Below the pieces are notes generated by a model. That model saw only the letters and a program-made list of their open reading frames with translations. It was not told the origin of the DNA and ran no database searches. A stretch of DNA of 64,000 nt, from assembly GCF_915403165.1 (NCBI RefSeq), contig NZ_OU659204.1:3658001-3722000 (forward strand), written 5' to 3'. The stretch's first letter is position 1. Each line of letters begins with the position of its first letter. Positions 1-64,000 of the stretch are shown one piece after another. The position numbers and the translations under genes were made by a program. The stretch is from Providencia alcalifaciens (GTDB lineage Bacteria; Pseudomonadota; Gammaproteobacteria; Enterobacterales; Enterobacteriaceae).

Positions 1-2121
1 CACTTCATCGCCAAGACGATAAGTTGTACCGGAAGATTCACCGATTAAGCGCTGTCCAACTGCATCATAACGATAATAGTCGTTATCAAGAGTCGATATA
101 TGCACTAAGCCATCAATAAACAGGTCATTTAAGCGAACAAAGAAACCAAAACCAGTCACGCTAGTGATAAGTCCAGTAAACACTTGGCCCACTTGGTCTT
201 GCATAAAGTCACATTTTAACCAATCTGCGACGTCACGGGTAGCTTCATCTGCACGGCGCTCGGTCAGTGAGCAATGCTCGCCCAATTGCAACATGCTGTC
301 CATGTCGGAGTGCCATCCGCCCGTTTCCGTCCAGCGTTTATCGCCATGACCATGCTCTTTGGCTAGTAAGTATTTAATACCACGGTGCAAAGTTAAGTCA
401 GGGTAACGACGAATTGGCGAGGTAAAGTGGGCATACGATTTCAAACCTAAACCAAAGTGACCGCGGTTTTCTGGATCATAAATCGCTTGCTTCATAGAGC
501 GTAAAATCATGGTCTGTAATAGCTCATGGTCTGGACGCTCAGCTACTTCGTTCATCACTTGGGCGTAATCTTTTGGCTCTGGCTTCATGCCACCCGGCAG
601 TGTCAAACCTAACTCGCTGAATACTGAGCGTAAGTTCATAACGCTCTCTTCTTTCGGACGGTCATGCACGCGGTATAATGCAGGCTCTTCGTTTTTCTCA
701 ACAAATCGCGCCGCTGCAATATTAGCTAAAATCATGCACTCTTCAATTAATTTGTGTGCATCATTGCGCTCTACAGGCTCAATACGCTCAATGCGACGTT
801 CCGCATTGAAGATAAATTTAGCTTCTTCAGATTCAAACGAGATAGCGCCACGTTCAATACGTGCTGCATCTAACGCTTTGTATAACTGATGTAAATGCTC
901 GATATGAGGCACTAATGCTTTGTAATGCTCGCGTAGTTCTTCGTCCCCTTGCAACATTTTCCATACTTTGGTGTAAGTTAAACGCGCATGAGAGCTCATC
1001 ACCGCTTCATAAAATTGATATGAAGAGAGTTTTCCAGATGCCGAAACCGTCATTTCACACACCATACACAGGCGATCTACGCCTGGGTTTAGTGAACATA
1101 ATCCGTTAGACAGCACTTCTGGTAGCATTGGTACAACTTGGGATGGGAAGTAAACTGAGTTACCACGGCTATGAGCTTCCGTATCCAGTGCAGTTTGTGG
1201 GCGGACATAATAGCTCACATCAGCAATCGCAACCCATAAACGCCATCCGCCACCTTTTTTCGGTGCACAGTAAACAGCGTCATCGAAGTCACGAGCGTCT
1301 TCGCCATCGATAGTGACGAGTGGAAGATCGCGCAGATCTGCACGCCCTTTCTTCGCAGATTCAGGGACTGTTTCACTGAAGTCAGCCACTTGCTTTGTCA
1401 CTTGTGGCGGCCAAGAGTGTGGAATTTCATGAGTACGTAATGCGATTTCTACCGCCATCCCCGTACCCATGGTTTCACCGAGTACTTCGACAATATTTCC
1501 AACAGCTTGAGAGCGGCGTTGTGGACGAGTTTCTAATTCCACCACAACCACGTTACCCATACGGGCACCACACTGTTTATCTTTCGGAATTAAAATATCA
1601 AAACTTAAACGGCTATCATCAGGAACGACAAACCCCATTCCCGCTTCAATAAAATAGCGTCCAACAATTTGGTTATTGCGCGGCTCTAATACACGCACAA
1701 CACGCACTTCAGTGCGCCCTTTACGGTCTTGACCATAAGGTTGAGCCAAAATCACATCACCATGTAAAGCACGCTTCATCTCATCCTGAGATAAGTAGTA
1801 ATCTTCTTTTTTGCCTTCAACACGCAAGAAACCATAGCCATCACGGTGACCAATAACTTTACCTTTTAATAGGTCAATACGTTCTGGTAATGCATAACAT
1901 TTGCGGCGAGTGAAAACTAACTGTCCATCACGCTCCATCGCACGTAGGCGACGACGCAATGCTTCCAATTCATCTTCCGTAGAGAGGTTGAGTAGCTGTG
2001 CAATTTCTTCACGATTTGCAGGGGCTGTGCGCTTAGATAAGAGATCTAAAATAAACTCTCTACTCGGAATTGGGGATTCGTATTTTTCTGCTTCTCTTTC
2101 CTGAAAAGGATCGTTTGACAT
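1..2121 (-). CDS. rnr: Ribonuclease R (3' end outside window)
   Basis: RNase R is a processive 3'-to-5' exoribonuclease of the RNB family that degrades structured RNA and takes part in rRNA and tmRNA quality control. The reading frame is open from an ATG at 2121 to the window edge, about 707 codons; the E. coli enzyme is about 813 residues, so the S1-domain end and basic tail are missing only because the window stops. The N-terminus ([20 protein letters not shown]) is nearly that of E. coli, and sampled interior stretches ([20 protein letters not shown] near codon 207 and [20 protein letters not shown] at the edge) stay in frame. A strong GGAGG lies 5 nt before the ATG. It follows nsrR on the same strand, as in E. 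coli. I see no frameshift in the parts I translated. Confidence 0.96.
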
Positions 2122-2162
2122 TGTTACCTCCATTGTCATCAGAGTGATAAATTACTGAGACA

Positions 2163-2585
2163 TTAATCGAGCAGTAATTGATACAGCGGACTATTATCTT
2201 TGACCATGTCCGCTAGCGTATATTGGTCTAGTTCTTGTAAAAATTGTTGTATCGCCTTTTGTAGCACGCCTTTCAGGCGGCAAGCTGGCGTAATATGGCA
2301 AAATTCGCCACTACAATTGACTAGAGTGAGTGGTTCTAATGCGCGAACGACATCACCGATCCGAATTGATTCGGCTGGTTGACCCAGTGCGATCCCACCA
2401 TTTTTACCACGAGTGGCTTTAACATAGCCAAGGTGACTTAGCTGATTAATAATTTTAACCATGTGATTACGAGAAACACCATACACCTCAGTAACTTGTG
2501 TAATGCTCGTCATCTGCCCTTTTTCTAGGGCGGCTAAGTAGATTAGGGCTCGTAACCCATAGTCAGTAAAACTTGTCAGCTGCAC
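2163..2585 (-). CDS. nsrR: NsrR, nitric-oxide-sensing Rrf2-family repressor
   Basis: NsrR is an Rrf2-family transcription factor whose iron-sulfur cluster reacts with NO, relieving repression of NO-detoxifying genes. From the GTG at 2585 the product is 140 aa and starts [18 protein letters not shown], as in E. coli. The winged helix covers roughly residues 1-65. The three cluster cysteines are present at C91, C96 and C102 (NCSGEFC...AC). An upstream GTG at 2591 is also open, but GAGG overlaps it and is correctly spaced for 2585. The gene sits between purA and rnr, the usual enterobacterial position, and is probably co-transcribed with rnr (41 nt gap). Confidence 0.96.
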
Positions 2586-2842
2586 AATCACCTCAAAAAT
2601 TTTTTGGCGCTACAAATATGTCGTGAAATACTTATCTGCCATTTTCGTTATATTTGTTTTCTGGCTACCATCTAAAGTACATTTTGAACGATTTTCTACA
2701 GTATATCGCCTTAGTTTTAGTCTAGCCCATCCTTGCATGTAAAGATGCTTGCAATGGCACATAATGTTCAACTTGATGGATATTATCTGAAAATTTTAGC
2801 GTTTTATCAAAAAGGAATTCATAGGAAGGAAAATGGGAGAGA
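2586..2842. other. nsrR-rnr upstream region
   Basis: No convincing gene is seen here. The region must carry the nsrR-rnr promoter on the minus strand. Around 2735-2760 there is an AAGATGC element followed by a poorer second half; AAGATGC is the half-site of the published NsrR consensus, so weak autoregulation is possible but not demonstrated. Confidence 0.4.
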
Positions 2843-2872
2843 TAAAAAAACAGCGCTCAGTGAGCGCTGTTC
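2843..2872 (-). terminator. purA terminator
   Basis: On the minus strand a near-perfect palindrome AACAGCGCTCA-C-TGAGCGCTGTT (2849-2871) is followed at once by a run of T (A-run 2844-2850 on the plus strand). It begins a few bases beyond the purA stop codon, a standard intrinsic terminator. Confidence 0.9.
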
Positions 2873-2878
2873 TGTTTA

Positions 2879-4213
<1,335 letters not shown>

Positions 4214-4381
4214 CTACCATCAAAAATGAACTGTTCCAGTGATATTTTGGCATTACAAAAATTTTTTTCTAGAAAGCAAGTAAAATGGTAGTTTTATTTC
4301 TGTCGTAGACTCAAAGTGAATTTCCCCAACCTGAGCAGCTGAAATTTTCCCTGAAAAATCCATCACTTAAAACGACAGGCG

Positions 4382-4408
4382 AAAAAAAGCCCACCGAAGC
4401 GGGCTTTT
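4382..4408 (-). terminator. hflK-hflC operon terminator
   Basis: On the minus strand AAGCCCGC-TTCG-GTGGGCTT is followed by seven T residues. It lies about 60 nt beyond the hflC stop. The UUCG tetraloop and U-run make it a strong intrinsic terminator. In E. coli a small gene, yjeT, lies between hflC and purA; no such reading frame is seen here. Confidence 0.88.
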
Positions 4409-4465
4409 CTTTATTAGATTAACAGTAATTTAAGCACGTTGCACGTAACTTAAGCTGTTTATCAT

Positions 4466-5467
4466 TTAATCTGCTGGACGCAGCTTAGTTGGTGCCTTCA
4501 TAAAGCGGAAGAAATCTGTGTCTGGGCTAAGCACCATCACATCATCACCACTCTTGAAGCTCTGCTCATAAGCTCGTAGGCTACGAATAAAGGCATAGAA
4601 CTCTGGATCTTGGTTGAATGCATCAGCAAACAGTTTCGTTGCCATTGCATCACCTTCTCCTCGCAGGGTCAGCGCTGTACGCTCTGATTCTGCCAGTGTT
4701 TCTGTTACTGTCTTATCCGCTACCGCACGAATTTTAGTTGCTTCTTCTTGACCTTGTGAACGGTGCTGACGCGCTACCGCTTCACGCTCTGCACGCATAC
4801 GTGCGTAGATGGCTTCTGAAACTTCGTTTGGTAATTCAATACGTTTGATACGCACATCGACAACTTCGATACCTAACGCCGCCATACTGTTTGCGTTCAC
4901 AACCAAGGGCTTGAGGTTAGTTTCTTTTTCAACACGAGCCGCCGCATCTGCAATTGCAGCATCAGCGTCTTTAGTTGCATCATCGATTGCTGTACCTTTG
5001 TTCAGTGCATCGCGAACATCAACAGTTAAACGACCACGAGAGTCAGTGATGATGTCTTTAACGCTTAAACGACCAAACTCAGAACGTAAACGGTCACTGA
5101 ACTTACGTTTTAACAGCGTTTCTGCTTGGAATGGGTTACCGCCGCCAGTCGCTACATAGTAACGGCTGAAATCAGTGACACGCCATTTCAGGTATGAATC
5201 CACCATTAAGTCTTTGTTTTCGCTAGTCAGGTAACGATCAGCTTGAATCTCTAATGTTTGAATACGTGCATCTAACATTTTCACAGTTTCAATAAATGGA
5301 ACTTTGAAATGCAGACCTGGTTCATAAACGATAGGTTTATTTTCAGAATCACGTAAAACCTTACCAAAGCGTAATACAATACCGCGCTCAGTTTGAGGAA
5401 CAATAAAGATTGATGCGTAGGCAACGGCTAAAACAGCAATCACTACAAAAATAAATGACTTACGCAT
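4466..5467 (-). CDS. hflC: HflC, modulator of the FtsH protease
   Basis: HflC is a SPFH/Band-7 membrane protein that with HflK forms a large cage around the FtsH protease and modulates degradation of membrane and regulatory substrates. The product is 333 aa (E. coli 334). An N-terminal membrane anchor covers roughly residues 4-22 (SFIFVVIAVLAVAYASIFIV), followed by the SPFH domain and a long helical segment rich in Ala, Glu and Arg (about 160-265). The gene starts 2 nt after hflK stops, so the two are translationally coupled. No departure from the family is seen. Confidence 0.97.
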   Translation of the reverse strand: MRKSFIFVVIAVLAVAYASIFIVPQTERGIVLRFGKVLRDSENKPIVYEPGLHFKVPFIETVKMLDARIQTLEIQADRYLTSENKDLMVDSYLKWRVTDFSRYYVATGGGNPFQAETLLKRKFSDRLRSEFGRLSVKDIITDSRGRLTVDVRDALNKGTAIDDATKDADAAIADAAARVEKETNLKPLVVNANSMAALGIEVVDVRIKRIELPNEVSEAIYARMRAEREAVARQHRSQGQEEATKIRAVADKTVTETLAESERTALTLRGEGDAMATKLFADAFNQDPEFYAFIRSLRAYEQSFKSGDDVMVLSPDTDFFRFMKAPTKLRPAD

Positions 5468-5469
5468 GA

Positions 5470-6678
5470 TTATTGTCTCCCTACTCTAACAGCATCACCA
5501 CGCACAGGACTGTTTGGCTGCGCAGGTTCTGAACTCGTAGACGATGAATTATTCGTTGAGTTCATCATTCTTGCTGACTGATTCACTTTTGGCGCAGCAG
5601 TCGTATTGCCCGTTGTACCACGCATGATTTGATCCAACGGCAGCACTAACATGCTATTGCTCTTATCATTAGCAATGACTTTACGTGTATTGGCTAATAC
5701 GCGTTCCATTGTTTCGATGTACAAACGCTCGCGGGTAATTTCTGGTGCAGCACGATATTCAGGTAGCATTTTCGCAAAACTTGCGACCTCACCCTCAGCC
5801 TTGAAGACCACACTCGCTTTATAAGCCTCAGCTTCTTCAATCATCTTCTGAGCATTACCTTTCGCCAATGGCAGAACTTCATTTCGATAAGCATGCGCTT
5901 GACGAATAGTTTTCTGTTCTTCTTCCCTTGCCGAAATTACGTCATCAAATGCCGCTTTAACATCTTCTGGCGGACGAGCCGCTTGGAAGTTGACGTCCAG
6001 TAGGGTGATACCCATTTTGTATGGTGCAATCGTTGCTTCTAACTCTTTTTGTGTCACATCGCGGATGAAAGCACGGTTAGTCGTTAATACCTGCTCCATC
6101 GCTGATTGGCCAATAACACCACGAACAGCACTATCCAGCGCTTGACGCAAGCTATTGTCAGGGTTAGTCACACTAAACAGATATTGTGCAGGGTCGGTAA
6201 CACGGTACTGAACGTTCATTTCAACGCGGATAACGTTTTCATCCGATGTCAGCATCATACCGTTAGTCGCTTGCTCACGAACGGTTTCAACGTTCACAGG
6301 AACAACTTGATCGATAAACGTTGGTTTCCAGTTCAGACCAGGCCCAACAACACCACTATATTCACCAAAACGTAATACTACGCCACGGTCACTTTCTTTA
6401 ATGGTATAGAAGCCTGAGCCTGCCCATACTACGACAATCGCAGCAAGTGCTAACATACCTAAACGACCGCTCAGCTGTGATGGCTGTTTGTTATTACCTT
6501 CACCGCCGCCTTTATTACCGCCGCCGCCAAGCTTGCTACCTATTTTACGAAAGAGATCGTCGAGATCATAAGCCCCAGGTTTCCGACCACCTTTGTTCCC
6601 GCCAGAGTTGCTGCCTTTATTGCCGCTTCCCCACGGATCGCGGTCTTGTCCGTCATTACCGGGCTGATTCCACGCCAT
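5470..6678 (-). CDS. hflK: HflK, modulator of the FtsH protease
   Basis: HflK is the partner of HflC in the periplasmic cage around FtsH. The product is 402 aa (E. coli 419). The first about 70 residues are cytoplasmic, very rich in Gly, Asn and Lys (GSGNKGSNSGGNKGGRK, GGGGNKGGGEGNN); a membrane segment follows at about 76-95 (LGMLALAAIVVVWAGSGFYTI). The SPFH domain and helical region come next, and the C-terminal about 60 residues are low-complexity Asn/Ser/Pro. It follows hflX by about 170 nt and precedes hflC directly. The order miaA-hfq-hflX-hflK-hflC is conserved with E. coli. Confidence 0.97.
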   Translation of the reverse strand: MAWNQPGNDGQDRDPWGSGNKGSNSGGNKGGRKPGAYDLDDLFRKIGSKLGGGGNKGGGEGNNKQPSQLSGRLGMLALAAIVVVWAGSGFYTIKESDRGVVLRFGEYSGVVGPGLNWKPTFIDQVVPVNVETVREQATNGMMLTSDENVIRVEMNVQYRVTDPAQYLFSVTNPDNSLRQALDSAVRGVIGQSAMEQVLTTNRAFIRDVTQKELEATIAPYKMGITLLDVNFQAARPPEDVKAAFDDVISAREEEQKTIRQAHAYRNEVLPLAKGNAQKMIEEAEAYKASVVFKAEGEVASFAKMLPEYRAAPEITRERLYIETMERVLANTRKVIANDKSNSMLVLPLDQIMRGTTGNTTAAPKVNQSARMMNSTNNSSSTSSEPAQPNSPVRGDAVRVGRQ

Positions 6679-6851
6679 GTTTTAGCTCCATTCTTTATGA
6701 TTGATTTTTAGGGCTAAGAGCGATATTTCTCACCATTCATTTCACCTGTTGGCGTCTTGAATCAAGTTGAGGATATTGGGCTCTTAATATCAATTCCATT
6801 GCCTAACCGTGTTGCGGTTAACTCAGTCAACTAACTGTTTTAACAGAATTT

Positions 6852-8132
6852 TTAAACAACATAGTTAGGTAATTGTTGCTCTTGCTTGCATAAACGTCGC
6901 CAATCCACCATTGGCATACGCACCTCAAGTCCAATAGTGCCGTCTTCTTCTTGCCATTCACGTTCAATGGATTGAAGTTGATAAAAACGACTCCGTAAAC
7001 GACCTTCATTCGGCGGTAAACGCAATTCAAAATGTGCGATCTCACCTGAAAGGAGTTCCGTTAATGCTTGAAGCAACAAAGGGATACCTTCACCTGTTTG
7101 CGCTGAAACCCAGACACGAACTGGCTTGTTATCCTCATCTCTGTCAATACGCGGGACAAAATCGTCGAGCATATCAACTTTGTTCATCACTAAAAGTGTG
7201 GGGATCTCATTTGCTTCTATTTCTTCCAGCACACTGTCAACTGCTTGAATATTTTCATCCAGTCGGACATCAACTGCATCAATCACATGGAGTAGTAAAG
7301 TAGCTTCACGCGTTTCTTGCAGAGTTGCTTTAAATGCAGCAACCAAATCATGTGGAAGGTGGCGAATAAAACCCACTGTGTCCGCTAAAACGACAGTTCC
7401 TACATCATTAACATCAATACGACGTAAAGTAGGATCTAACGTAGCAAACAGTTGGTCTGCTGCGTAAACATCTGCCGATGTCATCCGATTAAATAAACTG
7501 GATTTTCCGGCATTGGTGTAGCCCACCAAGGAAACAGTTGGAATATCTGCTTTACTTCTTGATTGACGACCTTGCTCACGCTGTTTTTCGACTCGTCCGA
7601 GACGAGATAAAATCTGTTTGATTTTATCTCTAAGTAACCGACGGTCAGTTTCAAGCTGAGTTTCGCCAGGACCACGTAAACCAATCCCGCCTTTTTGTCG
7701 CTCAAGATGCGTCCATCCCCTCACTAAGCGAGTGGATAGATGCCGTAATTGAGCTAATTCAACTTGAAGTTTACCTTCATGCGTACGCGCACGTTGTGCA
7801 AATATATCTAAAATTACCCCTGTACGATCAACGACCTTACATTGGCAAACCCGCTCGAGATTACGCTCTTGAGCAGGGCTAAGTGTGTGGTTAAATAGCA
7901 CCACATCCGCACCACTAGCTTCGACGGCTTCAGCGATTTCTTCAGCTTTCCCTTCCCCAACGAAAAATTTTGGGTGGGGAGCCTTACGGCTGCCAGTTAC
8001 TATTTGTACAGGTTTAACGCCAGCAGACGTCACTAAGGACTCGAATTCTGCTAAATTATCAATATCTTTTTCTTGATCAAAAAAGACATGAACCAGTACA
8101 GCTAGTTCACCGCCTTCATACCTATCAAACAA
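6852..8132 (-). CDS. hflX: HflX, ribosome-splitting GTPase
   Basis: HflX is an Obg-related GTPase that binds the 50S subunit and splits or rescues stalled ribosomes, notably in heat stress. The chosen start is a TTG at 8132, giving FDRYEGGELAVLVHVFF after the initiator and 426 aa, exactly the E. coli length; AAGAGG sits 7 nt upstream of this TTG. The frame is open to 8165, but that adds 11 residues without family support. Visible motifs are the Gly-rich region GGIGLRGPGETQLETDRR (about 180-197), G1 GYTNAGKS (about 204-211), G3 DTVGF and G4 NKVD. It belongs to the hfq superoperon. Confidence 0.95.
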   Translation of the reverse strand: MFDRYEGGELAVLVHVFFDQEKDIDNLAEFESLVTSAGVKPVQIVTGSRKAPHPKFFVGEGKAEEIAEAVEASGADVVLFNHTLSPAQERNLERVCQCKVVDRTGVILDIFAQRARTHEGKLQVELAQLRHLSTRLVRGWTHLERQKGGIGLRGPGETQLETDRRLLRDKIKQILSRLGRVEKQREQGRQSRSKADIPTVSLVGYTNAGKSSLFNRMTSADVYAADQLFATLDPTLRRIDVNDVGTVVLADTVGFIRHLPHDLVAAFKATLQETREATLLLHVIDAVDVRLDENIQAVDSVLEEIEANEIPTLLVMNKVDMLDDFVPRIDRDEDNKPVRVWVSAQTGEGIPLLLQALTELLSGEIAHFELRLPPNEGRLRSRFYQLQSIEREWQEEDGTIGLEVRMPMVDWRRLCKQEQQLPNYVV

Positions 8133-8222
8133 GGTGTAACCTCTTAGGCTAAACAATAATTGCAAAGGAAAGACACAGGTATAGTCTCCCTACCCATGCT
8201 TTCCTTGTTTTAGCGTACAGTC

Positions 8223-8519
8223 TTACTCAGCTGATTCGCCATCTTGCCCAGCAGAAGCACCACCGTGGTAGTTGCCATTGCCAGCGCCAGCAGTACCAGT
8301 ACCGCTATGATGAGAAACAGGGCGTGCTGGAACGACAGTAGAGATAGCGTGTTTATAAACCATCTGGCTAACTGTGTTTTTCAGCAAAATAACAAATTGG
8401 TCAAAAGATTCGATTTGACCCTGCAATTTAATACCATTAACTAAATAAATAGAGACCGGAACCCTTTCACGACGTAATGCGTTCAGGAACGGATCTTGCA
8501 AAGATTGCCCCTTAGCCAT
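8223..8519 (-). CDS. hfq: Hfq RNA chaperone
   Basis: Hfq is the hexameric Sm-like chaperone that promotes sRNA-mRNA pairing. The product is 98 aa (E. coli 102). Residues 1-66 are practically invariant ([20 protein letters not shown]; Sm2 motif YKHAIST), which fixes the proximal and distal RNA faces. The C-terminal tail differs from E. coli: it is rich in Gly, Ala, Ser and His ([18 protein letters not shown]) and ends acidic (GESAE). It lies between miaA and hflX. This window also encodes glmZ, whose E. coli counterpart is Hfq-dependent. Confidence 0.98.
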
Positions 8520-8625
8520 TCTATGTTTTCCTTATTTTGTTGTTTTTTAAATGAGAATCTATTGATTCCAAAAATTACTACTCAAAAATTACGCTTAACG
8601 CTTTAATTGTACACAAAGAATAGCC

Positions 8626-9567
8626 CTATGCACTAATAACCTGTATAACGGTGTCAAGCGCTTGCTGAGGTTGTTCACTATCTAACCGATGAACATTGTC
8701 CCAGCTTCTCAACCAAGTGATCTGCCGTTTAGCCAATTGGCGCGTCGCACAAATCCCTCGATAAACCATTTCATCATAATCTATTTCACCATCGAGATAA
8801 GACCACATTTGCCGATAACCTACGCAACGGATGGAAGGTAAATCAACATGGAGATCGCCTCGTTGGTATAGCGCTTTCACTTCGTCTTCAAACCCTGCTT
8901 CTAGCATTAAACGAAAACGTCGTTCGATACGCTCATGTAAAATTTTACGATCTTGTGGCTCAATAGCAAACTGAAACACATTATAAGGCAATTCTGTGCC
9001 TGCTGTTTGAGTCATTTCAGTCAAAGTTTGTCCCGAAATGAGATATACCTCTAAAGCTCGGGATAATCTTTGAGGATCATTAGGATGAATACGTGCCGCA
9101 GAGATGGGATCGACCTCAGCTAAACGACGGTGTACCTCAGCCCAACCTTGTTCTTGTGCTATGTTCTCAATTGCCTCACGAACCTCTGGAGAGGCGGATG
9201 GCAGCGGTGATAAGCCTTCTAATAAGGCTTTAAAATAGAGCATTGTGCCGCCAACCAGTAATGGAATTTTACCTTGGGAGGAAATTTCATCCATTACATT
9301 TAATGCGTCACGACGAAAATCTGCCGCAGAATAAGGCTGAGATGGATCGAGGATATCAATCAAACGATGCGGGGCTTGGCTAAGCTCTTCTTGATTAGGC
9401 TTCGCGGTACCAATATCCATTCCTCGATAAATCAATGCCGAATCGACACTAATGATCTCCACAGGCAAATGCTTGCGTAATTCGATGGCCAATGCCGTTT
9501 TGCCCGAGGCCGTTGGCCCCATTAAGAAAATGGCATTTGGTCTTTGTTGAGTTACTAAATCACTCAT
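8626..9567 (-). CDS. miaA: tRNA dimethylallyltransferase
   Basis: MiaA transfers a dimethylallyl group to N6 of A37 in tRNAs reading UNN codons, the first step of ms2i6A synthesis. The product is 313 aa, close to the E. coli 316. The P-loop GPTASGKT is at about residues 17-24 and [17 protein letters not shown] follows at about 40-57. The start overlaps the end of mutL by 8 nt, so it is coupled to mutL. A gap of about 106 nt to hfq could hold an hfq promoter, as in E. coli, but I did not identify one firmly. Confidence 0.97.
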
Positions 9568-11524
9568 TTGTTAGTGTAGCTACCACGGGTTGTAAATTAA
9601 TTAATTGTAATAATGTTGGCGGTGGATTTGTAACCCACTGCGGACAAATCCGCTCAACATCAGCCAGTAATTGAACTGCCTGCGCCAAACTCCAACTTTC
9701 TTCGTTTTTTGCCTGTGAAATCGCATTTGCTAGCCATTGCGCGATATTTTCATTCGAGACACTCTCTTTTGCTGACAAAAACACGATTAAATCAGAAAAA
9801 AGCTGCGATAAATTTTGCGTTCTTAGCGGTAACGATACCGTATGAATTGTTACTTTTCCATGAAATATCGAGGCATCGATACCAAATAGTGTCAATTGTT
9901 CCTTATAACGTTGCAAAACCTCTATTTCGTCACTTTTTAGTGACAATTTTAAGGGAATTAACAACGGTTGAGGTTTTAATCCACCATTTTCTGGCGTTAA
10001 TTGAGCCAGCTTGAGTAAGTAATTCGCTTCATTCAAGGATAACAGGATTATCCCTAATGAAGACTCAATTAATGCAAAGTTTTTTGCGTAAATTGTCAAT
10101 ACTTTACCGAATTGGTAGTTATCCGCACTTTTCGCTACAGATTGGCTATCTACAGGACTGACACTCAACGGCTTTCTTTCTGGGAATAATGGTTTTTTAT
10201 CTTCAGGCGCAACGGGAATCGACATCAAACGTTGATACAGCTCTCCCGCTTTGCGTTCATAGCTTGGTTCTGAACGACTGTAGTTTGGTGTTGGACTGGA
10301 CTTCCCTGCATTGTCCGAAGCAAAAGAGTGACTTTTGCCCATTGCTGATTCATTTCGTAGCTCACCATAAGAAAGAGGGGACTCTTGAGCATGACTCCGT
10401 TGAGATCCTTGTGGTTTCTCTATTTTTGGTGAGGCAGGAGAAGCAAAGTAGTTATCCCCTGCGGATGCCCGGTTTTCAACTTCGTTGGATACAGGCTCTA
10501 TTCCCGGAAGCTCATTTTCAGTCAGCGCATTCAGCAATACAGCGCGTACCGCTTGATAGATAAAATCATGCACTAACCTGGCTTGATGAAAACGCACTTC
10601 ATGTTTGGCGGGATGGACGTTCACATCCACTTGCTTTGGGTCGATAGTCAAATACAGTACATAAGCGGGTTGTTGATTCTCATCCAAATGACCTTCATAA
10701 GCTTGGCGGATCGCATGGTTGATCAGCTTATCCCGCATCATGCGACCATTCACGTAGCAATACTGAATATCACTCACTCCGCTCGACGTCGTTGATGGTG
10801 CAACCACCCAGCCTTTGATCCCTAAATCGCTATGTTCCCATGAAAGCGCTAATGCGCCTTGCATAAAACCCGTTCCGCAGATTGAGCCTAAACGGCGCTC
10901 TTGCTGATTGGCATCTTGCGCTGCACGATACTGCTTAACCAATTTGCCATTGTGCGACAAATTAATCGCCACATCAGGGCGGGAAAGTGCAATTCGGCGT
11001 ACGATTTCATCAATATGCCCGAACTCGGTTTTTTCTGTGCGCATAAATTTGCGACGAGCGGGCGTATTGTAAAAGAGATCCAACACTTCAACCGTTGTGC
11101 CATTTGGATGTGCTGCGGGTTTTACCGTCACCTGCATATCGCGGCCTTCCGCATAGGATTGCCATGCCTCAGTTTGCTCTGCCGGTTTGGAGGTTAATGT
11201 CAGGCGGGAAACAGAGCTAATACTGGCAAGGGCTTCACCGCGGAAACCCATGCTCATAATAGCTTCGAGATCATCTAATGTCGCAATTTTACTGGTGGCA
11301 TGGCGCGCTAAAGCGAGGATCAATTCATCCTTGTTGATTCCACAGCCATTATCCCGAATACGGATCAGCTTCTCCCCCCCCCGCTCAATCTCGATATCGA
11401 TGCGAGTTGCCCCTGAATCAAGGCTATTTTCGACTAACTCTTTAACCACGGAGGCGGGTCTTTCGACCACTTCACCCGCCGCTATTTGGTTCGCTAATTG
11501 AGGAGAAAGGATCTGGATTGCCAT
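9560..11524 (-). CDS. mutL: DNA mismatch repair protein MutL
   Basis: MutL is the GHKL ATPase that couples MutS mismatch recognition to MutH nicking and UvrD unwinding. The product is 654 aa (E. coli 615); the extra length is in the poorly conserved linker at about 340-465, which is rich in Ser, Asn, Pro and Glu. The ATPase domain is complete: [12 protein letters not shown] (about 29-40), the DNGCGI motif (about 58-63) and GFRGEAL (about 93-99). The C-terminal dimerisation domain is present but, as usual in organisms with MutH, I see no DQHAxxExxxE endonuclease motif. Its partner uvrD also lies in this window. Confidence 0.97.
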
Positions 11525-11536
11525 AACCTAATTCAC

Positions 11537-12877
11537 TTATTTTGGCGCTGCTTGCAGCGGATTCGCTAAAAAGTACTGACGTAACCCTTGGTGAATACCA
11601 TCAGCCACTTTTTCTTGATAATCATTAGACTTCAATAGCTGTTCTTCGGATGTATTACTGATAAACCCGGTTTCCACTAAAATGGATGGAATATCAGGAG
11701 AACGCAGTACGCCAAGGCTCGCGTGTTCTGGCGTTTTCTTATGAATATTACCGATTTTTCTAAGCTGCTGAATGACATGAACCGCAACATCGTAACCCAC
11801 ACGTTGTGAGTGCCCAAACTGTAAATCCAATACCGCTTGGCTTAAATATGGGTCTGCACCACTGAGCGCGTCACCCGCCCCACCAAGAAGTTCAGATTGC
11901 TTTTCACGCTGCTCCAACCAGCTACCTAATTCACTGTTTGCTCGGCGGTTAGATAGCACCCAAACAGATGCCCCGCGAGCGCTACTGTTTGGCGCTGAGT
12001 CTGCGTGAATAGAAACCAGCATGTTGGCACCTTTCTTACGCGCAACGTCTGAGCGACCACTGACGGAAATAAAATAGTCTCCATCCCTTGTCATTACAGG
12101 CTTAAACATCGGATCAGCATCCAATTTTTGATACAGTTTACGCGCCACACTCAGTGTCACATCTTTTTCTTTATAACCATTTTTACCAATCGCCCCAGGG
12201 TCTTTTCCACCATGGCCCGCATCAATCGCAATGACCACCTGCTTGGTGCCTTTTGGCAAGGTTTTGGTTGGCGTTGCAAGGGCTTTCGGCGTTGTTGATG
12301 TGGTTGATGATGAAGCCGCCGCTGGTGTATTCATTTTTAATGGTTTTTCTTGCACTGGCTGAGCGGGCTGCGAATTACGTGTGGATGGCGTTGCCGTCGG
12401 CTGGGCAGGCATCACAGTATTATTATATGAATTTGATGTTTGTCCTTTGCCTGTTGATACAGTAAAGACAACTTGGTATTGACCTGAAACCTGCTGAACA
12501 CTCGCTTTAGTCTTCGCCGCTTGAGAAAGCTCAAGGACAATACGTTTGTGCTGGCTATCTGGTGCTTGGCTAGCACGAACTTGCTTCACCAAGTCCCCTT
12601 TCGGTAGCTTAAGAGGTAAACCAATAATTTCACCACCTTGCTGAACATCAATCACTAAGCGTTCTGGAGAGTGCAGCGGGAAGTAGGAATAATCAGGCTT
12701 TCCATCAACAAACGTTAATGTCACTTGCGCCTGTGAAGGGCTATTACTAACTTGAATATTAGAGAGAGATGCAGCTTTGGCGGTTGATGTCACCAGAGCC
12801 AGAGCAAACATCATCAATAATAAGAAAAAAGAAAAAATACCCTTGGTAGTTATTCTGTTCATCGATGCATTCATCAT
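11537..12877 (-). CDS. amiB: N-acetylmuramoyl-L-alanine amidase AmiB
   Basis: AmiB is a periplasmic zinc amidase that cleaves septal peptidoglycan during daughter-cell separation and is activated by EnvC. The product is 446 aa. It has a signal sequence (hydrophobic stretch about 14-35 ending STAKA-AS), an N-terminal AMIN domain (about 36-135), a Ser/Thr/Pro/Gln-rich linker (about 140-210) and an amidase_3 domain from about 214 ([18 protein letters not shown], with zinc ligands in AGHGG, EKDV, SIHAD and the late VETGF). It lies 14 nt from tsaE. No LysM domain follows the amidase domain. Confidence 0.95.
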
Positions 12878-12891
12878 GAGCTATATGTTCC

Positions 12892-13356
12892 TTAGAATAC
12901 CGTTAACGCTTCTAATAACGACTCTCCGGTTGTCGAAAAAGCGACAACCCGAGCCTGACGCCCTTCATCTTGATAGGTTAAATGGATCTCCAGATCCGCT
13001 TCAGGTAAGAAGCCTTTACCCTGCTGTGGCCATTCCACTAAACAGACTGAGTTGTCTGAAAAGTAGTCGCGGATCCCCATAAACTCAAGTTCTTCAGGAT
13101 CGGCTAAGCGATACAGATCAAAGTGAAAAACGTGTCTATCCGCTAATTCATAAGGCTCAACGAGTGTATAGGTTGGGCTTTTTACATGGCCTTGATGACC
13201 CAATGCTTGTAAAAATCCACGACTAAATGTGGTTTTCCCTGCGCCTAAATCACCATACAGATTAATGACCGCACCTTGTTTACAGGCCATAGCGATCGTG
13301 CGCCCAAGCGCGACTGTTTGCTCTTCATTAGCAAGTTGTACTGTACGTTCTTTCAT
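12892..13356 (-). CDS. tsaE: TsaE, ATPase for tRNA t6A synthesis
   Basis: TsaE is the ATPase that works with TsaB and TsaD to transfer threonylcarbamoyl to A37 of ANN-decoding tRNAs. From ATG 13356 the product is 154 aa. The Walker A motif GDLGAGKTT is at about residues 35-43 and [21 protein letters not shown] at about 96-116 is the typical Walker B/second-motif region. A TTG at 13371 extends the frame by five residues but matches the family less well. In E. coli, nnr (yjeF) lies directly upstream and overlaps tsaE; here no nnr is present and the next gene is divergent queG. Confidence 0.95.
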
Positions 13357-13509
13357 AGTTAGTGAAGCCAATTATAATGATAAAATTTATTCAATATTGA
13401 TATTAACGCCTATTTTAACTCAAGCAGATCTATTTGTGTTATTTAACATTGTTGGAACATCGAGATCGGAAATTTCCGAGCAAGATCGTGCCAACGCGAT
13501 CCGTGGATT

Positions 13510-13537
13510 TTGACAAATCCAATGATCGTGTTAGAGT
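13510..13537 (+). promoter_or_regulatory. queG promoter
   Basis: A perfect -35 TTGACA (13510-13515), 16-bp spacer and -10-like TAGAGT (13532-13537) precede queG by about 33 nt. The -35 lies within a TGGATTT-TGAC-AAATCCA hairpin sequence. No clear Shine-Dalgarno sequence lies before the queG ATG. Confidence 0.55.
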
Positions 13538-13570
13538 GCCTGCGAATCCACTTTTACCTAGATATTTCCC

Positions 13571-14728
13571 ATGTCCACACGCCTCGATCTCGACCTTCTT
13601 GCCCAAAATATTAAACAATGGGGCATCGATGCTGGCTTCCAACAAGTCGGTATTTGCGATACGGATCTTACCCTTGAAGAACCGAAGCTCCAAGCATGGC
13701 TGGATAAACAATATCATGGAGAAATGGCGTGGATGAAGCGCCACGGCATGATGCGAGCGAGGCCCCATGAATTACACCCCGGCACATTGCGCGTCATTAG
13801 TGTTCGAATGAACTATCTTCCTGCTAAGGCAGCTTTCGCCAGCACGCTAAACAATCCAGAACTAGGCTATGTCAGCCGCTATGCCCTTGGCCGCGATTAT
13901 CATAAGCTATTAAAAAAACGCTTAAAAGTGCTTAGTGATCGGATCCTCGAGTATTGCGGTCAGTTTGAATGCTCCGATGACCTGAATTTTCGCCCCTTTG
14001 TTGACTCAGCACCTATCCTTGAGCGCCCTCTTGCTGTCAAAGCGGGTTTAGGCTGGACGGGCAAGCACTCATTGGTGCTCAACCAGCATTCAGGATCCTG
14101 GTTTTTCCTTGGCGAATTGCTGGTAAATCTCCCTCTACCCATTGATCAACCCGTTGAAGAGCAATGCGGGCGCTGCGTTGCTTGTATGACAACCTGCCCA
14201 ACGGGTGCAATTGTAAAGCCTTACACTGTTGATGCTAGGCGCTGTATTTCCTATCTAACCATTGAACTCGATAGCGCTATCCCCGAAGAATTTCGCCCTT
14301 TAATGGGTAACCGAATTTATGGCTGTGATGACTGCCAACTTATCTGCCCGTGGAATCGCTTTTCTCAGTTGACGGATGAAGAGGATTTTAGCCCTAGAGC
14401 CGCATTGCATACGCCGGAGTTATTAGATCTTTTTTCATGGGACGAAGAGAAATTTCTCCGTATTACGGAAGGCTCGGCAATCCGCCGTATCGGCTATATA
14501 AAATGGCTACGTAATATCAGCGTCGCTTTGGGTAATGCGCCTTATCAAGATAATATTGTCCTCGCATTGAAGAATCGTCTTGGGATCAACTCGATGTTAG
14601 ACGAGCACTTCCAATGGTCGATTAGCCAACAACTCAAGCGCCGAGAAGAAAACCAAGTCACAATTCAAACTTCACAACAAAAACGTCTTGTTCGGGCAAT
14701 TACTAAAGGTTTACCTCGAGACGCCTAA
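13571..14728 (+). CDS. queG: Epoxyqueuosine reductase QueG
   Basis: QueG is the cobalamin-dependent iron-sulfur enzyme that reduces epoxyqueuosine to queuosine in tRNA, the last step of Q34 synthesis. The product is 385 aa (E. coli 379), opening MSTRLDLDLLAQNIKQWGID. Two 4Fe-4S motifs are present: CGRCVACMTTCPTGAI (about 198-213) and CDDCQLICPW (about 257-266). RPFVDSAPILERPLA and GWTGKHS match the family catalytic region. It is divergent from tsaE. An inverted repeat beyond its end is better oriented as a terminator for the opposite strand, so its own terminator is unclear. Confidence 0.97.
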   Translation: MSTRLDLDLLAQNIKQWGIDAGFQQVGICDTDLTLEEPKLQAWLDKQYHGEMAWMKRHGMMRARPHELHPGTLRVISVRMNYLPAKAAFASTLNNPELGYVSRYALGRDYHKLLKKRLKVLSDRILEYCGQFECSDDLNFRPFVDSAPILERPLAVKAGLGWTGKHSLVLNQHSGSWFFLGELLVNLPLPIDQPVEEQCGRCVACMTTCPTGAIVKPYTVDARRCISYLTIELDSAIPEEFRPLMGNRIYGCDDCQLICPWNRFSQLTDEEDFSPRAALHTPELLDLFSWDEEKFLRITEGSAIRRIGYIKWLRNISVALGNAPYQDNIVLALKNRLGINSMLDEHFQWSISQQLKRREENQVTIQTSQQKRLVRAITKGLPRDA

Positions 14729-15419
14729 AAAAAATCCAGCCTTATATCCTAATCTATCAATTGTCAAACTGATGTGAATAAAATAAAAAAGTGCTTAGCC
14801 GACAATAGGTAAAGGATTTGCAAGTTGTGCTAAGCACATTTTGAAGAAATAGTTTTTCACTTTAATTTCAAGCAATTAAAATTAAAGTCAATAATATTCA
14901 TTTTGTGATAATCAAAAATTAACCAATAACTAACCTGTGGATAACTCTGTGCAGCAAAGTATTTCTGTCTAGGATAAATTGAACCTAGACCCACTCAGAT
15001 TGTGGATAACTTTCTCATGGAGAGAAGTAATAAAAAACGCTGAATTTTAGTTAACTAACTAAAGTAAAGTTATCAAAAAGTCAGGTTAAGAAGAAATTTT
15101 AGCTGAACAGGTAAAAATAGGATTTTTTACCTTTCACTCGAACGTTCGCCATTTTGACTGAAGTTCTTATAGGATGCCCTATTGCTAAGGGGTGGCTATT
15201 CTATGGCTCTCCGCCTATGAATGCAAGCAAAAAACTCACTTGGATCCTAAAAAGATCATAAATAATAAAAGGATCGTGAACAAGGAAGATAAAAATTGCT
15301 TTTGTGTAAATAATGAACATTAAAAGGCTAATAAGTATTAACGCGTAAGCACAAAACTTGCATTTAATAGAATGTTAATTAGAGGGCAATACAGAAAGAA
15401 AAATAGAGAGATAAAAATT
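14729..15419. other. datA-like intergenic region with DnaA boxes
   Basis: This AT-rich gene-free stretch between queG and the glycine tRNA genes holds three exact DnaA boxes of the TTATNCACA class, all in the same orientation: TGTGAATAA at 14773-14781 and TGTGGATAA at 14936-14944 and 15001-15009. Between boxes 1 and 2, ATCAAAAATTAA (about 14911-14922) matches the IHF consensus with one mismatch. E. coli carries datA, a DnaA-titrating and DnaA-ATP-hydrolysing site with DnaA boxes and an IHF site, in the same glyVXY-queG neighbourhood. Orthology is an inference from position plus boxes. An 8-bp inverted repeat TTTAGTTA/TAACTAAA lies near 15046-15063. No protein gene is seen. Confidence 0.65.
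14785..14837 (-). terminator. Candidate minus-strand terminator beyond the tRNA-Gly genes
   Basis: GTGCTTAGC (14791-14799) and GCTAAGCAC (14829-14837) form a 9-bp stem with a 29-nt loop, followed on the minus strand by TTTTTTATTTTATT. The T-run orientation says it stops minus-strand transcription, that is, transcripts coming from the tRNA-Gly side about 580 nt away or an unannotated RNA in between. Confidence 0.5.
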
Positions 15420-15495
<76 letters not shown>

Positions 15496-15535
15496 ATTTG
15501 GTGGGTACTACTTCTGCTAAAACACTAAGAAAGTT

Positions 15536-15611
<76 letters not shown>

Positions 15612-15651
15612 ATTCCGAAAATAGTGCTCTAGCTAAAACATCAAGAAAATT

Positions 15652-15727
<76 letters not shown>

Positions 15728-15794
15728 ATAACCAATTCTTGGTGCCTTAATCGTGCCAATAAAATCATAAAAACTTCATCGGTACGGGGAGCGC

Positions 15795-15822
15795 ATTATA
15801 CGAGAAATTAAGATACTAGCAA
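15795..15822 (-). promoter_or_regulatory. tRNA-Gly operon promoter
   Basis: On the minus strand a perfect -10 TATAAT (15795-15800) lies 16 bp from TTGCTA (15817-15822). The -10 is followed by GCGCTCCCC, the GC-rich discriminator typical of stringently controlled stable-RNA promoters. Confidence 0.85.
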
Positions 15823-15960
15823 GCCTTTGAGACCAAAATTTTTATTTTTTTGTTCGTTTGATGATAAAACAATCATAGTGATGATTTTGTCGTCGCCGTT
15901 TGTTAAATAAGCATTTCAAGGTGTTAAGTTTGTTAATTTGCACAACCATATTTACTGCAA

Positions 15961-16265
15961 CTATGGCTTTAGCCCTTTCGCAACTCTTGAGTTTGCCGTT
16001 GTGTAAGCTTTACCTGCTTCTCGTTTACCCACTGAAATGACCAAGATAACAATTTCAGAATCAATAACTTGATACACCAAACGGTAACCTGATGCCCGCA
16101 ATTTAATCTTATAGCACCCAGATAAATCCCCTTGTAAGCGGGTTGATTCAACATGGGGCTACTTTGTAACTTTTTCAGTTTCTTTTTGAATTGTTCTCGA
16201 ATATCACTACCAAGCTTCTGCCATTCCTTTAACGCTCGTTCATCGAAATCAATATTATAAGTCAT
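15961..16265 (-). pseudogene. relE: RelE-type toxin gene with a frameshift
   Basis: RelE toxins cleave mRNA in the ribosomal A site. Reading from ATG 16265, the first about 37 residues (MTYNIDFDERALKEWQKLGS) match RelE closely, then the frame yields unrelated residues and stops at 15969. A second frame downstream gives an excellent RelE C-terminus to a stop at 15961-15963: RLQGDLSGCYKIKLRASGYR, then VYQVIDSEIVILVISVGKRE. The two join perfectly if one C is added to the CCCC run (GGGG at 16155-16158 on the plus strand), giving SSPHVESTRLQGDLSG. The repaired protein would be about 101 aa with the catalytic Lys/Arg/Tyr region intact. As written, the toxin is inactivated; a homopolymer sequencing error is the main alternative. 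Confidence 0.85.
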
Positions 16266-16506
16266 CCAAATTCACTCTGATTCGTTTTGCTGGTTTTTTC
16301 AAACGCTCACGAACGACAGCCAGAATATCTTCATCATCATTGTCACTCACAACAACAGAAACCTCAGCAAAGGGAAGCTTCTTATTTTCTGCAATGTAGC
16401 GTAAAAACAATCTGAGTGCATCTGACGGCGATAAATTTAAATTCTCTAAGGCTTGATAGGCTTCTTTTTTTAATTGTTCATCGACTCTAATCTGAATTGT
16501 TGACAT
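16255..16506 (-). CDS. relB: RelB-family antitoxin
   Basis: RelB neutralises RelE and represses the shared promoter. From ATG 16506 the product is 83 aa, starting MSTIQIRVDEQLKKEAYQAL, a ribbon-helix-helix DNA-binding N-terminus with SPSDALRLFLRYIAENKKLPF, and ending with the toxin-wrapping segment ILAVVRERLKKPAKRIRVNL, very like E. coli RelB. GGAG lies 8 nt before this ATG; a TTG at 16518 is a poorer start. The stop overlaps the toxin start by 11 nt. The antitoxin is intact although its toxin gene is frameshifted. Confidence 0.92.
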   Translation of the reverse strand: MSTIQIRVDEQLKKEAYQALENLNLSPSDALRLFLRYIAENKKLPFAEVSVVVSDNDDEDILAVVRERLKKPAKRIRVNLDDL

Positions 16507-16524
16507 CACTTTCTCCAACTTTCA

Positions 16525-16577
16525 AAGTAATTTAACAAAGACTAGCGTAATGACAAACGTAATGCAGATTGCATTAC
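16525..16577 (-). promoter_or_regulatory. relBE promoter and operator
   Basis: Upstream of relB on the minus strand, TTGTCA and TAAATT are spaced 16 bp apart. Just upstream lies a perfect inverted repeat GTAATGCA-GAT-TGCATTAC (16559-16577), with a further direct copy of CGTAATG beside it at about 16546-16552. Repeats of this kind are expected for RelB or RelB-RelE autoregulation. Confidence 0.5.
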
Positions 16578-16636
16578 AGCAAATACCCAGAGAGAGGTTG
16601 GTTCTTTGAGAAAAACCAACTCATCCTGATAGCAGG

Positions 16637-17179
16637 TTATTTAATAAACGTTTCTCGGTAATATACCAGCTCAGCAATTGATTCGCGGATATCATCCAGT
16701 GCCTGGTGGGTGTTTTTCTTTGAGAATCCAGCGAGAATCTCAGGTTTCCAGCGACGGGCTAACTCTTTTAATGTACTCACATCAAGATAGCGGTAATGAA
16801 AATAGCTTTCTAACTCTGGCATATAATTAAATAAGAAGCGGCGGTCTTGCCCTACGCTGTTCCCACAGATAGGCGATGCGCCTTTTGGTACCCATTTTTC
16901 TAAAAATTCAATGGTCGCCAGCTCTGCTTCACGCTCACCAATGGAACTTTTACGAATGCGTTCCACTAAGCCGCTATTAGTATGGGTGTTTACATTCCAC
17001 TCATCCATCAATGCCAACTGCTCTTCGGTTTGATGTACCGCGATAACAGGCCCTTCGGCTAAGATATTCAGGTTACTGTCAGTCACAATAGTCGCTATTT
17101 CAATAATACGATCACGAATAGGATCGAGCCCGGTCATTTCTAAATCGATCCAAATTAAATTATTCTCATTCTTTTGCAT
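16637..17179 (-). CDS. orn: Oligoribonuclease
   Basis: Orn is a DEDDh exoribonuclease that degrades two- to five-nucleotide RNAs, including pGpG from c-di-GMP turnover. The product is 180 aa (E. coli 181). The catalytic acidic residues lie in [10 protein letters not shown] (about 10-19) and near [11 protein letters not shown] at the C-terminal side, with the [10 protein letters not shown] histidine of the DEDDh set. It is divergent from rsgA with 137 nt between them, the same arrangement as in E. coli. Confidence 0.97.
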
Positions 17180-17316
17180 GATATGCCCTAACTGAATACG
17201 GTGGAGTTAAGGTATGATAACACCCTTCGTTCTATCCGTTATAGGTATGTTGTTTTTCAATAATATCCCTATCGGTTATAATATAGACGCCAAATTATTT
17301 AAGTGAGAGAGGTCAG

Positions 17317-18369
17317 GTGGCTAAGCAGAAACTTTCGAAAGGCCAACAGCGCCGCGTGCAAGAAAATCATCAAAAAAGACTCAAAAAGCAAAAAACTATT
17401 GAGATTGATGATAGCCAATTAGGTGAGGCTCAAGAGGGCTTAGTGATTAGCCGCTTTGGTCAACATGCGGATATTGAAGCCTCAGACGGCACTATACAGC
17501 GTTGTAACCTACGTCGAACCATTTCATCTTTAGTGACCGGGGACAAAGTTGTCTGGCGTCCTGCGCTAAACACACAGAGTGATATCAAAGTGAACGGTAT
17601 TGTCGAAGCCGTTCATGAGCGCCACTCCGTCTTAACTCGTCCTGATTATTATGATGGGTTAAAACCTATCGCCGCAAATATCGACCAAATCGTCGTGGTT
17701 TCTGCGATTTTACCTGAATTATCGCTCAACATTATCGACCGCTACTTAGTCGCCTGCGAAACCACAGGGATCCAGCCGATTATTGTCTTAAACAAAGTTG
17801 ACCTGCTAGATGAAGAAAATCGAGAGTGGGTCAGTGATTTAATGACAATTTATAGCGACATTGGCTACCAAGTGCTCGAAGTTTCCAGCCATACTGGAGA
17901 AGGAATGGAAGCACTCACTAACACGCTATCCGGTAAAGTGTCGGTATTTGTTGGCCAATCTGGTGTTGGTAAATCCAGTTTGTTGAATACGCTGTTACCT
18001 CAAAATGAAGCCGCCATCTTAGTCAATGATGTCTCTGATACCTCGGGCTTAGGGCAACACACCACGACCGCATCCAGACTGTACCACTTCCCACAGGGTG
18101 GTGATGTCATCGATTCCCCAGGCGTGCGTGAATTTGGTCTCTGGCATCTGACAAAGGAACAAGTGACCAAAGGATTTGTCGAATTTAAAGATTACCTTGG
18201 TGGCTGTAAATTCCGCGACTGTAAACACTTAGATGACCCCGGTTGTTTACTGCGAGACGCAATGGAAGACGGCAAAATTGCCGAATCACGCTTTGAAAAC
18301 TATCACCGTATTTTAGAAAGTATGGAACAAGTTAAACTGCGTGGTAATTTTACTGCTAAAGAGAAATAA
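17317..18369 (+). CDS. rsgA: RsgA, small-subunit ribosome biogenesis GTPase
   Basis: RsgA is a circularly permuted GTPase that checks late 30S maturation near the decoding centre. The product is 350 aa (E. coli 350) from GTG 17317 (AGAGG is 5 nt upstream). A basic N-terminus ([20 protein letters not shown]) is followed by an OB fold, then the permuted G motifs: G4 NKVD, G1 GQSGVGKSS and G3 DSPG. A C-terminal zinc finger is formed by C, C, H and C in [16 protein letters not shown] (about 305-320). The gene is followed by psd. Confidence 0.97.
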
Positions 18370-18397
18370 TCCCCGAAAATCAGTCTAAAATAAGTTA

Positions 18398-18427
18398 GTG
18401 AGCGCTCACGTTTATCGTCCATATAAT
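18398..18427 (+). promoter_or_regulatory. Palindrome over the -35 of a psd promoter
   Basis: A perfect 12-bp palindrome GTGAGCGCTCAC (18398-18409) lies 12 bp upstream of a consensus -10 TATAAT (18422-18427), so it covers the -35 position of this promoter, whose own -35 (TGAGCG) is poor. A CCGCTTT/AAAGCGG inverted repeat follows at 18428-18454. The arrangement resembles an operator; the regulator is unknown. Confidence 0.4.
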
Positions 18428-18514
18428 CCGCTTTGTGAAATAATTCGAAAGCGGATGAGTTTCAGTTACAATAGCGCCCTTTCACTAACTTACCTTTAAA
18501 ATTCAGAGGTTAAC

Positions 18515-19408
18515 GTGCTAGATAAAATCAAAATCCGCCTGCAATTTATGCTTCCTAAACAAGGACTTACTCAACTTGCAGGATGGTTTGCTAGTCGGAA
18601 CGTCGGGTTTGTAACCCAATGGGCAATAAAGCTGTTCGCTAAAGCCTATAAAGTGAATATGAATGAAGCTCAAAGAAGTGAGCTAACTGCATATTCAACC
18701 TTTAACGACTTCTTCATCCGTACGCTGAAAGATGGCGCACGCCCAATTGTTGAAGCTGAACATCAACTTGCACAACCTGCAGACGGTGCCGTTAGCCAGT
18801 TAGGCCCTATCGATAATGACCTAATTTTTCAGGCGAAAGGCCATAATTATACAGTTGAAGCCCTACTTGCAGGACAATATCAGTTAGCGGATAAATTCCG
18901 TGGTGGTGATTTTATCACAACTTATTTATCCCCAAGCGACTACCACCGCGTGCATATGCCGTGTGATGGCCTGTTAACAGAAATGATCTATGTTCCTGGC
19001 GACCTGTTCTCCGTTAACCCATTAACGGCAGCAAATGTTCCAAACTTATTTGCACGTAATGAACGTTTAATCTGCGTGTTTGATACCCCATTTGGCACAA
19101 TGGTGCAGATTTTAGTTGGTGCAACCATCGTAGGCAGCATTGATACCGTTTGGAGCGGTTGTGTTAACCCACAGCGTGAAGGCGTGATTAAACGTTGGGC
19201 TTATCCAGCACAAGGTGAAGAAGGCGCTATCTTCCTACAAAAAGGGGAAGAAATGGGTCTATTCAAACTCGGCTCCACTGTCATTAACCTGTTTGAGCCA
19301 AACAAAATTCGCTTTAATGCCTCATTGATCCCCGGCTATGCAACCCGCATGGGTGAGCTATTAGCAGAATCAATCGATGAGCAACAACGCACTGAAACTG
19401 TTAGCTAA
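18515..19408 (+). CDS. psd: Phosphatidylserine decarboxylase proenzyme
   Basis: Psd decarboxylates phosphatidylserine to phosphatidylethanolamine at the inner membrane. The product is 297 aa from GTG 18515. The self-cleavage motif LGST is at residues 252-255, so Ser254 becomes the pyruvoyl group of the alpha chain, the same position as in E. coli. The DYHRVHMP catalytic His region is at about 147-154. It is followed after 49 nt by mscM, as in E. coli, and the two are probably one operon. Confidence 0.97.
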
Positions 19409-19457
19409 TCATTTAAACTATAATTAAGTTATTCTATCTCTGAAGGAGCTCCTCACT

Positions 19458-22400
19458 GTGCGTTTGATTATCAGTTTTTTACTCAGCCTGTTAATCGTTT
19501 TTTCATCCCAAGCGGCACCGACCTCTGCGCAAGATGAAGCACAGATTACACAGGAGCTCAAACAGCTTGATCCAAGCAAAAACCCCAAAGATGCTGAGAT
19601 TGCTCAAGCATTGCAAGGGGCATTAAGCTGGATTAATGAAGCTCGTGATTCAGACAATAAGGCAAAGTCTTACCAAGATGCTATTGATAATTTCCCTAAA
19701 ATTATCAAAACAATCCGCCAAAACGTGCTCAATGAGACCGATACACCGCCCCCAATTCCTACTAGCATTAGCTTAAGTGAATTAGAGCAACGTATTACCC
19801 AACTTAGTAGCCAGCTACTTGATCAAGGGCGATTGATGCAGCAAGAACAAGATAAAGGGCGCGAAATCAGCGAATCCCTGAATCTCTTGCCACAGCAGCT
19901 GTCTGAAGCACGACGCCAGTTAACTGACGCCTCAACACGACTTCAATCGCTCAATACGCCATCAACGCCATTGGCTGAAGCCCAATTTACCTTAGCTCAA
20001 GCCGAAGTAAGCGCTCGCAAATCGATTGTGAACGAGCTAGAAATGGCGCAGTTATCAGCCAATAACCGCCAAGAAATTTCTCGAATGGCACTGGAGCTTG
20101 AGAAAAAGCGTTATCAGCGCCTAGAGCTTGAACTTCAGCAACTCCGGGATTTTCAAAATACCCAACGCCAACAAAAAGCAATATTAGCGTTAGAACATAC
20201 TGAAATGTTGGCGGAACAGGGGGAATTGACCCCGTTCTTAAAAGAGCAGCTTGATATCAACCGCAAAATGTCCCAAGAGTTGACCGAGCAAGCTCAACGC
20301 ATGAGTGCAATCACCACCAACCAAGCCGAAATCTCCACCAGCATTCGAAATGCACGACAAGCGCTATCGACTATCCGTGAACAAGCCCAGTGGATCAGTA
20401 GTTCAAGTACATTAGGGGAGGCGCTTCGAACACAGCTTTCTCGCCTTCCTGATATCCCTAAAAGCCAGCAACTTGACCGTGAAATGGCAGATTTACGTGT
20501 TCAGCGATTAAATTATGAAGATATGCTTGAGCGCTTATCCAAGCTCGATGTATCGGTACAAGAAAGCGCCAATGATTTGAATCCTGCGCAGTCGCAGGTT
20601 TATCAATCACTGATGAAGACCCGCAAAGAACTATTAACCTCGCTCATTTCGGGCTTTGATGGTGAAATGTTAGAGCTGACCAAGCTCAATGTTGCAACGG
20701 GGCAATTAACTGATGCGCTAAAAGAGGTGAAAGACGCCTCAAACCGTTATCTGTTCTGGGTCGCTGATGTCCCGCCGATTAGCATTAATTATCCAGTACT
20801 TGTGGTCACTGACATGACCCAATTACTTTCACTGGATACCCTCTCCCAACTAGCGGGTGCGCTGCAAGTGATGGTCACTAGCCAAGACTCGTTCTTATAC
20901 CTGCTAGGTTCCATTATCTTAGTGATTTTCAGTGTCAGCACGCGCCGCCATTATCAAGCGTTCTTAGACCGTTCAAGCCTGCGTATTGGTAAAGTTACAC
21001 AAGACCGTTTCTATTTAACCATCCGTACTATTTTCTGGTCGATTATTGTCGCGCTTCCCCTTCCTATGATGTGGTCTGCCATTGGTTATGGCTTACAAAG
21101 TGCATGGCAATATCCGATGGCAGCAGCCATTGGCTACGGCGTTAGCGCAACGACCCCGCTGCTCTGGCTATTTATGATCAGCGAAACATTCTCACGACCA
21201 ACCGGGCTGTTCATTGCCCACTTTGGTTGGGATAAAGACGCGGTAAAACGCGCAATGCGCCATTACCGATTAGCCATTTTTGTGATTGTGCCGTTAGTAA
21301 TGGCAATCATCACTTTTGAGCATTACAGTGAAAGAGAGTTCTCCGCGACCTTAGGACGCCTCTGCTTCTTAGTGCTGTGCGTCGCATTAAGCTTAATTAC
21401 CAATAACTTACGCCGTTCTAAAATCCCATTGTATTTGGACAGGCACGGCTCTGGAGACAACTTAGTTAACACCGCATTATGGTGGCTAATTTTCATTGCG
21501 CCGGTAATTTCAGCATTTTTCTCGGTATTAGGTTATTTCTCAACGTCTCAAGCATTGTTGGCGCGACTCGAAACCTCCGTGGCGATTTGGTTTGTGATTT
21601 TAATTATTTATCACACTATCCAGCGCTGGATGTCGATGCAGCGCCGAAAACTCGCCTTCGAACGAGCAAAACAGCGCCGTGCGGAAATCTTAGCCCAGCG
21701 CGCTAAAGGGGAAGAAGATTCTCAATTACCCAATGCCAGCGGCGAAGGGAATATTGATATCGAAGAGCAGGTTCTTGACCTCGATACTATCAGTACCCAA
21801 TCAGTTGGATTGGTGCGCTCCATTCTGACGATGATAGCGCTGGTCTCGTTAATTTGGCTGTGGTCTGAATTGCATACCGCGTTTTCATTCCTTGAAAATA
21901 TTCGCTTGTGGGATGTGACCTCATCCATCAATGGTGTGGAAACCGTTCAAGCCATCACAATGGGGTCGATTTTCATCGCTATTTTGGTGATTATCGTTAC
22001 CGCACAGCTCGTCAGAAACTTGCCTGCGCTATTAGAACTGGCAGTCCTTCAACATCTCGATTTAACACCGGGTACCGGTTATGCCATCAGTACCTTGACT
22101 AAGTACGGTATCACCATCATTGGAACCATTGTCGGTTTCTCAATGCTGGGGATCGACTGGTCAAAACTGCAGTGGCTTGTCGCTGCAATGGGGGTCGGTC
22201 TAGGGTTTGGTTTACAAGAAATTTTCGCCAATATTATCTCTGGCTTGATGATCCTGTTTGAAAAACCGATCCGTATTGGCGATACCGTTACTATCCGTAA
22301 CTTAACGGGTAGCATCACCAAGATTAATACCCGCGCCACCACATTAACGGACTGGGACAGAAAAGAGATTATTGTGCCCAACAAGGCATTTATTACTGAA

Positions 22401-22799
22401 CAGTTTATTAACTGGTCTCTTACCGACACTATTACCCGTATCGTGATGACAATCCCGGCCCCAGCGGATGCCAATAGCGAAAAAGTGACAGAGATTATCC
22501 TACGTGCAGCAAAACGCTCGTCCATGATCTTGGATAACCCTAATCCTGAAGTTTATCTCGTGGATTTACAGCAAGGGATCCAAATTTTCGAGCTGCGGGT
22601 ATATGCAGGTGAAATGGGACACCGTTTACCGGCTCGCCACGAAATCCATCAACATATTTTGGAAGCCTTTGCAGAACAAGGAATTACATTGCCATTCCCA
22701 CCGTTCCAAGCCCGTGTAGATGTGCGCAGTAATTCGATACAAAGCGCCACAAATAACCTCTCTGGTCGCAATCCACCACGCGGTACTGGTGAGCTATAA
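19458..22799 (+). CDS. mscM: MscM, large mechanosensitive channel of the MscS family
   Basis: MscM (YjeP) is an inner-membrane mechanosensitive channel related to MscK. The product is 1113 aa (E. coli 1107) from GTG 19458 with AAGGAG 9 nt upstream. It has a cleavable signal (LIISFLLSLLIVFSSQAAPT), a long periplasmic coiled-coil region rich in Gln, Glu and Leu (about 25-480), about eleven membrane segments from about 490 on, and the MscS pore domain with GVGLGFGLQEIFANIISGLM (about 913-932) followed by the beta domain (KPIRIGDTVTI). It sits behind psd. Confidence 0.95.
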   Translation: MRLIISFLLSLLIVFSSQAAPTSAQDEAQITQELKQLDPSKNPKDAEIAQALQGALSWINEARDSDNKAKSYQDAIDNFPKIIKTIRQNVLNETDTPPPIPTSISLSELEQRITQLSSQLLDQGRLMQQEQDKGREISESLNLLPQQLSEARRQLTDASTRLQSLNTPSTPLAEAQFTLAQAEVSARKSIVNELEMAQLSANNRQEISRMALELEKKRYQRLELELQQLRDFQNTQRQQKAILALEHTEMLAEQGELTPFLKEQLDINRKMSQELTEQAQRMSAITTNQAEISTSIRNARQALSTIREQAQWISSSSTLGEALRTQLSRLPDIPKSQQLDREMADLRVQRLNYEDMLERLSKLDVSVQESANDLNPAQSQVYQSLMKTRKELLTSLISGFDGEMLELTKLNVATGQLTDALKEVKDASNRYLFWVADVPPISINYPVLVVTDMTQLLSLDTLSQLAGALQVMVTSQDSFLYLLGSIILVIFSVSTRRHYQAFLDRSSLRIGKVTQDRFYLTIRTIFWSIIVALPLPMMWSAIGYGLQSAWQYPMAAAIGYGVSATTPLLWLFMISETFSRPTGLFIAHFGWDKDAVKRAMRHYRLAIFVIVPLVMAIITFEHYSEREFSATLGRLCFLVLCVALSLITNNLRRSKIPLYLDRHGSGDNLVNTALWWLIFIAPVISAFFSVLGYFSTSQALLARLETSVAIWFVILIIYHTIQRWMSMQRRKLAFERAKQRRAEILAQRAKGEEDSQLPNASGEGNIDIEEQVLDLDTISTQSVGLVRSILTMIALVSLIWLWSELHTAFSFLENIRLWDVTSSINGVETVQAITMGSIFIAILVIIVTAQLVRNLPALLELAVLQHLDLTPGTGYAISTLTKYGITIIGTIVGFSMLGIDWSKLQWLVAAMGVGLGFGLQEIFANIISGLMILFEKPIRIGDTVTIRNLTGSITKINTRATTLTDWDRKEIIVPNKAFITEQFINWSLTDTITRIVMTIPAPADANSEKVTEIILRAAKRSSMILDNPNPEVYLVDLQQGIQIFELRVYAGEMGHRLPARHEIHQHILEAFAEQGITLPFPPFQARVDVRSNSIQSATNNLSGRNPPRGTGEL

Positions 22800-22805
22800 G
22801 TTTAT

Positions 22806-22825
22806 CGAGGGAGTAAGCTCCCTCG
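22806..22825 (+). terminator. Hairpin after mscM
   Basis: CGAGGGAG-TAAG-CTCCCTCG is a perfect 8-bp stem just after the mscM stop. It is followed only by CTCTTCAT, so termination may be partial and the next gene could receive readthrough. Confidence 0.5.
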
Positions 22826-22850
22826 CTCTTCATGGTAAAAAGGCTAAATC

Positions 22851-23180
22851 ATGACCCAAGCAGTAGAAATCCACGACGAATCCATCAAATTAAAAATTGC
22901 ACAGTATGAACGTGTAGGTTCCATTCTGTTTTTTCTAATCCCGTTGGTGATTTTGCTGATTGTCGGAAAGGATTTTGCCTTTAACACGCTCTATCTGTGG
23001 CAAGGATTCAGCCTGCTGTATTTAGTGATTTACCGTTTGAAAGCTCGTCAATTATCGACAAAAGCACGGCAACTGAGTGTACGCCGAGGATGGGGATATA
23101 ATCGGTTTTACCGCTTTTGCTGGGTATATTTGATTCTGTCTGTGATTGGATTAACGGGATACCTGCTGATATCCCGTTAA
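22851..23180 (+). CDS. Small membrane protein, unknown function
   Basis: I do not recognise this 109-aa protein. It starts MTQAVEIHDESIKLKIAQYE with a cytoplasmic-looking head, then has three hydrophobic segments at about 24-42 (VGSILFFLIPLVILLIV), 46-62 and 86-107 (FCWVYLILSVIGLTGYLLI), separated by a positively charged loop (RLKARQLSTKARQLSVRR). The repeat-like KARQLST/KARQLSV in the loop is notable. It lies 51 nt after mscM on the same strand, behind a weak hairpin, and converges on the Sel1-repeat gene 16 nt beyond its stop. Its reading frame is long for a random one and ends cleanly, so I consider it real. Confidence 0.7.
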   Translation: MTQAVEIHDESIKLKIAQYERVGSILFFLIPLVILLIVGKDFAFNTLYLWQGFSLLYLVIYRLKARQLSTKARQLSVRRGWGYNRFYRFCWVYLILSVIGLTGYLLISR

Positions 23181-23196
23181 ATTAATATTGGACGAA

Positions 23197-23994
23197 TTAG
23201 CTTTCTTCGCTATTGCCGTAGGTTTTAATGTAGTTATCAGCCAGTTTTTGCGCTTGTTTCAGCTCTTCTGCGTTCAACTGCTCTGCGATTTTTTTCTGTA
23301 AACGTTGGCTCTCTTTATTGCCACTATAAACCGCGGTAGACAGCCATGCATACGCTTGCTGTAGGTTCTTTTTCACCCCTTTCCCTTCAGAGTACATCAC
23401 CCCTAAACGGTCTTGGGAATTTGCATCACGCTGTTTTGCGGCTTTTCTGAACCAAAACACGGCTTTTTCATTATCTAATGTGACGCCACTGCCAATCGTG
23501 TACATTTGCCCGATTTTGAATTGTGCGATCACATTGCCGCCTTGCGCTGCCTTTCTAAACCAGTATGCGGCTTTTTCCAGATCTTGTTTGACCCCTAAGC
23601 CTTGTGCATACATGGTGGCCATGTTGGTTTCTGCGCGAGTATCACCATTTTTAGCGGCTTCTTCATACCACAGCATCGCTTTATCATAATCTCGGCGAAC
23701 ACCAAACCCATTGACATACATTGTGCCAAGACGAAATTGGGCATCTGAATTACCATGATCTCCCGCTTTGATAAACCATTCAGCGGCTATTTTGGAGTCT
23801 TGAGAAACCCCCTGACCTTTAAAATAACGTTCACCTAACAGGAACTGAGACGCGGGATCACCTTTTTCAGCTAACTGCGTAATTTGCTCTATCGTCGTCT
23901 GTTCACTGGCGGTTGTTGGTTTCGCCGGTGTAGCCAGTAATAATGAACTGTAACAAACAGATCCTAACAACAGCGCTAACGCAATTCTTTTCAT
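23197..23994 (-). CDS. Sel1-repeat (SLR) secreted protein
   Basis: The 265-aa product has a signal peptide (MKRIALALLLGSVCYSSLLL, cleavage probably near ATPAK) and about five or six Sel1-like repeats of about 36 residues between about 40 and 225, recognisable from AQFRLGTMYVNGFGV, AETNMATMYAQGLGV, AQFKIGQMYTIGSGV and SQDRLGVMYSEGKGV with KAxxWFRKAA. Such tetratricopeptide-like solenoids scaffold protein contacts; no catalytic residues are expected. A Lys/Gln/Glu-rich helix ends the protein. It lies at a synteny jump between two blocks that are distant in E. coli, so no operon partner is suggested. Function is unknown. Confidence 0.85.
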   Translation of the reverse strand: MKRIALALLLGSVCYSSLLLATPAKPTTASEQTTIEQITQLAEKGDPASQFLLGERYFKGQGVSQDSKIAAEWFIKAGDHGNSDAQFRLGTMYVNGFGVRRDYDKAMLWYEEAAKNGDTRAETNMATMYAQGLGVKQDLEKAAYWFRKAAQGGNVIAQFKIGQMYTIGSGVTLDNEKAVFWFRKAAKQRDANSQDRLGVMYSEGKGVKKNLQQAYAWLSTAVYSGNKESQRLQKKIAEQLNAEELKQAQKLADNYIKTYGNSEES

Positions 23995-24189
23995 CCTAAG
24001 TAACCCTCAACAGTGCAGTATGGCAACTGGCAACACAGTAATACCCGTTATTATCGGCTGATCTGGCAGATTATACAGCCTAAACTCGCTTTTCATTTGT
24101 AGTAGTTTAAATTTACTCGTCAGAAGACAAAATAGGATAAACGCCTTAATTTAGAGAAATAGCACTTTTCGTTGTCATTCATAACAAAA

Positions 24190-24230
24190 GCAAATAAAAA
24201 GCCAGATAGTTTTTTATTCTATCTGGCTTT
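24190..24230 (-). terminator. yigL terminator
   Basis: AAAGCCAGATA (24198-24208) and TATCTGGCTTT (24220-24230) form an 11-bp stem; on the minus strand it is followed by TTTTTATTTG. It lies 26 nt past the yigL stop codon. Confidence 0.85.
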
Positions 24231-24255
24231 CTGTTTATACACATAGAAAAAATGG

Positions 24256-25068
24256 TTATTTGTTGTCTAAATATTTACTTCTCAAATAACGAGCAACCGC
24301 ATCATCCTGGTTAGACCCGATAACTTCCATTTGAGGTAAAGCATCTTTCAGCAGCTGATGAGCATTCTGCATAATGCAGCCCTTGCCCGCTAACTTCAGC
24401 ATCTCTTTGTCATTCATGCCATCACCAAACGCGATGCAATCATGGGTTCCATAGCCATGCAATGCCGTGACTTGTTTCAATGCTTCACCTTTAGAAACGG
24501 AACCTGCCATCACTTCAAGGCAGCTGTGTAAGGAGAAAGTAACATGAACCTTGTCCTGCCAACGACGTTGAATACGCTGTTGCAGATCGACCAATAAATC
24601 ATGATCTTCACTGGTGTAATACACTTTGCAGACTTCCGAAGTTGGAAAATCGCGGTGGTCAAACAGCTGGTAATTAAACACAGACTCTTTGAAAAACTCT
24701 TTCTGCTCAGGGCTTTCACGGTTAATAAACCAATCATCACCATGGTAGTAATTGGTGAGAATTTCAGGGTGATCAAACTCCATTAAGCACAGTTCTTTCG
24801 CTATCTGCGAGTCAACGTTGTTCGCAAAAATGAGGTCGCCATTGGTATTATGAATACGCGCCCCATTCGAGGTGATCATATAAGCATCAATACCCAGACC
24901 ATCGCGGATCTGTGCAACATCAATATGATGGCGTCCCGTCGCGAACACAAACCGTACTTCTTCGGTCGCCACAAGCTGCTTAAGTGTGTCTTTGGTATAC
25001 AGGGTTAAATCATGATTGGGAGATAAAAGTGTTCCGTCCAAATCGGAAGCAACAACCGGATATTTCAT
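24256..25068 (-). CDS. yigL: YigL, HAD-superfamily sugar/pyridoxal phosphate phosphatase
   Basis: YigL is a Cof-type HAD phosphatase that in E. coli dephosphorylates pyridoxal phosphate and sugar phosphates and helps in glucose-phosphate stress. The product is 270 aa. Motif I DLDGTLL is at about residues 9-15 (nucleophile Asp9, acid/base Asp11), motif II TGR at about 45-47, the motif III lysine is in SKGEAL at about 193-198, and motif IV GDGMND is at about 216-221. A C2-type cap lies between. It is downstream of pldB (19 nt), as in E. coli. Confidence 0.95.
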   Translation of the reverse strand: MKYPVVASDLDGTLLSPNHDLTLYTKDTLKQLVATEEVRFVFATGRHHIDVAQIRDGLGIDAYMITSNGARIHNTNGDLIFANNVDSQIAKELCLMEFDHPEILTNYYHGDDWFINRESPEQKEFFKESVFNYQLFDHRDFPTSEVCKVYYTSEDHDLLVDLQQRIQRRWQDKVHVTFSLHSCLEVMAGSVSKGEALKQVTALHGYGTHDCIAFGDGMNDKEMLKLAGKGCIMQNAHQLLKDALPQMEVIGSNQDDAVARYLRSKYLDNK

Positions 25069-25087
25069 ACAAGATCCCTAATTATGG

Positions 25088-26083
25088 CTAATGCTGCTCA
25101 AAAAAATCACAAATTGCATTGAGGGCCATGGCTCTCAATGCATCTATTTCAAACAGGATTTCGTGGTGGGCCCCTTCAATAATGAGGGGTAATTTTTCTT
25201 CTCGTCCTGTTTGCGCTTTTTGCCGACTTTGACAAAAAGCTTGTAGCTCTCGATTGCTGACTACCTTCTCTTCGCTCGCTTCAAGTAGCATCAGAGGGGT
25301 TTCAATCTCTCCCGCTTTCGCAACCAGCTCTTTGCCAATCGCAAAACTTTCTCGTAACCAGTGGTAAGTTGGACCACCGAGACGTAATTCAGGATAATCC
25401 GCATAGTAGCGTAAATAGCGTCGGTAACGCTCTTGGCTATGGGTTAACACATTGATTAAATAAGGTAATGGCTGCCATTTCCCCGTAGAAACCGCATAAT
25501 CATTTCGCACACTGCGGCGCGGTTCTGCGCGCTCAACAATAAAGCTCGCGAGCCAGTGAGGCATCGGTAAATTTACCCCAATCATGGGAGCGCACAATGC
25601 GGCAGCGTCAAATGTCACGCTATCTCGGAGTAAATACCCAGCGAGGATCGCGCCCCCCATCGAATGAGCCAGCCCATAGCATTTAGGATAGTGACGATCT
25701 CTCACTTCTAAATCAATGAATTTTTCAAAATCATCAATGTAATCTGTGAATTTTTCAACGTGCCCCTTTTGGGGATCCGCCAGCATACGGCCAGATCGCC
25801 CTTGCCCACGATGATCAATAATAAAAACATCGAACCCTAAATGATAAAAATCGTAGGCTACTTCAGGATATTTAACGTAACTTTCACTGCGACCCGGTGA
25901 GATAACCACGGCTTTATGGTGCTTTGCATGAATAAAACGCACATAGCGAATAGGAACGTCATCAACACCTAAAAACTCAGCTTCTTCACGTAGTTGCCAA
26001 AAATCTAAAAGCGGACCGTTGGTAAAGGCCGAAAACTCAGTTTCTCGATTTAACCAACTGGCTTTTAGACTATCTGGCGACAT
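25088..26083 (-). CDS. pldB: Lysophospholipase L2
   Basis: PldB is an alpha/beta-hydrolase that removes the remaining acyl chain from lysophospholipids at the inner membrane. The product is 331 aa (E. coli 340). The nucleophile elbow GLAHSMGGAI is at about 137-146 (Ser141), DHRGQGRSGR lies at about 89-98, and the late catalytic His is in EGAHHEILFE at about 303-312. It starts 9 nt after recQ ends. The rhtB and rhtC genes that separate pldB from recQ in E. coli are absent here. Confidence 0.95.
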   Translation of the reverse strand: MSPDSLKASWLNRETEFSAFTNGPLLDFWQLREEAEFLGVDDVPIRYVRFIHAKHHKAVVISPGRSESYVKYPEVAYDFYHLGFDVFIIDHRGQGRSGRMLADPQKGHVEKFTDYIDDFEKFIDLEVRDRHYPKCYGLAHSMGGAILAGYLLRDSVTFDAAALCAPMIGVNLPMPHWLASFIVERAEPRRSVRNDYAVSTGKWQPLPYLINVLTHSQERYRRYLRYYADYPELRLGGPTYHWLRESFAIGKELVAKAGEIETPLMLLEASEEKVVSNRELQAFCQSRQKAQTGREEKLPLIIEGAHHEILFEIDALRAMALNAICDFFEQH

Positions 26084-26092
26084 GGGGTTTCC

Positions 26093-27919
26093 TCATTCAT
26101 AACCTTCTAGATGGTCTTGGATAAGTGTCATAAATGCCTCACCAAAACGCTCTAATTTTTTCTCACCAACCCCATTAATCAGTAATAATTCAACGGGTTT
26201 GGTCGGGCAATGTTCGGCCATTTCAATCAACGTTGCATCGTTGAAAACCACAAAAGGCGGGATATTTTCTTCATCCGCAATGGATTTACGTAGTTTACGC
26301 AATTTGGCAAACAGCTTCTTATCATAGTTGCCATGATAAATTTTGTTTTGTTGATTCCGGCTTTTAGTGACTAAAACGCGTGGAACCGCTAACTGTAATG
26401 GCATTTCACCACGCAGTATGGGTCTGGCTGCTTCCGTCAATTGTAATGCGGAGAAATGCGCGATATTTTGCGTGATCATACCTAAATGAATTAATTGGCG
26501 TAAAACGCTCACCCAATGTTCATTAGTTTGCTCTTTACCAATACCATAAACAGGCAGTTTATCGTGTCCTAAATCGCGGATCCTCTGATTGTTAGCGCCT
26601 CGTAGCACCTCAACAATGTAACCAATACCAAACCGCTGCCCAACGCGATAAATACAGGAAAGTGCTTTTTGCGCATCCACCAGCCCATCATAACGTTTTG
26701 GTGGATCAAGGCAGATATCACAGTTACCGCAAGGTTTTTGGCGGTTTTCACCAAAATAGTTAAGTAAAACAAGGCGGCGACAAGTTTGCGCTTCCGCAAA
26801 GGCGGCAATCGCATTCAGCTTATGTCGTTCAATATCCTGCTGCATTCCCGCTGGTTTTTCTTCTAAGCATCGACGGAGCCACGCCATATCAGCAGGATCG
26901 TAGAATAGAATAGCTTCGGCTTCGACACCATCACGCCCTGCTCGTCCCGTTTCTTGGTAATAAGCTTCAATGTTGCGAGGAATATCAAAGTGCGCCACAA
27001 AGCGGACATTGGACTTGTTAATCCCCATTCCAAATGCCACGGTGGCAACCACAATTTGCAGATTATCTTTCTGGAATGCATCTTGCACCCAGTCACGTTG
27101 GGCGCTCTCCAAACCTGCGTGGTAAGCCGCGACACTCAAGCCACGTTTTTGCAATCTTTCCGCGGTTTCTTCAACTTTACTACGGCTATTACAGTAAACA
27201 ATTCCTGACTTACCTTTCTGAGCCTTAATAAAAAACCATAATTGATCTAATGGTTTATACTTCTCGACTAAGGTATAGCGGATGTTCGGGCGATCAAAGC
27301 TACTCACATGAACTAATGGATCATTAAGCTCGAGTAAGCGAATAATATCAGCGCGCGTGGTTTCATCTGCCGTGGCAGTCAGCGCCATCACCGGCACATT
27401 CGGTAAAGAATGGCGTAATTGACCTAATAAACGATATTCAGGACGGAAATCGTGGCCCCATTGGGAAATACAGTGTGCTTCATCTACCGCCAGTAAGGTG
27501 ATATCCCAGCTGCCAATTTGCTGAATAAAATAGTCGGTCAATAAACGCTCTGGTGCCACATACAGAAGTTTGATTTTCCCCTGAGCGCATAATTCCATGA
27601 TTTGGCGCTGTTCTAGAGGGGTTTGTGAGGAATTCAAACAAGCCGCTTCAACGCCGTGTAACTTGAGTTGATCGACTTGATCCTTCATTAAAGAGATTAA
27701 AGGTGATACCACCAGCGTAATGCCTTGTTTGACCAACGCAGGTACTTGGTAGCAGAGCGATTTCCCTCCCCCCGTTGGCATCAAGACTAAGCAATCACGA
27801 CCATCAAGAATCCCGCCAATAACAGCGTCTTGCCCCGGACGAAAGGATTGGTAACCAAACGTGCTATTGAGCACATTTTCAGCCAGTGAAAGTTGATTGA
27901 TAACGCAAGCGGTAGACAC
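26093..27919 (-). CDS. recQ: ATP-dependent DNA helicase RecQ
   Basis: RecQ is a 3'-to-5' superfamily 2 helicase of the RecF pathway. The product is 608 aa (E. coli 609) from GTG 27919, preceded by AGAGGA. Walker [13 protein letters not shown] is at about 48-59, the DEAH box with aromatic-rich loop [19 protein letters not shown] at about 144-162, and the zinc-binding cysteines occur in CRR and CGNCDIC (about 380-405). The RQC winged helix and the C-terminal HRDC domain ([17 protein letters not shown], about 530 on) are both present. Confidence 0.97.
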
Positions 27920-28011
27920 GGATTTCCTCTAGAGGTTGAAACAAATAGCTGCCCGAAAAGAGCAGCTATTAGCAAGATATTACCCTGAAATGACTGGGAT
28001 GTCTGCCCAGA

Positions 28012-28905
28012 TCACATGATATCGTTAAGCATCACACCGATACCAAAACGTGTTTGGCGATAGTCATAGTCTATCATCGACTCACCATAACCACTAAACA
28101 GTTGGGTATATAAACGCACATGTTTCGTCATTGGATAGCTCCAGCCCAGCTCCGCATTGCCATAGCCAGAGTTCCAGTTATAGTGACCAGCTGCTGAAAT
28201 AACGCTATCCCCAAGCGCATACCCCACTTTTACGCGGTAATAGCCGAGATATTTATTAATGTCTGGGTTGTCATCGCTGCTTTCGCTTTCAGGAATGCGA
28301 TACCACGGTTTTAACTCAACTTGCCAGTTATCATTCTGCGCCATGGCTCGGGCATAAATACGGTTCCAACTGCGAGATGTTGGATCGGAGCGACCGTTTG
28401 ATTCATGGTTAAAGCCCGTTTCGAATTCGCGTAACGTCCAGCCCGCAAATTGGTTATCTAGTGCCCAACCAACAAAAATCTGTGGTTCATAGTTGGTTTC
28501 ACGAAATGGCGAAGATTCTTTCTTATTACTAAGTTGCCACCAAGAACGCTGTGTATAAGATGCCGCGAGAACCGAGTTTTCCCCCGCAATACCACGCCAA
28601 ATAGGAAACGCCAAGCTCAATTGGAATTTCACTTCATCTTTCAGTGCATCATTACCCCAATCATAACTCTCGATGGCCTTCTTATTTATTGAAGACGTAT
28701 AGGTATAAATGATGTAATTGGGTTCATAAGGATACAAAACGAATGGGTTATCATAATTTTGCAGTAACCCCGAAATAATACTTCCGCGAACGGGTGTATG
28801 ATTTTCAGTATCCTGCTGTGCCGGTTCGTTGGTATTGTCAGATGCAAAAAGTGAAACAGACCAGAAACAGAGCACAGAACTCAACAACATTTGTAAAGCG
28901 CGCAT
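28012..28905 (-). CDS. pldA: Outer-membrane phospholipase A (OMPLA)
   Basis: PldA is a 12-strand beta-barrel that hydrolyses mislocalised phospholipids in the outer leaflet. The product is 297 aa with a signal peptide (LLSSVLCFWSVSLFAS). The catalytic His and Ser are in the signature GFNHESNGRS (about 162-171), with the third residue (Asn) in RSWNRIYARA a little later. The protein ends with an aromatic-bearing beta strand typical of barrels. It is 92 nt upstream of recQ and divergent from yigI. Confidence 0.96.
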   Translation of the reverse strand: MRALQMLLSSVLCFWSVSLFASDNTNEPAQQDTENHTPVRGSIISGLLQNYDNPFVLYPYEPNYIIYTYTSSINKKAIESYDWGNDALKDEVKFQLSLAFPIWRGIAGENSVLAASYTQRSWWQLSNKKESSPFRETNYEPQIFVGWALDNQFAGWTLREFETGFNHESNGRSDPTSRSWNRIYARAMAQNDNWQVELKPWYRIPESESSDDNPDINKYLGYYRVKVGYALGDSVISAAGHYNWNSGYGNAELGWSYPMTKHVRLYTQLFSGYGESMIDYDYRQTRFGIGVMLNDIM

Positions 28906-29055
28906 TTGCCATTCCTATTTCAACTGCGGTGAAAAAATTTGTCTCATTTTACACCGAAAAATGGTCAACCGTTGAAAGATTATTCATTTGTTTTCTAGAT
29001 ATTAGCACATACATAATGTTAACTTATCATTAACATCACAGACAAGGATCCTAAA

Positions 29056-29526
29056 ATGAATGACCGCATCTATACCTTCGAAGAAGCTAGCAAATTTATG
29101 AGCGATGCATTTATCTATAGAATGCCTTTTAATCAATTACTTGGAATTGAGCTACTACAAATGACCGATGATTTAGTCCAGCTATCCGTGGAAAATCGTT
29201 CAGAGCTTATTGGTAATTTCACCCAAAATATTCTCCATGGCGGTGTAATTGCATCCTTATTAGATGTGGCCGGTGGCATGGTGTGTATCAACCGGATCCT
29301 TCAACGTATTGAACCTCTCATTCACCAAGACATTGCCGACAAGATGTCCAAAATGGGTACGATTGATTTACGCGTTGACTATTTGCGCCCTGGACGTGGA
29401 GAGGTTTTTATCGCGAGCGCCAGCTTACTACGCGATGGTAATAAAATCGCCGTTACCCGCAGTGAATTACATAATGAGAAAAATCAGCATATTGCCACAG
29501 CCACTGCGACTTATTTGATTGGATAA
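29056..29526 (+). CDS. yigI: YigI, hot-dog fold thioesterase
   Basis: This 156-aa protein matches E. coli YigI, a PaaI-like hot-dog thioesterase reported to act on medium- and long-chain acyl-CoA. Family marks are LHGGVIASLLDVAGGMVC (about 61-78), where HGG and the following Asp shape the active site, and MGTIDLRVDYLRPGRGE (about 102-118). AAGGAT lies 5 nt upstream of the ATG. It sits between divergent pldA and rarD, the same as in E. coli. Confidence 0.92.
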   Translation: MNDRIYTFEEASKFMSDAFIYRMPFNQLLGIELLQMTDDLVQLSVENRSELIGNFTQNILHGGVIASLLDVAGGMVCINRILQRIEPLIHQDIADKMSKMGTIDLRVDYLRPGRGEVFIASASLLRDGNKIAVTRSELHNEKNQHIATATATYLIG

Positions 29527-29709
29527 AAAACTGATTGAATGAAACCATATCAGCGAATGAAACAGACTGGTAAATAATTAATAACCTCATTAACTAATAG
29601 CTTGTAAAAAAACCTGAGCAATGTCACATTAATGGCATCACAAATCGAGCCACTTACATTCCTGGTTTCGATCTCTCAGTTTTACTTTATATCAATTTCA
29701 GAGCTATTC

Positions 29710-30603
29710 ATGAGCCAACAAAATACTACCAAAGGCGTACTATGTGCCTTAGGCGCTTATTTTATTTGGGGTGTCGCTCCCATTTATTTTAAATCCATTA
29801 AAGAAGTGCCAGCCGAAGAAATTTTGACTCACCGTATTATTTGGTCATTCTTCTTTATGCTGTTATTACTGACCATCACACGCCATTGGAAGTATTTCCG
29901 CCAAACCTTAAAACAGCCTAAAAAGATCTTAATTTTAGGTGTAACGGCCATAACAATTGCGTCTAACTGGCTGATTTATATCTGGGCGGTGAATAATGGG
30001 CATATGCTGCAAGCCAGCTTAGGGTATTTTATCAACCCTCTGGTTAACGTATTGTTTGGCATGATATTTTTACATGAACGCTTCCGTCGAATGCAATGGG
30101 TTGCAGTCGGGTTAGCACTCACCGGCGTATTAATTCAACTCTGGCAATTTGGCTCCGTGCCAGTCATTGGATTAAGCCTTGCCGTGACGTTTGCCACCTA
30201 CGGTTTATTACGTAAAAAATTGGGTGTCGATGCGCAAACAGGTATGACATTTGAAACCTTATGGTTGCTACCTGTCGGCGTTATCTTCCTACTATTCTTT
30301 GCAGATAGCCCGACAAGTGACATGACAATGAACAGCTGGAATTTAAACATTCTCCTGATTGCTGCAGGGATTATTACTACAGTGCCGTTGTTACTGTTTA
30401 CTGAAGCCGCCAACCATTTAAGACTGTCAACATTAGGGTTCTTCCAGTATTTAGGCCCAAGCATTATGTTCTTACTTGCCGTATTTGTGTATGGTGAAGT
30501 GATGACTCAAGAATTGTTAATTACATTTGGTTTTATCTGGGTTGCATTAATTTTATTTACTTTAGATGCTTTATATACACAGCAGAAACTCAGAAGAAAA
30601 TAG
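29710..30603 (+). CDS. rarD: RarD, EamA-family transporter
   Basis: RarD is a ten-helix member of the drug/metabolite transporter superfamily whose substrate is not firmly known. From ATG 29710 the product is 297 aa (E. coli 296), beginning MSQQNTTKGVLCALGAYFIWG. The frame is open 26 codons further upstream, but those residues have no match in the family. Conserved segments include EILTHRIIWSFFFM, WAVNNGHMLQASLGYFINPL and RLSTLGFFQYLGPSIMFLLA. It ends before a strong hairpin. Confidence 0.95.
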   Translation: MSQQNTTKGVLCALGAYFIWGVAPIYFKSIKEVPAEEILTHRIIWSFFFMLLLLTITRHWKYFRQTLKQPKKILILGVTAITIASNWLIYIWAVNNGHMLQASLGYFINPLVNVLFGMIFLHERFRRMQWVAVGLALTGVLIQLWQFGSVPVIGLSLAVTFATYGLLRKKLGVDAQTGMTFETLWLLPVGVIFLLFFADSPTSDMTMNSWNLNILLIAAGIITTVPLLLFTEAANHLRLSTLGFFQYLGPSIMFLLAVFVYGEVMTQELLITFGFIWVALILFTLDALYTQQKLRRK

Positions 30604-30616
30604 AATTTAGTTTTCC

Positions 30617-30644
30617 ATATTATGGGCATTCGTGCCCATAATAT
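30617..30644 (+). terminator. rarD hairpin terminator
   Basis: ATATTATGGGCA-TTCG-TGCCCATAATAT is a perfect 12-bp stem with a UUCG-type loop, 14 nt after the rarD stop. The T-tract is weak (CTGACTT), so efficiency is uncertain. Confidence 0.7.
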
Positions 30645-31004
30645 CTGACTTAAATTAGTATTAACCCACTTATTATATTATCCATTTAATACATGTTTCA
30701 TTTAATGGAACTAGAAAGGTTAAATTATTTAATATAACCAGCTTATTTTTATTAAAAATAATTTACCTTTTGGGTATTTTTATTTTGTTTTAGTTGATTT
30801 CAAAATTAAACACTTTCTTGTTTTATTTCAATGGATTATAAAAATTTTTATTCCTTGATTTTATCGGAAATTTGATTCATATTTAACTTACGTTAAATTT
30901 CATCTTATTAATACACCTTTCAAACATCAACCCATTGAAATAAAACAGTATATTTATTTGTTGAAATAAATGATTGCTTAATAGGAACTTGATAATTATA
31001 TTGT
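30645..31004. other. AT-rich gene-free region
   Basis: About 360 bp of very AT-rich sequence with no credible open reading frame. It lies at the edge of the accessory block and may hold promoter and nucleoid-protein binding sequence for the downstream permease. Nothing specific is recognised. Confidence 0.5.
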
Positions 31005-31135
31005 ACGCCGCTTGTATTCACCCCAGCGGATGGTAATGGTCCGATTCATTACTGACGTTTCATTAAAGTGCGCACGATGACAGTGATTTATATTCTGTCC
31101 TGGTGCGAGGTTTTCTGAAATTGAATACAAGGCGT
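31005..31135. other. Multi-hairpin element upstream of the permease gene
   Basis: A 131-nt segment is closed by complementary ends: ACGCCGCTTGTATTCA (31005-31020) pairs with TGAATACAAGGCGT (31122-31135) except for a two-base bulge. Inside, GTAATG/CATTAC forms one hairpin, and GCGCAC...GTGCG around GACAG/CTGTC forms another. This three-branched layout suits either a structured 5'-leader RNA or a short palindromic mobile repeat. I did not match it to a known riboswitch class or to the ERIC consensus. Confidence 0.45.
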
Positions 31136-31287
31136 CTATCCACATACCTAATTAAATGATTTATGTATGTAAAAAAATAAAACATGTAGTGCTATAGCTC
31201 AAGTTATATGGCTGCATTTTAGGTTCACTCGGCCTGTGTATTCAGAAAGAGTTAACGTTGTTAAGGGCTTTTGGGAAGGGCTTCAAA

Positions 31288-32661
31288 ATGCAACAGAATA
31301 CCGTTCAAATGAAACGTGTACTGACCACCCCTGCGTTAGTATTTTTCGGGCTGGCCTATATGGTGCCACTCGGAATTTTTACCACCTATGGACAAGTGAC
31401 TGTATTAAGTGAAGGGCATCTGCCTATCGCTTATTTAATTACGCTCGCTGCTGTCTTCTTTACTGCCATGAGCTATTGCCGTATGACCAGTGCACTCCCG
31501 CTTTCTGGGTCTGCTTATTCGTATGTGCAAAAAACCTTTGGTGGCACTCTTGGATTTCTTGTTGGTTGGGCACAACTGCTGGATTATCTATTTCTTCCGA
31601 TTATTAACTACATTGCGATTGGGATCTTTGTCCACGAAGCCTTCCCGAACATCCCAATGCCAGTGATAATCTGCTCAACCATCGCTGTTGTCAGCATCAT
31701 GAACATTTTGGGTATCAAATTGGTATCTTGGATGAATATGCTGATTATTCTGATGCAATTTGTCTTCATCGCCATCTTCTTGTACATCTGCTTGCAAAAC
31801 GCGATGGTACTTGATGTTGAAGCACTGATGGCACCACTCACCGTGATGTCATCTCAAGTGTCGGGGCTGTTTGCTGGTGCTGCAGTACTATGCTTAGCAT
31901 TCTTGGGCTTTGATGCCATTTCAACTATGGCCGAAGAGACAAAAGACGCTCGCCGTGCTTTACCGAAAGCGATTTTATATACCGTATTTATTGCGGGAGC
32001 CTTATTTATTGCCATCTCTTACAGCGCACATTTAATGTACCCAGTATGGCAAGATTTTCTCCCTAACACAGATGTCGCAAGTATCGCAGTAATGCAGCAA
32101 GTGGGCGATAAAATGAAGTGGATCGGAGCCTCTTTAATGGCATCGAGCTTTATTACCGCTTATGTTATCGGTGTCTTTGCCTCTGCAATGACCTCGCAAG
32201 CCAGTATCGTGCGTATTTTCTATGCAATGGGTCGTGAAGGTGTGTTACCTCGCTCTATCTTCGCGTATTTGCACCCGCGCCTGAATACACCGGTATATTC
32301 CATTATCTTTGTGGCAATAGCTTCATTGATGTCGCTGGTGTTATCACTCAGCATGGTTGCGTCGATGATTAGCTTTGGTGCACTGATAGCCTTTACCTTT
32401 GTGAACTTATCAGTCATCAAACATTTCTATATTGACCGTAAAGCCTCTTTGGATACGACCAAATTGCTGACTTGCCTGATCATGCCATCGATTGGGGTTG
32501 TTTTAACCTTATGGTTATGGACAAGCTTAGATGCAGAAGCTTTCACAGTCGGTTTATGCTGGCTAGCGGCAGGGGCAGGCTACCTCACGCTTCTGACTCA
32601 TGGTTTTACTCGTCGTCCACCTGCTATCTCTGATGCCGAGACTGAGATGATTATCAATTAA
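31288..32661 (+). CDS. APC-family amine/amino-acid permease, PuuP-like
   Basis: The 457-aa product is a 12-helix transporter of the amino acid-polyamine-organocation superfamily. Its layout resembles the putrescine importer PuuP: VFFGLAYMVPLGIFTTYG, GSAYSYVQKTFGGTLGFLVG, LLDYLFLPIIN, CLAFLGFDAISTMAEETKDA and SFGALIAFTFVNLSV. The substrate cannot be assigned from sequence. ATG 31288 is preferred because AAGGG lies 7 nt upstream; the frame is open from a TTG at 31258. A structured element sits upstream, and a terminator hairpin separates it from the amidohydrolase gene, so any operon would depend on readthrough. It belongs to the segment that replaces yigG-yigF-corA of E. coli. Confidence 0.85.
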   Translation: MQQNTVQMKRVLTTPALVFFGLAYMVPLGIFTTYGQVTVLSEGHLPIAYLITLAAVFFTAMSYCRMTSALPLSGSAYSYVQKTFGGTLGFLVGWAQLLDYLFLPIINYIAIGIFVHEAFPNIPMPVIICSTIAVVSIMNILGIKLVSWMNMLIILMQFVFIAIFLYICLQNAMVLDVEALMAPLTVMSSQVSGLFAGAAVLCLAFLGFDAISTMAEETKDARRALPKAILYTVFIAGALFIAISYSAHLMYPVWQDFLPNTDVASIAVMQQVGDKMKWIGASLMASSFITAYVIGVFASAMTSQASIVRIFYAMGREGVLPRSIFAYLHPRLNTPVYSIIFVAIASLMSLVLSLSMVASMISFGALIAFTFVNLSVIKHFYIDRKASLDTTKLLTCLIMPSIGVVLTLWLWTSLDAEAFTVGLCWLAAGAGYLTLLTHGFTRRPPAISDAETEMIIN

Positions 32662-32684
32662 TCCTCCGGTACCTTTCGTTGATT

Positions 32685-32717
32685 ATGGGGAAGCTTATCT
32701 TCCCCATTGTTTTTTGG
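32685..32717 (+). terminator. Terminator after the permease gene
   Basis: ATGGGGAAG-CTTAT-CTTCCCCAT followed by TGTTTTTT is a good intrinsic terminator 23 nt past the stop. A second small hairpin GGCTCC-GTA-GGAGCC lies at 32722-32736 before the next gene. Confidence 0.8.
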
Positions 32718-32756
32718 TTTTGGCTCCGTAGGAGCCCCTGATACAGACGGTTTACG

Positions 32757-34478
32757 ATGAATAATAAAATTGCTGATGTTATTTATTTCAACGGTTATAT
32801 CTATACCGCAGACAGTCAAAATAGTGTTGTCGACGCTATTGCCTTGAAAGAAGGTTATATTCTTGCAACAGGGACTTCAGATGAATTACATCAATATGTT
32901 GGCCCAGAAACCGAGAGCATCGACCTTGAAGGCAGAATGATGATGCCAGGGATCATCGATGGACATATGCACCCGTTTTGGGGCGGCATTCAGCTGTTTG
33001 GCTGCCATCTTAATTACGAATCCCTCACTATCGACCAAATTTTACAGCGCGTGCAAGATCACCTCGATAAAGATCCTCGCACGGGCGAAAACGATTGGCT
33101 AAAAGTCACTGCCTGGTTACGCCAAGGCATGTTGCCAGCCGGTATTGACATGTACCGTGAAGATATGGACAAGCTCAATACTAAGCGCCCAGTCGTCCTG
33201 TTTTCTAATGACTGCCATACCTTATTAGCCAATAGCCGCGCCCTCGAATTATTCAGGATCACCAAAGAAACCCCTGAGCCATCCGATGGCAAAATTGGTA
33301 AATATAAAAATGGCGAACTCAACGGAATTTTAGAGGATGCGCCTGCCATGCGTGCCGCAGATAGCATTCCGTCTATCCGTGATGAGCAAGCAGTTGAAGT
33401 GGCTGAGTTAGTGCAAAAAGTGCTGAATCAGCAAGGCGTCACGATGGTGATGGATGCCCGCGTTTCTGAACAGCAATTAGAGGCGTTCCACCAACTTCAA
33501 CAACGTGGCGAACTCACTTTACGCTTCCAAGCTGCACGAGAAATCACACCGGATAACACGCCAAATGTTGCCGCGGTCGCCGCTGCCGTCGATAACGCCG
33601 TAGCATTTGCTAAAAAATGGCATCAAGCTGATTGGACTCCAACACCGGGTATCGGTCTGCGTAATATCAAAATGTTCGTGGATGGCGTGTTGCAATATCC
33701 AACTATGACCGCCTCATTATTACAGCCATATCGTGTGAATAAAGGTACTGATTCAGCGCCAAATTGGGTCGAAACCAATAACTACGGCGACCTCTATTTC
33801 ACGGCTGAAATTCTGGATGAGCTGCTCGAAAAAATCGCAGCAGCCGGTTACGATCCTCACTTGCATACCGTCGGTGAAGGTGCCGTCTCTATCGTGCTGG
33901 ATGCCATTGAGAAAATGCGTGCGGCTCACCCAGAGAAAGATATCCGCCCAGGCCTTGCCCATAATGAACTGGTTGATGCCAAAGATTATGCCCGCTTTGC
34001 GCGCCTGAAAACCATTGCATGCTTATCATTCCAGTGGGCAGCACCAACGCCTGAACTGGCTGCTTTCGAGAAAAATATGCTGGGTGAAACCCGTTTCCAA
34101 CAGCTCGAACCTATCGCTAAGTTTATTGATGCGGGTGCAGTCGTTGCCTTTGGTAGCGACTGGCCAATCGATGATTTTGACGAATGGTATGATTTGAAAG
34201 TCGCCGCAACTCGCCGTGGTCGTGATATTGATGGCCAGCCAGCCCCAAGACTGGATAACGACCGTGATATGACCGTGATCGAGGTTTTACGTTCAGCAAC
34301 TATTGATTCTGCTTATGCTCAGCATCGTGAAGACGTTTTAGGATCGCTTGAGGCGGGTAAATTCGCAGATATGATCGTACTGGACCGCAATGTATTTACC
34401 ATCCCTGCGGATGATATTGAAAATGTGAAAGTGCTGCGCACCATTGTGGGCGGAAAAACAGTTCATATCGCTTCGTAG
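32757..34478 (+). CDS. YtcJ-type metal-dependent amidohydrolase
   Basis: The 573-aa protein belongs to the amidohydrolase family 3 (YtcJ/AepA-like, imidazolonepropionase-related). It opens with the small beta-sandwich segment (ADVIYFNGYIYTAD), then the metal motif GIIDGHMHPFWGG with HxH at about 70-72. Further expected ligands are in PHLHTVGEGAV (about 362), LAHNEL (about 402) and the Asp of FGSDWPIDD (about 464). The C-terminal SLEAGKFADMIVLD (about 530) is typical. The natural substrate is unknown; family members act on amides, carbamates or cyclic ureas. It may act with the preceding permease in catabolism, though a terminator lies between. No signal peptide is seen. Confidence 0.85.
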   Translation: MNNKIADVIYFNGYIYTADSQNSVVDAIALKEGYILATGTSDELHQYVGPETESIDLEGRMMMPGIIDGHMHPFWGGIQLFGCHLNYESLTIDQILQRVQDHLDKDPRTGENDWLKVTAWLRQGMLPAGIDMYREDMDKLNTKRPVVLFSNDCHTLLANSRALELFRITKETPEPSDGKIGKYKNGELNGILEDAPAMRAADSIPSIRDEQAVEVAELVQKVLNQQGVTMVMDARVSEQQLEAFHQLQQRGELTLRFQAAREITPDNTPNVAAVAAAVDNAVAFAKKWHQADWTPTPGIGLRNIKMFVDGVLQYPTMTASLLQPYRVNKGTDSAPNWVETNNYGDLYFTAEILDELLEKIAAAGYDPHLHTVGEGAVSIVLDAIEKMRAAHPEKDIRPGLAHNELVDAKDYARFARLKTIACLSFQWAAPTPELAAFEKNMLGETRFQQLEPIAKFIDAGAVVAFGSDWPIDDFDEWYDLKVAATRRGRDIDGQPAPRLDNDRDMTVIEVLRSATIDSAYAQHREDVLGSLEAGKFADMIVLDRNVFTIPADDIENVKVLRTIVGGKTVHIAS

Positions 34479-34503
34479 TTTTTTTAATGCGTTAAAATAG
34501 TAA

Positions 34504-34535
34504 AAAGAGCCCCAATTATATTGGGGCTCTTTAGT
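34504..34535. terminator. Terminator after the amidohydrolase gene
   Basis: AAAGAGCCCCAA-TTATA-TTGGGGCTCTTT is a perfect 12-bp stem with T on one side and A on the other. It can terminate in both directions, serving the amidohydrolase gene on the plus strand. Confidence 0.88.
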
Positions 34536-34565
34536 TTGGGTGCTTAATATCCCAACCGGTAATAA

Positions 34566-34631
34566 GAAAGAAGAAAGAGTGGGGAATTAATTGTTATTAA
34601 ACTGAATTAATTCAAATTAACTTCCCCACTC
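34566..34631 (-). terminator. 3' terminator of the hok-like mRNA
   Basis: On the minus strand GAGTGGGGAA plus TTAATT pairs with AATTAATTCCCCACTC (one bulged base), followed by TTTCTTCTTTC. It begins 6 nt past the stop of the 48-codon toxin gene. A long, stable 3' end is typical of hok messages. Confidence 0.75.
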
Positions 34632-34636
34632 GATGA

Positions 34637-34783
34637 TTAATTGATTTCGTAATCCAATTTCACCTGAACGACTGTATTATCATTATCAATATTCAAATAG
34701 CTTAATCTATCCTTTATTAAAAATGAGCAACCCAGTATTGTTACGCAAATAGAAACTACAGCTATCATTGCGTACTTTGTCAT
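34637..34783 (-). CDS. Hok/Gef-family membrane toxin, 48 aa
   Basis: This 48-codon frame is too short for most gene callers. It starts MTKYAMIAVVSICVTILGCS, has one hydrophobic helix at about 5-23, then a charged junction LIKDRLSYL and a short periplasmic-type tail with VVQVKLDYEIN. Order and residues parallel Hok/Gef toxins (KAMIVALIVICIT, then TRKDLCE, then EVAVFTAYE), which depolarise the inner membrane. The usual Cys of the LCE motif is Ser here (RLSYL). AAGGAG lies two bases upstream of the ATG, so translation may depend on coupling to the overlapping upstream frame, as hok depends on mok. A terminator-ended RNA is predicted on the opposite strand across the leader. Type I toxin-antitoxin assignment rests on these features together. 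Confidence 0.8.
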   Translation of the reverse strand: MTKYAMIAVVSICVTILGCSFLIKDRLSYLNIDNDNTVVQVKLDYEIN

Positions 34784-34862
34784 TTCTCCTTGACCTCTCT
34801 TTTATTAAGAGGCACACTCCCGATTGTGTGGTTGGGAGTGTAGCCTCGTTGGTGAATATCAC
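34707..34862 (-). CDS. Possible mok-like overlapping reading frame
   Basis: An open frame on the same strand, in another phase, runs through the leader into the toxin gene and stops at 34707, 77 nt inside it. In hok systems such a frame (mok) must be translated for hok to be translated. The frame is open as far up as 34919; the exact start is not determined (a GTG near 34862 is one candidate, used for the coordinate). Its residues have no recognisable fold, as for other Mok peptides. Confidence 0.4.
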   Translation of the reverse strand: MIFTNEATLPTTQSGVCLLIKERSRRNDKVRNDSCSFYLRNNTGLLIFNKG

Positions 34863-34880
34863 TAACGGGGCTTTTTCTTT
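34824..34880 (+). ncRNA. Candidate Sok-like antisense RNA
   Basis: On the strand opposite the toxin message, TTGACC (34790-34795) and a weak CACACT (34813-34818) are spaced 17 bp apart, predicting a start near 34824. The transcript would end at a strong terminator, GCCTCGTTGGTG-AATAT-CACTAACGGGGC followed by TTTTTCTTT (34843-34880), giving about 57 nt. It is fully complementary to the leader upstream of the toxin start, the layout of sok. Start site and promoter are predictions. Confidence 0.6.
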
Positions 34881-34920
34881 CCCAGACCAAAAATAAATGC
34901 TTGAACTGAGTAAGATCAAG

Positions 34921-35213
34921 CACCCAGCAAGAGAGTAGCAAAGTTAAAATAGCGAAAATATACCTGTTTACGCTTATCTTAATGAAATATTTTTATAATA
35001 TTCAAATCTAGAATTAAATATAAATTTGAGTTTTTCATTATTATTTATCATGAAAACTATTAGTTTATAAAATAATTAATTACTCATTTATTAATCACTT
35101 TAGGATAAAGATTAATTTTACACTTTTTTTCTTTTCTCTCTTGCAAATGAAAAAAGTTCCCGTTAATATCCGCCGCGTTTTCATTCATTCAATTCACTGC
35201 GAGGAGGTTCATC
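34921..35213. other. AT-rich region upstream of the rtcB-prfH locus
   Basis: Nearly 300 bp with no gene. It should hold the rtcB-prfH promoter and the upstream end of the hok-like transcription unit. I did not recognise a sigma-54 TGGCAC-N5-TTGC element such as drives the E. coli rtcBA operon, nor a LexA box. Confidence 0.4.
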
Positions 35214-35258
35214 ATGACAACAATTAATCAAACTCTTTGCGGGCAGCCTCAGAAATAG
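35214..35258 (+). CDS. Possible 14-codon leader peptide before rtcB
   Basis: ATG at 35214 is preceded by a near-ideal ribosome-binding site, GAGGAGG, at 6 nt spacing. The frame encodes MTTINQTLCGQPQK and stops at TAG. The following rtcB gene, 101 nt downstream, has no comparable ribosome-binding site. This contrast suggests translational or transcriptional control by a short leader, but no competing hairpins or terminator were established. It may be chance. Confidence 0.4.
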   Translation: MTTINQTLCGQPQK

Positions 35259-35359
35259 TCTTAGACGTTATAAATCGTTTTAAACGTTAGTTCAGCTATC
35301 TTCTCAAAACTTGCCTGCTAATCACCTTATTTTTCACATTAAAAATGAGTTAATAGCTT

Positions 35360-36493
35360 ATGGGCAATACCCTTCATTCTGTCGGTGAACACGTTAGTTA
35401 TATCGCGACAGAATCTACATGGATTGAAAGTAAAGCAATCCAACAATTACAAACAACCGCTAATTTACCCAACATGGTTTCTGTGGTCGGCATGCCTGAC
35501 TTACACCCAGGACGTGGCTATCCAATTGGCGCAGCATTTTTCTCGGTTAAACGCTTCTATCCGGCGTTAGTCGGTAATGATATTGGCTGTGGCATGAGCC
35601 TGTTCCAAACCGATATCAAGCGTGCCAAAGTTAACTTGGATAAGCTGGAAAAACAGCTATCTGAAATGACGGATCATGCGCCATTAGAGTGGTTAGATGA
35701 GCACGTTCCTGAATCCATGAAATCCCATGATTTTATGGCATCACTCAGCTCCATCGGTGGTGGTAACCATTTCGCGGAGTTTCAATCCGTCGATAAAATC
35801 ATAAACCAAGAACTGTTTGAGCAAAGCGGCCTTGATAAACAAAAATTACTGTTGCTCGTGCACAGTGGCTCGCGTGGTTTGGGGCAATCTATTCTACGCC
35901 AGCATATTGAGCAACATAGCCATAATGGGCTGGATGAACAATCTGAAGAGGCGGAAACTTACCTCAACGCACACCAAGACGCCCTACAGTTCGCACAAAT
36001 CAACCGCCAATTGATTGGGCTGCGCATGATGCAGCAAGTTAAAGCCTCTGGAGAGCAACGTTTCAGCCTCAACCATAATCTTGTTGAGCCATGCCGTATC
36101 AGCGGCATTGACGGCTGGTTACACCGTAAAGGAGCCACCCCCTCTGATAGAGGTTTTGTGGTTATCCCCGGCTCTCGCGGCGATTACAGCTATTTAGTCG
36201 CGCCGACTGCCAATGATTTGAGCTTAAATTCCCTTGCCCATGGCGCAGGGCGAAAATGGATGCGAACGGAATGCAAAGGTCGTTTATCACATAAATATAC
36301 GCCATTGCAGCTATCCCGAACCACTTTAGGCAGCCGCGTTATTTGTGCAAACAAACAATTGATTTATGAAGAAGCGCCGCAATCCTATAAATCCATTGAG
36401 ACCGTTATCGAAAGCATGGTAAACGTCGGCATCATTCAGGTTATTGCCCGTTTAGCGCCGGTGATCACTTATAAAACGAGCGGAGATTGTTAA
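35360..36493 (+). CDS. rtcB: RtcB-family RNA ligase paired with PrfH
   Basis: RtcB joins RNA 2',3'-cyclic phosphate or 3'-phosphate ends to 5'-OH ends using GTP and Mn2+. The product is 377 aa, of the shorter type found beside prfH (RtcB2). Metal ligands and active-site residues are visible: NDIGCG with D74 and C77, GGGNHF with H137, VHSGSRGLG with H168, NHN with H239, and the guanylylated histidine in SLAHGAGRKW at H294. It overlaps prfH by one base (TAATG). RtcB2-PrfH pairs have been linked to repair of ribosomes cut in the 16S decoding region; that role here is inference. The ribosome-binding site is poor. Confidence 0.93.
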   Translation: MGNTLHSVGEHVSYIATESTWIESKAIQQLQTTANLPNMVSVVGMPDLHPGRGYPIGAAFFSVKRFYPALVGNDIGCGMSLFQTDIKRAKVNLDKLEKQLSEMTDHAPLEWLDEHVPESMKSHDFMASLSSIGGGNHFAEFQSVDKIINQELFEQSGLDKQKLLLLVHSGSRGLGQSILRQHIEQHSHNGLDEQSEEAETYLNAHQDALQFAQINRQLIGLRMMQQVKASGEQRFSLNHNLVEPCRISGIDGWLHRKGATPSDRGFVVIPGSRGDYSYLVAPTANDLSLNSLAHGAGRKWMRTECKGRLSHKYTPLQLSRTTLGSRVICANKQLIYEEAPQSYKSIETVIESMVNVGIIQVIARLAPVITYKTSGDC

Positions 36494-37104
36494 TGACATT
36501 ATTACAATTTTCTTCAGCTCAAGGCCCTGATGAGTGCTGTATCGCCGTGGAAAAAGCGTTTTCCTGCTTTTTAAAAGAGGCGACTTTGTTAGATGTTCAG
36601 GTTGATGTGTTGGAATCTTTTCCCTCAAAACAGGGGCTAAAGTCAGTGCTAGTCTCCTTAGAGGGGAAACAGAGCGACCAATTGGTCAACGCATGGAGTG
36701 GAACCGTTCAATGGCAATGTCAAAGCCCACTGAGACCACGTCATAAACGTAAAAATTGGTTTATTAGCGTGATAGCATTTTCGCCTATCCACCCCTTAGA
36801 AGAGAGTGAAATCGAATATGAATTTACAAAATCTCAAGGGGCTGGTGGTCAGCATGTGAATAAAACCTGTTCCGCAGTACGTGCTAAACATATTGCAACG
36901 GGGATTAGTGTGAAAGTCCAATCAGAACGTAGCCAGCATGCGAATAAGAAGCTGGCAAAAGAGCTAATTCATTGGAAACTCAGTGAATTTCAATCTCAGC
37001 AACTGAGCACTCTAGATAAGCAGCGCCACCTTTCTCATTACCAAATTGAGCGAGGAAATGCCGCATTAGTTTTTGCTGGAAAAGAGTTTAAGCGGGTTAA
37101 CTAA
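36493..37104 (+). CDS. prfH: PrfH, GGQ-bearing release-factor homologue
   Basis: PrfH is a release-factor paralogue lacking the stop-codon-reading domain and carrying the peptidyl-tRNA hydrolysis motif. From ATG 36493 (GGAG 7 nt upstream) the product is 203 aa. The catalytic loop GAGGQHVNKT places GGQ at residues 118-120, followed by the basic helix SERSQHANKKLAKELIHWKL. It starts on the last base of rtcB stop, so the two are tightly coupled. Known model: PrfH frees the nascent chain from ribosomes damaged at the decoding centre so that RtcB can reseal the rRNA. No RF2-like SPF tripeptide is expected or seen. Confidence 0.92.
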   Translation: MTLLQFSSAQGPDECCIAVEKAFSCFLKEATLLDVQVDVLESFPSKQGLKSVLVSLEGKQSDQLVNAWSGTVQWQCQSPLRPRHKRKNWFISVIAFSPIHPLEESEIEYEFTKSQGAGGQHVNKTCSAVRAKHIATGISVKVQSERSQHANKKLAKELIHWKLSEFQSQQLSTLDKQRHLSHYQIERGNAALVFAGKEFKRVN

Positions 37105-37108
37105 GTTA

Positions 37109-37139
37109 TGGGAAGCCACAGTAAATCTGTGGCTTCCCA
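37109..37139. terminator. Hairpin between prfH and a convergent gene
   Basis: TGGGAAGCCACAG (37109-37121) and CTGTGGCTTCCCA (37127-37139) form a perfect 13-bp stem with a 5-nt loop. It lies between convergent prfH and the 227-aa gene and could serve both, although T-tracts are weak on both sides. Confidence 0.7.
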
Positions 37140-37148
37140 ATTTACGCC

Positions 37149-37832
37149 CTAGTAGCAATACTGAGTACCAAGATAAATTTCACAATAAGTAGCATTCGTT
37201 TCAAATGCCTTTAGCATTTGGTTATCCATCGAGCTACTCTCTACCGACTCAAGTTGTGCCATTTGTTCAATCATCATCGATGCATTTTCATAGCCATTAA
37301 AACAGTCCGAAATTCGCGGCCCATTCATTTTCATTAATGTATCATTTGCAACCTCACTGAATTGAAGATATTGACCATTTAAATCATAAAACTTCTCATC
37401 CATTTCCAATTTATTATTATAAAGTGACCATACTGCTTGCTGAATTAACGGCGTTGACGATAGATTTTTTTTAGGGAAAATAGCCGATTTTTGAGGTAGT
37501 GAATCTATAATGGATTGTAATTCATTAATAAAATCCACTGCATTTTCTAAATTATCGCTATATTCTAAATCATTCATGTAGTTATCAATTTTTGTTATTG
37601 CAGCTTCATAGCTGGAATATCTTTTTTGGTTAATTCTAATATCTCTTTCCGCTTGTGAAATATATCTGTCTGTAGGCTTTTTATCTTTCGTTAAAATTGA
37701 ACCATCTCTACCAGTGAGCTCTTTTAAATCACTCAAATATTTTTTATGGTTCCCTTCATGTTTTTTAAAAGATTCTTTGTACTCTTCAAAGTTTGATTTA
37801 AATTGGTTAAATGCATTTTTTAAATTAATCAT
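37149..37832 (-). CDS. Unrecognised helical protein with a C-terminal Cys pair (1)
   Basis: I do not recognise this protein, 227 aa from ATG 37832 (AAGGA 8 nt upstream; an ATG at 37841 is too close to it). It is almost wholly predicted helical and hydrophilic, rich in Asn, Lys, Glu and Tyr (FNQFKSNFEEYKESFKKHEG), with no signal peptide or membrane helix. It ends in a short aromatic tail with two cysteines, YCEIYLGTQYCY. The gene is much more AT-rich than its neighbours, with codons to match, which suggests acquisition. The protein encoded at 38808-39587 has the same design: long helical body and a two-Cys tail. Both flank the dioxygenase gene. Possible roles include toxin, effector or structural protein; none can be assigned. 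Confidence 0.75.
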   Translation of the reverse strand: MINLKNAFNQFKSNFEEYKESFKKHEGNHKKYLSDLKELTGRDGSILTKDKKPTDRYISQAERDIRINQKRYSSYEAAITKIDNYMNDLEYSDNLENAVDFINELQSIIDSLPQKSAIFPKKNLSSTPLIQQAVWSLYNNKLEMDEKFYDLNGQYLQFSEVANDTLMKMNGPRISDCFNGYENASMMIEQMAQLESVESSSMDNQMLKAFETNATYCEIYLGTQYCY

Positions 37833-38024
37833 ATAATTCATCCTTTATTTATATTTAAATTAATAAAAATTCATTATCTTTATGCCAACCAAGATAATAG
37901 ATTTAAAATAAAGGCAGGTAGTTTAAAAAACAAAATTATTATTTATATATAAGTTGTAGTTTTATTACTATGGTAATTAGTTTACAGCCCACCCCTTTGC
38001 AGAGGCGGCATAGACGAGAAAGGG

Positions 38025-38609
38025 CTACAGTATTTTTTCAGTCAGGAACCAACCGGCAATACTTTCACGCTTTTTTTGGGTAGGTAAAACTTCATGGGGA
38101 AAATCTTCAGACATAAAAAATACCATGCGCCCTGCTAGCGGATCTAAGGTGAATAGCTCACTATCCTGCAAGTCATACATCACAATTTCGCCACCATCCC
38201 CCTGTTTCCATGATTCATTCATATATAGCACTGTGGTGATTTTACGGCGTCCTTGTCCACGGAAATTATCGACATGCTTTTTGTAGAATCCACCATTAGG
38301 ATAACGGCAAAAATGGGTTTCAAAATCCCGTAATCCAAGAAATAACTGGCCGTTAAGCGCCTGACGTAAGTTCTCCATTTTATCTAAGTAATGTACGACT
38401 GGCTCTCCCATTTCAGGTTCAAGCCACACCGTTTGGTCACCGCGGATAGTTTTATTGCCTTGCAACGTGTCTTGATGACCAATACGTGCATCTTGCAGCG
38501 TATCGGGGATACAACGTTTAATAGCCTGAATATCTGACAGGTTCAGAAAATCGTCCCACACATACCAACCCTGAGTGGAAAGTGAATCAATAAGTTTATT
38601 GATAGACAT
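38025..38609 (-). CDS. 2OG-Fe(II) dioxygenase, PHD/SM-20-like prolyl hydroxylase
   Basis: This 194-aa protein is a 2-oxoglutarate and Fe(II) dependent dioxygenase. The iron ligands are H112 and D114 in KKHVDNF and H172 in FPHEVLP; R181 in KRESIAGWF should bind 2-oxoglutarate. The stretch RRKITTVLYMNESWKQGDGG, then MYD and LAGRMVFF, resembles the bacterial relatives of the animal HIF prolyl hydroxylases, including Pseudomonas PPHD, which hydroxylates a proline of EF-Tu. EF-Tu as substrate here is inference. Base composition is nearer to the core genome than that of the two flanking genes. It is separated from both by 180-200 nt, so it is likely transcribed alone. Confidence 0.85.
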   Translation of the reverse strand: MSINKLIDSLSTQGWYVWDDFLNLSDIQAIKRCIPDTLQDARIGHQDTLQGNKTIRGDQTVWLEPEMGEPVVHYLDKMENLRQALNGQLFLGLRDFETHFCRYPNGGFYKKHVDNFRGQGRRKITTVLYMNESWKQGDGGEIVMYDLQDSELFTLDPLAGRMVFFMSEDFPHEVLPTQKKRESIAGWFLTEKIL

Positions 38610-38755
38610 GATGAATCTATAGATGGTGATTAGGTAAGATTTTATACTTGATTAGCGGAAAAAATTAAAATAAAAAACGTAAATCTTAATGATTCAATTG
38701 GCAAATCAAAGGTAAATATCTCCCTATCAAAGAATCGTCATTCTCGATTGAAAAT

Positions 38756-38779
38756 GGCGCTTAAAAATATTTAAGCGCC
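38756..38779 (-). terminator. Terminator after the 260-aa helical protein gene
   Basis: GGCGCTTAAA-AATA-TTTAAGCGCC, a perfect 10-bp stem, lies 28 nt beyond the stop on the minus strand and is followed by ATTTTC. It separates this gene from the dioxygenase gene. Confidence 0.65.
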
Positions 38780-38807
38780 AAACAAGACTAAAATTAAGGT
38801 GTTATAC

Positions 38808-39587
38808 TTAACTTAGACACGTATATGCATCAGGACAAACACTTAATGTTGGTGCAAGCATACCAAGTGAGCCGCCATTCATGTCTCTCGTAATCGCACT
38901 CTCTTTATTCACTGGCATGAAACTCGCTAATTGCTCGCTAATTATATTAACCCCAGATGATTCATTGTACTGATGAACACTCTTCGCATAATCTTGTTGT
39001 ATGTATTGCTCATCTCTCTGTAGCACTAAAATTTCTCTTTGTGCATCAATCGATGTTCTATCAATATCTTGCATAACGGTTAAGAATGCTGAATTTTCTT
39101 GATTAAAATCGCTGACAGATTTTGCAATTATATCTTTCACTTCAGGACTTAATGAATTAATTATTTTATAACTGACATTTTTTTCAGAATATGTTTCAAA
39201 ATCAAAGAACGCTAAATTTTCTATTTCTTGATAAATACTTTTTATTTCAGAATCTATTGCAGACAAATTCAGCTCATCCGTCACGCGATATTGGTTATCA
39301 TTAATTTCATTAAATGCTTGATTTATTTTTAATAGACCATTATTGGATGATTCGATAGCTAACTTTTGTTTTGCTATTTTATTATCCATTGATAATTCAA
39401 TCTTATTTAAAACACCTTTAACATATTTTTTTAATCTATCAGGAACATTATTCATAATTTCCTGATACTTCCCTCTGAATGTATCACGGGCTTTCTCACT
39501 ACGTATTAGAATATCATTACTTTGCTTTATATTTTCATTCAAGCTATCAATATTAATAAAAGCCTTACTTAATAAATTTAATTCCAT
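38808..39587 (-). CDS. Unrecognised helical protein with a C-terminal Cys pair (2)
   Basis: I do not recognise this protein. From ATG 39587 it is about 259 aa (MELNLLSKAFINIDSLNENI); a start at 39599 would add four residues. It is hydrophilic and mostly helical, with heptad-like stretches (KIAKQKLAIESSNNGLLKIN, QREILVLQRDEQYIQQDYAK), no signal peptide and no membrane helix. After about 230 a flexible Gly/Ser/Met stretch leads to LAPTLSVCPDAYTCLS with two cysteines five residues apart. The gene is strongly AT-rich. Its design parallels the protein encoded at 37149-37832, though direct sequence similarity is not obvious by eye. Confidence 0.75.
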   Translation of the reverse strand: MELNLLSKAFINIDSLNENIKQSNDILIRSEKARDTFRGKYQEIMNNVPDRLKKYVKGVLNKIELSMDNKIAKQKLAIESSNNGLLKINQAFNEINDNQYRVTDELNLSAIDSEIKSIYQEIENLAFFDFETYSEKNVSYKIINSLSPEVKDIIAKSVSDFNQENSAFLTVMQDIDRTSIDAQREILVLQRDEQYIQQDYAKSVHQYNESSGVNIISEQLASFMPVNKESAITRDMNGGSLGMLAPTLSVCPDAYTCLS

Positions 39588-39754
39588 ATCACTATCCATA
39601 TCTTAATCCTTTAATTTTCATCAAAACGAAAAATGAATAAAAATATTAAATTAGGTGAAAATAAAAAACAAATATTTAAATTATATATTTATTATATAAA
39701 GATAAAGGATAATTATTTTATATAATATAATATTTTTTGGATTTATTTTGGGTT

Positions 39755-39778
39755 AGCACCGCGATTCTTTGCGGTGCT
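39755..39778. terminator. Hairpin beyond uvrD
   Basis: AGCACCGC-GATTCTTT-GCGGTGCT is a perfect 8-bp stem just past the uvrD stop. It lacks a T-tract in either direction, so it may protect the mRNA 3' end rather than terminate. Confidence 0.4.
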
Positions 39779-39793
39779 ATATTTAAATTAGGT

Positions 39794-41956
39794 CTATAGC
39801 ATTTCTAACCGAGCATAAGACGCCACCAGCCACTTAATCCCTTGCCCTTGGAACGCAATTTGTAGTCGGCAATGCTCACCGCTACCTTCAAGATTAATAA
39901 TGGTACCTTCACCAAATTTAGGGTGCATCACTCGCTGCCCTAATGCGTAGCCAGAATCATTTTGGCTAATCGGTGTGCCAAGACGCTGATGGCTGACAGG
40001 GCGTGAAACAGTGGCTCTTAATCGAACTTCCTCCACACACTCCGTCGGTAGCTCGCCAATAAAGCGTGAAGGACGATGGTAAACTTCCTTACCATATAAG
40101 CGACGGCTTTCTGCATAAGTGATTGTCAATTTCACCATCGCGCGGGTAATACCCACATAGGCAAGGCGGCGCTCTTCTTCTAAGCGCCCACTTTCATCCA
40201 TCGACATTTGGCTTGGGAACATACCTTCTTCCACGCCCACCATAAATACGACAGGGAATTCCAGTCCTTTTGCTGAGTGCAGCGTCATCAATTGCACTGC
40301 ATCTTGGCTGGCATCCGCTTGGCTTTCACCCGACTCCAACGCCGCATGCGATAAAAATGCCTGCAACGGCATTAAATCTTGGTCTTCATCTTGATAGCTA
40401 AAATCGCGGGTTGCGTTGACTAACTCTTCCAAGTTTTCAATTCGCGCTTGAGCTTTTTCGCCTTTTTCCTGCTCATACATCGCTCGCAAACCGGAGTCCT
40501 TGATCACCCGATCAGCCTGTACATGCAGTGGCATCTCTTGAGTCTCTTTCGCTAATGCTTCGATTAACTCTAGGAAACGCTCGATAGAGCTTGCCGCCCG
40601 ACCGCCCAAGACTTGTTCGCGAAGTAAGTACTCACAACTTTCCCATAATGTCAGTTGCTGATCTCGAGCGGTTTGGCGAACGGTATCCAGCGTACGCTCA
40701 CCAATGCCGCGTGTTGGTGTGTTTACCACACGCTCAAAAGAAGCGTCGTCGTTACGGTTAGCAATTAATCGGAGGTAGGATAATGCATCTTTGATCTCTT
40801 GGCGTTCAAAGAAGCGCTGACCACCATAAATACGGTATGCCATCGCGCCTTGAATTAACGCTTCTTCCATCACACGAGATTGAGCGTTACTGCGGTAAAG
40901 GATGGCGCAATCTTGCAGCGCACCGCCATTTTCATGCCACTGTTTAATTCGTCCAACCACATAGCGAGCTTCATCAAGCTCATTGAAGGCGCAGTAAAGG
41001 GAAATAGGCTCACCATCACCGCCTTCTGTCCATAAATTCTTACCGAGACGGTCGCTGTTATTGGCGATCAGGGTATTTGCTGCTTTCAAAATATTATTGG
41101 TAGAGCGGTAGTTTTGCTCAAGACGGATAGTTTCTGCGCCAGGAAAGTCATTCAAGAAACGCTGAATATTTTCAACTTGAGCGCCACGCCAACCATAGAT
41201 TGACTGGTCATCATCACCCACGATCATCACTTTGCCAGTGTCACCCGCTAACACGCGGATCCACGCATATTGAATGCTGTTGGTATCTTGGAACTCATCC
41301 ACCAAAATATTGGTAAAACGCTCGCGATAATGTTGAAGAACATGAGGCTTATTCAGCCATAATTCATGAGCGCGTAGCAGTAATTCGGCAAAATCCACCA
41401 GCCCTGCACGATCACAGGCTTCTTGATAGGCTTGATACACCTTCAGCCATGTCGCTTCGACTGGATTACCATAACTTTCAACATGCTGGGGACGTAGCCC
41501 TTCATCTTTTTTGCCGTTGATGTACCACATTCCCTGACGAGGCGGCCACTGCTTCTCATCAAGATTCATGGCTTTAAGCAGACGACGAATCAAACGGTAT
41601 TGATCATCACTGTCTAGAATTTGGAAATCTTGCGGCAGATTCGCATCCAAGTAATGCTGGCGAAGTAAACGGTGCGCGAGACCGTGGAAAGTACCGATCC
41701 ACATACCGCCTTCGCTAGTACCCACCAGCTGATTGATACGATGACGCATTTCTGCGGCAGCTTTGTTGGTAAACGTCACGGCCATAATCGAAAATGGGGA
41801 GGCATTCTCCACCGACATAAGCCACGCAATGCGATGAACCAACACGCGTGTTTTACCGCTACCCGCCCCTGCGAGCACCAGTAAATTAGTACGCGGGGCG
41901 GCAACCGCTTCGCGCTGTTTGTCATTAAGACCTTCGAGCAGATATGAGACGTCCAT
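39794..41956 (-). CDS. uvrD: DNA helicase II (UvrD)
   Basis: UvrD is a 3'-to-5' superfamily 1 helicase acting in nucleotide excision and mismatch repair and in removing RecA filaments. From ATG 41956 the product is 720 aa (E. coli 720), starting MDVSYLLEGLNDKQREAVAA. Walker A GAGSGKTRVL is at about 29-38, Walker B VDEFQDTN at about 219-226, motif III GDDDQSIYGWRGA at about 247-259 and motif VI VGITRA at about 602-607. The C-terminal Tudor-like region GQRVMHPKFGEGTI is present. Upstream there are a LexA box and a long structured leader. corA, adjacent in E. coli, is absent here. Confidence 0.97.
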   Translation of the reverse strand: MDVSYLLEGLNDKQREAVAAPRTNLLVLAGAGSGKTRVLVHRIAWLMSVENASPFSIMAVTFTNKAAAEMRHRINQLVGTSEGGMWIGTFHGLAHRLLRQHYLDANLPQDFQILDSDDQYRLIRRLLKAMNLDEKQWPPRQGMWYINGKKDEGLRPQHVESYGNPVEATWLKVYQAYQEACDRAGLVDFAELLLRAHELWLNKPHVLQHYRERFTNILVDEFQDTNSIQYAWIRVLAGDTGKVMIVGDDDQSIYGWRGAQVENIQRFLNDFPGAETIRLEQNYRSTNNILKAANTLIANNSDRLGKNLWTEGGDGEPISLYCAFNELDEARYVVGRIKQWHENGGALQDCAILYRSNAQSRVMEEALIQGAMAYRIYGGQRFFERQEIKDALSYLRLIANRNDDASFERVVNTPTRGIGERTLDTVRQTARDQQLTLWESCEYLLREQVLGGRAASSIERFLELIEALAKETQEMPLHVQADRVIKDSGLRAMYEQEKGEKAQARIENLEELVNATRDFSYQDEDQDLMPLQAFLSHAALESGESQADASQDAVQLMTLHSAKGLEFPVVFMVGVEEGMFPSQMSMDESGRLEEERRLAYVGITRAMVKLTITYAESRRLYGKEVYHRPSRFIGELPTECVEEVRLRATVSRPVSHQRLGTPISQNDSGYALGQRVMHPKFGEGTIINLEGSGEHCRLQIAFQGQGIKWLVASYARLEML

Positions 41957-42150
41957 AGTTACCATCAAAGCAAGACAGTGGCTATCACCACTGTGAGGTT
42001 ACTGACAAAGAGGGAGAAAAGCGTGGTTTTTCCCTCTTTGTATTATCAGACGAAAATCAATAACTTGATTTTCCTCGTTTATTTTCATAAACCCAAACAA
42101 CCATTTCAAACCTGATTGGTTTCGAAATGGTTTAACAGTGGCTATCACCA
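41957..42150 (-). promoter_or_regulatory. Structured uvrD leader with a duplicated hairpin
   Basis: The transcript leader of about 200 nt holds five consecutive stems: ACAGTGG-CTATCA-CCACTGT (42135-42154); AACCATTTC...GAAATGGTT (about 42099-42134); GAAAATCAA-TAAC-TTGATTTTC (about 42052-42073); CAAAGAGGGA...TCCCTCTTTG (about 42006-42040); and an exact second copy of the first (41975-41994). The 21-nt sequence with its trailing G is duplicated exactly, 160 bp apart. E. coli uvrD is known to be controlled by LexA and by attenuation in its leader, so one of these stems may attenuate. The last stem is 19 nt from the start codon. Confidence 0.6.
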
Positions 42151-42201
42151 CTGTGTTTTTATACAGAGAAAGGATTATACCAATGACAAGAGAGAATCCA
42201 A
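42151..42201 (-). promoter_or_regulatory. uvrD promoter with LexA (SOS) box
   Basis: CTGT-GTTTTTAT-ACAG (42151-42166) matches the LexA core CTGT-N8-ACAG exactly. On the minus strand a perfect -10 TATAAT (42174-42179) lies just upstream, 16 bp from TTGGAT (42196-42201). The LexA box therefore covers the start of transcription. The promoter lies partly in the 3' end of yigB. Confidence 0.75.
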
Positions 42202-42891
42202 CCGACAAATTTCCACATGAGGCAATATACGCCCCTCTTTCTCATCCATTAACGTCATATGATCTACGTTGAACCAGCAGGCTTGCATACCGCTATTAAT
42301 CGCCCCTTCGACGTCTGTCAGCAGATTATCCCCAACATGTAAAATAGCGCCCGGCTCGATATTCAAACGCGTAGAGGCAAGGTGATACATATCACAGCAT
42401 GGTTTAGAACGCCCATCCGGCCCAGCTTTTAATACGAATTGAAAATATTGCCCCAGCCCACATGCTTGCGGTTCTGCGTTACCATTCGTAATCGCCACCA
42501 GCGGTAATTTTTCGGCTAACTTTGCTAGCGTTTCATGCGTAGATTGCGGAATGTGAATTTGATTACGCCAGTAGGTAAAGTGCGCCATAATATCGTCCGC
42601 ACCTTTGAGAGCATCCTCTTTACTGTAACCATAGTGGCACAGCATCATTTTCGACGATAACCAGCGCCAGCGGGTAATATCATGGCGAATATTCGGTTCT
42701 TGTTCTTCCACAAGATAGCGAAACGCATAAATGTCATCATTCGTAAAATGATGAAAACGCGGGTCATATTCACGAATAAATCGTAAAACTTCTTCTTCCG
42801 TTTTATCAATCACGGGATGGTTGTCGTACAACGTATCATCCAAATCAAACGTCATCGCTTTAATGGGTGATAACGGACGGTAAAAGTGCAT
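42175..42891 (-). CDS. yigB: YigB, HAD phosphatase (FMN/5-amino-6-ribitylaminouracil phosphate type)
   Basis: YigB is a HAD phosphatase able to dephosphorylate FMN and the riboflavin intermediate 5-amino-6-(5-phosphoribitylamino)uracil. The product is 238 aa, as in E. coli. Motif I is TFDLDDTLYDN (about 14-24), motif II AITNGNAE (about 134-141), then RSKPCCDMY with the motif III Lys, and motif IV LHVGDNLLTDVEGA (about 189-202). Its start overlaps the xerC stop by one base (TAATG). The gene order dapF-DUF484-xerC-yigB-uvrD is that of E. coli. Confidence 0.94.
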   Translation of the reverse strand: MHFYRPLSPIKAMTFDLDDTLYDNHPVIDKTEEEVLRFIREYDPRFHHFTNDDIYAFRYLVEEQEPNIRHDITRWRWLSSKMMLCHYGYSKEDALKGADDIMAHFTYWRNQIHIPQSTHETLAKLAEKLPLVAITNGNAEPQACGLGQYFQFVLKAGPDGRSKPCCDMYHLASTRLNIEPGAILHVGDNLLTDVEGAINSGMQACWFNVDHMTLMDEKEGRILPHVEICRLDSLLSLV

Positions 42892-43826
42892 TAAGATTTC
42901 TCCCTCTTCGCTCGCGGATGTGCCACATCATAAACATTAGCGAGATGTTGGAAATCAAGATGGGTATAGATTTGGGTGGTAGAGAGATTAGCATGACCTA
43001 ATAACTCTTGTACCCCACGTAAATTACCACTTGATTCGAGAATATGAGTTGCAAAAGAGTGACGTAATTTATGGGGATTGATATGGCTATTCACCGATTG
43101 TTTGATACCCCACTGCTCAAACCGCTTTTGCACGTTGCGATTCGAAATACGCTTACCACTTTTTGTGGAAATAAATACCGCGCCATCGACAGGCTCGTAC
43201 AATTCGCGCATTTCAAGCCAGCGTTTTAGCCAGCTCACGGCCGTTTTTCCTAGGGGGATTTTGCGTTCTTTGCTGCCCTTCCCCATCACCCAAACCTCCC
43301 CTAAATTGAGGTCAAGGTGCTTCACATCCAAACCGACCAGTTCAGAGAGACGTAATCCCGCGCCATACATCACTTCCAGCATGGTTCTGTCTCGCACCAC
43401 GAGCGGGTCGCCACTGTCCATATTCAACAGTTGGGAAACTTCGTCCACATCCATATTTTTAGGCAGGCGTTTTTTGGCTTTAGGGGCATGAATGGTTTTA
43501 ACTGGGTTTGCTGGTAGTTCACCTTGCTGCACCATCCAATCACAGAAACTACGCAGCGCGGAAAGCCTTAATGCCATGCTCGCTGCTTGCAAGCCTGTTC
43601 GGCGGCTCTTCGCAGCAATGTTGCGCCCCACCGTCATATCCAATTGCTGCCATTGGCTCACTTTCAGTTCACCTAAAATTTGGCAAATAGCACCTAATTG
43701 GCGGCGATAATTCGTTATCGTGACTGGACTTAACCGGCGTTCAACACGGAGGTAACGCAAGAAGGCTTCCACTTGAATCATCAGCCCTTCTGGCTGAATG
43801 TCTACAGGCGTTCTATCCATTGACAT
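42891..43826 (-). CDS. xerC: Tyrosine recombinase XerC
   Basis: XerC with XerD resolves chromosome dimers at dif. The product is up to 311 aa; ATG 43820 would shorten it by two residues. The core-binding domain (about 15-105) and catalytic domain are complete. Catalytic residues are seen in [12 protein letters not shown] (first Arg), HPKLR-type [11 protein letters not shown] (His and second Arg with HxxR), [19 protein letters not shown] (His and nucleophile Tyr). It overlaps the preceding DUF484 gene by 25 nt and abuts yigB. Confidence 0.97.
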
Positions 43827-44527
43827 AATAACCTCGGTAGAATTTGAGCCACTTTTTCCAGCATCACCGTGCCCATACCCTGTTGATAATGTTCACGATC
43901 ACGGCTGGTAAATATCACCATGCCAGATTCCCCATGATGCCCAAACAGCGAAATCGCTACTGAGCCCACATTTTGGGCATCAGGAAGTAAAAGCTGGAGC
44001 TCTGGCCCATTTAACCGCCCAAGATAATTGAGGTTATCCCCAAAACGCTGAATACGTACTGGGTCAAAAACGCGGCGTGGGAGCACCAATTCGTAGGCAT
44101 CCAATGGCGCAGATAATCGCCAGCTGTCACTAAACAGGCGTACAGAAGCCCCCGATAGCCCGAGCTTTTTAGCCCAGCGATTCAACACAAACAGCATCTC
44201 CCGCAAACTATTTGCGGAAGACATTTCAATGACGAGATAAAGAAGCTCATCGAACAGCTGCCCATTTTCGTGAGCTTGTTCCACCATAAAGCGGATGTCC
44301 TGTTCGAGATTTTTGATTTTTTGGCGTTGACGGCTCATTACCAATTCAGGAAGCGAGATAGCCTCCTGAACGGCATGAGGAACCTTGATATGTTCAGCAA
44401 GAGACACATTGCGAATAAAGAAATAAGGGTTCTGTTTTAAATATTGCACCACATCTTGCTCATCAATTAACTGAGCAATCTCTGGCACTTGTTCACGCTT
44501 ATCCATTATTCCCCTCTTTCCACTCAA
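43802..44527 (-). CDS. yigA: DUF484 protein (YigA family)
   Basis: The 241-aa product belongs to the DUF484 family between dapF and xerC in many gammaproteobacteria. Residues about 20-50 ([20 protein letters not shown]) begin the family, followed by a short coiled coil ([20 protein letters not shown]) and a GAF-like domain to the end. No catalytic residues are known. The gene is tightly packed between dapF (6 nt) and xerC (overlap), suggesting co-expression. Function in this group is unproven. Confidence 0.9.
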
Positions 44528-44533
44528 TCAAGA

Positions 44534-45370
44534 TTAAATTTGGATCACTCCATCATAAACATGGGTCGCAGGACCTGTCATATACAGCGGTGATCCTGGG
44601 CCTTCCCAACTAATATCGAGGGAACCGCCCGGTAAATCAACACGAACACGGCTAGCTAATAAGCCCTGACCTACGCCCACGGCAACTGCGGCGCATGCAC
44701 CACTTCCGCACGCTTGGGTTTCCCCCGCACCACGTTCATAAACACGTAAGCGAATATAGTCTGCGCTGACAATTTCCATAAAACCGATGTTGGCACGTTC
44801 AGGGAAGCGTTCGTGGCTTTCTAATGCAGGGCCCAACACTTCTACCTCTGCGGTTTGGACACTGTCCACTTGTACCACACAGTGCGGGTTACCCATGGAG
44901 ACAACCCCCGCAAACACTGTACGTTCTTGAGCCCGAATAATATAGGTCTTTTCCGCTTTGACGGCACGAAACGGGACGTTTTGCGGTTCAAAATCAGGCT
45001 CGCCCATATTCACACAAACATCATCATTTTCATTAATTGTGAGAGTCATACGCCCAGACTGGGTGCTCACTTTAATTTTTTGTTTGTTTGTCAGACCTTT
45101 TAAACGGACAAAACGTGCAAAACAGCGCGCTCCGTTGCCACATTGTGCAACTTCACTGCCATCTGCGTTAAAAATACGGTAATGGAAATCGAGATCAGGA
45201 TCATAAGGGGCTTCAACCAGTAAAAGTTGGTCAAAACCGACGCCAGTATGCCTATCCGCTAGGCGACAAATCAGTTCAGGTGAAAAATAAACGTTCTGAG
45301 TGACGCCATCCACCACCATAAAATCATTGCCTAAACCATGCATTTTTGAGAACTGCAATTCACGTTCCAT
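44534..45370 (-). CDS. dapF: Diaminopimelate epimerase
   Basis: DapF converts LL- to meso-diaminopimelate for lysine and peptidoglycan synthesis. The product is 278 aa; E. coli is 274. The two catalytic cysteines are in [13 protein letters not shown] (about 76-88) and [16 protein letters not shown] (about 218-233). The start at ATG 45370 adds MEREL before the usual [12 protein letters not shown]; a TTG at the E. coli-like position is possible. It follows lptM by 9 nt. Confidence 0.96.
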
Positions 45371-45379
45371 AACAGAGGC

Positions 45380-45559
45380 TTACTGTTTGGTCGCAGCAGG
45401 CTCTTGGTTCGAGCTGCTTGGAGCTTTAGATTGCACGTCAGATTTAGCAGGCACCGCTGCATTGTCTTCAGGCGGAAAATACAACGGCCCTTTTAAGCCA
45501 CAGCCAGAAAGGGTGAATAAAACGAGAAGTGCGCTAAGTCCAAATAAACTTTTTTTCAT
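45380..45559 (-). CDS. lptM: LptM (YifL), small outer-membrane lipoprotein
   Basis: This 59-aa gene is absent from typical length-limited gene lists. It encodes MKKSLFGLSALLVLFTLSGC with a lipobox LSGC (Cys20), then GLKGPLYFPP, the highly conserved mature start of the LptM/YifL family, and a Pro/Ala/Ser-rich tail. LptM assists disulfide maturation of LptD in the lipopolysaccharide translocon. It precedes dapF by 9 nt, as in E. coli, and is divergent from cyaY. Confidence 0.93.
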   Translation of the reverse strand: MKKSLFGLSALLVLFTLSGCGLKGPLYFPPEDNAAVPAKSDVQSKAPSSSNQEPAATKQ

Positions 45560-45776
45560 TATGATGTTTCGCCTGTAAGACTAAATTTTGCAATCTGATA
45601 TTTCACACAGTAACAGGAGTCGCTTTTCAAATCACGCCTGTTTATCAAACATATTAATATTATATACGTTAAATAATTCAAATGGCATCTCACAAGTAAG
45701 ATGTACGCCGTTTGACCCCTGAACACATTCAACCCTATAATTTCGCCTAAATAAAAGTATAAACAGGAAATACATC

Positions 45777-46094
45777 ATGAACGATAGCGAATTTCATCAG
45801 TTAGCTGAGCAATTGCTCAGCTCGATTGAAGAGCATTTAGATAATTACGATGGCGATGCGGATATTGATAGTGAAATTAATGGCGGCGTCATGACCTTAA
45901 GCTTTGAAGATGGCAGCAAAATCATCATCAACAAGCAAGAAGCCTTCCACCAGATCTGGTTAGCAACCAAACAAGGTGGCTATCATTATGATTATAAAGA
46001 TGGAAAATGGATTTGCGACCGCTCAGGTCAAGAGTTTTTGTCCATGCTGGGCAATGCGATTACCTTCCAAAGCCACTTCCCATTCTCGTTCTAA
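45777..46094 (+). CDS. cyaY: CyaY, bacterial frataxin
   Basis: CyaY is the frataxin homologue that binds iron and regulates IscS-dependent iron-sulfur cluster assembly. The product is 105 aa (E. coli 106). The acidic first helix [27 protein letters not shown] and the beta-sheet with [16 protein letters not shown] and [10 protein letters not shown] are typical. It lies between divergent lptM and convergent cyaA, as in E. coli. Confidence 0.96.
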
Positions 46095-46174
46095 ACACGC
46101 ACATCAAAAATCACAGGCAGAGTCTATAACTTACTCTGTCTGTTTTTTATCATAATAAAATCAACATAATAAAA

Positions 46175-48766
46175 TTAATAATATTGAGCGTGCTGTTTGG
46201 AGTGGTCTAGTTGTTCAGACTGGTTTAATTGTGGTGACGAGGGATATTCATCGTCCTCTTCATCTTCAGTAAATGACCAAGAAGCGTCAGAGAAGACAAT
46301 AACTTGCTTTTTGCCTTCTTCTTCCACAATTTGATAAAACTGCGGCAAATTGAAATTGATAAAGTTAGCACCGTAGGTAAAACGGTCATGGGAGGAAGAG
46401 TAGAATTTGCTGACATCGCGCACTAGCTCTTCTTTGGAACCTTCACAATGAGAGTAAATTTCTACGCGATTAGCTTCATCCAATACGTAAATATTAAACC
46501 CTGTATTATCGGGTGTATTTTCAAAGAAAAACTGCACAATCCCTTCGCTGGCATAGCCATCCACAACCGCAGGAAGATGATTATCCCCTTTCGCTTGTAA
46601 TTTTACCGGCCAACCATGCAATTTGTTATGGGAGATTGCACCGTAGAACTCAACGGCATTTTCGAGTTTTTGTACAGAGACGTTTAAACGCTCGAAGAAC
46701 AAGCCCCATGTTTGCCCTGCAATGCGTAATGCCTTAAAGCGACCAGGTTCATGGCGATTGCTGGATAAGCGCAATTCAATGCATTCGGACACTAACTGCT
46801 GCACGCGAGTACGAATAAGCCCACGTAGATGTTCACTATAACAGAAGACTTCAACCGCTTCAGGCGGTGCAGCATCTTGGTGCATTTTACCAAGGATGGT
46901 TTTCAGCGCTTCTAACATGCATTGCTCACCGCTGAAATGTAGGGTCCGAACTTCATTCCATGAATTGCGATACAGAAGATCGATGCTGCTTATCAAACAC
47001 TGCTGAGATTCACCAAAACTGAAAATATCCAGTTTTCTGAAATCCACATGCACCACCTGCTCAGAATAAACCTGAGTTGGGTCTTTTTCTAAGTTAACGA
47101 TGATCGCTAAGTGGCGAATTTCACACGGGCTATACAGTGCTTTAGGGGTTGGGGCAGACAATCTTATTGGGAAATGGCTCGATACATCATGCATTAATTC
47201 CAATAACTTACGTTCATCACATTGGGATTTACCATGATGCATATGGACTTGCGTATTTTCAGTCAGTAACCCATTAAAATAGGCCCACGCCACCAGCTTA
47301 TTCAGATAGCGGTTATATTCTAACGGTTGATGACCGATAATCGTGTCGATTTGCGGCGCTTGGTTATACAGATACCAGCCGCTACGATTGGCACGCCCTT
47401 CCGGCACATAAATAAATGTCAGGTGCTCTTCGCTAAGATCCGGTGAGATTTGTGGATTTACTAATGTCACTTTACCGGGTAGCGCTTCAAACGCGGCATA
47501 TAACTTACGGGTTAATACCCCAATATCTTGTGGGCTAGCACTAACACTTAAATTATTACGACGGGCAAATCGAATTAAGTTACGGTAACTTTGCATCATC
47601 GTATCGAGCAGCTCATTATGCGCTTCACGCACACGCTCAATTTTCCACTGGCTACGCGTATCTAACAATGCTAGACGCTCGGCGCTCCATCCCCACGACT
47701 CCACTAACTGGGACAGTACATCACGTCGCCAACCGGAACATTGGTCACCTTCATCTTCAGAAAGCTTTTCACAGACTTTTAAATAGAAGCAGCGACGAAT
47801 TAAATCCAAACGCGTGGAATCATTAATTTCGGTCAGATAACGGGTTACGCGCTCCAACATCAAACAGTATGAATCCAATCCATAACAGACGATTTCACCG
47901 GCATGTAAATGGCGTTTAAACTCCAACGCTAACAACTTACCGTGCGGATAATCCCAAGAGTAGGACTCCAGTAAAATACTTTTCAGCACCGCTTTATACG
48001 GGGAATCAACACTTTTATATAGCTGCCACAAGCTGGCACCAAAGTATTCCGCAGCTGACAATTCACCGAGGCCGCCTAAATCCAGCCATTCGTTCGGTGT
48101 CAGTACCCCTTGAGCGTACAATCCCATGACATATTCGTCATAGTGTTGCTCTTCTTCAACAGGTACCATTGTCCATAGCAGACGTTTCCCAGCCATACGC
48201 ACCGCGGTACGATAAAATTCATCCAACAATAAAATATGTTGTGTGGAACCACAATCTTCACCACCAAGATGCCCGCTCGCATTATGGCGAAAACGGTTTT
48301 CATCGATTAAAAATACGGTGACATCAATGCCCAGCGAGGCTGCCCACTGTTCAATTAGCGTACACTTTTTCTGTAAAGATCGTTTTTCTTCGTTATCTAA
48401 CCAAGAAGGATGACAAACCCACACATCAATATCAGAGCAGTGGCTTTGCCCCACAGAGGAGGTACTACCCATTGAGTAAATGCCTGTAATTGGCAATTCA
48501 CCATTAGCTTGGTTGTTAATGGATAAGAAGCGTTCGAAAGGTTGTAACCATTTGAGTTGTTCTGTATCTGGCGAGAAAAAACAGACGCCATGAGGGACGT
48601 TGCCTTCAATATAACCCGGCATCATTGGATGATGATAATGAAACAAGACCGGCAGCAAGCTGTAAACCTTCGAAAAGGTTTCACTCATAGAAGCCGTCGC
48701 GCGTTCCAACCGTAATTGGTTTATCGCATCAAGTCTTTGCTTTAAAGTTTCAATATAGAGGTACAA
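46175..48766 (-). CDS. cyaA: Class I adenylate cyclase
   Basis: CyaA makes cyclic AMP from ATP and is stimulated by phosphorylated EIIA-Glc. The product is 863 aa (E. coli 848) and starts at a TTG (48766), the rare start codon also used in E. coli, giving [20 protein letters not shown]. The catalytic half has [19 protein letters not shown] (about 99-117), the nucleotidyltransferase GS...DxD motif. The C-terminal glucose-sensing half is complete and ends in an acidic, Ser/Gln/His-rich tail. A CRP-like site lies upstream. Confidence 0.97.
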
Positions 48767-49382
48767 AGGTTACGCCTGACTGAAAGAATGTAATGACAAA
48801 CCTGGGGGAATTTTCCCAGCACCCAACAGATAGAGAAAAACTTAAATTACTTTTCAAAGGGATTGTCGGAAACGTGATCAATTTAACACCTTGGAGCAAA
48901 AGGGTAAAGTAGATCACATAATTTTTCCCGTCTATTTTTAGTACAGATTGTTTTTCAACATATTGTATAAAAAGACTTTTTATTTTTGTATCGCGGAAAT
49001 ATCCCTTGTTTTTCAATGGAATAATATCACCATCACGAATTGTATAACAAAAAAGCAGCCTTAATCTAAATTCAGCCCAGTGCTGGCAGGGTCTACGCTT
49101 ACACGCTTCAACAAAATTGCTGCAAAATAATCCCCACTGCAATTCTAAAAAAGCACGAATAGCTAAAGAAATTTGTTATGTAGATCCTTTTTTAAGTCAT
49201 ATTTTTCTAAGAGGCTCACAAAAAAGATGTAAAAAAGCGAACTTCTCTTGATACATCTCATCCGTTCTTTCTTCTTATATCGCTCATTCTGCGACCAACT
49301 GGAAAAATTACCGCTAACATGTTAAAACTAACGCCAATTGTATGGTTAATCTGCGGCGATATTCGCCTGAGAAAACAGTGAA
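48767..49382. other. Divergent cyaA-hemC regulatory region
   Basis: This 616-bp gap between divergent cyaA and hemC holds both promoters. The only site I can name is the CRP-like element at 48873-48888. A 130-codon open frame on the minus strand (48750-49142) overlaps the cyaA start and looks spurious. The rest is AT-rich and shows no other gene. Confidence 0.6.
48873..48888 (-). promoter_or_regulatory. CRP-like site upstream of cyaA
   Basis: On the minus strand TGTTA-AATTGA-TCACG matches the CRP consensus TGTGA-N6-TCACA with two mismatches. The E. coli cyaA P2 promoter has an almost identical CRP site through which cAMP-CRP represses cyaA, so conserved negative feedback is likely. Confidence 0.7.
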
Positions 49383-50327
49383 ATGACATCAACAAATATC
49401 GTGCGTATCGCAACGCGTAAAAGCCCTCTCGCCTTATGGCAAGCTTATTTCGTAAAAACAGAATTAGAGCAACGCCATCCCGGCTTACAGGTAGAGTTAG
49501 TCCCTATGGTCACCAAAGGGGACATTATTTTAGATACCCCATTAGCGAAAGTCGGTGGAAAAGGTTTATTCGTCAAAGAATTAGAGCTAGCTTTACTTGA
49601 AGGTCGCGCGGATATTGCCGTTCACTCAATGAAAGACGTGCCTGTAGAGTTCCCTGAAGGGTTAGGCTTAGTCACCATTTGTGAGCGCGAGGACCCACGA
49701 GATGCGTTCGTTTCTAACCATTATGCCAATATTGATGCACTCCCTGCGGGCAGCATCGTCGGTACATCCAGCTTACGCCGTCAGTGCCAGTTAAGAGAAT
49801 TACGTCCAGATTTAGTTATCCGTGACCTACGCGGCAACGTCGGCACCCGCCTGTCTAAACTCGACAATGGCGAATACGATGCCATTATCCTTGCTGTGGC
49901 AGGCCTAAAACGCTTAGAACTCGATGAGCGCATCAAAACCGCACTGGAGCCAGAGCAATCTTTACCTGCCGTTGGACAAGGCGCTGTAGGTATCGAGTGC
50001 CGCTTAGATGATCAACGCACCCGTGATTTACTGGCAGCATTGAATCACGATGAAACTTCCGTGTGTGTCCTTGCTGAGCGCGCCATGAACATGCGCCTTG
50101 AAGGCGGTTGCCAAGTCCCTATTGGGAGCTATGCTATTTGGCAAGGGGATAAAATCTGGTTACGCGCGCTCGTCGGTGCCCCAGATGGTAGCCAAGTCAT
50201 TCGTGGAGAACGCTTAATCGCGCCTGCCGACGCAATCCAAGCCGGTATTTCTCTCGCGGAAGAGTTGCTTGATAATGGTGCCCGTGAAATTCTTGCGGAA
50301 GTCTATAAAGGCAATGCACCCGCATGA
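49383..50327 (+). CDS. hemC: Porphobilinogen deaminase
   Basis: HemC polymerises four porphobilinogens to hydroxymethylbilane on a covalently bound dipyrromethane. The product is 314 aa (E. coli 313). The cofactor-binding cysteine is in [12 protein letters not shown] (about 240-251), the catalytic Asp region in HSMKDVP (about 81-87), and SSLRRQCQL and [11 protein letters not shown] carry the substrate-binding arginines. Its stop overlaps the hemD start by 4 nt (ATGA), opening the hemCDXY operon. Confidence 0.97.
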
Positions 50328-51079
50328 GGGTCCTTGTTACTCGCCCAGAGCCATCTGGCTCCGCGTTGATAACAGCCATTAATGCTACTGGGGGGCAGGC
50401 TTATCCGGCTCCCTTAATTACGATTGGAGCAGGTGCACAACTCAATACTTTGTGCTCTCGCTTAGATGGATTATCGGAAAACGACCTTGTCTTTCTTTTA
50501 TCCAAAAATGCCGTCTGGTATGCAAATTTAGCATTGGAACAAGCAGGACGAGACTGGTCAGATAAGTTATTCTACTATGGTATAGGACAATCTACAGGTC
50601 ACTATTTTCAGCAACTAACTGGGCAAACTATCCGTTGGGCTGAAGCAGGAGAAACCAGCGAGGTGTTACTCACCCACCCTGACCTGCAAAATTTAGAGGG
50701 AAAACGCGCCTTACTCCTGCGAGGTAATGGTGGACGTGAACTCCTTGCCTCAACATTACGCGCCCGAGGTGCAGATGTTGATTACTGCGAATGCTACGCA
50801 AGGCGACCTGTACACTATGATAAGCCTAAGTTTAACCAAACTTGGCTTAACACGGATATCACCGACATTGTGGTGACAAGCGGTGAAATGTTGACCCTAC
50901 TTAACGATTTGATTGCTGAAGATATGCAACAATGGTGGTATTCCCGCCGGCTACTGGTTGTCAGCGAACGAATTGCAGAAAAAGCCCGCCAAAGTGGGTG
51001 GCGTCGAGTCTGCGTGGCAACTAGCGCAGATAATCACGCTTTACTTGAAGCATTAATTTCAACCGATATGGGATGCTAA
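50324..51079 (+). CDS. hemD: Uroporphyrinogen-III synthase
   Basis: HemD cyclises hydroxymethylbilane with inversion of ring D to uroporphyrinogen III. The product is 251 aa (E. coli 246). Sequence is poorly conserved in this family, but [23 protein letters not shown] and the two-domain length match. Identity is supported by its position between hemC and hemX with coupled translation. Confidence 0.95.
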
Positions 51080-51082
51080 TTT

Positions 51083-52348
51083 ATGACGGAACAAGACAAA
51101 ATTACCGACACTGTTAATGATGAAGCTGTGACAGAGAAAAAAGAAACTCGTCAGCTGACGCCTTCATCCAAACAGAAACGCCCTGGTCTTGCAGTCAGTG
51201 CGATCGCTATCGCCATTATCGTCGTCATGGGCGGCGGGATGTACTACTTTACTCAGCAAAGCAATGCGCAATTGGTTCATGATAATAACCAACTGAAACA
51301 GCAAGTTAGTGAATTAGTTGAACAACAAAATGCCGATAGGCAACGTGTGGATGCGCTCATCGCGACCAACACGGAGCTGAAAAACCATTCGCGTGATTAT
51401 GAAGATCAACTCAACCGTCGCATGCAAGAATTACAAGCTCACGTCACTGCACTTTCCAGCTCTGACGTAAAAAACTGGCTGATTGCCCAAGCCGACTTTA
51501 TGGTGAAAATGGCGGGCCGCAAATTATGGAATGACCATGATCCTGTCACCGCTGCCGTACTATTAAAAAGCGCAGACACCAGTTTAGCGGAAATGAATGA
51601 TCCAAGTTTGCTGGATATTCGTAAAGCTATCGCCAATGATATGAACCGCTTAGCTGCCATCAACCAAATTGACTATGACGGCATTATTTTACGTTTGAAT
51701 CAGCTCAGTAACGATGTCGATAACTTACGCCTCGCCGATTTAAATAATGGTGATGCACCGGAAGAGACTGGCACCGATGTCAGTGGCGACATTGCAGACT
51801 GGCAAGATAACCTCGCACGCAGCTGGAAAAGTTTCACAAGCGATTTCATCACCGTGCGCGCCCGTGATGGTTCTGAAGCCCCATTGCTAGCCCCAAACCA
51901 AGATATTTACCTGCGTGAGAATATTCGTTCCCAATTGCTCATTGCAGCCCAAGCGGTACCGCGTTATCAAGAAGAAACGTATAAACAATCTCTTGAACAA
52001 GCGTCTACGTGGGTGCGTGCTTACTTTGATGTAGAAGCGCCAGCCACTAAAGCATTTTTAACGGAACTCGATGATTTAATTAATCAACCGATTGATGCCG
52101 ATATGCCTGAAACTTTAGAAAGCCAAGCGAAGCTGGAAAAAGTGATGCAAACGCGAGTACGTAATTTGCTATCTCAAAATCCAGAACCGACTGGCGTTGC
52201 CGTTGATGCCGCGCTTGAGGCGGTAAAAGAAGCCGCTAAAGCTGCCGAAGAGGCAACAATCCCCGCAGATACGCAAACCAACAAACCGGACGTTGCCGCC
52301 GAAGCTCCTGTAACGGATGCGGCAAACGCCCCTGAGCATAAGGGGTGA
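51083..52348 (+). CDS. hemX: HemX, inner-membrane protein of the heme operon
   Basis: HemX is encoded with hemCD but has no proven enzymatic role; the earlier label as a uroporphyrinogen methyltransferase is not supported by its sequence. The product is 421 aa. A single membrane segment ([21 protein letters not shown]) lies at about 36-56, followed by a periplasmic coiled coil (about 58-120) and a helical body. The C-terminus is Ala/Glu/Pro-rich (about 360-421). Confidence 0.95.
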
Positions 52349-52350
52349 TC

Positions 52351-53550
52351 ATGATTAAAGTCTTTGTTCTCTTTATCGTCCTGATTGCTGGCATTATCTT
52401 GGGCCCTCTATTAGCAGGGCACCAAGGCTATGTATTTATTCGTACCGATAGCCACGATATTACAACCAGCGTCACCAGCCTTGTGCTGTGCTTTATTCTG
52501 CTGCAATTTGTTCTGTTATTCCTTGGATGGTGCTACCGCCGCTTTATGAGCACTACCTCACGAACAAAAGGCTGGCTCAGCGGCCACAAATACCATAAAG
52601 CGCATACTCAAACTCAAAAAGCCTTACTCAAATTAGCCGAAGGGGATTTGGAGCAAGTTGAGAAATTAATGAGTAAGCACGCTGATTACTCTCAGCAACC
52701 AGTCATTAACTACTTGATGGCAGCAGAAGCCGCCCAGCAACGTGGGGATAGTTATCGTACCCATCAATATTTAGATAGAGCTGCTGAAGCCGCAGGTAAA
52801 GATCAACTTCCCGTGGATATTAGCCGTGTTCGCATCCAATTGGCGGAAGGCGAAATTCATGCTGCCCGTAATGGTATCGACAAGCTACTCGACCAAGCGC
52901 CACGTCACCCAGAAATTTTACGCTTAGCTGAACAAGCTTACTTAGGTAGCGGAGCATACCAGGCACTCATTGAGCTGCTGCCAATTATGGCAAAAGTCCA
53001 ATTACACAATGAAGATGAGCTTGAAGCATTAAAACTCAAAGCGTACAAAGGACTAATGAACCAATGTATGGCTGAAGGTGGTAGCGATGGCTTGAAAAAT
53101 TGGTGGAAAGCTCAACCGCGTAAAGTTCGCCATGAAGTCCCTTTACAAGCCTTCTTAGCTGAACATTTAATTGAATGTGGTGATACGCGCAGTGCAGAAA
53201 AAATGATCATTGAGGGATTAAAACAGCAATATGACGAACGTTTACTGCTGCTGATCCCGAAATTACAAAGCGAACAACCTGAAGCGATTGAAAAAACACT
53301 GTTAAGCCTCGTCAAACAGTCTGGTGCAACACCATTACTCAATAGCACATTAGGGATCCTTGCACTTCAACATGCCCAATGGGAAAAAGCAGAAAGCTAC
53401 TTTAAAGCTGCATTGGCACAGCGTTTTGATGCTTATGATGCTGCTTGGTTAGCCGATGCTTATGACAAACTACACAAACCGAATGAAGCAGCGAAAATTC
53501 GCCAAGAGGCGCTCACTCACTCCCTCAAGCAAGAGCGAGTAAAGGCATAA
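52351..53550 (+). CDS. hemY: HemY, TPR-containing inner-membrane protein
   Basis: HemY is a two-helix membrane protein with tetratricopeptide-like repeats, co-transcribed with hemCDX; its role in heme synthesis is unclear, and it is not a protoporphyrinogen oxidase. From ATG 52351 the product is 399 aa (MIKVFVLFIVLIAGIILGPL), matching E. coli; AGGGG is 5 nt upstream. A GTG at 52345 is open but not preferred. Membrane segments are at about 3-20 and 42-62; QALLKLAEGD and VINYLMAAEAAQQRGD begin the repeats. Confidence 0.95.
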   Translation: MIKVFVLFIVLIAGIILGPLLAGHQGYVFIRTDSHDITTSVTSLVLCFILLQFVLLFLGWCYRRFMSTTSRTKGWLSGHKYHKAHTQTQKALLKLAEGDLEQVEKLMSKHADYSQQPVINYLMAAEAAQQRGDSYRTHQYLDRAAEAAGKDQLPVDISRVRIQLAEGEIHAARNGIDKLLDQAPRHPEILRLAEQAYLGSGAYQALIELLPIMAKVQLHNEDELEALKLKAYKGLMNQCMAEGGSDGLKNWWKAQPRKVRHEVPLQAFLAEHLIECGDTRSAEKMIIEGLKQQYDERLLLLIPKLQSEQPEAIEKTLLSLVKQSGATPLLNSTLGILALQHAQWEKAESYFKAALAQRFDAYDAAWLADAYDKLHKPNEAAKIRQEALTHSLKQERVKA

Positions 53551-53580
53551 ATTTTTAACTCATTCGTTGAGCTTTGACCT

Positions 53581-53611
53581 AAAACGCCTCCTAGTCCGAG
53601 GCGTTTTTTAT
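53581..53611 (+). terminator. hemCDXY operon terminator
   Basis: AAAACGCCTC-CTAGTCC-GAGGCGTTTT followed by TTT, 31 nt after the hemY stop. Confidence 0.9.
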
Positions 53612-53773
53612 GTCTACGGTTTGGATCTTTACTATTTATCTCAAAAAGATAGTCTCTGTGAGCGTCACTTTTAGCGAATCGAGGCAAACCGCATATTGCT
53701 ATGTTATAAAAGGGTCACATAGTGTATAAATAATCGTATACATTTTCGTTTTGAATGAATTCAGGATAAAGAT

Positions 53774-54004
53774 ATGAATGTAGTGAAAACTCTCTGGCGT
53801 TGGATTGTAGCGAGCCAAAATCGTTTACAGATCTTTTTTGACCTGCTACTTCTGATTTTATCCCCGTTTATTTTTATTTCGATCATTGGCTTCAATACCG
53901 CCGATCTGAATAAAGATATCTTTATTATTACCTTTATTATTATTGCCTATACCTATGTGACTCGCTGGATCAGTAAGTGGTTAAGCAAAGAGAAAAAAGC
54001 GTAA
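53774..54004 (+). CDS. Small two-helix membrane protein, unknown
   Basis: I do not recognise this 76-aa protein. It has an amphipathic, basic N-terminus (MNVVKTLWRWIVASQNRLQI), two hydrophobic segments at about 20-40 (FFDLLLLILSPFIFISIIG) and 49-63 (IFIITFIIIAYTYV), and a basic tail (WISKWLSKEKKA). AGGA precedes the ATG by 7 nt. Upstream there are short inverted repeats, TGTATA/TATACA (about 53723-53742) and CTATGT/ACATAG (about 53700-53721), that could be regulatory. It lies between hemY and glmZ. Confidence 0.7.
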   Translation: MNVVKTLWRWIVASQNRLQIFFDLLLLILSPFIFISIIGFNTADLNKDIFIITFIIIAYTYVTRWISKWLSKEKKA

Positions 54005-54072
54005 GCGAGTAGATAATGTTTCTTTCCTAATGCTCATCAGGTTAGGAAAGGAAATGACAACCCAAGATTGAT

Positions 54073-54279
54073 ACAAAAAAAAACACCTGCCGAAGCAGGT
54101 GTAAATAACAATCAGGTCTACAGACGGATGGTGCCTCACTCAACGTTTCGCCCGTTCGCTGATGGTAAGAGGATTAGCTCTTGATCATCTAAATTGGACA
54201 ATAGGCACCGATAATCGGCTTTGCGTCATCCCTGGGTTTATGAAGCTAGGCTGTCATAATAAGTGGGATGAGCATCTAC
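54073..54279 (-). ncRNA. glmZ: GlmZ small RNA
   Basis: GlmZ is an Hfq-dependent sRNA that activates glmS translation and is processed by RNase E with RapZ. The minus strand from 54279 begins GTAGATGCTCAT, the 5' end of E. coli GlmZ, and shares CATAAAC...GGGATGACGCAAAGCCG, the ACGTTGAGTGA(A/G)GCACC block and the ...AGACCTG segment. It ends with a hairpin ACACCTGC-TTCG-GCAGGTGT and a T-run (54073-54102). Total about 207 nt, the E. coli length. It lies downstream of hemY, the same locus as in E. coli. Confidence 0.95.
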
Positions 54280-54290
54280 ATAATAGATAA

Positions 54291-54306
54291 TGCAGAATGC
54301 GTGCCA
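54291..54306 (-). promoter_or_regulatory. Sigma-54 promoter of glmZ
   Basis: On the minus strand TGGCACG-CATT-CTGCA matches the sigma-54 consensus TGGCACR-N4-TTGCW with one mismatch. The -12 GC is 12 nt before the predicted 5' end at 54279. Sigma-54-dependent glmY/glmZ promoters driven by GlrR are known in enterobacteria. Confidence 0.85.
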
Positions 54307-54443
54307 ACTTTTATATCTTCCCACGTTTTTCTTTTCTCACCCTGTAACTCCCCTGCTTTTAAACGATATTTTTATTTCTTACTTATTGTGATTTTTTAAC
54401 ACTGCATTCTTACTAAATCTCATTCTGTTCGATTCAGCTACTT

Positions 54444-54555
54444 TGTCTCAATTTAGAGACAGCTTAGAATACCTATTAATTTTTCTATATAAATCAATCA
54501 GTAAAATGTCTCTTTTTGACGACAAGAAAATGGGGGTTTGTATCGGATCTGCGAC
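54444..54555 (-). promoter_or_regulatory. Three GlrR (QseF) activator sites upstream of glmZ
   Basis: The GlrR motif TGTC-N10-GACA occurs exactly at 54444-54461 and 54506-54523, and with one mismatch (TGTA-N10-GACA) at 54538-54555. They lie about 165-275 bp upstream of the glmZ start, a normal place for sigma-54 activator sites. A one-mismatch IHF-like sequence AATCAATCAGTAA lies between the first two. Confidence 0.8.
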
Positions 54556-54735
54556 AAATATTTTTATTCATTAAAAACATAATGTTACAAGACCATTCAG
54601 ATAAGAACTATTCTTATTTTATTAAGAGCAATACCGAAGGTCTCGAGAATAAAGATAATAAAAAACAGATTCAAGGATAAAGATAAGAATACGGAAGGGA
54701 AAAGAATCAGGTTAGAAATAGTTAAGGCTTCAAAA

Positions 54736-54766
54736 TGCAAAAACCCCGCTCGATTGAGCGGGGTTC
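54736..54766 (-). terminator. tRNA operon terminator
   Basis: AACCCCGCTC-AATC-GAGCGGGGTT followed by TTTGC on the minus strand, 8 nt past the 3' end of tRNA-Pro. Confidence 0.92.
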
Positions 54767-54773
54767 TTTAAAT

Positions 54774-54850
54774 TGGTCGGCGAGAGAGGATTCGAACCTC
54801 CGACCCACTGGTCCCAAACCAGTTGCGCTACCAAGCTGCGCTACTCGCCG
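54774..54850 (-). tRNA. proM: tRNA-Pro(TGG)
   Basis: Full cloverleaf on the minus strand: acceptor CGGCGAG/CTCGCCG, anticodon loop with TGG, T-arm GGTTCGAATCC and encoded ACCA. Fourth and last gene of the Arg-His-Leu-Pro operon, as in E. coli argX-hisR-leuT-proM. Confidence 0.97.
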
Positions 54851-54893
54851 AAATTTAACTGCTTAAGGCAGTAACTCGACATCATTTTTTTCG

Positions 54894-54979
54894 TGGTGCG
54901 AAAGGGGGGACTTGAACCCCCACGTCCATAGGACACTAACACCTGAAGCTAGCGCGTCTACCAATTCCGCCACCCTCGC
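54894..54979 (-). tRNA. leuT: tRNA-Leu(CAG)
   Basis: Class II tRNA of 86 nt with a long variable arm; anticodon CAG in GCTTCAGGTG; encoded ACCA. Third gene of the operon. The acceptor stem has two G-U pairs (GCGAGGG with CTTTCGC). Confidence 0.97.
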
Positions 54980-54995
54980 AATATCACAAAAAAAA

Positions 54996-55072
54996 TGGGG
55001 TGGCTAATGGGACTCGAACCCACGACAACTGGAATCACAATCCAGGGCTCTACCAACTGAGCTATAGCCACC
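54996..55072 (-). tRNA. hisR: tRNA-His(GTG)
   Basis: Anticodon GTG, extra 5' G (G-1) opposite C73 and encoded CCA; almost identical to E. coli tRNA-His. Second gene of the operon. Confidence 0.97.
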
Positions 55073-55150
55073 ATAACTTCACTTATTTCAAAGTGTTGTC
55101 ATACTACTCCATACAACTTTGTTTTGCCACCGTAGCTTGTCACCTTTTGA

Positions 55151-55227
<77 letters not shown>

Positions 55228-55248
55228 TTAACGCCGTTGCGGGAGAGG

Positions 55249-55277
55249 ATAGTACGGATTTATCCCCCTGCTGTCTA
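55249..55277 (-). promoter_or_regulatory. Promoter of the Arg-His-Leu-Pro tRNA operon
   Basis: On the minus strand TAGACA (55272-55277), a 17-bp spacer, and TACTAT (55249-55254), followed by a GC-rich discriminator CCTCTCCCGC, about 20 nt upstream of tRNA-Arg. Confidence 0.7.
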
Positions 55278-55326
55278 GTCCTTTTTTCAATAAAATTATC
55301 GATTGCTTGCCTTTTATCCATTTCGT

Positions 55327-55358
55327 CGAGAAAGAGAGCATTTTTTCCCTCTTTCTCG
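55327..55358. repeat. Perfect hairpin beyond thrP
   Basis: CGAGAAAGAG and CTCTTTCTCG are a perfect 10-bp inverted repeat with a 12-nt A/T-rich loop, 33 nt past the thrP stop. There is no T-tract after the stem, so it may be a weak terminator or an mRNA-end stabiliser. Confidence 0.5.
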
Positions 55359-55391
55359 TCTATTAGATGAAATTTTACTCACAAAATATTT

Positions 55392-56771
55392 TTACGATGG
55401 ACTTTTTTCCTTACGGCTCAGACTGCGGATCACAAAATAAAGCCCTGAAACCGTCAATAAAAAGATAGCCCCGACAATCAGTGACAAACGCGTTTCTGGG
55501 TTAATCGCCATCCCCACCAACACACAGGCTAAAAACAGCAGTGTGGCGTAGTTCACCCATGGAAACAGAATTGATTTAAACGTATGCCCTGCCATCTGCT
55601 GCTGGTTCTGCTTGCGAAAACGTAGTTGGCTGGTCAAGATCACGAGCCACGGCACCATTCCCGGCAAGACGCTCGCACTATACACATACACAAACACCTG
55701 CTCTGGATTTGGAATGATGTAATTCAAACTCGACCCAGCGACTAAACATAAGATAGTAAAACCGACACAACGCGCTGGAACGCCATTTTTCGTTAGTTTT
55801 AATAATCCACTCGGTAACTGCTTATTTTGCGCCAGCGCATATAACATACGCCCGCCGCTGTACATGCCGCTATTGCAGCCAGACAATGCTGCGGTGAGCA
55901 CCACAAAGTTAATGACAGCGGCTGCCGAGACAATTCCCACTTTAGCGAACGTCATCACAAACGGGCTGCCTTGTTGCCCGACTTCCGTCCACGGGAACAG
56001 CGTCACCACAATAAAAATAGCGCCGACATAGAAAATAAGAATACGCCACAGAATATTATTGATAGCTTTTTTCAGTGTCACTTGTGGGTTTTTGGCTTCT
56101 CCTGCGGTGATCCCGACGAGCTCAACGCCTTGATACGACGCCACCACAATACACAACGCAAATAAGAAACCTTTCCAGCCACCAGCAAAGAAGCCACCGT
56201 GTTCTGTCAGATTACCCAAGCCAATTGGCTCAAAGTTATTACCCAAACCAAAGAAAATCAGCCCCAGTCCAATCAAAATCATCACCACAATCGTAGTGAC
56301 TTTTATCATCGCAAACCAGAATTCCAGCTCGCCATATAGCCTCACTGCGGCGAGGTTTGCCAGTGCCACCAATGCAACAGCAACCATCGCAAATATCCAC
56401 TGGGGCACATCAGGGAACCAATACTTTGCATATTCCCCTATTGCGGTTATCTCTGAAATCCCAACTGCGACCCACATAAACCAATAACCCCACGCGGTTA
56501 AACATCCCCAAAAAGGGCTTAGATATTTATAACCGAATGAAGCAAATGAACCCGTGACTGGCTCTAGAAAGAGCATTTCACCCATTGAACGCATGATGAA
56601 GAAGACAAACAGCCCTGCGATAATATACGCCAGTAATACGGATGGCCCCGCCCACTTCAACGTACTCGCTGAACCCATAAATAGCCCAACTCCAATTGTT
56701 CCGCCCAAAGCAATCAGCTCAATATGACGGGCTTCTAGCCCTCGCTGAAGACCTTGCTGTGGCTTATCCAT
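55392..56771 (-). CDS. thrP: ThrP (YifK), threonine/serine proton symporter
   Basis: ThrP is an amino-acid permease of the APC superfamily, about 12 membrane helices, shown in E. coli to import threonine and serine. From ATG 56771 the product is 459 aa and begins [20 protein letters not shown]. Conserved features include [40 protein letters not shown] and [20 protein letters not shown]. The open frame extends 17 codons further up without family support. It lies between the ECA operon and the argX tRNA operon, exactly as yifK in E. coli. Confidence 0.94.
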
Positions 56772-56956
56772 AATTTCCCCTGTCGATAATAACCATTCGA
56801 TATCCGCAGCTCTAATAGCCATAACTTTTTAGTCATCGCGGCTGGTTGTCGAAAATAAGATAAAAAACACAATCCCCCAAGATACCGTGAGATCCCTTAG
56901 GTTGCATCTATTTTTGAACAATTGCAGGTATTTTTGAAGCGAGAATGAGTACGCCA

Positions 56957-56986
56957 GAAATAAATAAACCCGCATTATGCGGGTCT
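56957..56986 (-). terminator. ECA operon terminator
   Basis: ACCCGCA-TAA-TGCGGGT followed by TTATTTATTT on the minus strand, about 20 nt after the wecG stop. Confidence 0.85.
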
Positions 56987-57004
56987 ATTCAGTCAGAAAG
57001 GGAC

Positions 57005-57742
57005 TTAAAGCTTACCACCGTAGTAGTAGCCTAAAAACTTCAGCAATTTAAACTGTCGTTTAATTCGCGTAGGTTGGGAAAGTAAGCGATACAGCCATTC
57101 TAACCCTAAGTTTTGCCAAACTTTAGGTGCACGCTTAACGTGCCCAGTGAATACGTCATAAGTTCCACCGATGCCCATATACAGCGCATCAGGATGCACG
57201 ACACGGCAATCACGCATAAAGATTTCTTGCTTAGGAGAGCCCATTGCCACTGTCACAATCTTGGCACCGCTTGCATGAATTCGCTCAAACAGCGCACTGC
57301 GGTCTTCTGCCGTAAAGTAGCCATCTTGGGAATCCACAATGTTCACATTCCATTGTGCGCGAAGCTTCGCTTTCGTTTGCTCAAGAATTTCTGGCTTGCC
57401 ACCCACTAAAAATACTGGGGTGCCTTCTTTTCCTGCGCGTTCCATTAAGCCTTCCCATAAATCGGCACCTGCCACACGAGAAACCTCCGCTTTCGGGTAT
57501 TTACGGCGAATCGCACGCACAATGCTGATCCCATCGGCATAAAGGTATTCTGCCTGCCCTAATAAGGTATTCAGTGCGGTATCTTGCTCCGCAATCATCA
57601 CTTTTTCTGCGTTGATAGCCACAAGTGTGCCTGTTTTGGTCTCACCGTCAGCAAACAAATAGTCTAAAAAGTGGGCCATGTTTTTAAAGCCCCAAATATT
57701 ATGACCTCTGATGCTATATTGAGGAATTGACGACTGTTCCAT
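57005..57742 (-). CDS. wecG: UDP-ManNAcA transferase WecG
   Basis: WecG adds N-acetyl-D-mannosaminuronic acid to lipid I to form ECA lipid II at the cytoplasmic face. From ATG 57742 the product is 245 aa (E. coli 246). Family signatures are [34 protein letters not shown] and PKQEIFMRD. An in-frame start at 57775 would overlap wzyE and adds [17 protein letters not shown] before 57742 supports the shorter form. It is the last gene of the ECA operon. Confidence 0.95.
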
Positions 57743-57752
57743 GATGCTCCTT

Positions 57753-59108
57753 TTAACGGCTTTCCCGTTGACCACTTTTTAAATATAAAGCGGCTTTGGT
57801 ACGAATAAGACCGGCACTTTCAAATAACCAGTACAGTAATTTAGCTAACACTAAACATAGTCCGAAGACTAAACAGAAAAAGACCACGCGCGAAACGAAG
57901 GAATCGACGCCTTCACGGGCTAATACAATCATGTTGAAGATGGCACCGAAACAAAATGCCTGCATAATCGCAGCCTTGTAGCGATTGGATTCTTTTAGGC
58001 TTAAACCATAAATCCAGTCAAACCATTTAATGATCATACCCACCACGATGGCACCCAGCGGGATAAACAGTACTCCCCCCATGACCACCAGCGAACCAAT
58101 TAACGTAGGCGAAATCGCTAACCCAGAATGGTTATTAAGCACTTCCCACGTAAAATAGTTAGCCGAATTTAATACTGTATCAGGGCGCTCCGGCCATACC
58201 CATGCAGGAATGAACACATAGAAATCACGGATAATCGGCGCTAAACCTTGGAATTCCATTTGGTCATAATAGCTGAGCAATAACCCTAAGTTTTCCCATG
58301 GCGAGAACGTATCACGGGTTAGATACAAGAAGGTGTAAAATGCTTCGGCACCGCTCACATCAAGACCATAACGTTTGAGTGCTAACCAGAACATCCCGAC
58401 AATGCTTGCCACACCCGCCGCAGCCAGCATCCAAAGTGTGATCCAGCCTCTAACAATCCCAATAAACAGGAACAGAGCAAATGCCAAGATAATGTTGGCA
58501 CGGGTTCCGCCCACAATCACATAAGTTAAGAAACCGAATGAGACCGTGCTGATCAGGAAGAAAATCCAGCGTTTTTGCGTGGGTTTCAAGAAATAGACAA
58601 TCAGCATGGCAGGAATAAAGAAGTAGAAAAAGCGCTTCAAGGCCACGCCCGACACCTGACTGGAGAATATCTGGCTATAGGATTTCAACTTAAATAGCAA
58701 AAAGCCGTTATCCATGAAGAAAATACCTACAGTAACCACAGCGACAGAGATCAACAGTAGACAGGTCAGATTGGTTTCCACTTTATTCATGCTAAATACG
58801 GCGCGACGCTGGGTATCCACGCGCTTAGTTAAACGCGTTTTGTACGTCACATAGTAAATGGCGTAGAAGCTGGTTGACGCCAGCATGGCATACATCAAGT
58901 AATCTGCGGGGACGATTGCCACATCAAACTGGAAAACCAATGCACAAGTCAGCGGAAACCCGAAGTAAAACGTCAATAAATACAATAAAGTAAAGAAAAT
59001 ATTAAAATTAAAGCGCACACGTAAAAACTCTTTATACATCAGCGTGCCGATAAAGATAATAGAGATTAGGTAGATAAGCGCTAAGCCACCCAATTCAAGC
59101 AATGTCAT
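57753..59108 (-). CDS. wzyE: ECA polysaccharide polymerase WzyE
   Basis: WzyE polymerises ECA trisaccharide repeats in the periplasm. The product is 451 aa (E. coli 450) with about eleven membrane segments and the long periplasmic loop typical of Wzy proteins (about 270-350, including [20 protein letters not shown] and [20 protein letters not shown]). It overlaps wecF by 4 nt (ATGA). Confidence 0.95.
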
Positions 59109-60187
59109 GCTTTCGCCTCCGCAATGCTGAGGATCTGTTTCCAGCCATCAGTAAAGTTAGGCGCAAAGAATTCAATATGCTGTTTATTAAGCGAATTCAT
59201 TTGACGTTGTGCTTCATCCACTAATGGCAGAGTCAGCTCATCACCATAGAAAAAGACCGGGACATTCTGCGCCGTTAAATCTTGCCAGAAGGTATTTTGG
59301 CGGCTAATGACAAAAGGAATAGAGAACTGAATAAGCAAGCAAACCGTTCCAACCCCTTGTTGGCGATTAAAAATAAAGTAGCCAAGGTCGCAGGTTTTCA
59401 GCAAATTTAGATAGTCATCGAATGCCATACGTTCTTTGAGAATATCCACTTGCCCATCAGGGAATTCGCTTTGTGCTGCTTGCTCAACTTCTGCAATATA
59501 GTTTTGGTTATTCGCTGGGTAGCCCATCGGGACTATCACCTTCACCTTGTCACCAAATTGCTGTTTAATCGCGCTCAGCGCTTCCACATGACGATTAGAT
59601 CGGTCACCTGAGTTACCGAGCAGGATAGTTAATTGCTCGCCCTCACGAGGCTGACGTTCGTTTAGCGTCAATGCCGGATCCATACGAGTCGGGAAATAGA
59701 GAACCGACGATGGCACATTAGGATTCGACTGCTGAAAATGGCACAAATCTCCCCGCGTTGCACAAACGTGCCCCACTTTCTTTTGAGCCAGACGACGTAG
59801 AATATAAAACAGCTTAAATTTCAGCGAGCTAGATTCTTCATAGAGATCAGCCCCCCAAATATGCCACCAGAATTGATGGGATTTTATCTTGCCAAAAAGC
59901 AGTGCTAACCAAATTGGCGCATTAAATTGCCCATGGAAGAAAAAGCGTGTACGACGCTCCGCTTTCGCGCGACGAATAACGCTGTCTGCAATAGATTGTT
60001 TGCTGTCAAAAACTTCAATTTCAAGCATCGGATAGGCAGCAGCAAGCTGCGCATCCTGGCTCACCACCATAAAATGCGGCTTTTGTGACGGTGCCATCTC
60101 TTGGCAAATAACGTTATTAAAAAACGTTAAAACCGTCTGATTATGATGCGGGAGATCAGATCCCAGTACATGTATTAAGGTTGTCAT
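59105..60187 (-). CDS. wecF: Fuc4NAc transferase WecF
   Basis: WecF (RffT) transfers 4-acetamido-4,6-dideoxy-D-galactose to lipid II to complete the ECA lipid III. The product is 360 aa (E. coli 359). It begins [44 protein letters not shown] and [13 protein letters not shown] match the family. It overlaps both neighbours by 4 nt. Confidence 0.95.
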
Positions 60188-61434
60188 GCTCGCCTACGGT
60201 AGATCAAAAATACGCAACAACAGAGAGTAAAATATACGATATAGGTCGCCATATAGGCTTGTGTCGCCCCCACAGCGCCATGCTCAGGAATAAACCAATG
60301 AGCAAAGCCCGTTAACAAGACAAATTGGCTAACTTCTGTAAGAACATAAAAACGCAATGCTGCTTTCGCGATGACGAGATAACCAAAGACGTAAGCACCC
60401 ACTTTCAATACATCGCCGACCAACTGCCAAGCAAACAGGTCTCTCATCCCTGTAAACTCTTTGGAGAACAGCAGCCAAATCGCAAAATCACGCAGCAGCC
60501 AAACCGTAAAGCTGACGGCGGCAACAGCAGGTAATACAAACTTCAATGCCTTAACAATTTCGGCAGAAATTTCATTTTTATGCTGTAAACGAGACAGCGT
60601 GGGCAGCAAATAGACCGAAAATGTTGCCGTGATGAATTGTAAATAGGCATCCGAAATCGTGGTGACACCCGTCCATAACCCTACTTCATCCCAGCTATAG
60701 GTCTGTGCCAGTAAATTTCGCATCATGATATAGGCAACAGGCAGTGTGATTGCCGTTAGCATTGCCATGATGGTGAACTTACCTAAATTGGTAGCAATGG
60801 CTTTATCCCATGCAGGTTTGAGTGATGACAACGCAAATTGTTTACGTCGAATAACCATCCCTGCCGCAGGCAGTACTACCAACGCGGGCACCAATGCTAA
60901 CCCTGCAAGTGCGCCATCATATCCCCCCATCAGATAGCATAAATAATAGGCGACCACGCCGATTATGCTACCAAAAATGATGGCCGTCGCATTCCCAGCA
61001 GCATCCCGGTAACCTTTCAAAATCGCCAAGAAATAGTTCGCATACCCGATGCCCATTTGAATCAAGGCAACCATGCGGATCACGCCACTGTATTGCTCAG
61101 TATCAAATAGTGCGGCACTGATCGGGGCACTGCATAGCAAGAAAATAATCGCCAGTAGCGTTGAGAATCCGAGGATTATCGTTGACGACGTTCCCAGAAC
61201 AGCCCGTAATTTCTGCGGGTCTTGATGGTGTTCTGCCACATATTTTGTGACACCATTGAAGATCCCTGCGCCAGACAATACGCCTAGCACTGTAATTAAT
61301 TGGCGGAAGTTCCCCGCCAGACCCACACCGCTAGGGCCAAATGAGACTGCAAATAATTTCACGATCAATAGGCCCACCCCGATTTTAATCAGGGTAGACC
61401 CAGCAGTCCAAACCGATGCTTTAGCGAGTGACAT
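60184..61434 (-). CDS. wzxE: ECA lipid III flippase WzxE
   Basis: WzxE moves lipid III across the inner membrane. The product is 416 aa, as in E. coli, with about twelve membrane segments of the polysaccharide-transporter (MOP) type. It begins [20 protein letters not shown]. Its start overlaps the wecE stop by one base. Confidence 0.96.
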
Positions 61435-62564
61435 TAGGCAAAGAACGCTTTGATTCGCTCAATAACCACTTGTTGCTCGTCGTCTGTCATGTTGTAGAAC
61501 ATTGGCAGACGCACTAAACGGTCACTTTCAACCGAAGTGTACTTATCTTCACCGTGGAAATAACCGAATTCCATTCCAGCAGGGCTGGTGTGTAGAGGTA
61601 CATAGTGGAAAACAGTCAAAATCCCATGAGATTTCATATAGTCATTAAACTCTGTGCGCTCTTCCACATCTTTGAGTTTGATATAGAACATATGGGCATT
61701 ATGTTTCAAATCTTCCGGTACAGTTGCTAACACTAAACGACCCGCAGCCACCAGCGGTTGTAACGCTTGATAATAGCGATCCCACAACAGTAAGCGGCGT
61801 TCGTTGATTTTGTCTGCTTCTTCTAACTGCGCCCACAAATAGGCTGCTTGTAAGTCAGATAACAGGTAGCTTGAACCGATGTCGCGCCAGGTGTATTTGT
61901 CCACTTGACCACGGAAGAATTGGCTGCGGTTTGTACCTTTTTCGCGGATCACTTCTGCACGGTTAATCAACGCTTTATCATTGATTAAGGTCGCACCACC
62001 TTCACCACCTGAAGAGTAGTTTTTAGTTTCATGGAAGCTATAGCAACCAATATGACCGATGGTACCTAGTGCTTTACCTTTGTAAGTAGACATCACGCCT
62101 TGCGCAGCGTCTTCAATCACAAATAAATTGTGTTTCTTCGCAATCGCCATGATGGTGTCCATTTCGCAAGCCACGCCTGCGTAGTGAACAGGAACAATTG
62201 CACGAGTACGATCAGTGATTGCCGCTTCAATTTTGGTTTCATCGATATTCATCGTATCTGGGCGAATATCCACGAACACAATTTTGGCACCACGTAACAC
62301 GAATGCGTTAGAGGTCGATACGAAGGTAAAGCTTGGCATGATGACTTCATCACCCGGCTTAATATCAATCAGGATCGCTGCCATTTCTAATGAAGCGGTG
62401 CAAGACGGCGTTAACTGGACTTTCGGGCAGTTAAAGCGTTTCTCCATCCACTCTTCACAAAGCTTAGTGAAACCACCATCCCCGCACAGTTTGCCACTTG
62501 CCATGGCCTGCTTCATATACTCAACTTCAGTACCTACAACGGGTGGTTTATTAAATGGAATCAT
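61434..62564 (-). CDS. wecE: dTDP-4-amino-4,6-dideoxygalactose transaminase WecE
   Basis: WecE (RffA) is a PLP enzyme that makes dTDP-Fuc4N from the 4-keto sugar. From ATG 62564 the product is 376 aa, the E. coli length, starting [25 protein letters not shown] lies 5 nt upstream. The PLP lysine is in SFHETKNYSSGGEGG (about 176-190), and VIEDAAQGV holds the ring-nitrogen Asp. The frame is open 15 codons further upstream inside wecD. Confidence 0.96.
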   Translation of the reverse strand: MIPFNKPPVVGTEVEYMKQAMASGKLCGDGGFTKLCEEWMEKRFNCPKVQLTPSCTASLEMAAILIDIKPGDEVIMPSFTFVSTSNAFVLRGAKIVFVDIRPDTMNIDETKIEAAITDRTRAIVPVHYAGVACEMDTIMAIAKKHNLFVIEDAAQGVMSTYKGKALGTIGHIGCYSFHETKNYSSGGEGGATLINDKALINRAEVIREKGTNRSQFFRGQVDKYTWRDIGSSYLLSDLQAAYLWAQLEEADKINERRLLLWDRYYQALQPLVAAGRLVLATVPEDLKHNAHMFYIKLKDVEERTEFNDYMKSHGILTVFHYVPLHTSPAGMEFGYFHGEDKYTSVESDRLVRLPMFYNMTDDEQQVVIERIKAFFA

Positions 62565-63291
62565 GTTGTCCCCTGTATAACCAATATGCTGTGCTGGCGA
62601 TAGCCGCACCGCTACGTGAATAAAGATTTAACGCCGCAACATTGCTCATTTGCGTGGCAACATTTAACTGTCTTTTTTGGTGTTGCACACACCACTGATA
62701 CGCTGCTGACATTAATTTCCGACCGATACCGCGCCCTGTTGCACTTGGCGTTGCCGCTAACAGCCCAATTCGCGCTGTATCTGCATCAAGGTTGCGTAGG
62801 CTAACGAAACCTAAAATATCACCTGCATTATCTCTAAGGAGTAAACAGGTATGGTCAAAGGTGCCGAGAACGGCTTTTTCTATCCATAATGCATAAAACC
62901 GGCCGCTGTCCCCTTCATGGTACCAAGGGGTTCTAAAGCGACTGCGACTAAACACAGAGGCAGCAGTGTCGCGCAGAGAAACAATATCCCCTGTTTGTGC
63001 AACAACCACATTATCCGTCTCTGATAACGCTGTGTTTAGATAAGCATTTTCTGTGCCAATAGTTAACGAAAAATCAATTTCGCCTTCAACAAAACTGAAT
63101 CCCATACTGGCAAGTTCATCGATTTTAGCTGTCTCGGATGCCGCAACTTTCGCTTGCACAATATCAAACTTATCCAATTGATAAGAAAGAATAATCTGCG
63201 CATCAGTCGCGGCGAAATCCAGTTTCGCCGTTGAACGTTTGAAAAAATCAGATTCCCAATCTAGGGGATCAATATTGGCGCGGACGGACAC
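62551..63291 (-). CDS. wecD: dTDP-Fuc4N acetyltransferase WecD
   Basis: WecD (RffC) acetylates dTDP-Fuc4N with acetyl-CoA. The product is 246 aa (E. coli 224) from GTG 63291, starting [16 protein letters not shown], with AGGA upstream. The GNAT fold carries the CoA-binding RGIGRKL at about 195-201, and [20 protein letters not shown] follows. It overlaps rffH by 23 nt and wecE by 14 nt. The extra length relative to E. coli is spread in loops and a short tail (GQHDSI). Confidence 0.94.
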
Positions 63292-64000
63292 GAAGTAAGT
63301 CCTCTAAATATTTGCCATAGCCTGTTTTATTCAAGCGAGCTGCGGCTTCTTTAACTTGGTCGTCAGACAACCAGCCATTACGCCATGCAATCTCTTCTAA
63401 ACAAGCCACTTTAAAGCCTTGGCGTTTCTCAACGGTCTGAACGAAAGTTCCGGCTTCAATTAAGCTGTCATGGGTTCCCGTATCTAACCAAGCAAATCCA
63501 CGACCGAGCAGCTCAACGCTAAGCTCGCCGCGCTCTAAATACATTTGGTTGATGGAGGTAATTTCTAATTCACCACGTTCGGAAGGTTTTACTTGCTTAG
63601 CAAAATCAACCACTTGGTTATCATAGAAATATAACCCCGTCACTGCCCAGTTTGATTTCGGCTGTTTTGGTTTTTCTTCGATAGACAACGCTTTGAAATT
63701 GTCATCAAATTCCACCACACCAAAACGCTCAGGATCCATGACTTGGTAGCCGAATACCGTCGCGCCCTTTTGACGTGCCGCAACTGACATTAATTTAGGG
63801 CTGAATGAGTGGCCGAAGAAAATATTGTCTCCGAGCACTAAGCAGCAAGAGTCCCCATTAATGAACTCTTCACCAATAATAAATGCTTGAGCCAGTCCAT
63901 CTGGAGAAGGCTGTTCCGCGTAGCTCAATTCGATTCCAAATTCATGACCATCGCCCAGTAAACGCTGGAACATTGGCAAATCATCCGGTGTCGAAATCAC
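63269..64000 (-). CDS. rffH: Glucose-1-phosphate thymidylyltransferase RffH (5' end outside window)
   Basis: RffH makes dTDP-glucose for ECA synthesis. Only the C-terminal 243-244 codons are present; the N-terminal Gly-rich nucleotide loop lies beyond 64000 (E. coli enzyme 293 aa). The window edge falls in the segment [18 protein letters not shown], so the GTG there is internal, not a start. [30 protein letters not shown] and [15 protein letters not shown] match RmlA-type enzymes. The RffH rather than RfbA label follows from its place in the ECA operon before wecD. Confidence 0.96.

What the first reader, a model, noticed from the sequence alone, without database searches (positions are those of the whole stretch)
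34566..34919. Chromosomal hok/sok-like type I toxin-antitoxin locus with a 48-codon toxin
Seen: a 48-codon frame with one hydrophobic helix and a Hok-like order of motifs; an overlapping upstream frame in another phase (mok-like); a promoter-terminator unit of about 57 nt on the opposite strand over the leader (sok-like); a strong terminator at the mRNA 3' end. Known: this four-part layout defines hok/sok loci. Odd: the usual Cys of the LCE motif is Ser (RLSYL) and the ribosome-binding site is only two bases from the ATG.
Basis: partly seen in the sequence, partly recalled or inferred. Interest (0 to 1): 0.7.

Follow-up and report, generated by a model that had tools for sequence, protein, structure and literature searches.

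The report
Hok/sok locus lacking one cysteine
This is a genuine chromosomal hok/sok self-poisoning switch of a Providencia bacterium whose toxin codes serine at one of two guarded cysteine sites and keeps, at the other, a codon of the kind that RNA editing turns into cysteine in related toxins.

Summary
The finding is real. The minus strand at about 34940-34500 carries a hok/sok type I toxin-antitoxin locus: Rfam sok match of 90.9 bits (cut-off 59), a 48-aa toxin 54% identical to an annotated Hok, a Sok promoter-like pair and terminator on the opposite strand, and an 11-bp pairing of the mRNA ends. The host is a Providencia related to P. alcalifaciens and P. rustigianii; a Hok frame stands at this site (beside an amidohydrolase, usually before RtcB2) in 13 of 23 genomes examined. 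The Cys-to-Ser change is real and shared by all five orthologues. Among 141 distinct Hok proteins gathered, position 28 is Cys in 129 and TadA-editable Tyr in 5; the rest are this Ser clade (4), one Phe, and two doubtful frames. Position 45 is Tyr in 86, Cys in 49; 84 of 86 Tyr codons lie in the TadA motif YTACGAA, the window's included. So this Hok can gain at most one periplasmic cysteine, and only by RNA editing. Expression, editing and toxicity are untested, and the stem around the edit site is weak.

The parts
34637..34783 (-). hok-like toxin gene, 48 aa; Ser28 (AGC, 34702-34700) where most Hok proteins have Cys; Cys13 and Cys19 in the hydrophobic helix; Tyr45 coded TAC-GAA
   Evidence: frame; 54% identity to annotated Hok/Gef; codons; hydropathy, cysteine and tyrosine codons
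34500..34925 (-). inferred hok mRNA, about 423 nt, from GGGTGCTTGATC to the terminator
   Evidence: 5' end of Rfam sok match, terminator, minimum-energy fold joining 5' and 3' ends; transcript not tested
34932..34940 (-). extended -10 promoter-like TGCTACTCT of the hok mRNA
   Evidence: TGnTA at the same place in 24 of the 24 loci printed (read by eye); no expression data
34898..34925 (-). 5' hairpin (tac-like; GCTTGA...TTCAAGC) that can alternatively pair with the 3' end
   Evidence: sequence; leader alignment of 47 Providencia loci
34825..34880 (+). inferred Sok antisense RNA, about 55 nt, ending in an intrinsic terminator (34842-34872)
   Evidence: Rfam RF01794 over 34925-34775 (-), 90.9 bits; terminator; start inferred from the promoter-like pair
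34790..34818 (+). Sok promoter-like pair TTGACC-17 nt-CACACT
   Evidence: TTGAC in 47 of 47 distinct Providencia leaders; the hexamer cut 17 bases further on is CAGAAT in 29, CACAAT in 10, CACACT in 5 (this clade), other in 3; not flagged by the generic scan
34794..34812 (-). hairpin CCTCTT...AGAGG just upstream of hok; in relatives its 3' arm holds a Shine-Dalgarno-like AAGAGG/AAGGAG 9-10 nt from the ATG
   Evidence: sequence and alignment; folds in the 423-nt model
34538..34548 (-). 3' complement of the mRNA 5' end (fbi-like), ATTAAGCACCC, 11 base pairs
   Evidence: duplex -18.3 kcal/mol, 0 of 100 shuffles as good
34504..34532 (-). intrinsic terminator of the hok mRNA
34577..34631 (-). hairpin GAGTGGGG...CCCCACTC in the 3' untranslated part, length variable among orthologues, its 5' arm missing in G003
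   Evidence: sequence, alignment A1
34646..34652 (-). TadA-type motif TTACGAA covering Tyr45 (YTACGAA)
   Evidence: motif from PMC12255301 (passages)

Best explanation
A chromosomal hok/sok type I toxin-antitoxin locus resident at one site in Providencia. The hok mRNA is probably made from an extended -10 promoter, folds so that its 5' end pairs with its 3' end, and is translated only after refolding; the short Sok RNA, read from the opposite strand across the leader, binds and silences it. If Sok runs out, the 48-aa membrane peptide is made and damages the inner membrane of its own cell. The layout is shown in sequence; the dynamics are inferred from the known hok/sok mechanism. Without a conserved mok, Sok more likely acts on the leader duplex and the hairpin upstream of hok than on a coupled leader frame (inference). 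In this clade the first periplasmic cysteine position is Ser in DNA, and the second is a Tyr codon in the TadA motif, so the peptide should have no periplasmic cysteine unless its mRNA is edited, and one if it is. An edited copy could then form only disulfides between molecules, as unedited HokB does, not the C29-C46 bond inside one molecule (inference).
For: Rfam sok 90.9 bits against 59. Toxin 54% identical over 46 aa to an annotated Hok/Gef protein; two paralogues in the same genome pass HOK_GEF (23.5 and 22.6 bits, cut-off 22). Hok frame at the same site in 13 of 23 Providencia genomes. 5'-3' pairing: 0 of 100 shuffles as good in the window, at most 5 of 100 in 47 of 52 loci, three of the 52 from other genera. 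TTGAC in the Sok promoter place in 47 of 47 distinct leaders. Ser form: pairwise 0-2 nonsynonymous against 1-4 synonymous changes among four full-length genes. Editable codon: 84 of 86 Tyr45 codons YTACGAA in 141 distinct Hoks, with at least 12 Tyr/Cys changes on a quick tree of 135. Against a sister Hok the window is near synonymous saturation (dS 1.6 over 46 codons), yet TTACGAA is identical. TadA and three tRNA-Arg (acg) genes are in the genome. HokB precedent: PMC12214031.
Against: No transcript, editing or toxicity data. Pfam does not recognise the toxin. The stem around the edit site is weak: -0.7 kcal/mol in 17 nt against -5.3 for the tRNA arm; the 16 Hok Tyr45 sites average -0.96, no clear excess over 365 TACG (-0.72) or 12 YTACGAA sites (-0.38) of the window, while 15 of 19 edited E. 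coli sites were predicted in a stem-loop (PMC13170351, passage). One orthologue (G003) has lost the last quarter and Tyr45; G022 has only a sub-threshold sok and a diverged frame, and nothing was seen upstream of RtcB2 in G014, so the locus is dispensable. The Sok -10-like hexamer fits the consensus less well in this clade (CACACT).
Confidence: 0.82

Rival explanations
1. A decaying hok/sok relic: the serine and the poorer Sok -10 are steps of loss, and the peptide is weak or inactive.
For: Ser at a position that is Cys or editable Tyr in 134 of 141 Hoks; CACACT in all five Ser loci where eight of nine distinct sister leaders at the site have CACAAT; G003 cut to 36 codons; sub-threshold sok in G022 and G005; no Hok frame found at the site in 10 of 23 genomes.
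Against: Four of five Ser orthologues keep the full frame with few nonsynonymous changes; promoter-like elements, 5'-3' pairing and the editable codon are kept in those four. The counts are small: one to four synonymous changes per pair, and RNA structure also constrains the gene.
Confidence: 0.3
2. The YTACGAA signature at Tyr45 reflects something other than editing, for example an RNA structure or an overlapping site in the 3' part of hok.
For: The stem around the site is no stronger than background in the window; GAA is kept as well as TAC, and where the position is Cys the next base is still mostly G (32 of 49).
Against: Where the position is Cys the third base is free (24 TGT, 25 TGC) and the next base varies (G 32, A 10, C 5, T 2), against G after 85 of 86 Tyr codons. 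Other Tyr codons of the same proteins are TACG in 7 of 78, five of them in YTACGAA, the number of HokB-type sites. Tyr-Glu pairs preceded by a pyrimidine in window frames are YTACGAA in 2 of 17.
Confidence: 0.12
3. Chance: a short hydrophobic frame next to a hairpin-rich intergenic region.
For: Pfam has no match; the generic promoter scan finds 2 sites against 3.4 expected from shuffles.
Against: Rfam 90.9 bits; best plasmid Hok match E 3e-9, 2869 records at E up to 0.01; synteny and conservation.
Confidence: 0.01

Closest known systems
hok/sok loci of plasmid R1 and of Enterobacteriaceae (Pfam HOK_GEF PF01848; Rfam sok RF01794)
   Same: Hok-type single-helix toxin, antisense Sok over the leader, 5'-3' pairing of the mRNA, terminator at the 3' end (the R1 layout is recalled and from passages of PMC8309996)
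   Different: no conserved mok frame; toxin below Pfam and NCBIfam cut-offs; Ser at the first periplasmic cysteine position
Providencia and Proteus Hok of the MTKYALIGL/MSKFAVIAF type (for example the plasmid Hok of NZ_CP126337.1, WP_284551789.1; L055)
   Same: nearly the same length, same start and helix, C-terminal SYE with TACGAA; 54% identity over 46 aa
   Different: Cys28 present; some relatives stand in tandem or on plasmids
E. coli HokB/SokB with TadA editing of codon 29 (PMC12214031)
   Same: one periplasmic position coded by a YTACGAA tyrosine that editing can turn into cysteine
   Different: in HokB the editable site is position 29 and Cys46 is coded in DNA; here position 28 is Ser and the editable site is position 45, so the bond inside one molecule is impossible; editing here is predicted, not seen

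Membership tests
hok/sok type I toxin-antitoxin | Hok-family membrane toxin | tested here: met
   54% identity over 46 aa to annotated Hok/Gef; 44% to a paralogue that passes HOK_GEF
hok/sok type I toxin-antitoxin | passes the curated HOK_GEF profile | tested here: not met
   no match in Pfam at E up to 10; NCBIfam HokA 21.1 bits, cut-off 89. A property of the profile rather than of the system; close relatives pass it
hok/sok type I toxin-antitoxin | sok RNA family, sequence and structure | tested here: met
   RF01794 90.9 bits, gathering 59, model 1-157 of 157
hok/sok type I toxin-antitoxin | antisense promoter and terminator in the leader | tested here: met
   by sequence only: TTGACC-17-CACACT (not flagged) and terminator 34842-34872; expression not tested
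hok/sok type I toxin-antitoxin | mok frame overlapping hok and coupling its translation | tested here: inconclusive
   a second frame is open here for about 70 codons, but neither phase nor start codon is conserved in the 24 Providencia loci compared; the R1-like G025 locus in the same output has one. Loci scored by Rfam as sok include members without a conserved mok, so this alone does not exclude membership
hok/sok type I toxin-antitoxin | long-range 5'-3' mRNA pairing (fbi) | tested here: met
   by computation only
hok/sok type I toxin-antitoxin | toxicity relieved by Sok; slow 3' processing of a stable mRNA | not testable with these tools
   needs expression experiments
TadA-edited mRNAs | YTACGAA motif | tested here: met
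   TTACGAA at Tyr45
TadA-edited mRNAs | anticodon-arm-like stem-loop around the site | tested here: inconclusive
   weak stem, -0.7 kcal/mol over 17 nt, near the window background
TadA-edited mRNAs | A-to-G change in cDNA | not testable with these tools
   no RNA data

The most novel reading that the evidence does not exclude
This clade holds a natural single-thiol Hok whose only periplasmic cysteine is supplied by RNA editing at codon 45: unedited peptide has none, edited peptide has one, so TadA activity would switch disulfide-linked dimers on and off. More widely, the Hok family keeps both periplasmic sites as 'Cys or editable Tyr', and editing of the second site would be an ancient, family-wide control of these toxins.
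Probability: 0.3. Interest if true: 0.72.

Novelty: new variant of a known kind. Interest (0 to 1): 0.5.

Why it matters
Editing of HokB at position 29 was shown to raise toxicity through a disulfide (PMC12214031), and that paper already says that position 46 of the E. coli Hok proteins is Cys either in DNA or by editing. Here the same either/or pattern holds for 133 of the 136 Hok proteins, among 141 distinct ones, that have a residue at that site: 49 with Cys and 84 with Tyr in the exact seven-base TadA motif (the other three are Tyr in CTACGGA, Tyr in CTACCAA, and Asp). The window's clade has lost the first site and kept the second, a natural test of what the second cysteine does alone.

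Tried and rejected
Rejected: a conserved mok gene. Rejected: sub-threshold Rfam hits around the locus (ylbH, MicC, rimP and others), each below its gathering score. Rejected: the spacing of the ribosome site as an oddity of this locus. Tried without use: RNAalifold on 47 leaders preferred a 5' arrangement that mixes the 5' hairpin with the sok region, so I claim no covariation for individual helices; the two sequence versions of the hairpin before hok differ by a register shift, not by column-wise compensation. The regex-based fold of a Sok-target hairpin missed the window and several other loci, so nothing rests on it. A first translation of downstream frames ignored strand and was redone. 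Literature: the searches for hok/sok in Providencia listed no paper on it (0 papers; 19 listed, none on it by title); the library is limited, so this is not proof of absence. The 2017 paper that first described hokB editing and a 2021 paper on Hok cysteines were not held, so I cannot say how much of the family-wide codon pattern they already contain.

Full report
What the window is. The window lies in a 3.93-Mb contig. The finding sits on the minus strand between an amidohydrolase gene (32757-34478) and an RtcB-family RNA ligase gene (35360-36493) followed by peptide chain release factor H (36487-37104).

The observation. Rfam sok (RF01794) matches 34925-34775 on the minus strand over its whole length with 90.9 bits, gathering score 59, E 5e-19. 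The 48-codon frame starts at 34783. Pfam finds nothing in it and NCBIfam's HokA model gives 21.1 bits against a cut-off of 89. Yet tblastn finds 2869 plasmid records at E up to 0.01, the best at E 3e-9 and 54% identity over 46 residues; 18 of the 20 rows listed carry a Hok name and 2 have no annotated feature. Two of these relatives score above the HOK_GEF cut-off. The frame is therefore a diverged Hok.

Relatives. sok was found in 20 of 60 genomes, the window's own included, in 3 of 37 genera. From the 72 places listed I took 56; the 16 left out are 12 of one genome of another genus (G032) and four from Providencia genomes. A protein search over the genus found Hok relatives in 18 of 24 genomes. 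The window's own genome has two more hok/sok copies, in tandem, at C1:678,008-678,819. The junction upstream of RtcB2 could be looked at in 22 of 24 genomes, and G017, where RtcB2 was not found, was looked at beside its amidohydrolase. A Hok frame is present in 13 of these 23 and was not found in 10. Of the ten, two keep a sub-threshold sok (G022 44.7 bits, G005 51.9 bits) and five have only about 270-300 bases between the two genes. In G014 no amidohydrolase was seen within the 1500 bases searched. The locus is thus an old resident of this site that has been lost repeatedly, or was gained within the genus; I did not decide between these.

RNA architecture. The mRNA would begin at GGGTGCTTGATC (34925) about six bases after TGCTACTCT; TGnTA stands there in 24 of 24 loci printed (by eye). 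The 3' part carries ATTAAGCACCC (34548-34538), which pairs with the 5' end over 11 bp. The duplex of the first 14 bases with the region after the stop codon is -18.3 kcal/mol, matched by 0 of 100 dinucleotide shuffles; of 52 loci with a readable toxin start (three from other genera) 47 are matched by at most 5 of 100. The minimum-energy fold of the 423 nt closes with this pairing. On the plus strand TTGACC, 17 bases and CACACT look like the Sok promoter. All 47 distinct Providencia leaders hold TTGAC there; the 17-base distance was how I cut them, and the hexamer at that distance is CAGAAT in 29, CACAAT in 10, CACACT in 5 (the Ser loci), and CACTAT, CGCAAT or GACAAG in one each. At the window's site the nine distinct sister leaders have CACAAT in eight and GACAAG in one. 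A terminator follows at 34842-34872.

Mok. In the window one other frame is open across hok for about 70 codons, but its starts are GTG or TTG without a well-placed ribosome site (my reading). In the sister loci printed (G007, G012, G006, G008, G011) that frame is closed about 13 bases before hok, and the longest open leader frame is in phase with hok; other clades differ again (26 loci printed, 24 of them Providencia). An R1-like locus of another genus (G025) in the same output does show an ATG after GAGG. So mok is not a conserved part here. What is kept is a hairpin just before hok whose 3' arm reads AAGAGG or AAGGAG 9-10 bases from the ATG in relatives, which may be the true ribosome site in a closed state; that is inference.

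The serine. Position 28 is AGC in G000, G003, G004, G016 and G017, one genome per species; two further database proteins, P0002 and P0003, share it. G003 is cut to 36 codons by a deletion. Among the four full-length genes, pairs differ by 0-2 nonsynonymous and 1-4 synonymous changes, with about 115 and 29 sites; this suggests purifying selection but rests on few changes.

The tyrosine. Position 45 matches HokB position 46. In each of the 16 sok loci with Tyr-Glu there, the codon and its neighbours read YTACGAA, the motif of TadA editing (PMC12255301, passages read). To see whether this is general I took Hok proteins from all loci fetched by then except L033 and L034: 258 hits, 141 distinct proteins, many of them best HOK_GEF matches (so a biased set). 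Position 45 is Tyr in 86, Cys in 49, Asp in 1 and missing in 5; 84 of 86 Tyr are YTACGAA, one is CTACGGA and one CTACCAA. Where it is Cys, the codon is TGT in 24 and TGC in 25, and the next base is G in 32, A in 10, C in 5 and T in 2, against G after 85 of 86 Tyr codons. Position 28 is Cys in 129, Tyr in 5 (all YTACGAA), Ser in 4 (this clade), Phe in 1, Lys in 1 and Ile in 1; the Lys frame looks broken, and the Ile frame (G022) is open but stands with a sub-threshold sok. The three full Ser proteins and the Phe protein all have Tyr45. Reduced to clusters at 70% likeness, 24 of 26 Tyr representatives have the motif; other Tyr codons of these proteins are TACG in 7 of 78, five of them in the full motif. 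In long frames of the window Tyr before a G is TAC in 33 of 162. On a quick tree of 135 of the 141 proteins, built without these two columns (short proteins, so poorly resolved), Cys and Tyr at position 45 change at least 12 times. I read this as selection for the possibility of a cysteine, by DNA or by editing.

What this means for the window. HokB work shows that unedited HokB joins through C46 between molecules with DsbA (PMC8309996, passages) and that edited HokB needs C14, C29 and C46, probably with an internal C29-C46 bond (PMC12214031; abstract, passages and sections 21 and 26 read). The window's Hok has the equivalent of C14 (Cys13) but, as coded, can never have both periplasmic cysteines: unedited it has none, edited it has one. 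I therefore expect a milder toxin whose activity depends on editing, or a toxin on its way out; the present data favour the first modestly. TadA (275 bits) and three tRNA-Arg genes with anticodon acg are present. Against it, the predicted stem at the site is weak and not above background: -0.7 kcal/mol here, mean -0.96 over 16 Hok sites, -0.72 over 365 TACG and -0.38 over 12 YTACGAA sites of the window, -5.3 for the tRNA arm. In E. coli the other hok mRNAs are edited at 6-40% (PMC12214031).

Verdict. The locus belongs to a known family and carries a change at a site that the family otherwise guards. The comparison exposed a family-wide editable-codon pattern, of which I saw only the E. coli part in the papers that I could read.

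Noticed in passing
G000:C1:678008-678819 (L035): Two further hok/sok copies in tandem in the same genome, with Cys at both periplasmic positions and Hok/Gef profile matches
   Followed up: partly
L093 (G007) and L094 (G012): At the same amidohydrolase-RtcB2 site two Hok frames stand in tandem, about 470 bases apart
   Followed up: no
window 35360-37104: RtcB2 (NF007153/TIGR03073) with peptide chain release factor H (TIGR03072) directly beside the toxin locus; no RtcB2 match was found in G017, which keeps hok/sok
   Followed up: partly
L135: A HokE-like protein of another genus has Phe at the first cysteine site (TLFEL) and TTACGAA at the second, so the Ser clade is not the only exception
   Followed up: no
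L123: A Hok whose Tyr at the second site is CTACCAA (followed by Gln), the only Tyr of 86 outside TACG
   Followed up: no
L053 (G022): At the window's site G022 has an open 48-codon Hok-like frame with Ile at position 28 and no residue aligned at position 45, with a sok below the Rfam cut-off
   Followed up: partly
window 34771-34774 (-): Tyr4 of the toxin is also TAC before G (TACGCA), but the seven-base motif is not met and G003 has TAT
   Followed up: yes
L098 (G011): The amidohydrolase beside hok matches in three overlapping pieces, as if its frame were interrupted
   Followed up: no
window 15420-15727: Three tRNA-Gly (gcc) genes in tandem
   Followed up: no
window 54077-55227: GlmZ small RNA next to a tRNA Pro-Leu-His-Arg cluster
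   Followed up: no
window 37149-39599: Two uncharacterised proteins (230 and 263 aa, minus strand) on either side of a 194-aa gene; no NCBIfam match for either
   Followed up: no
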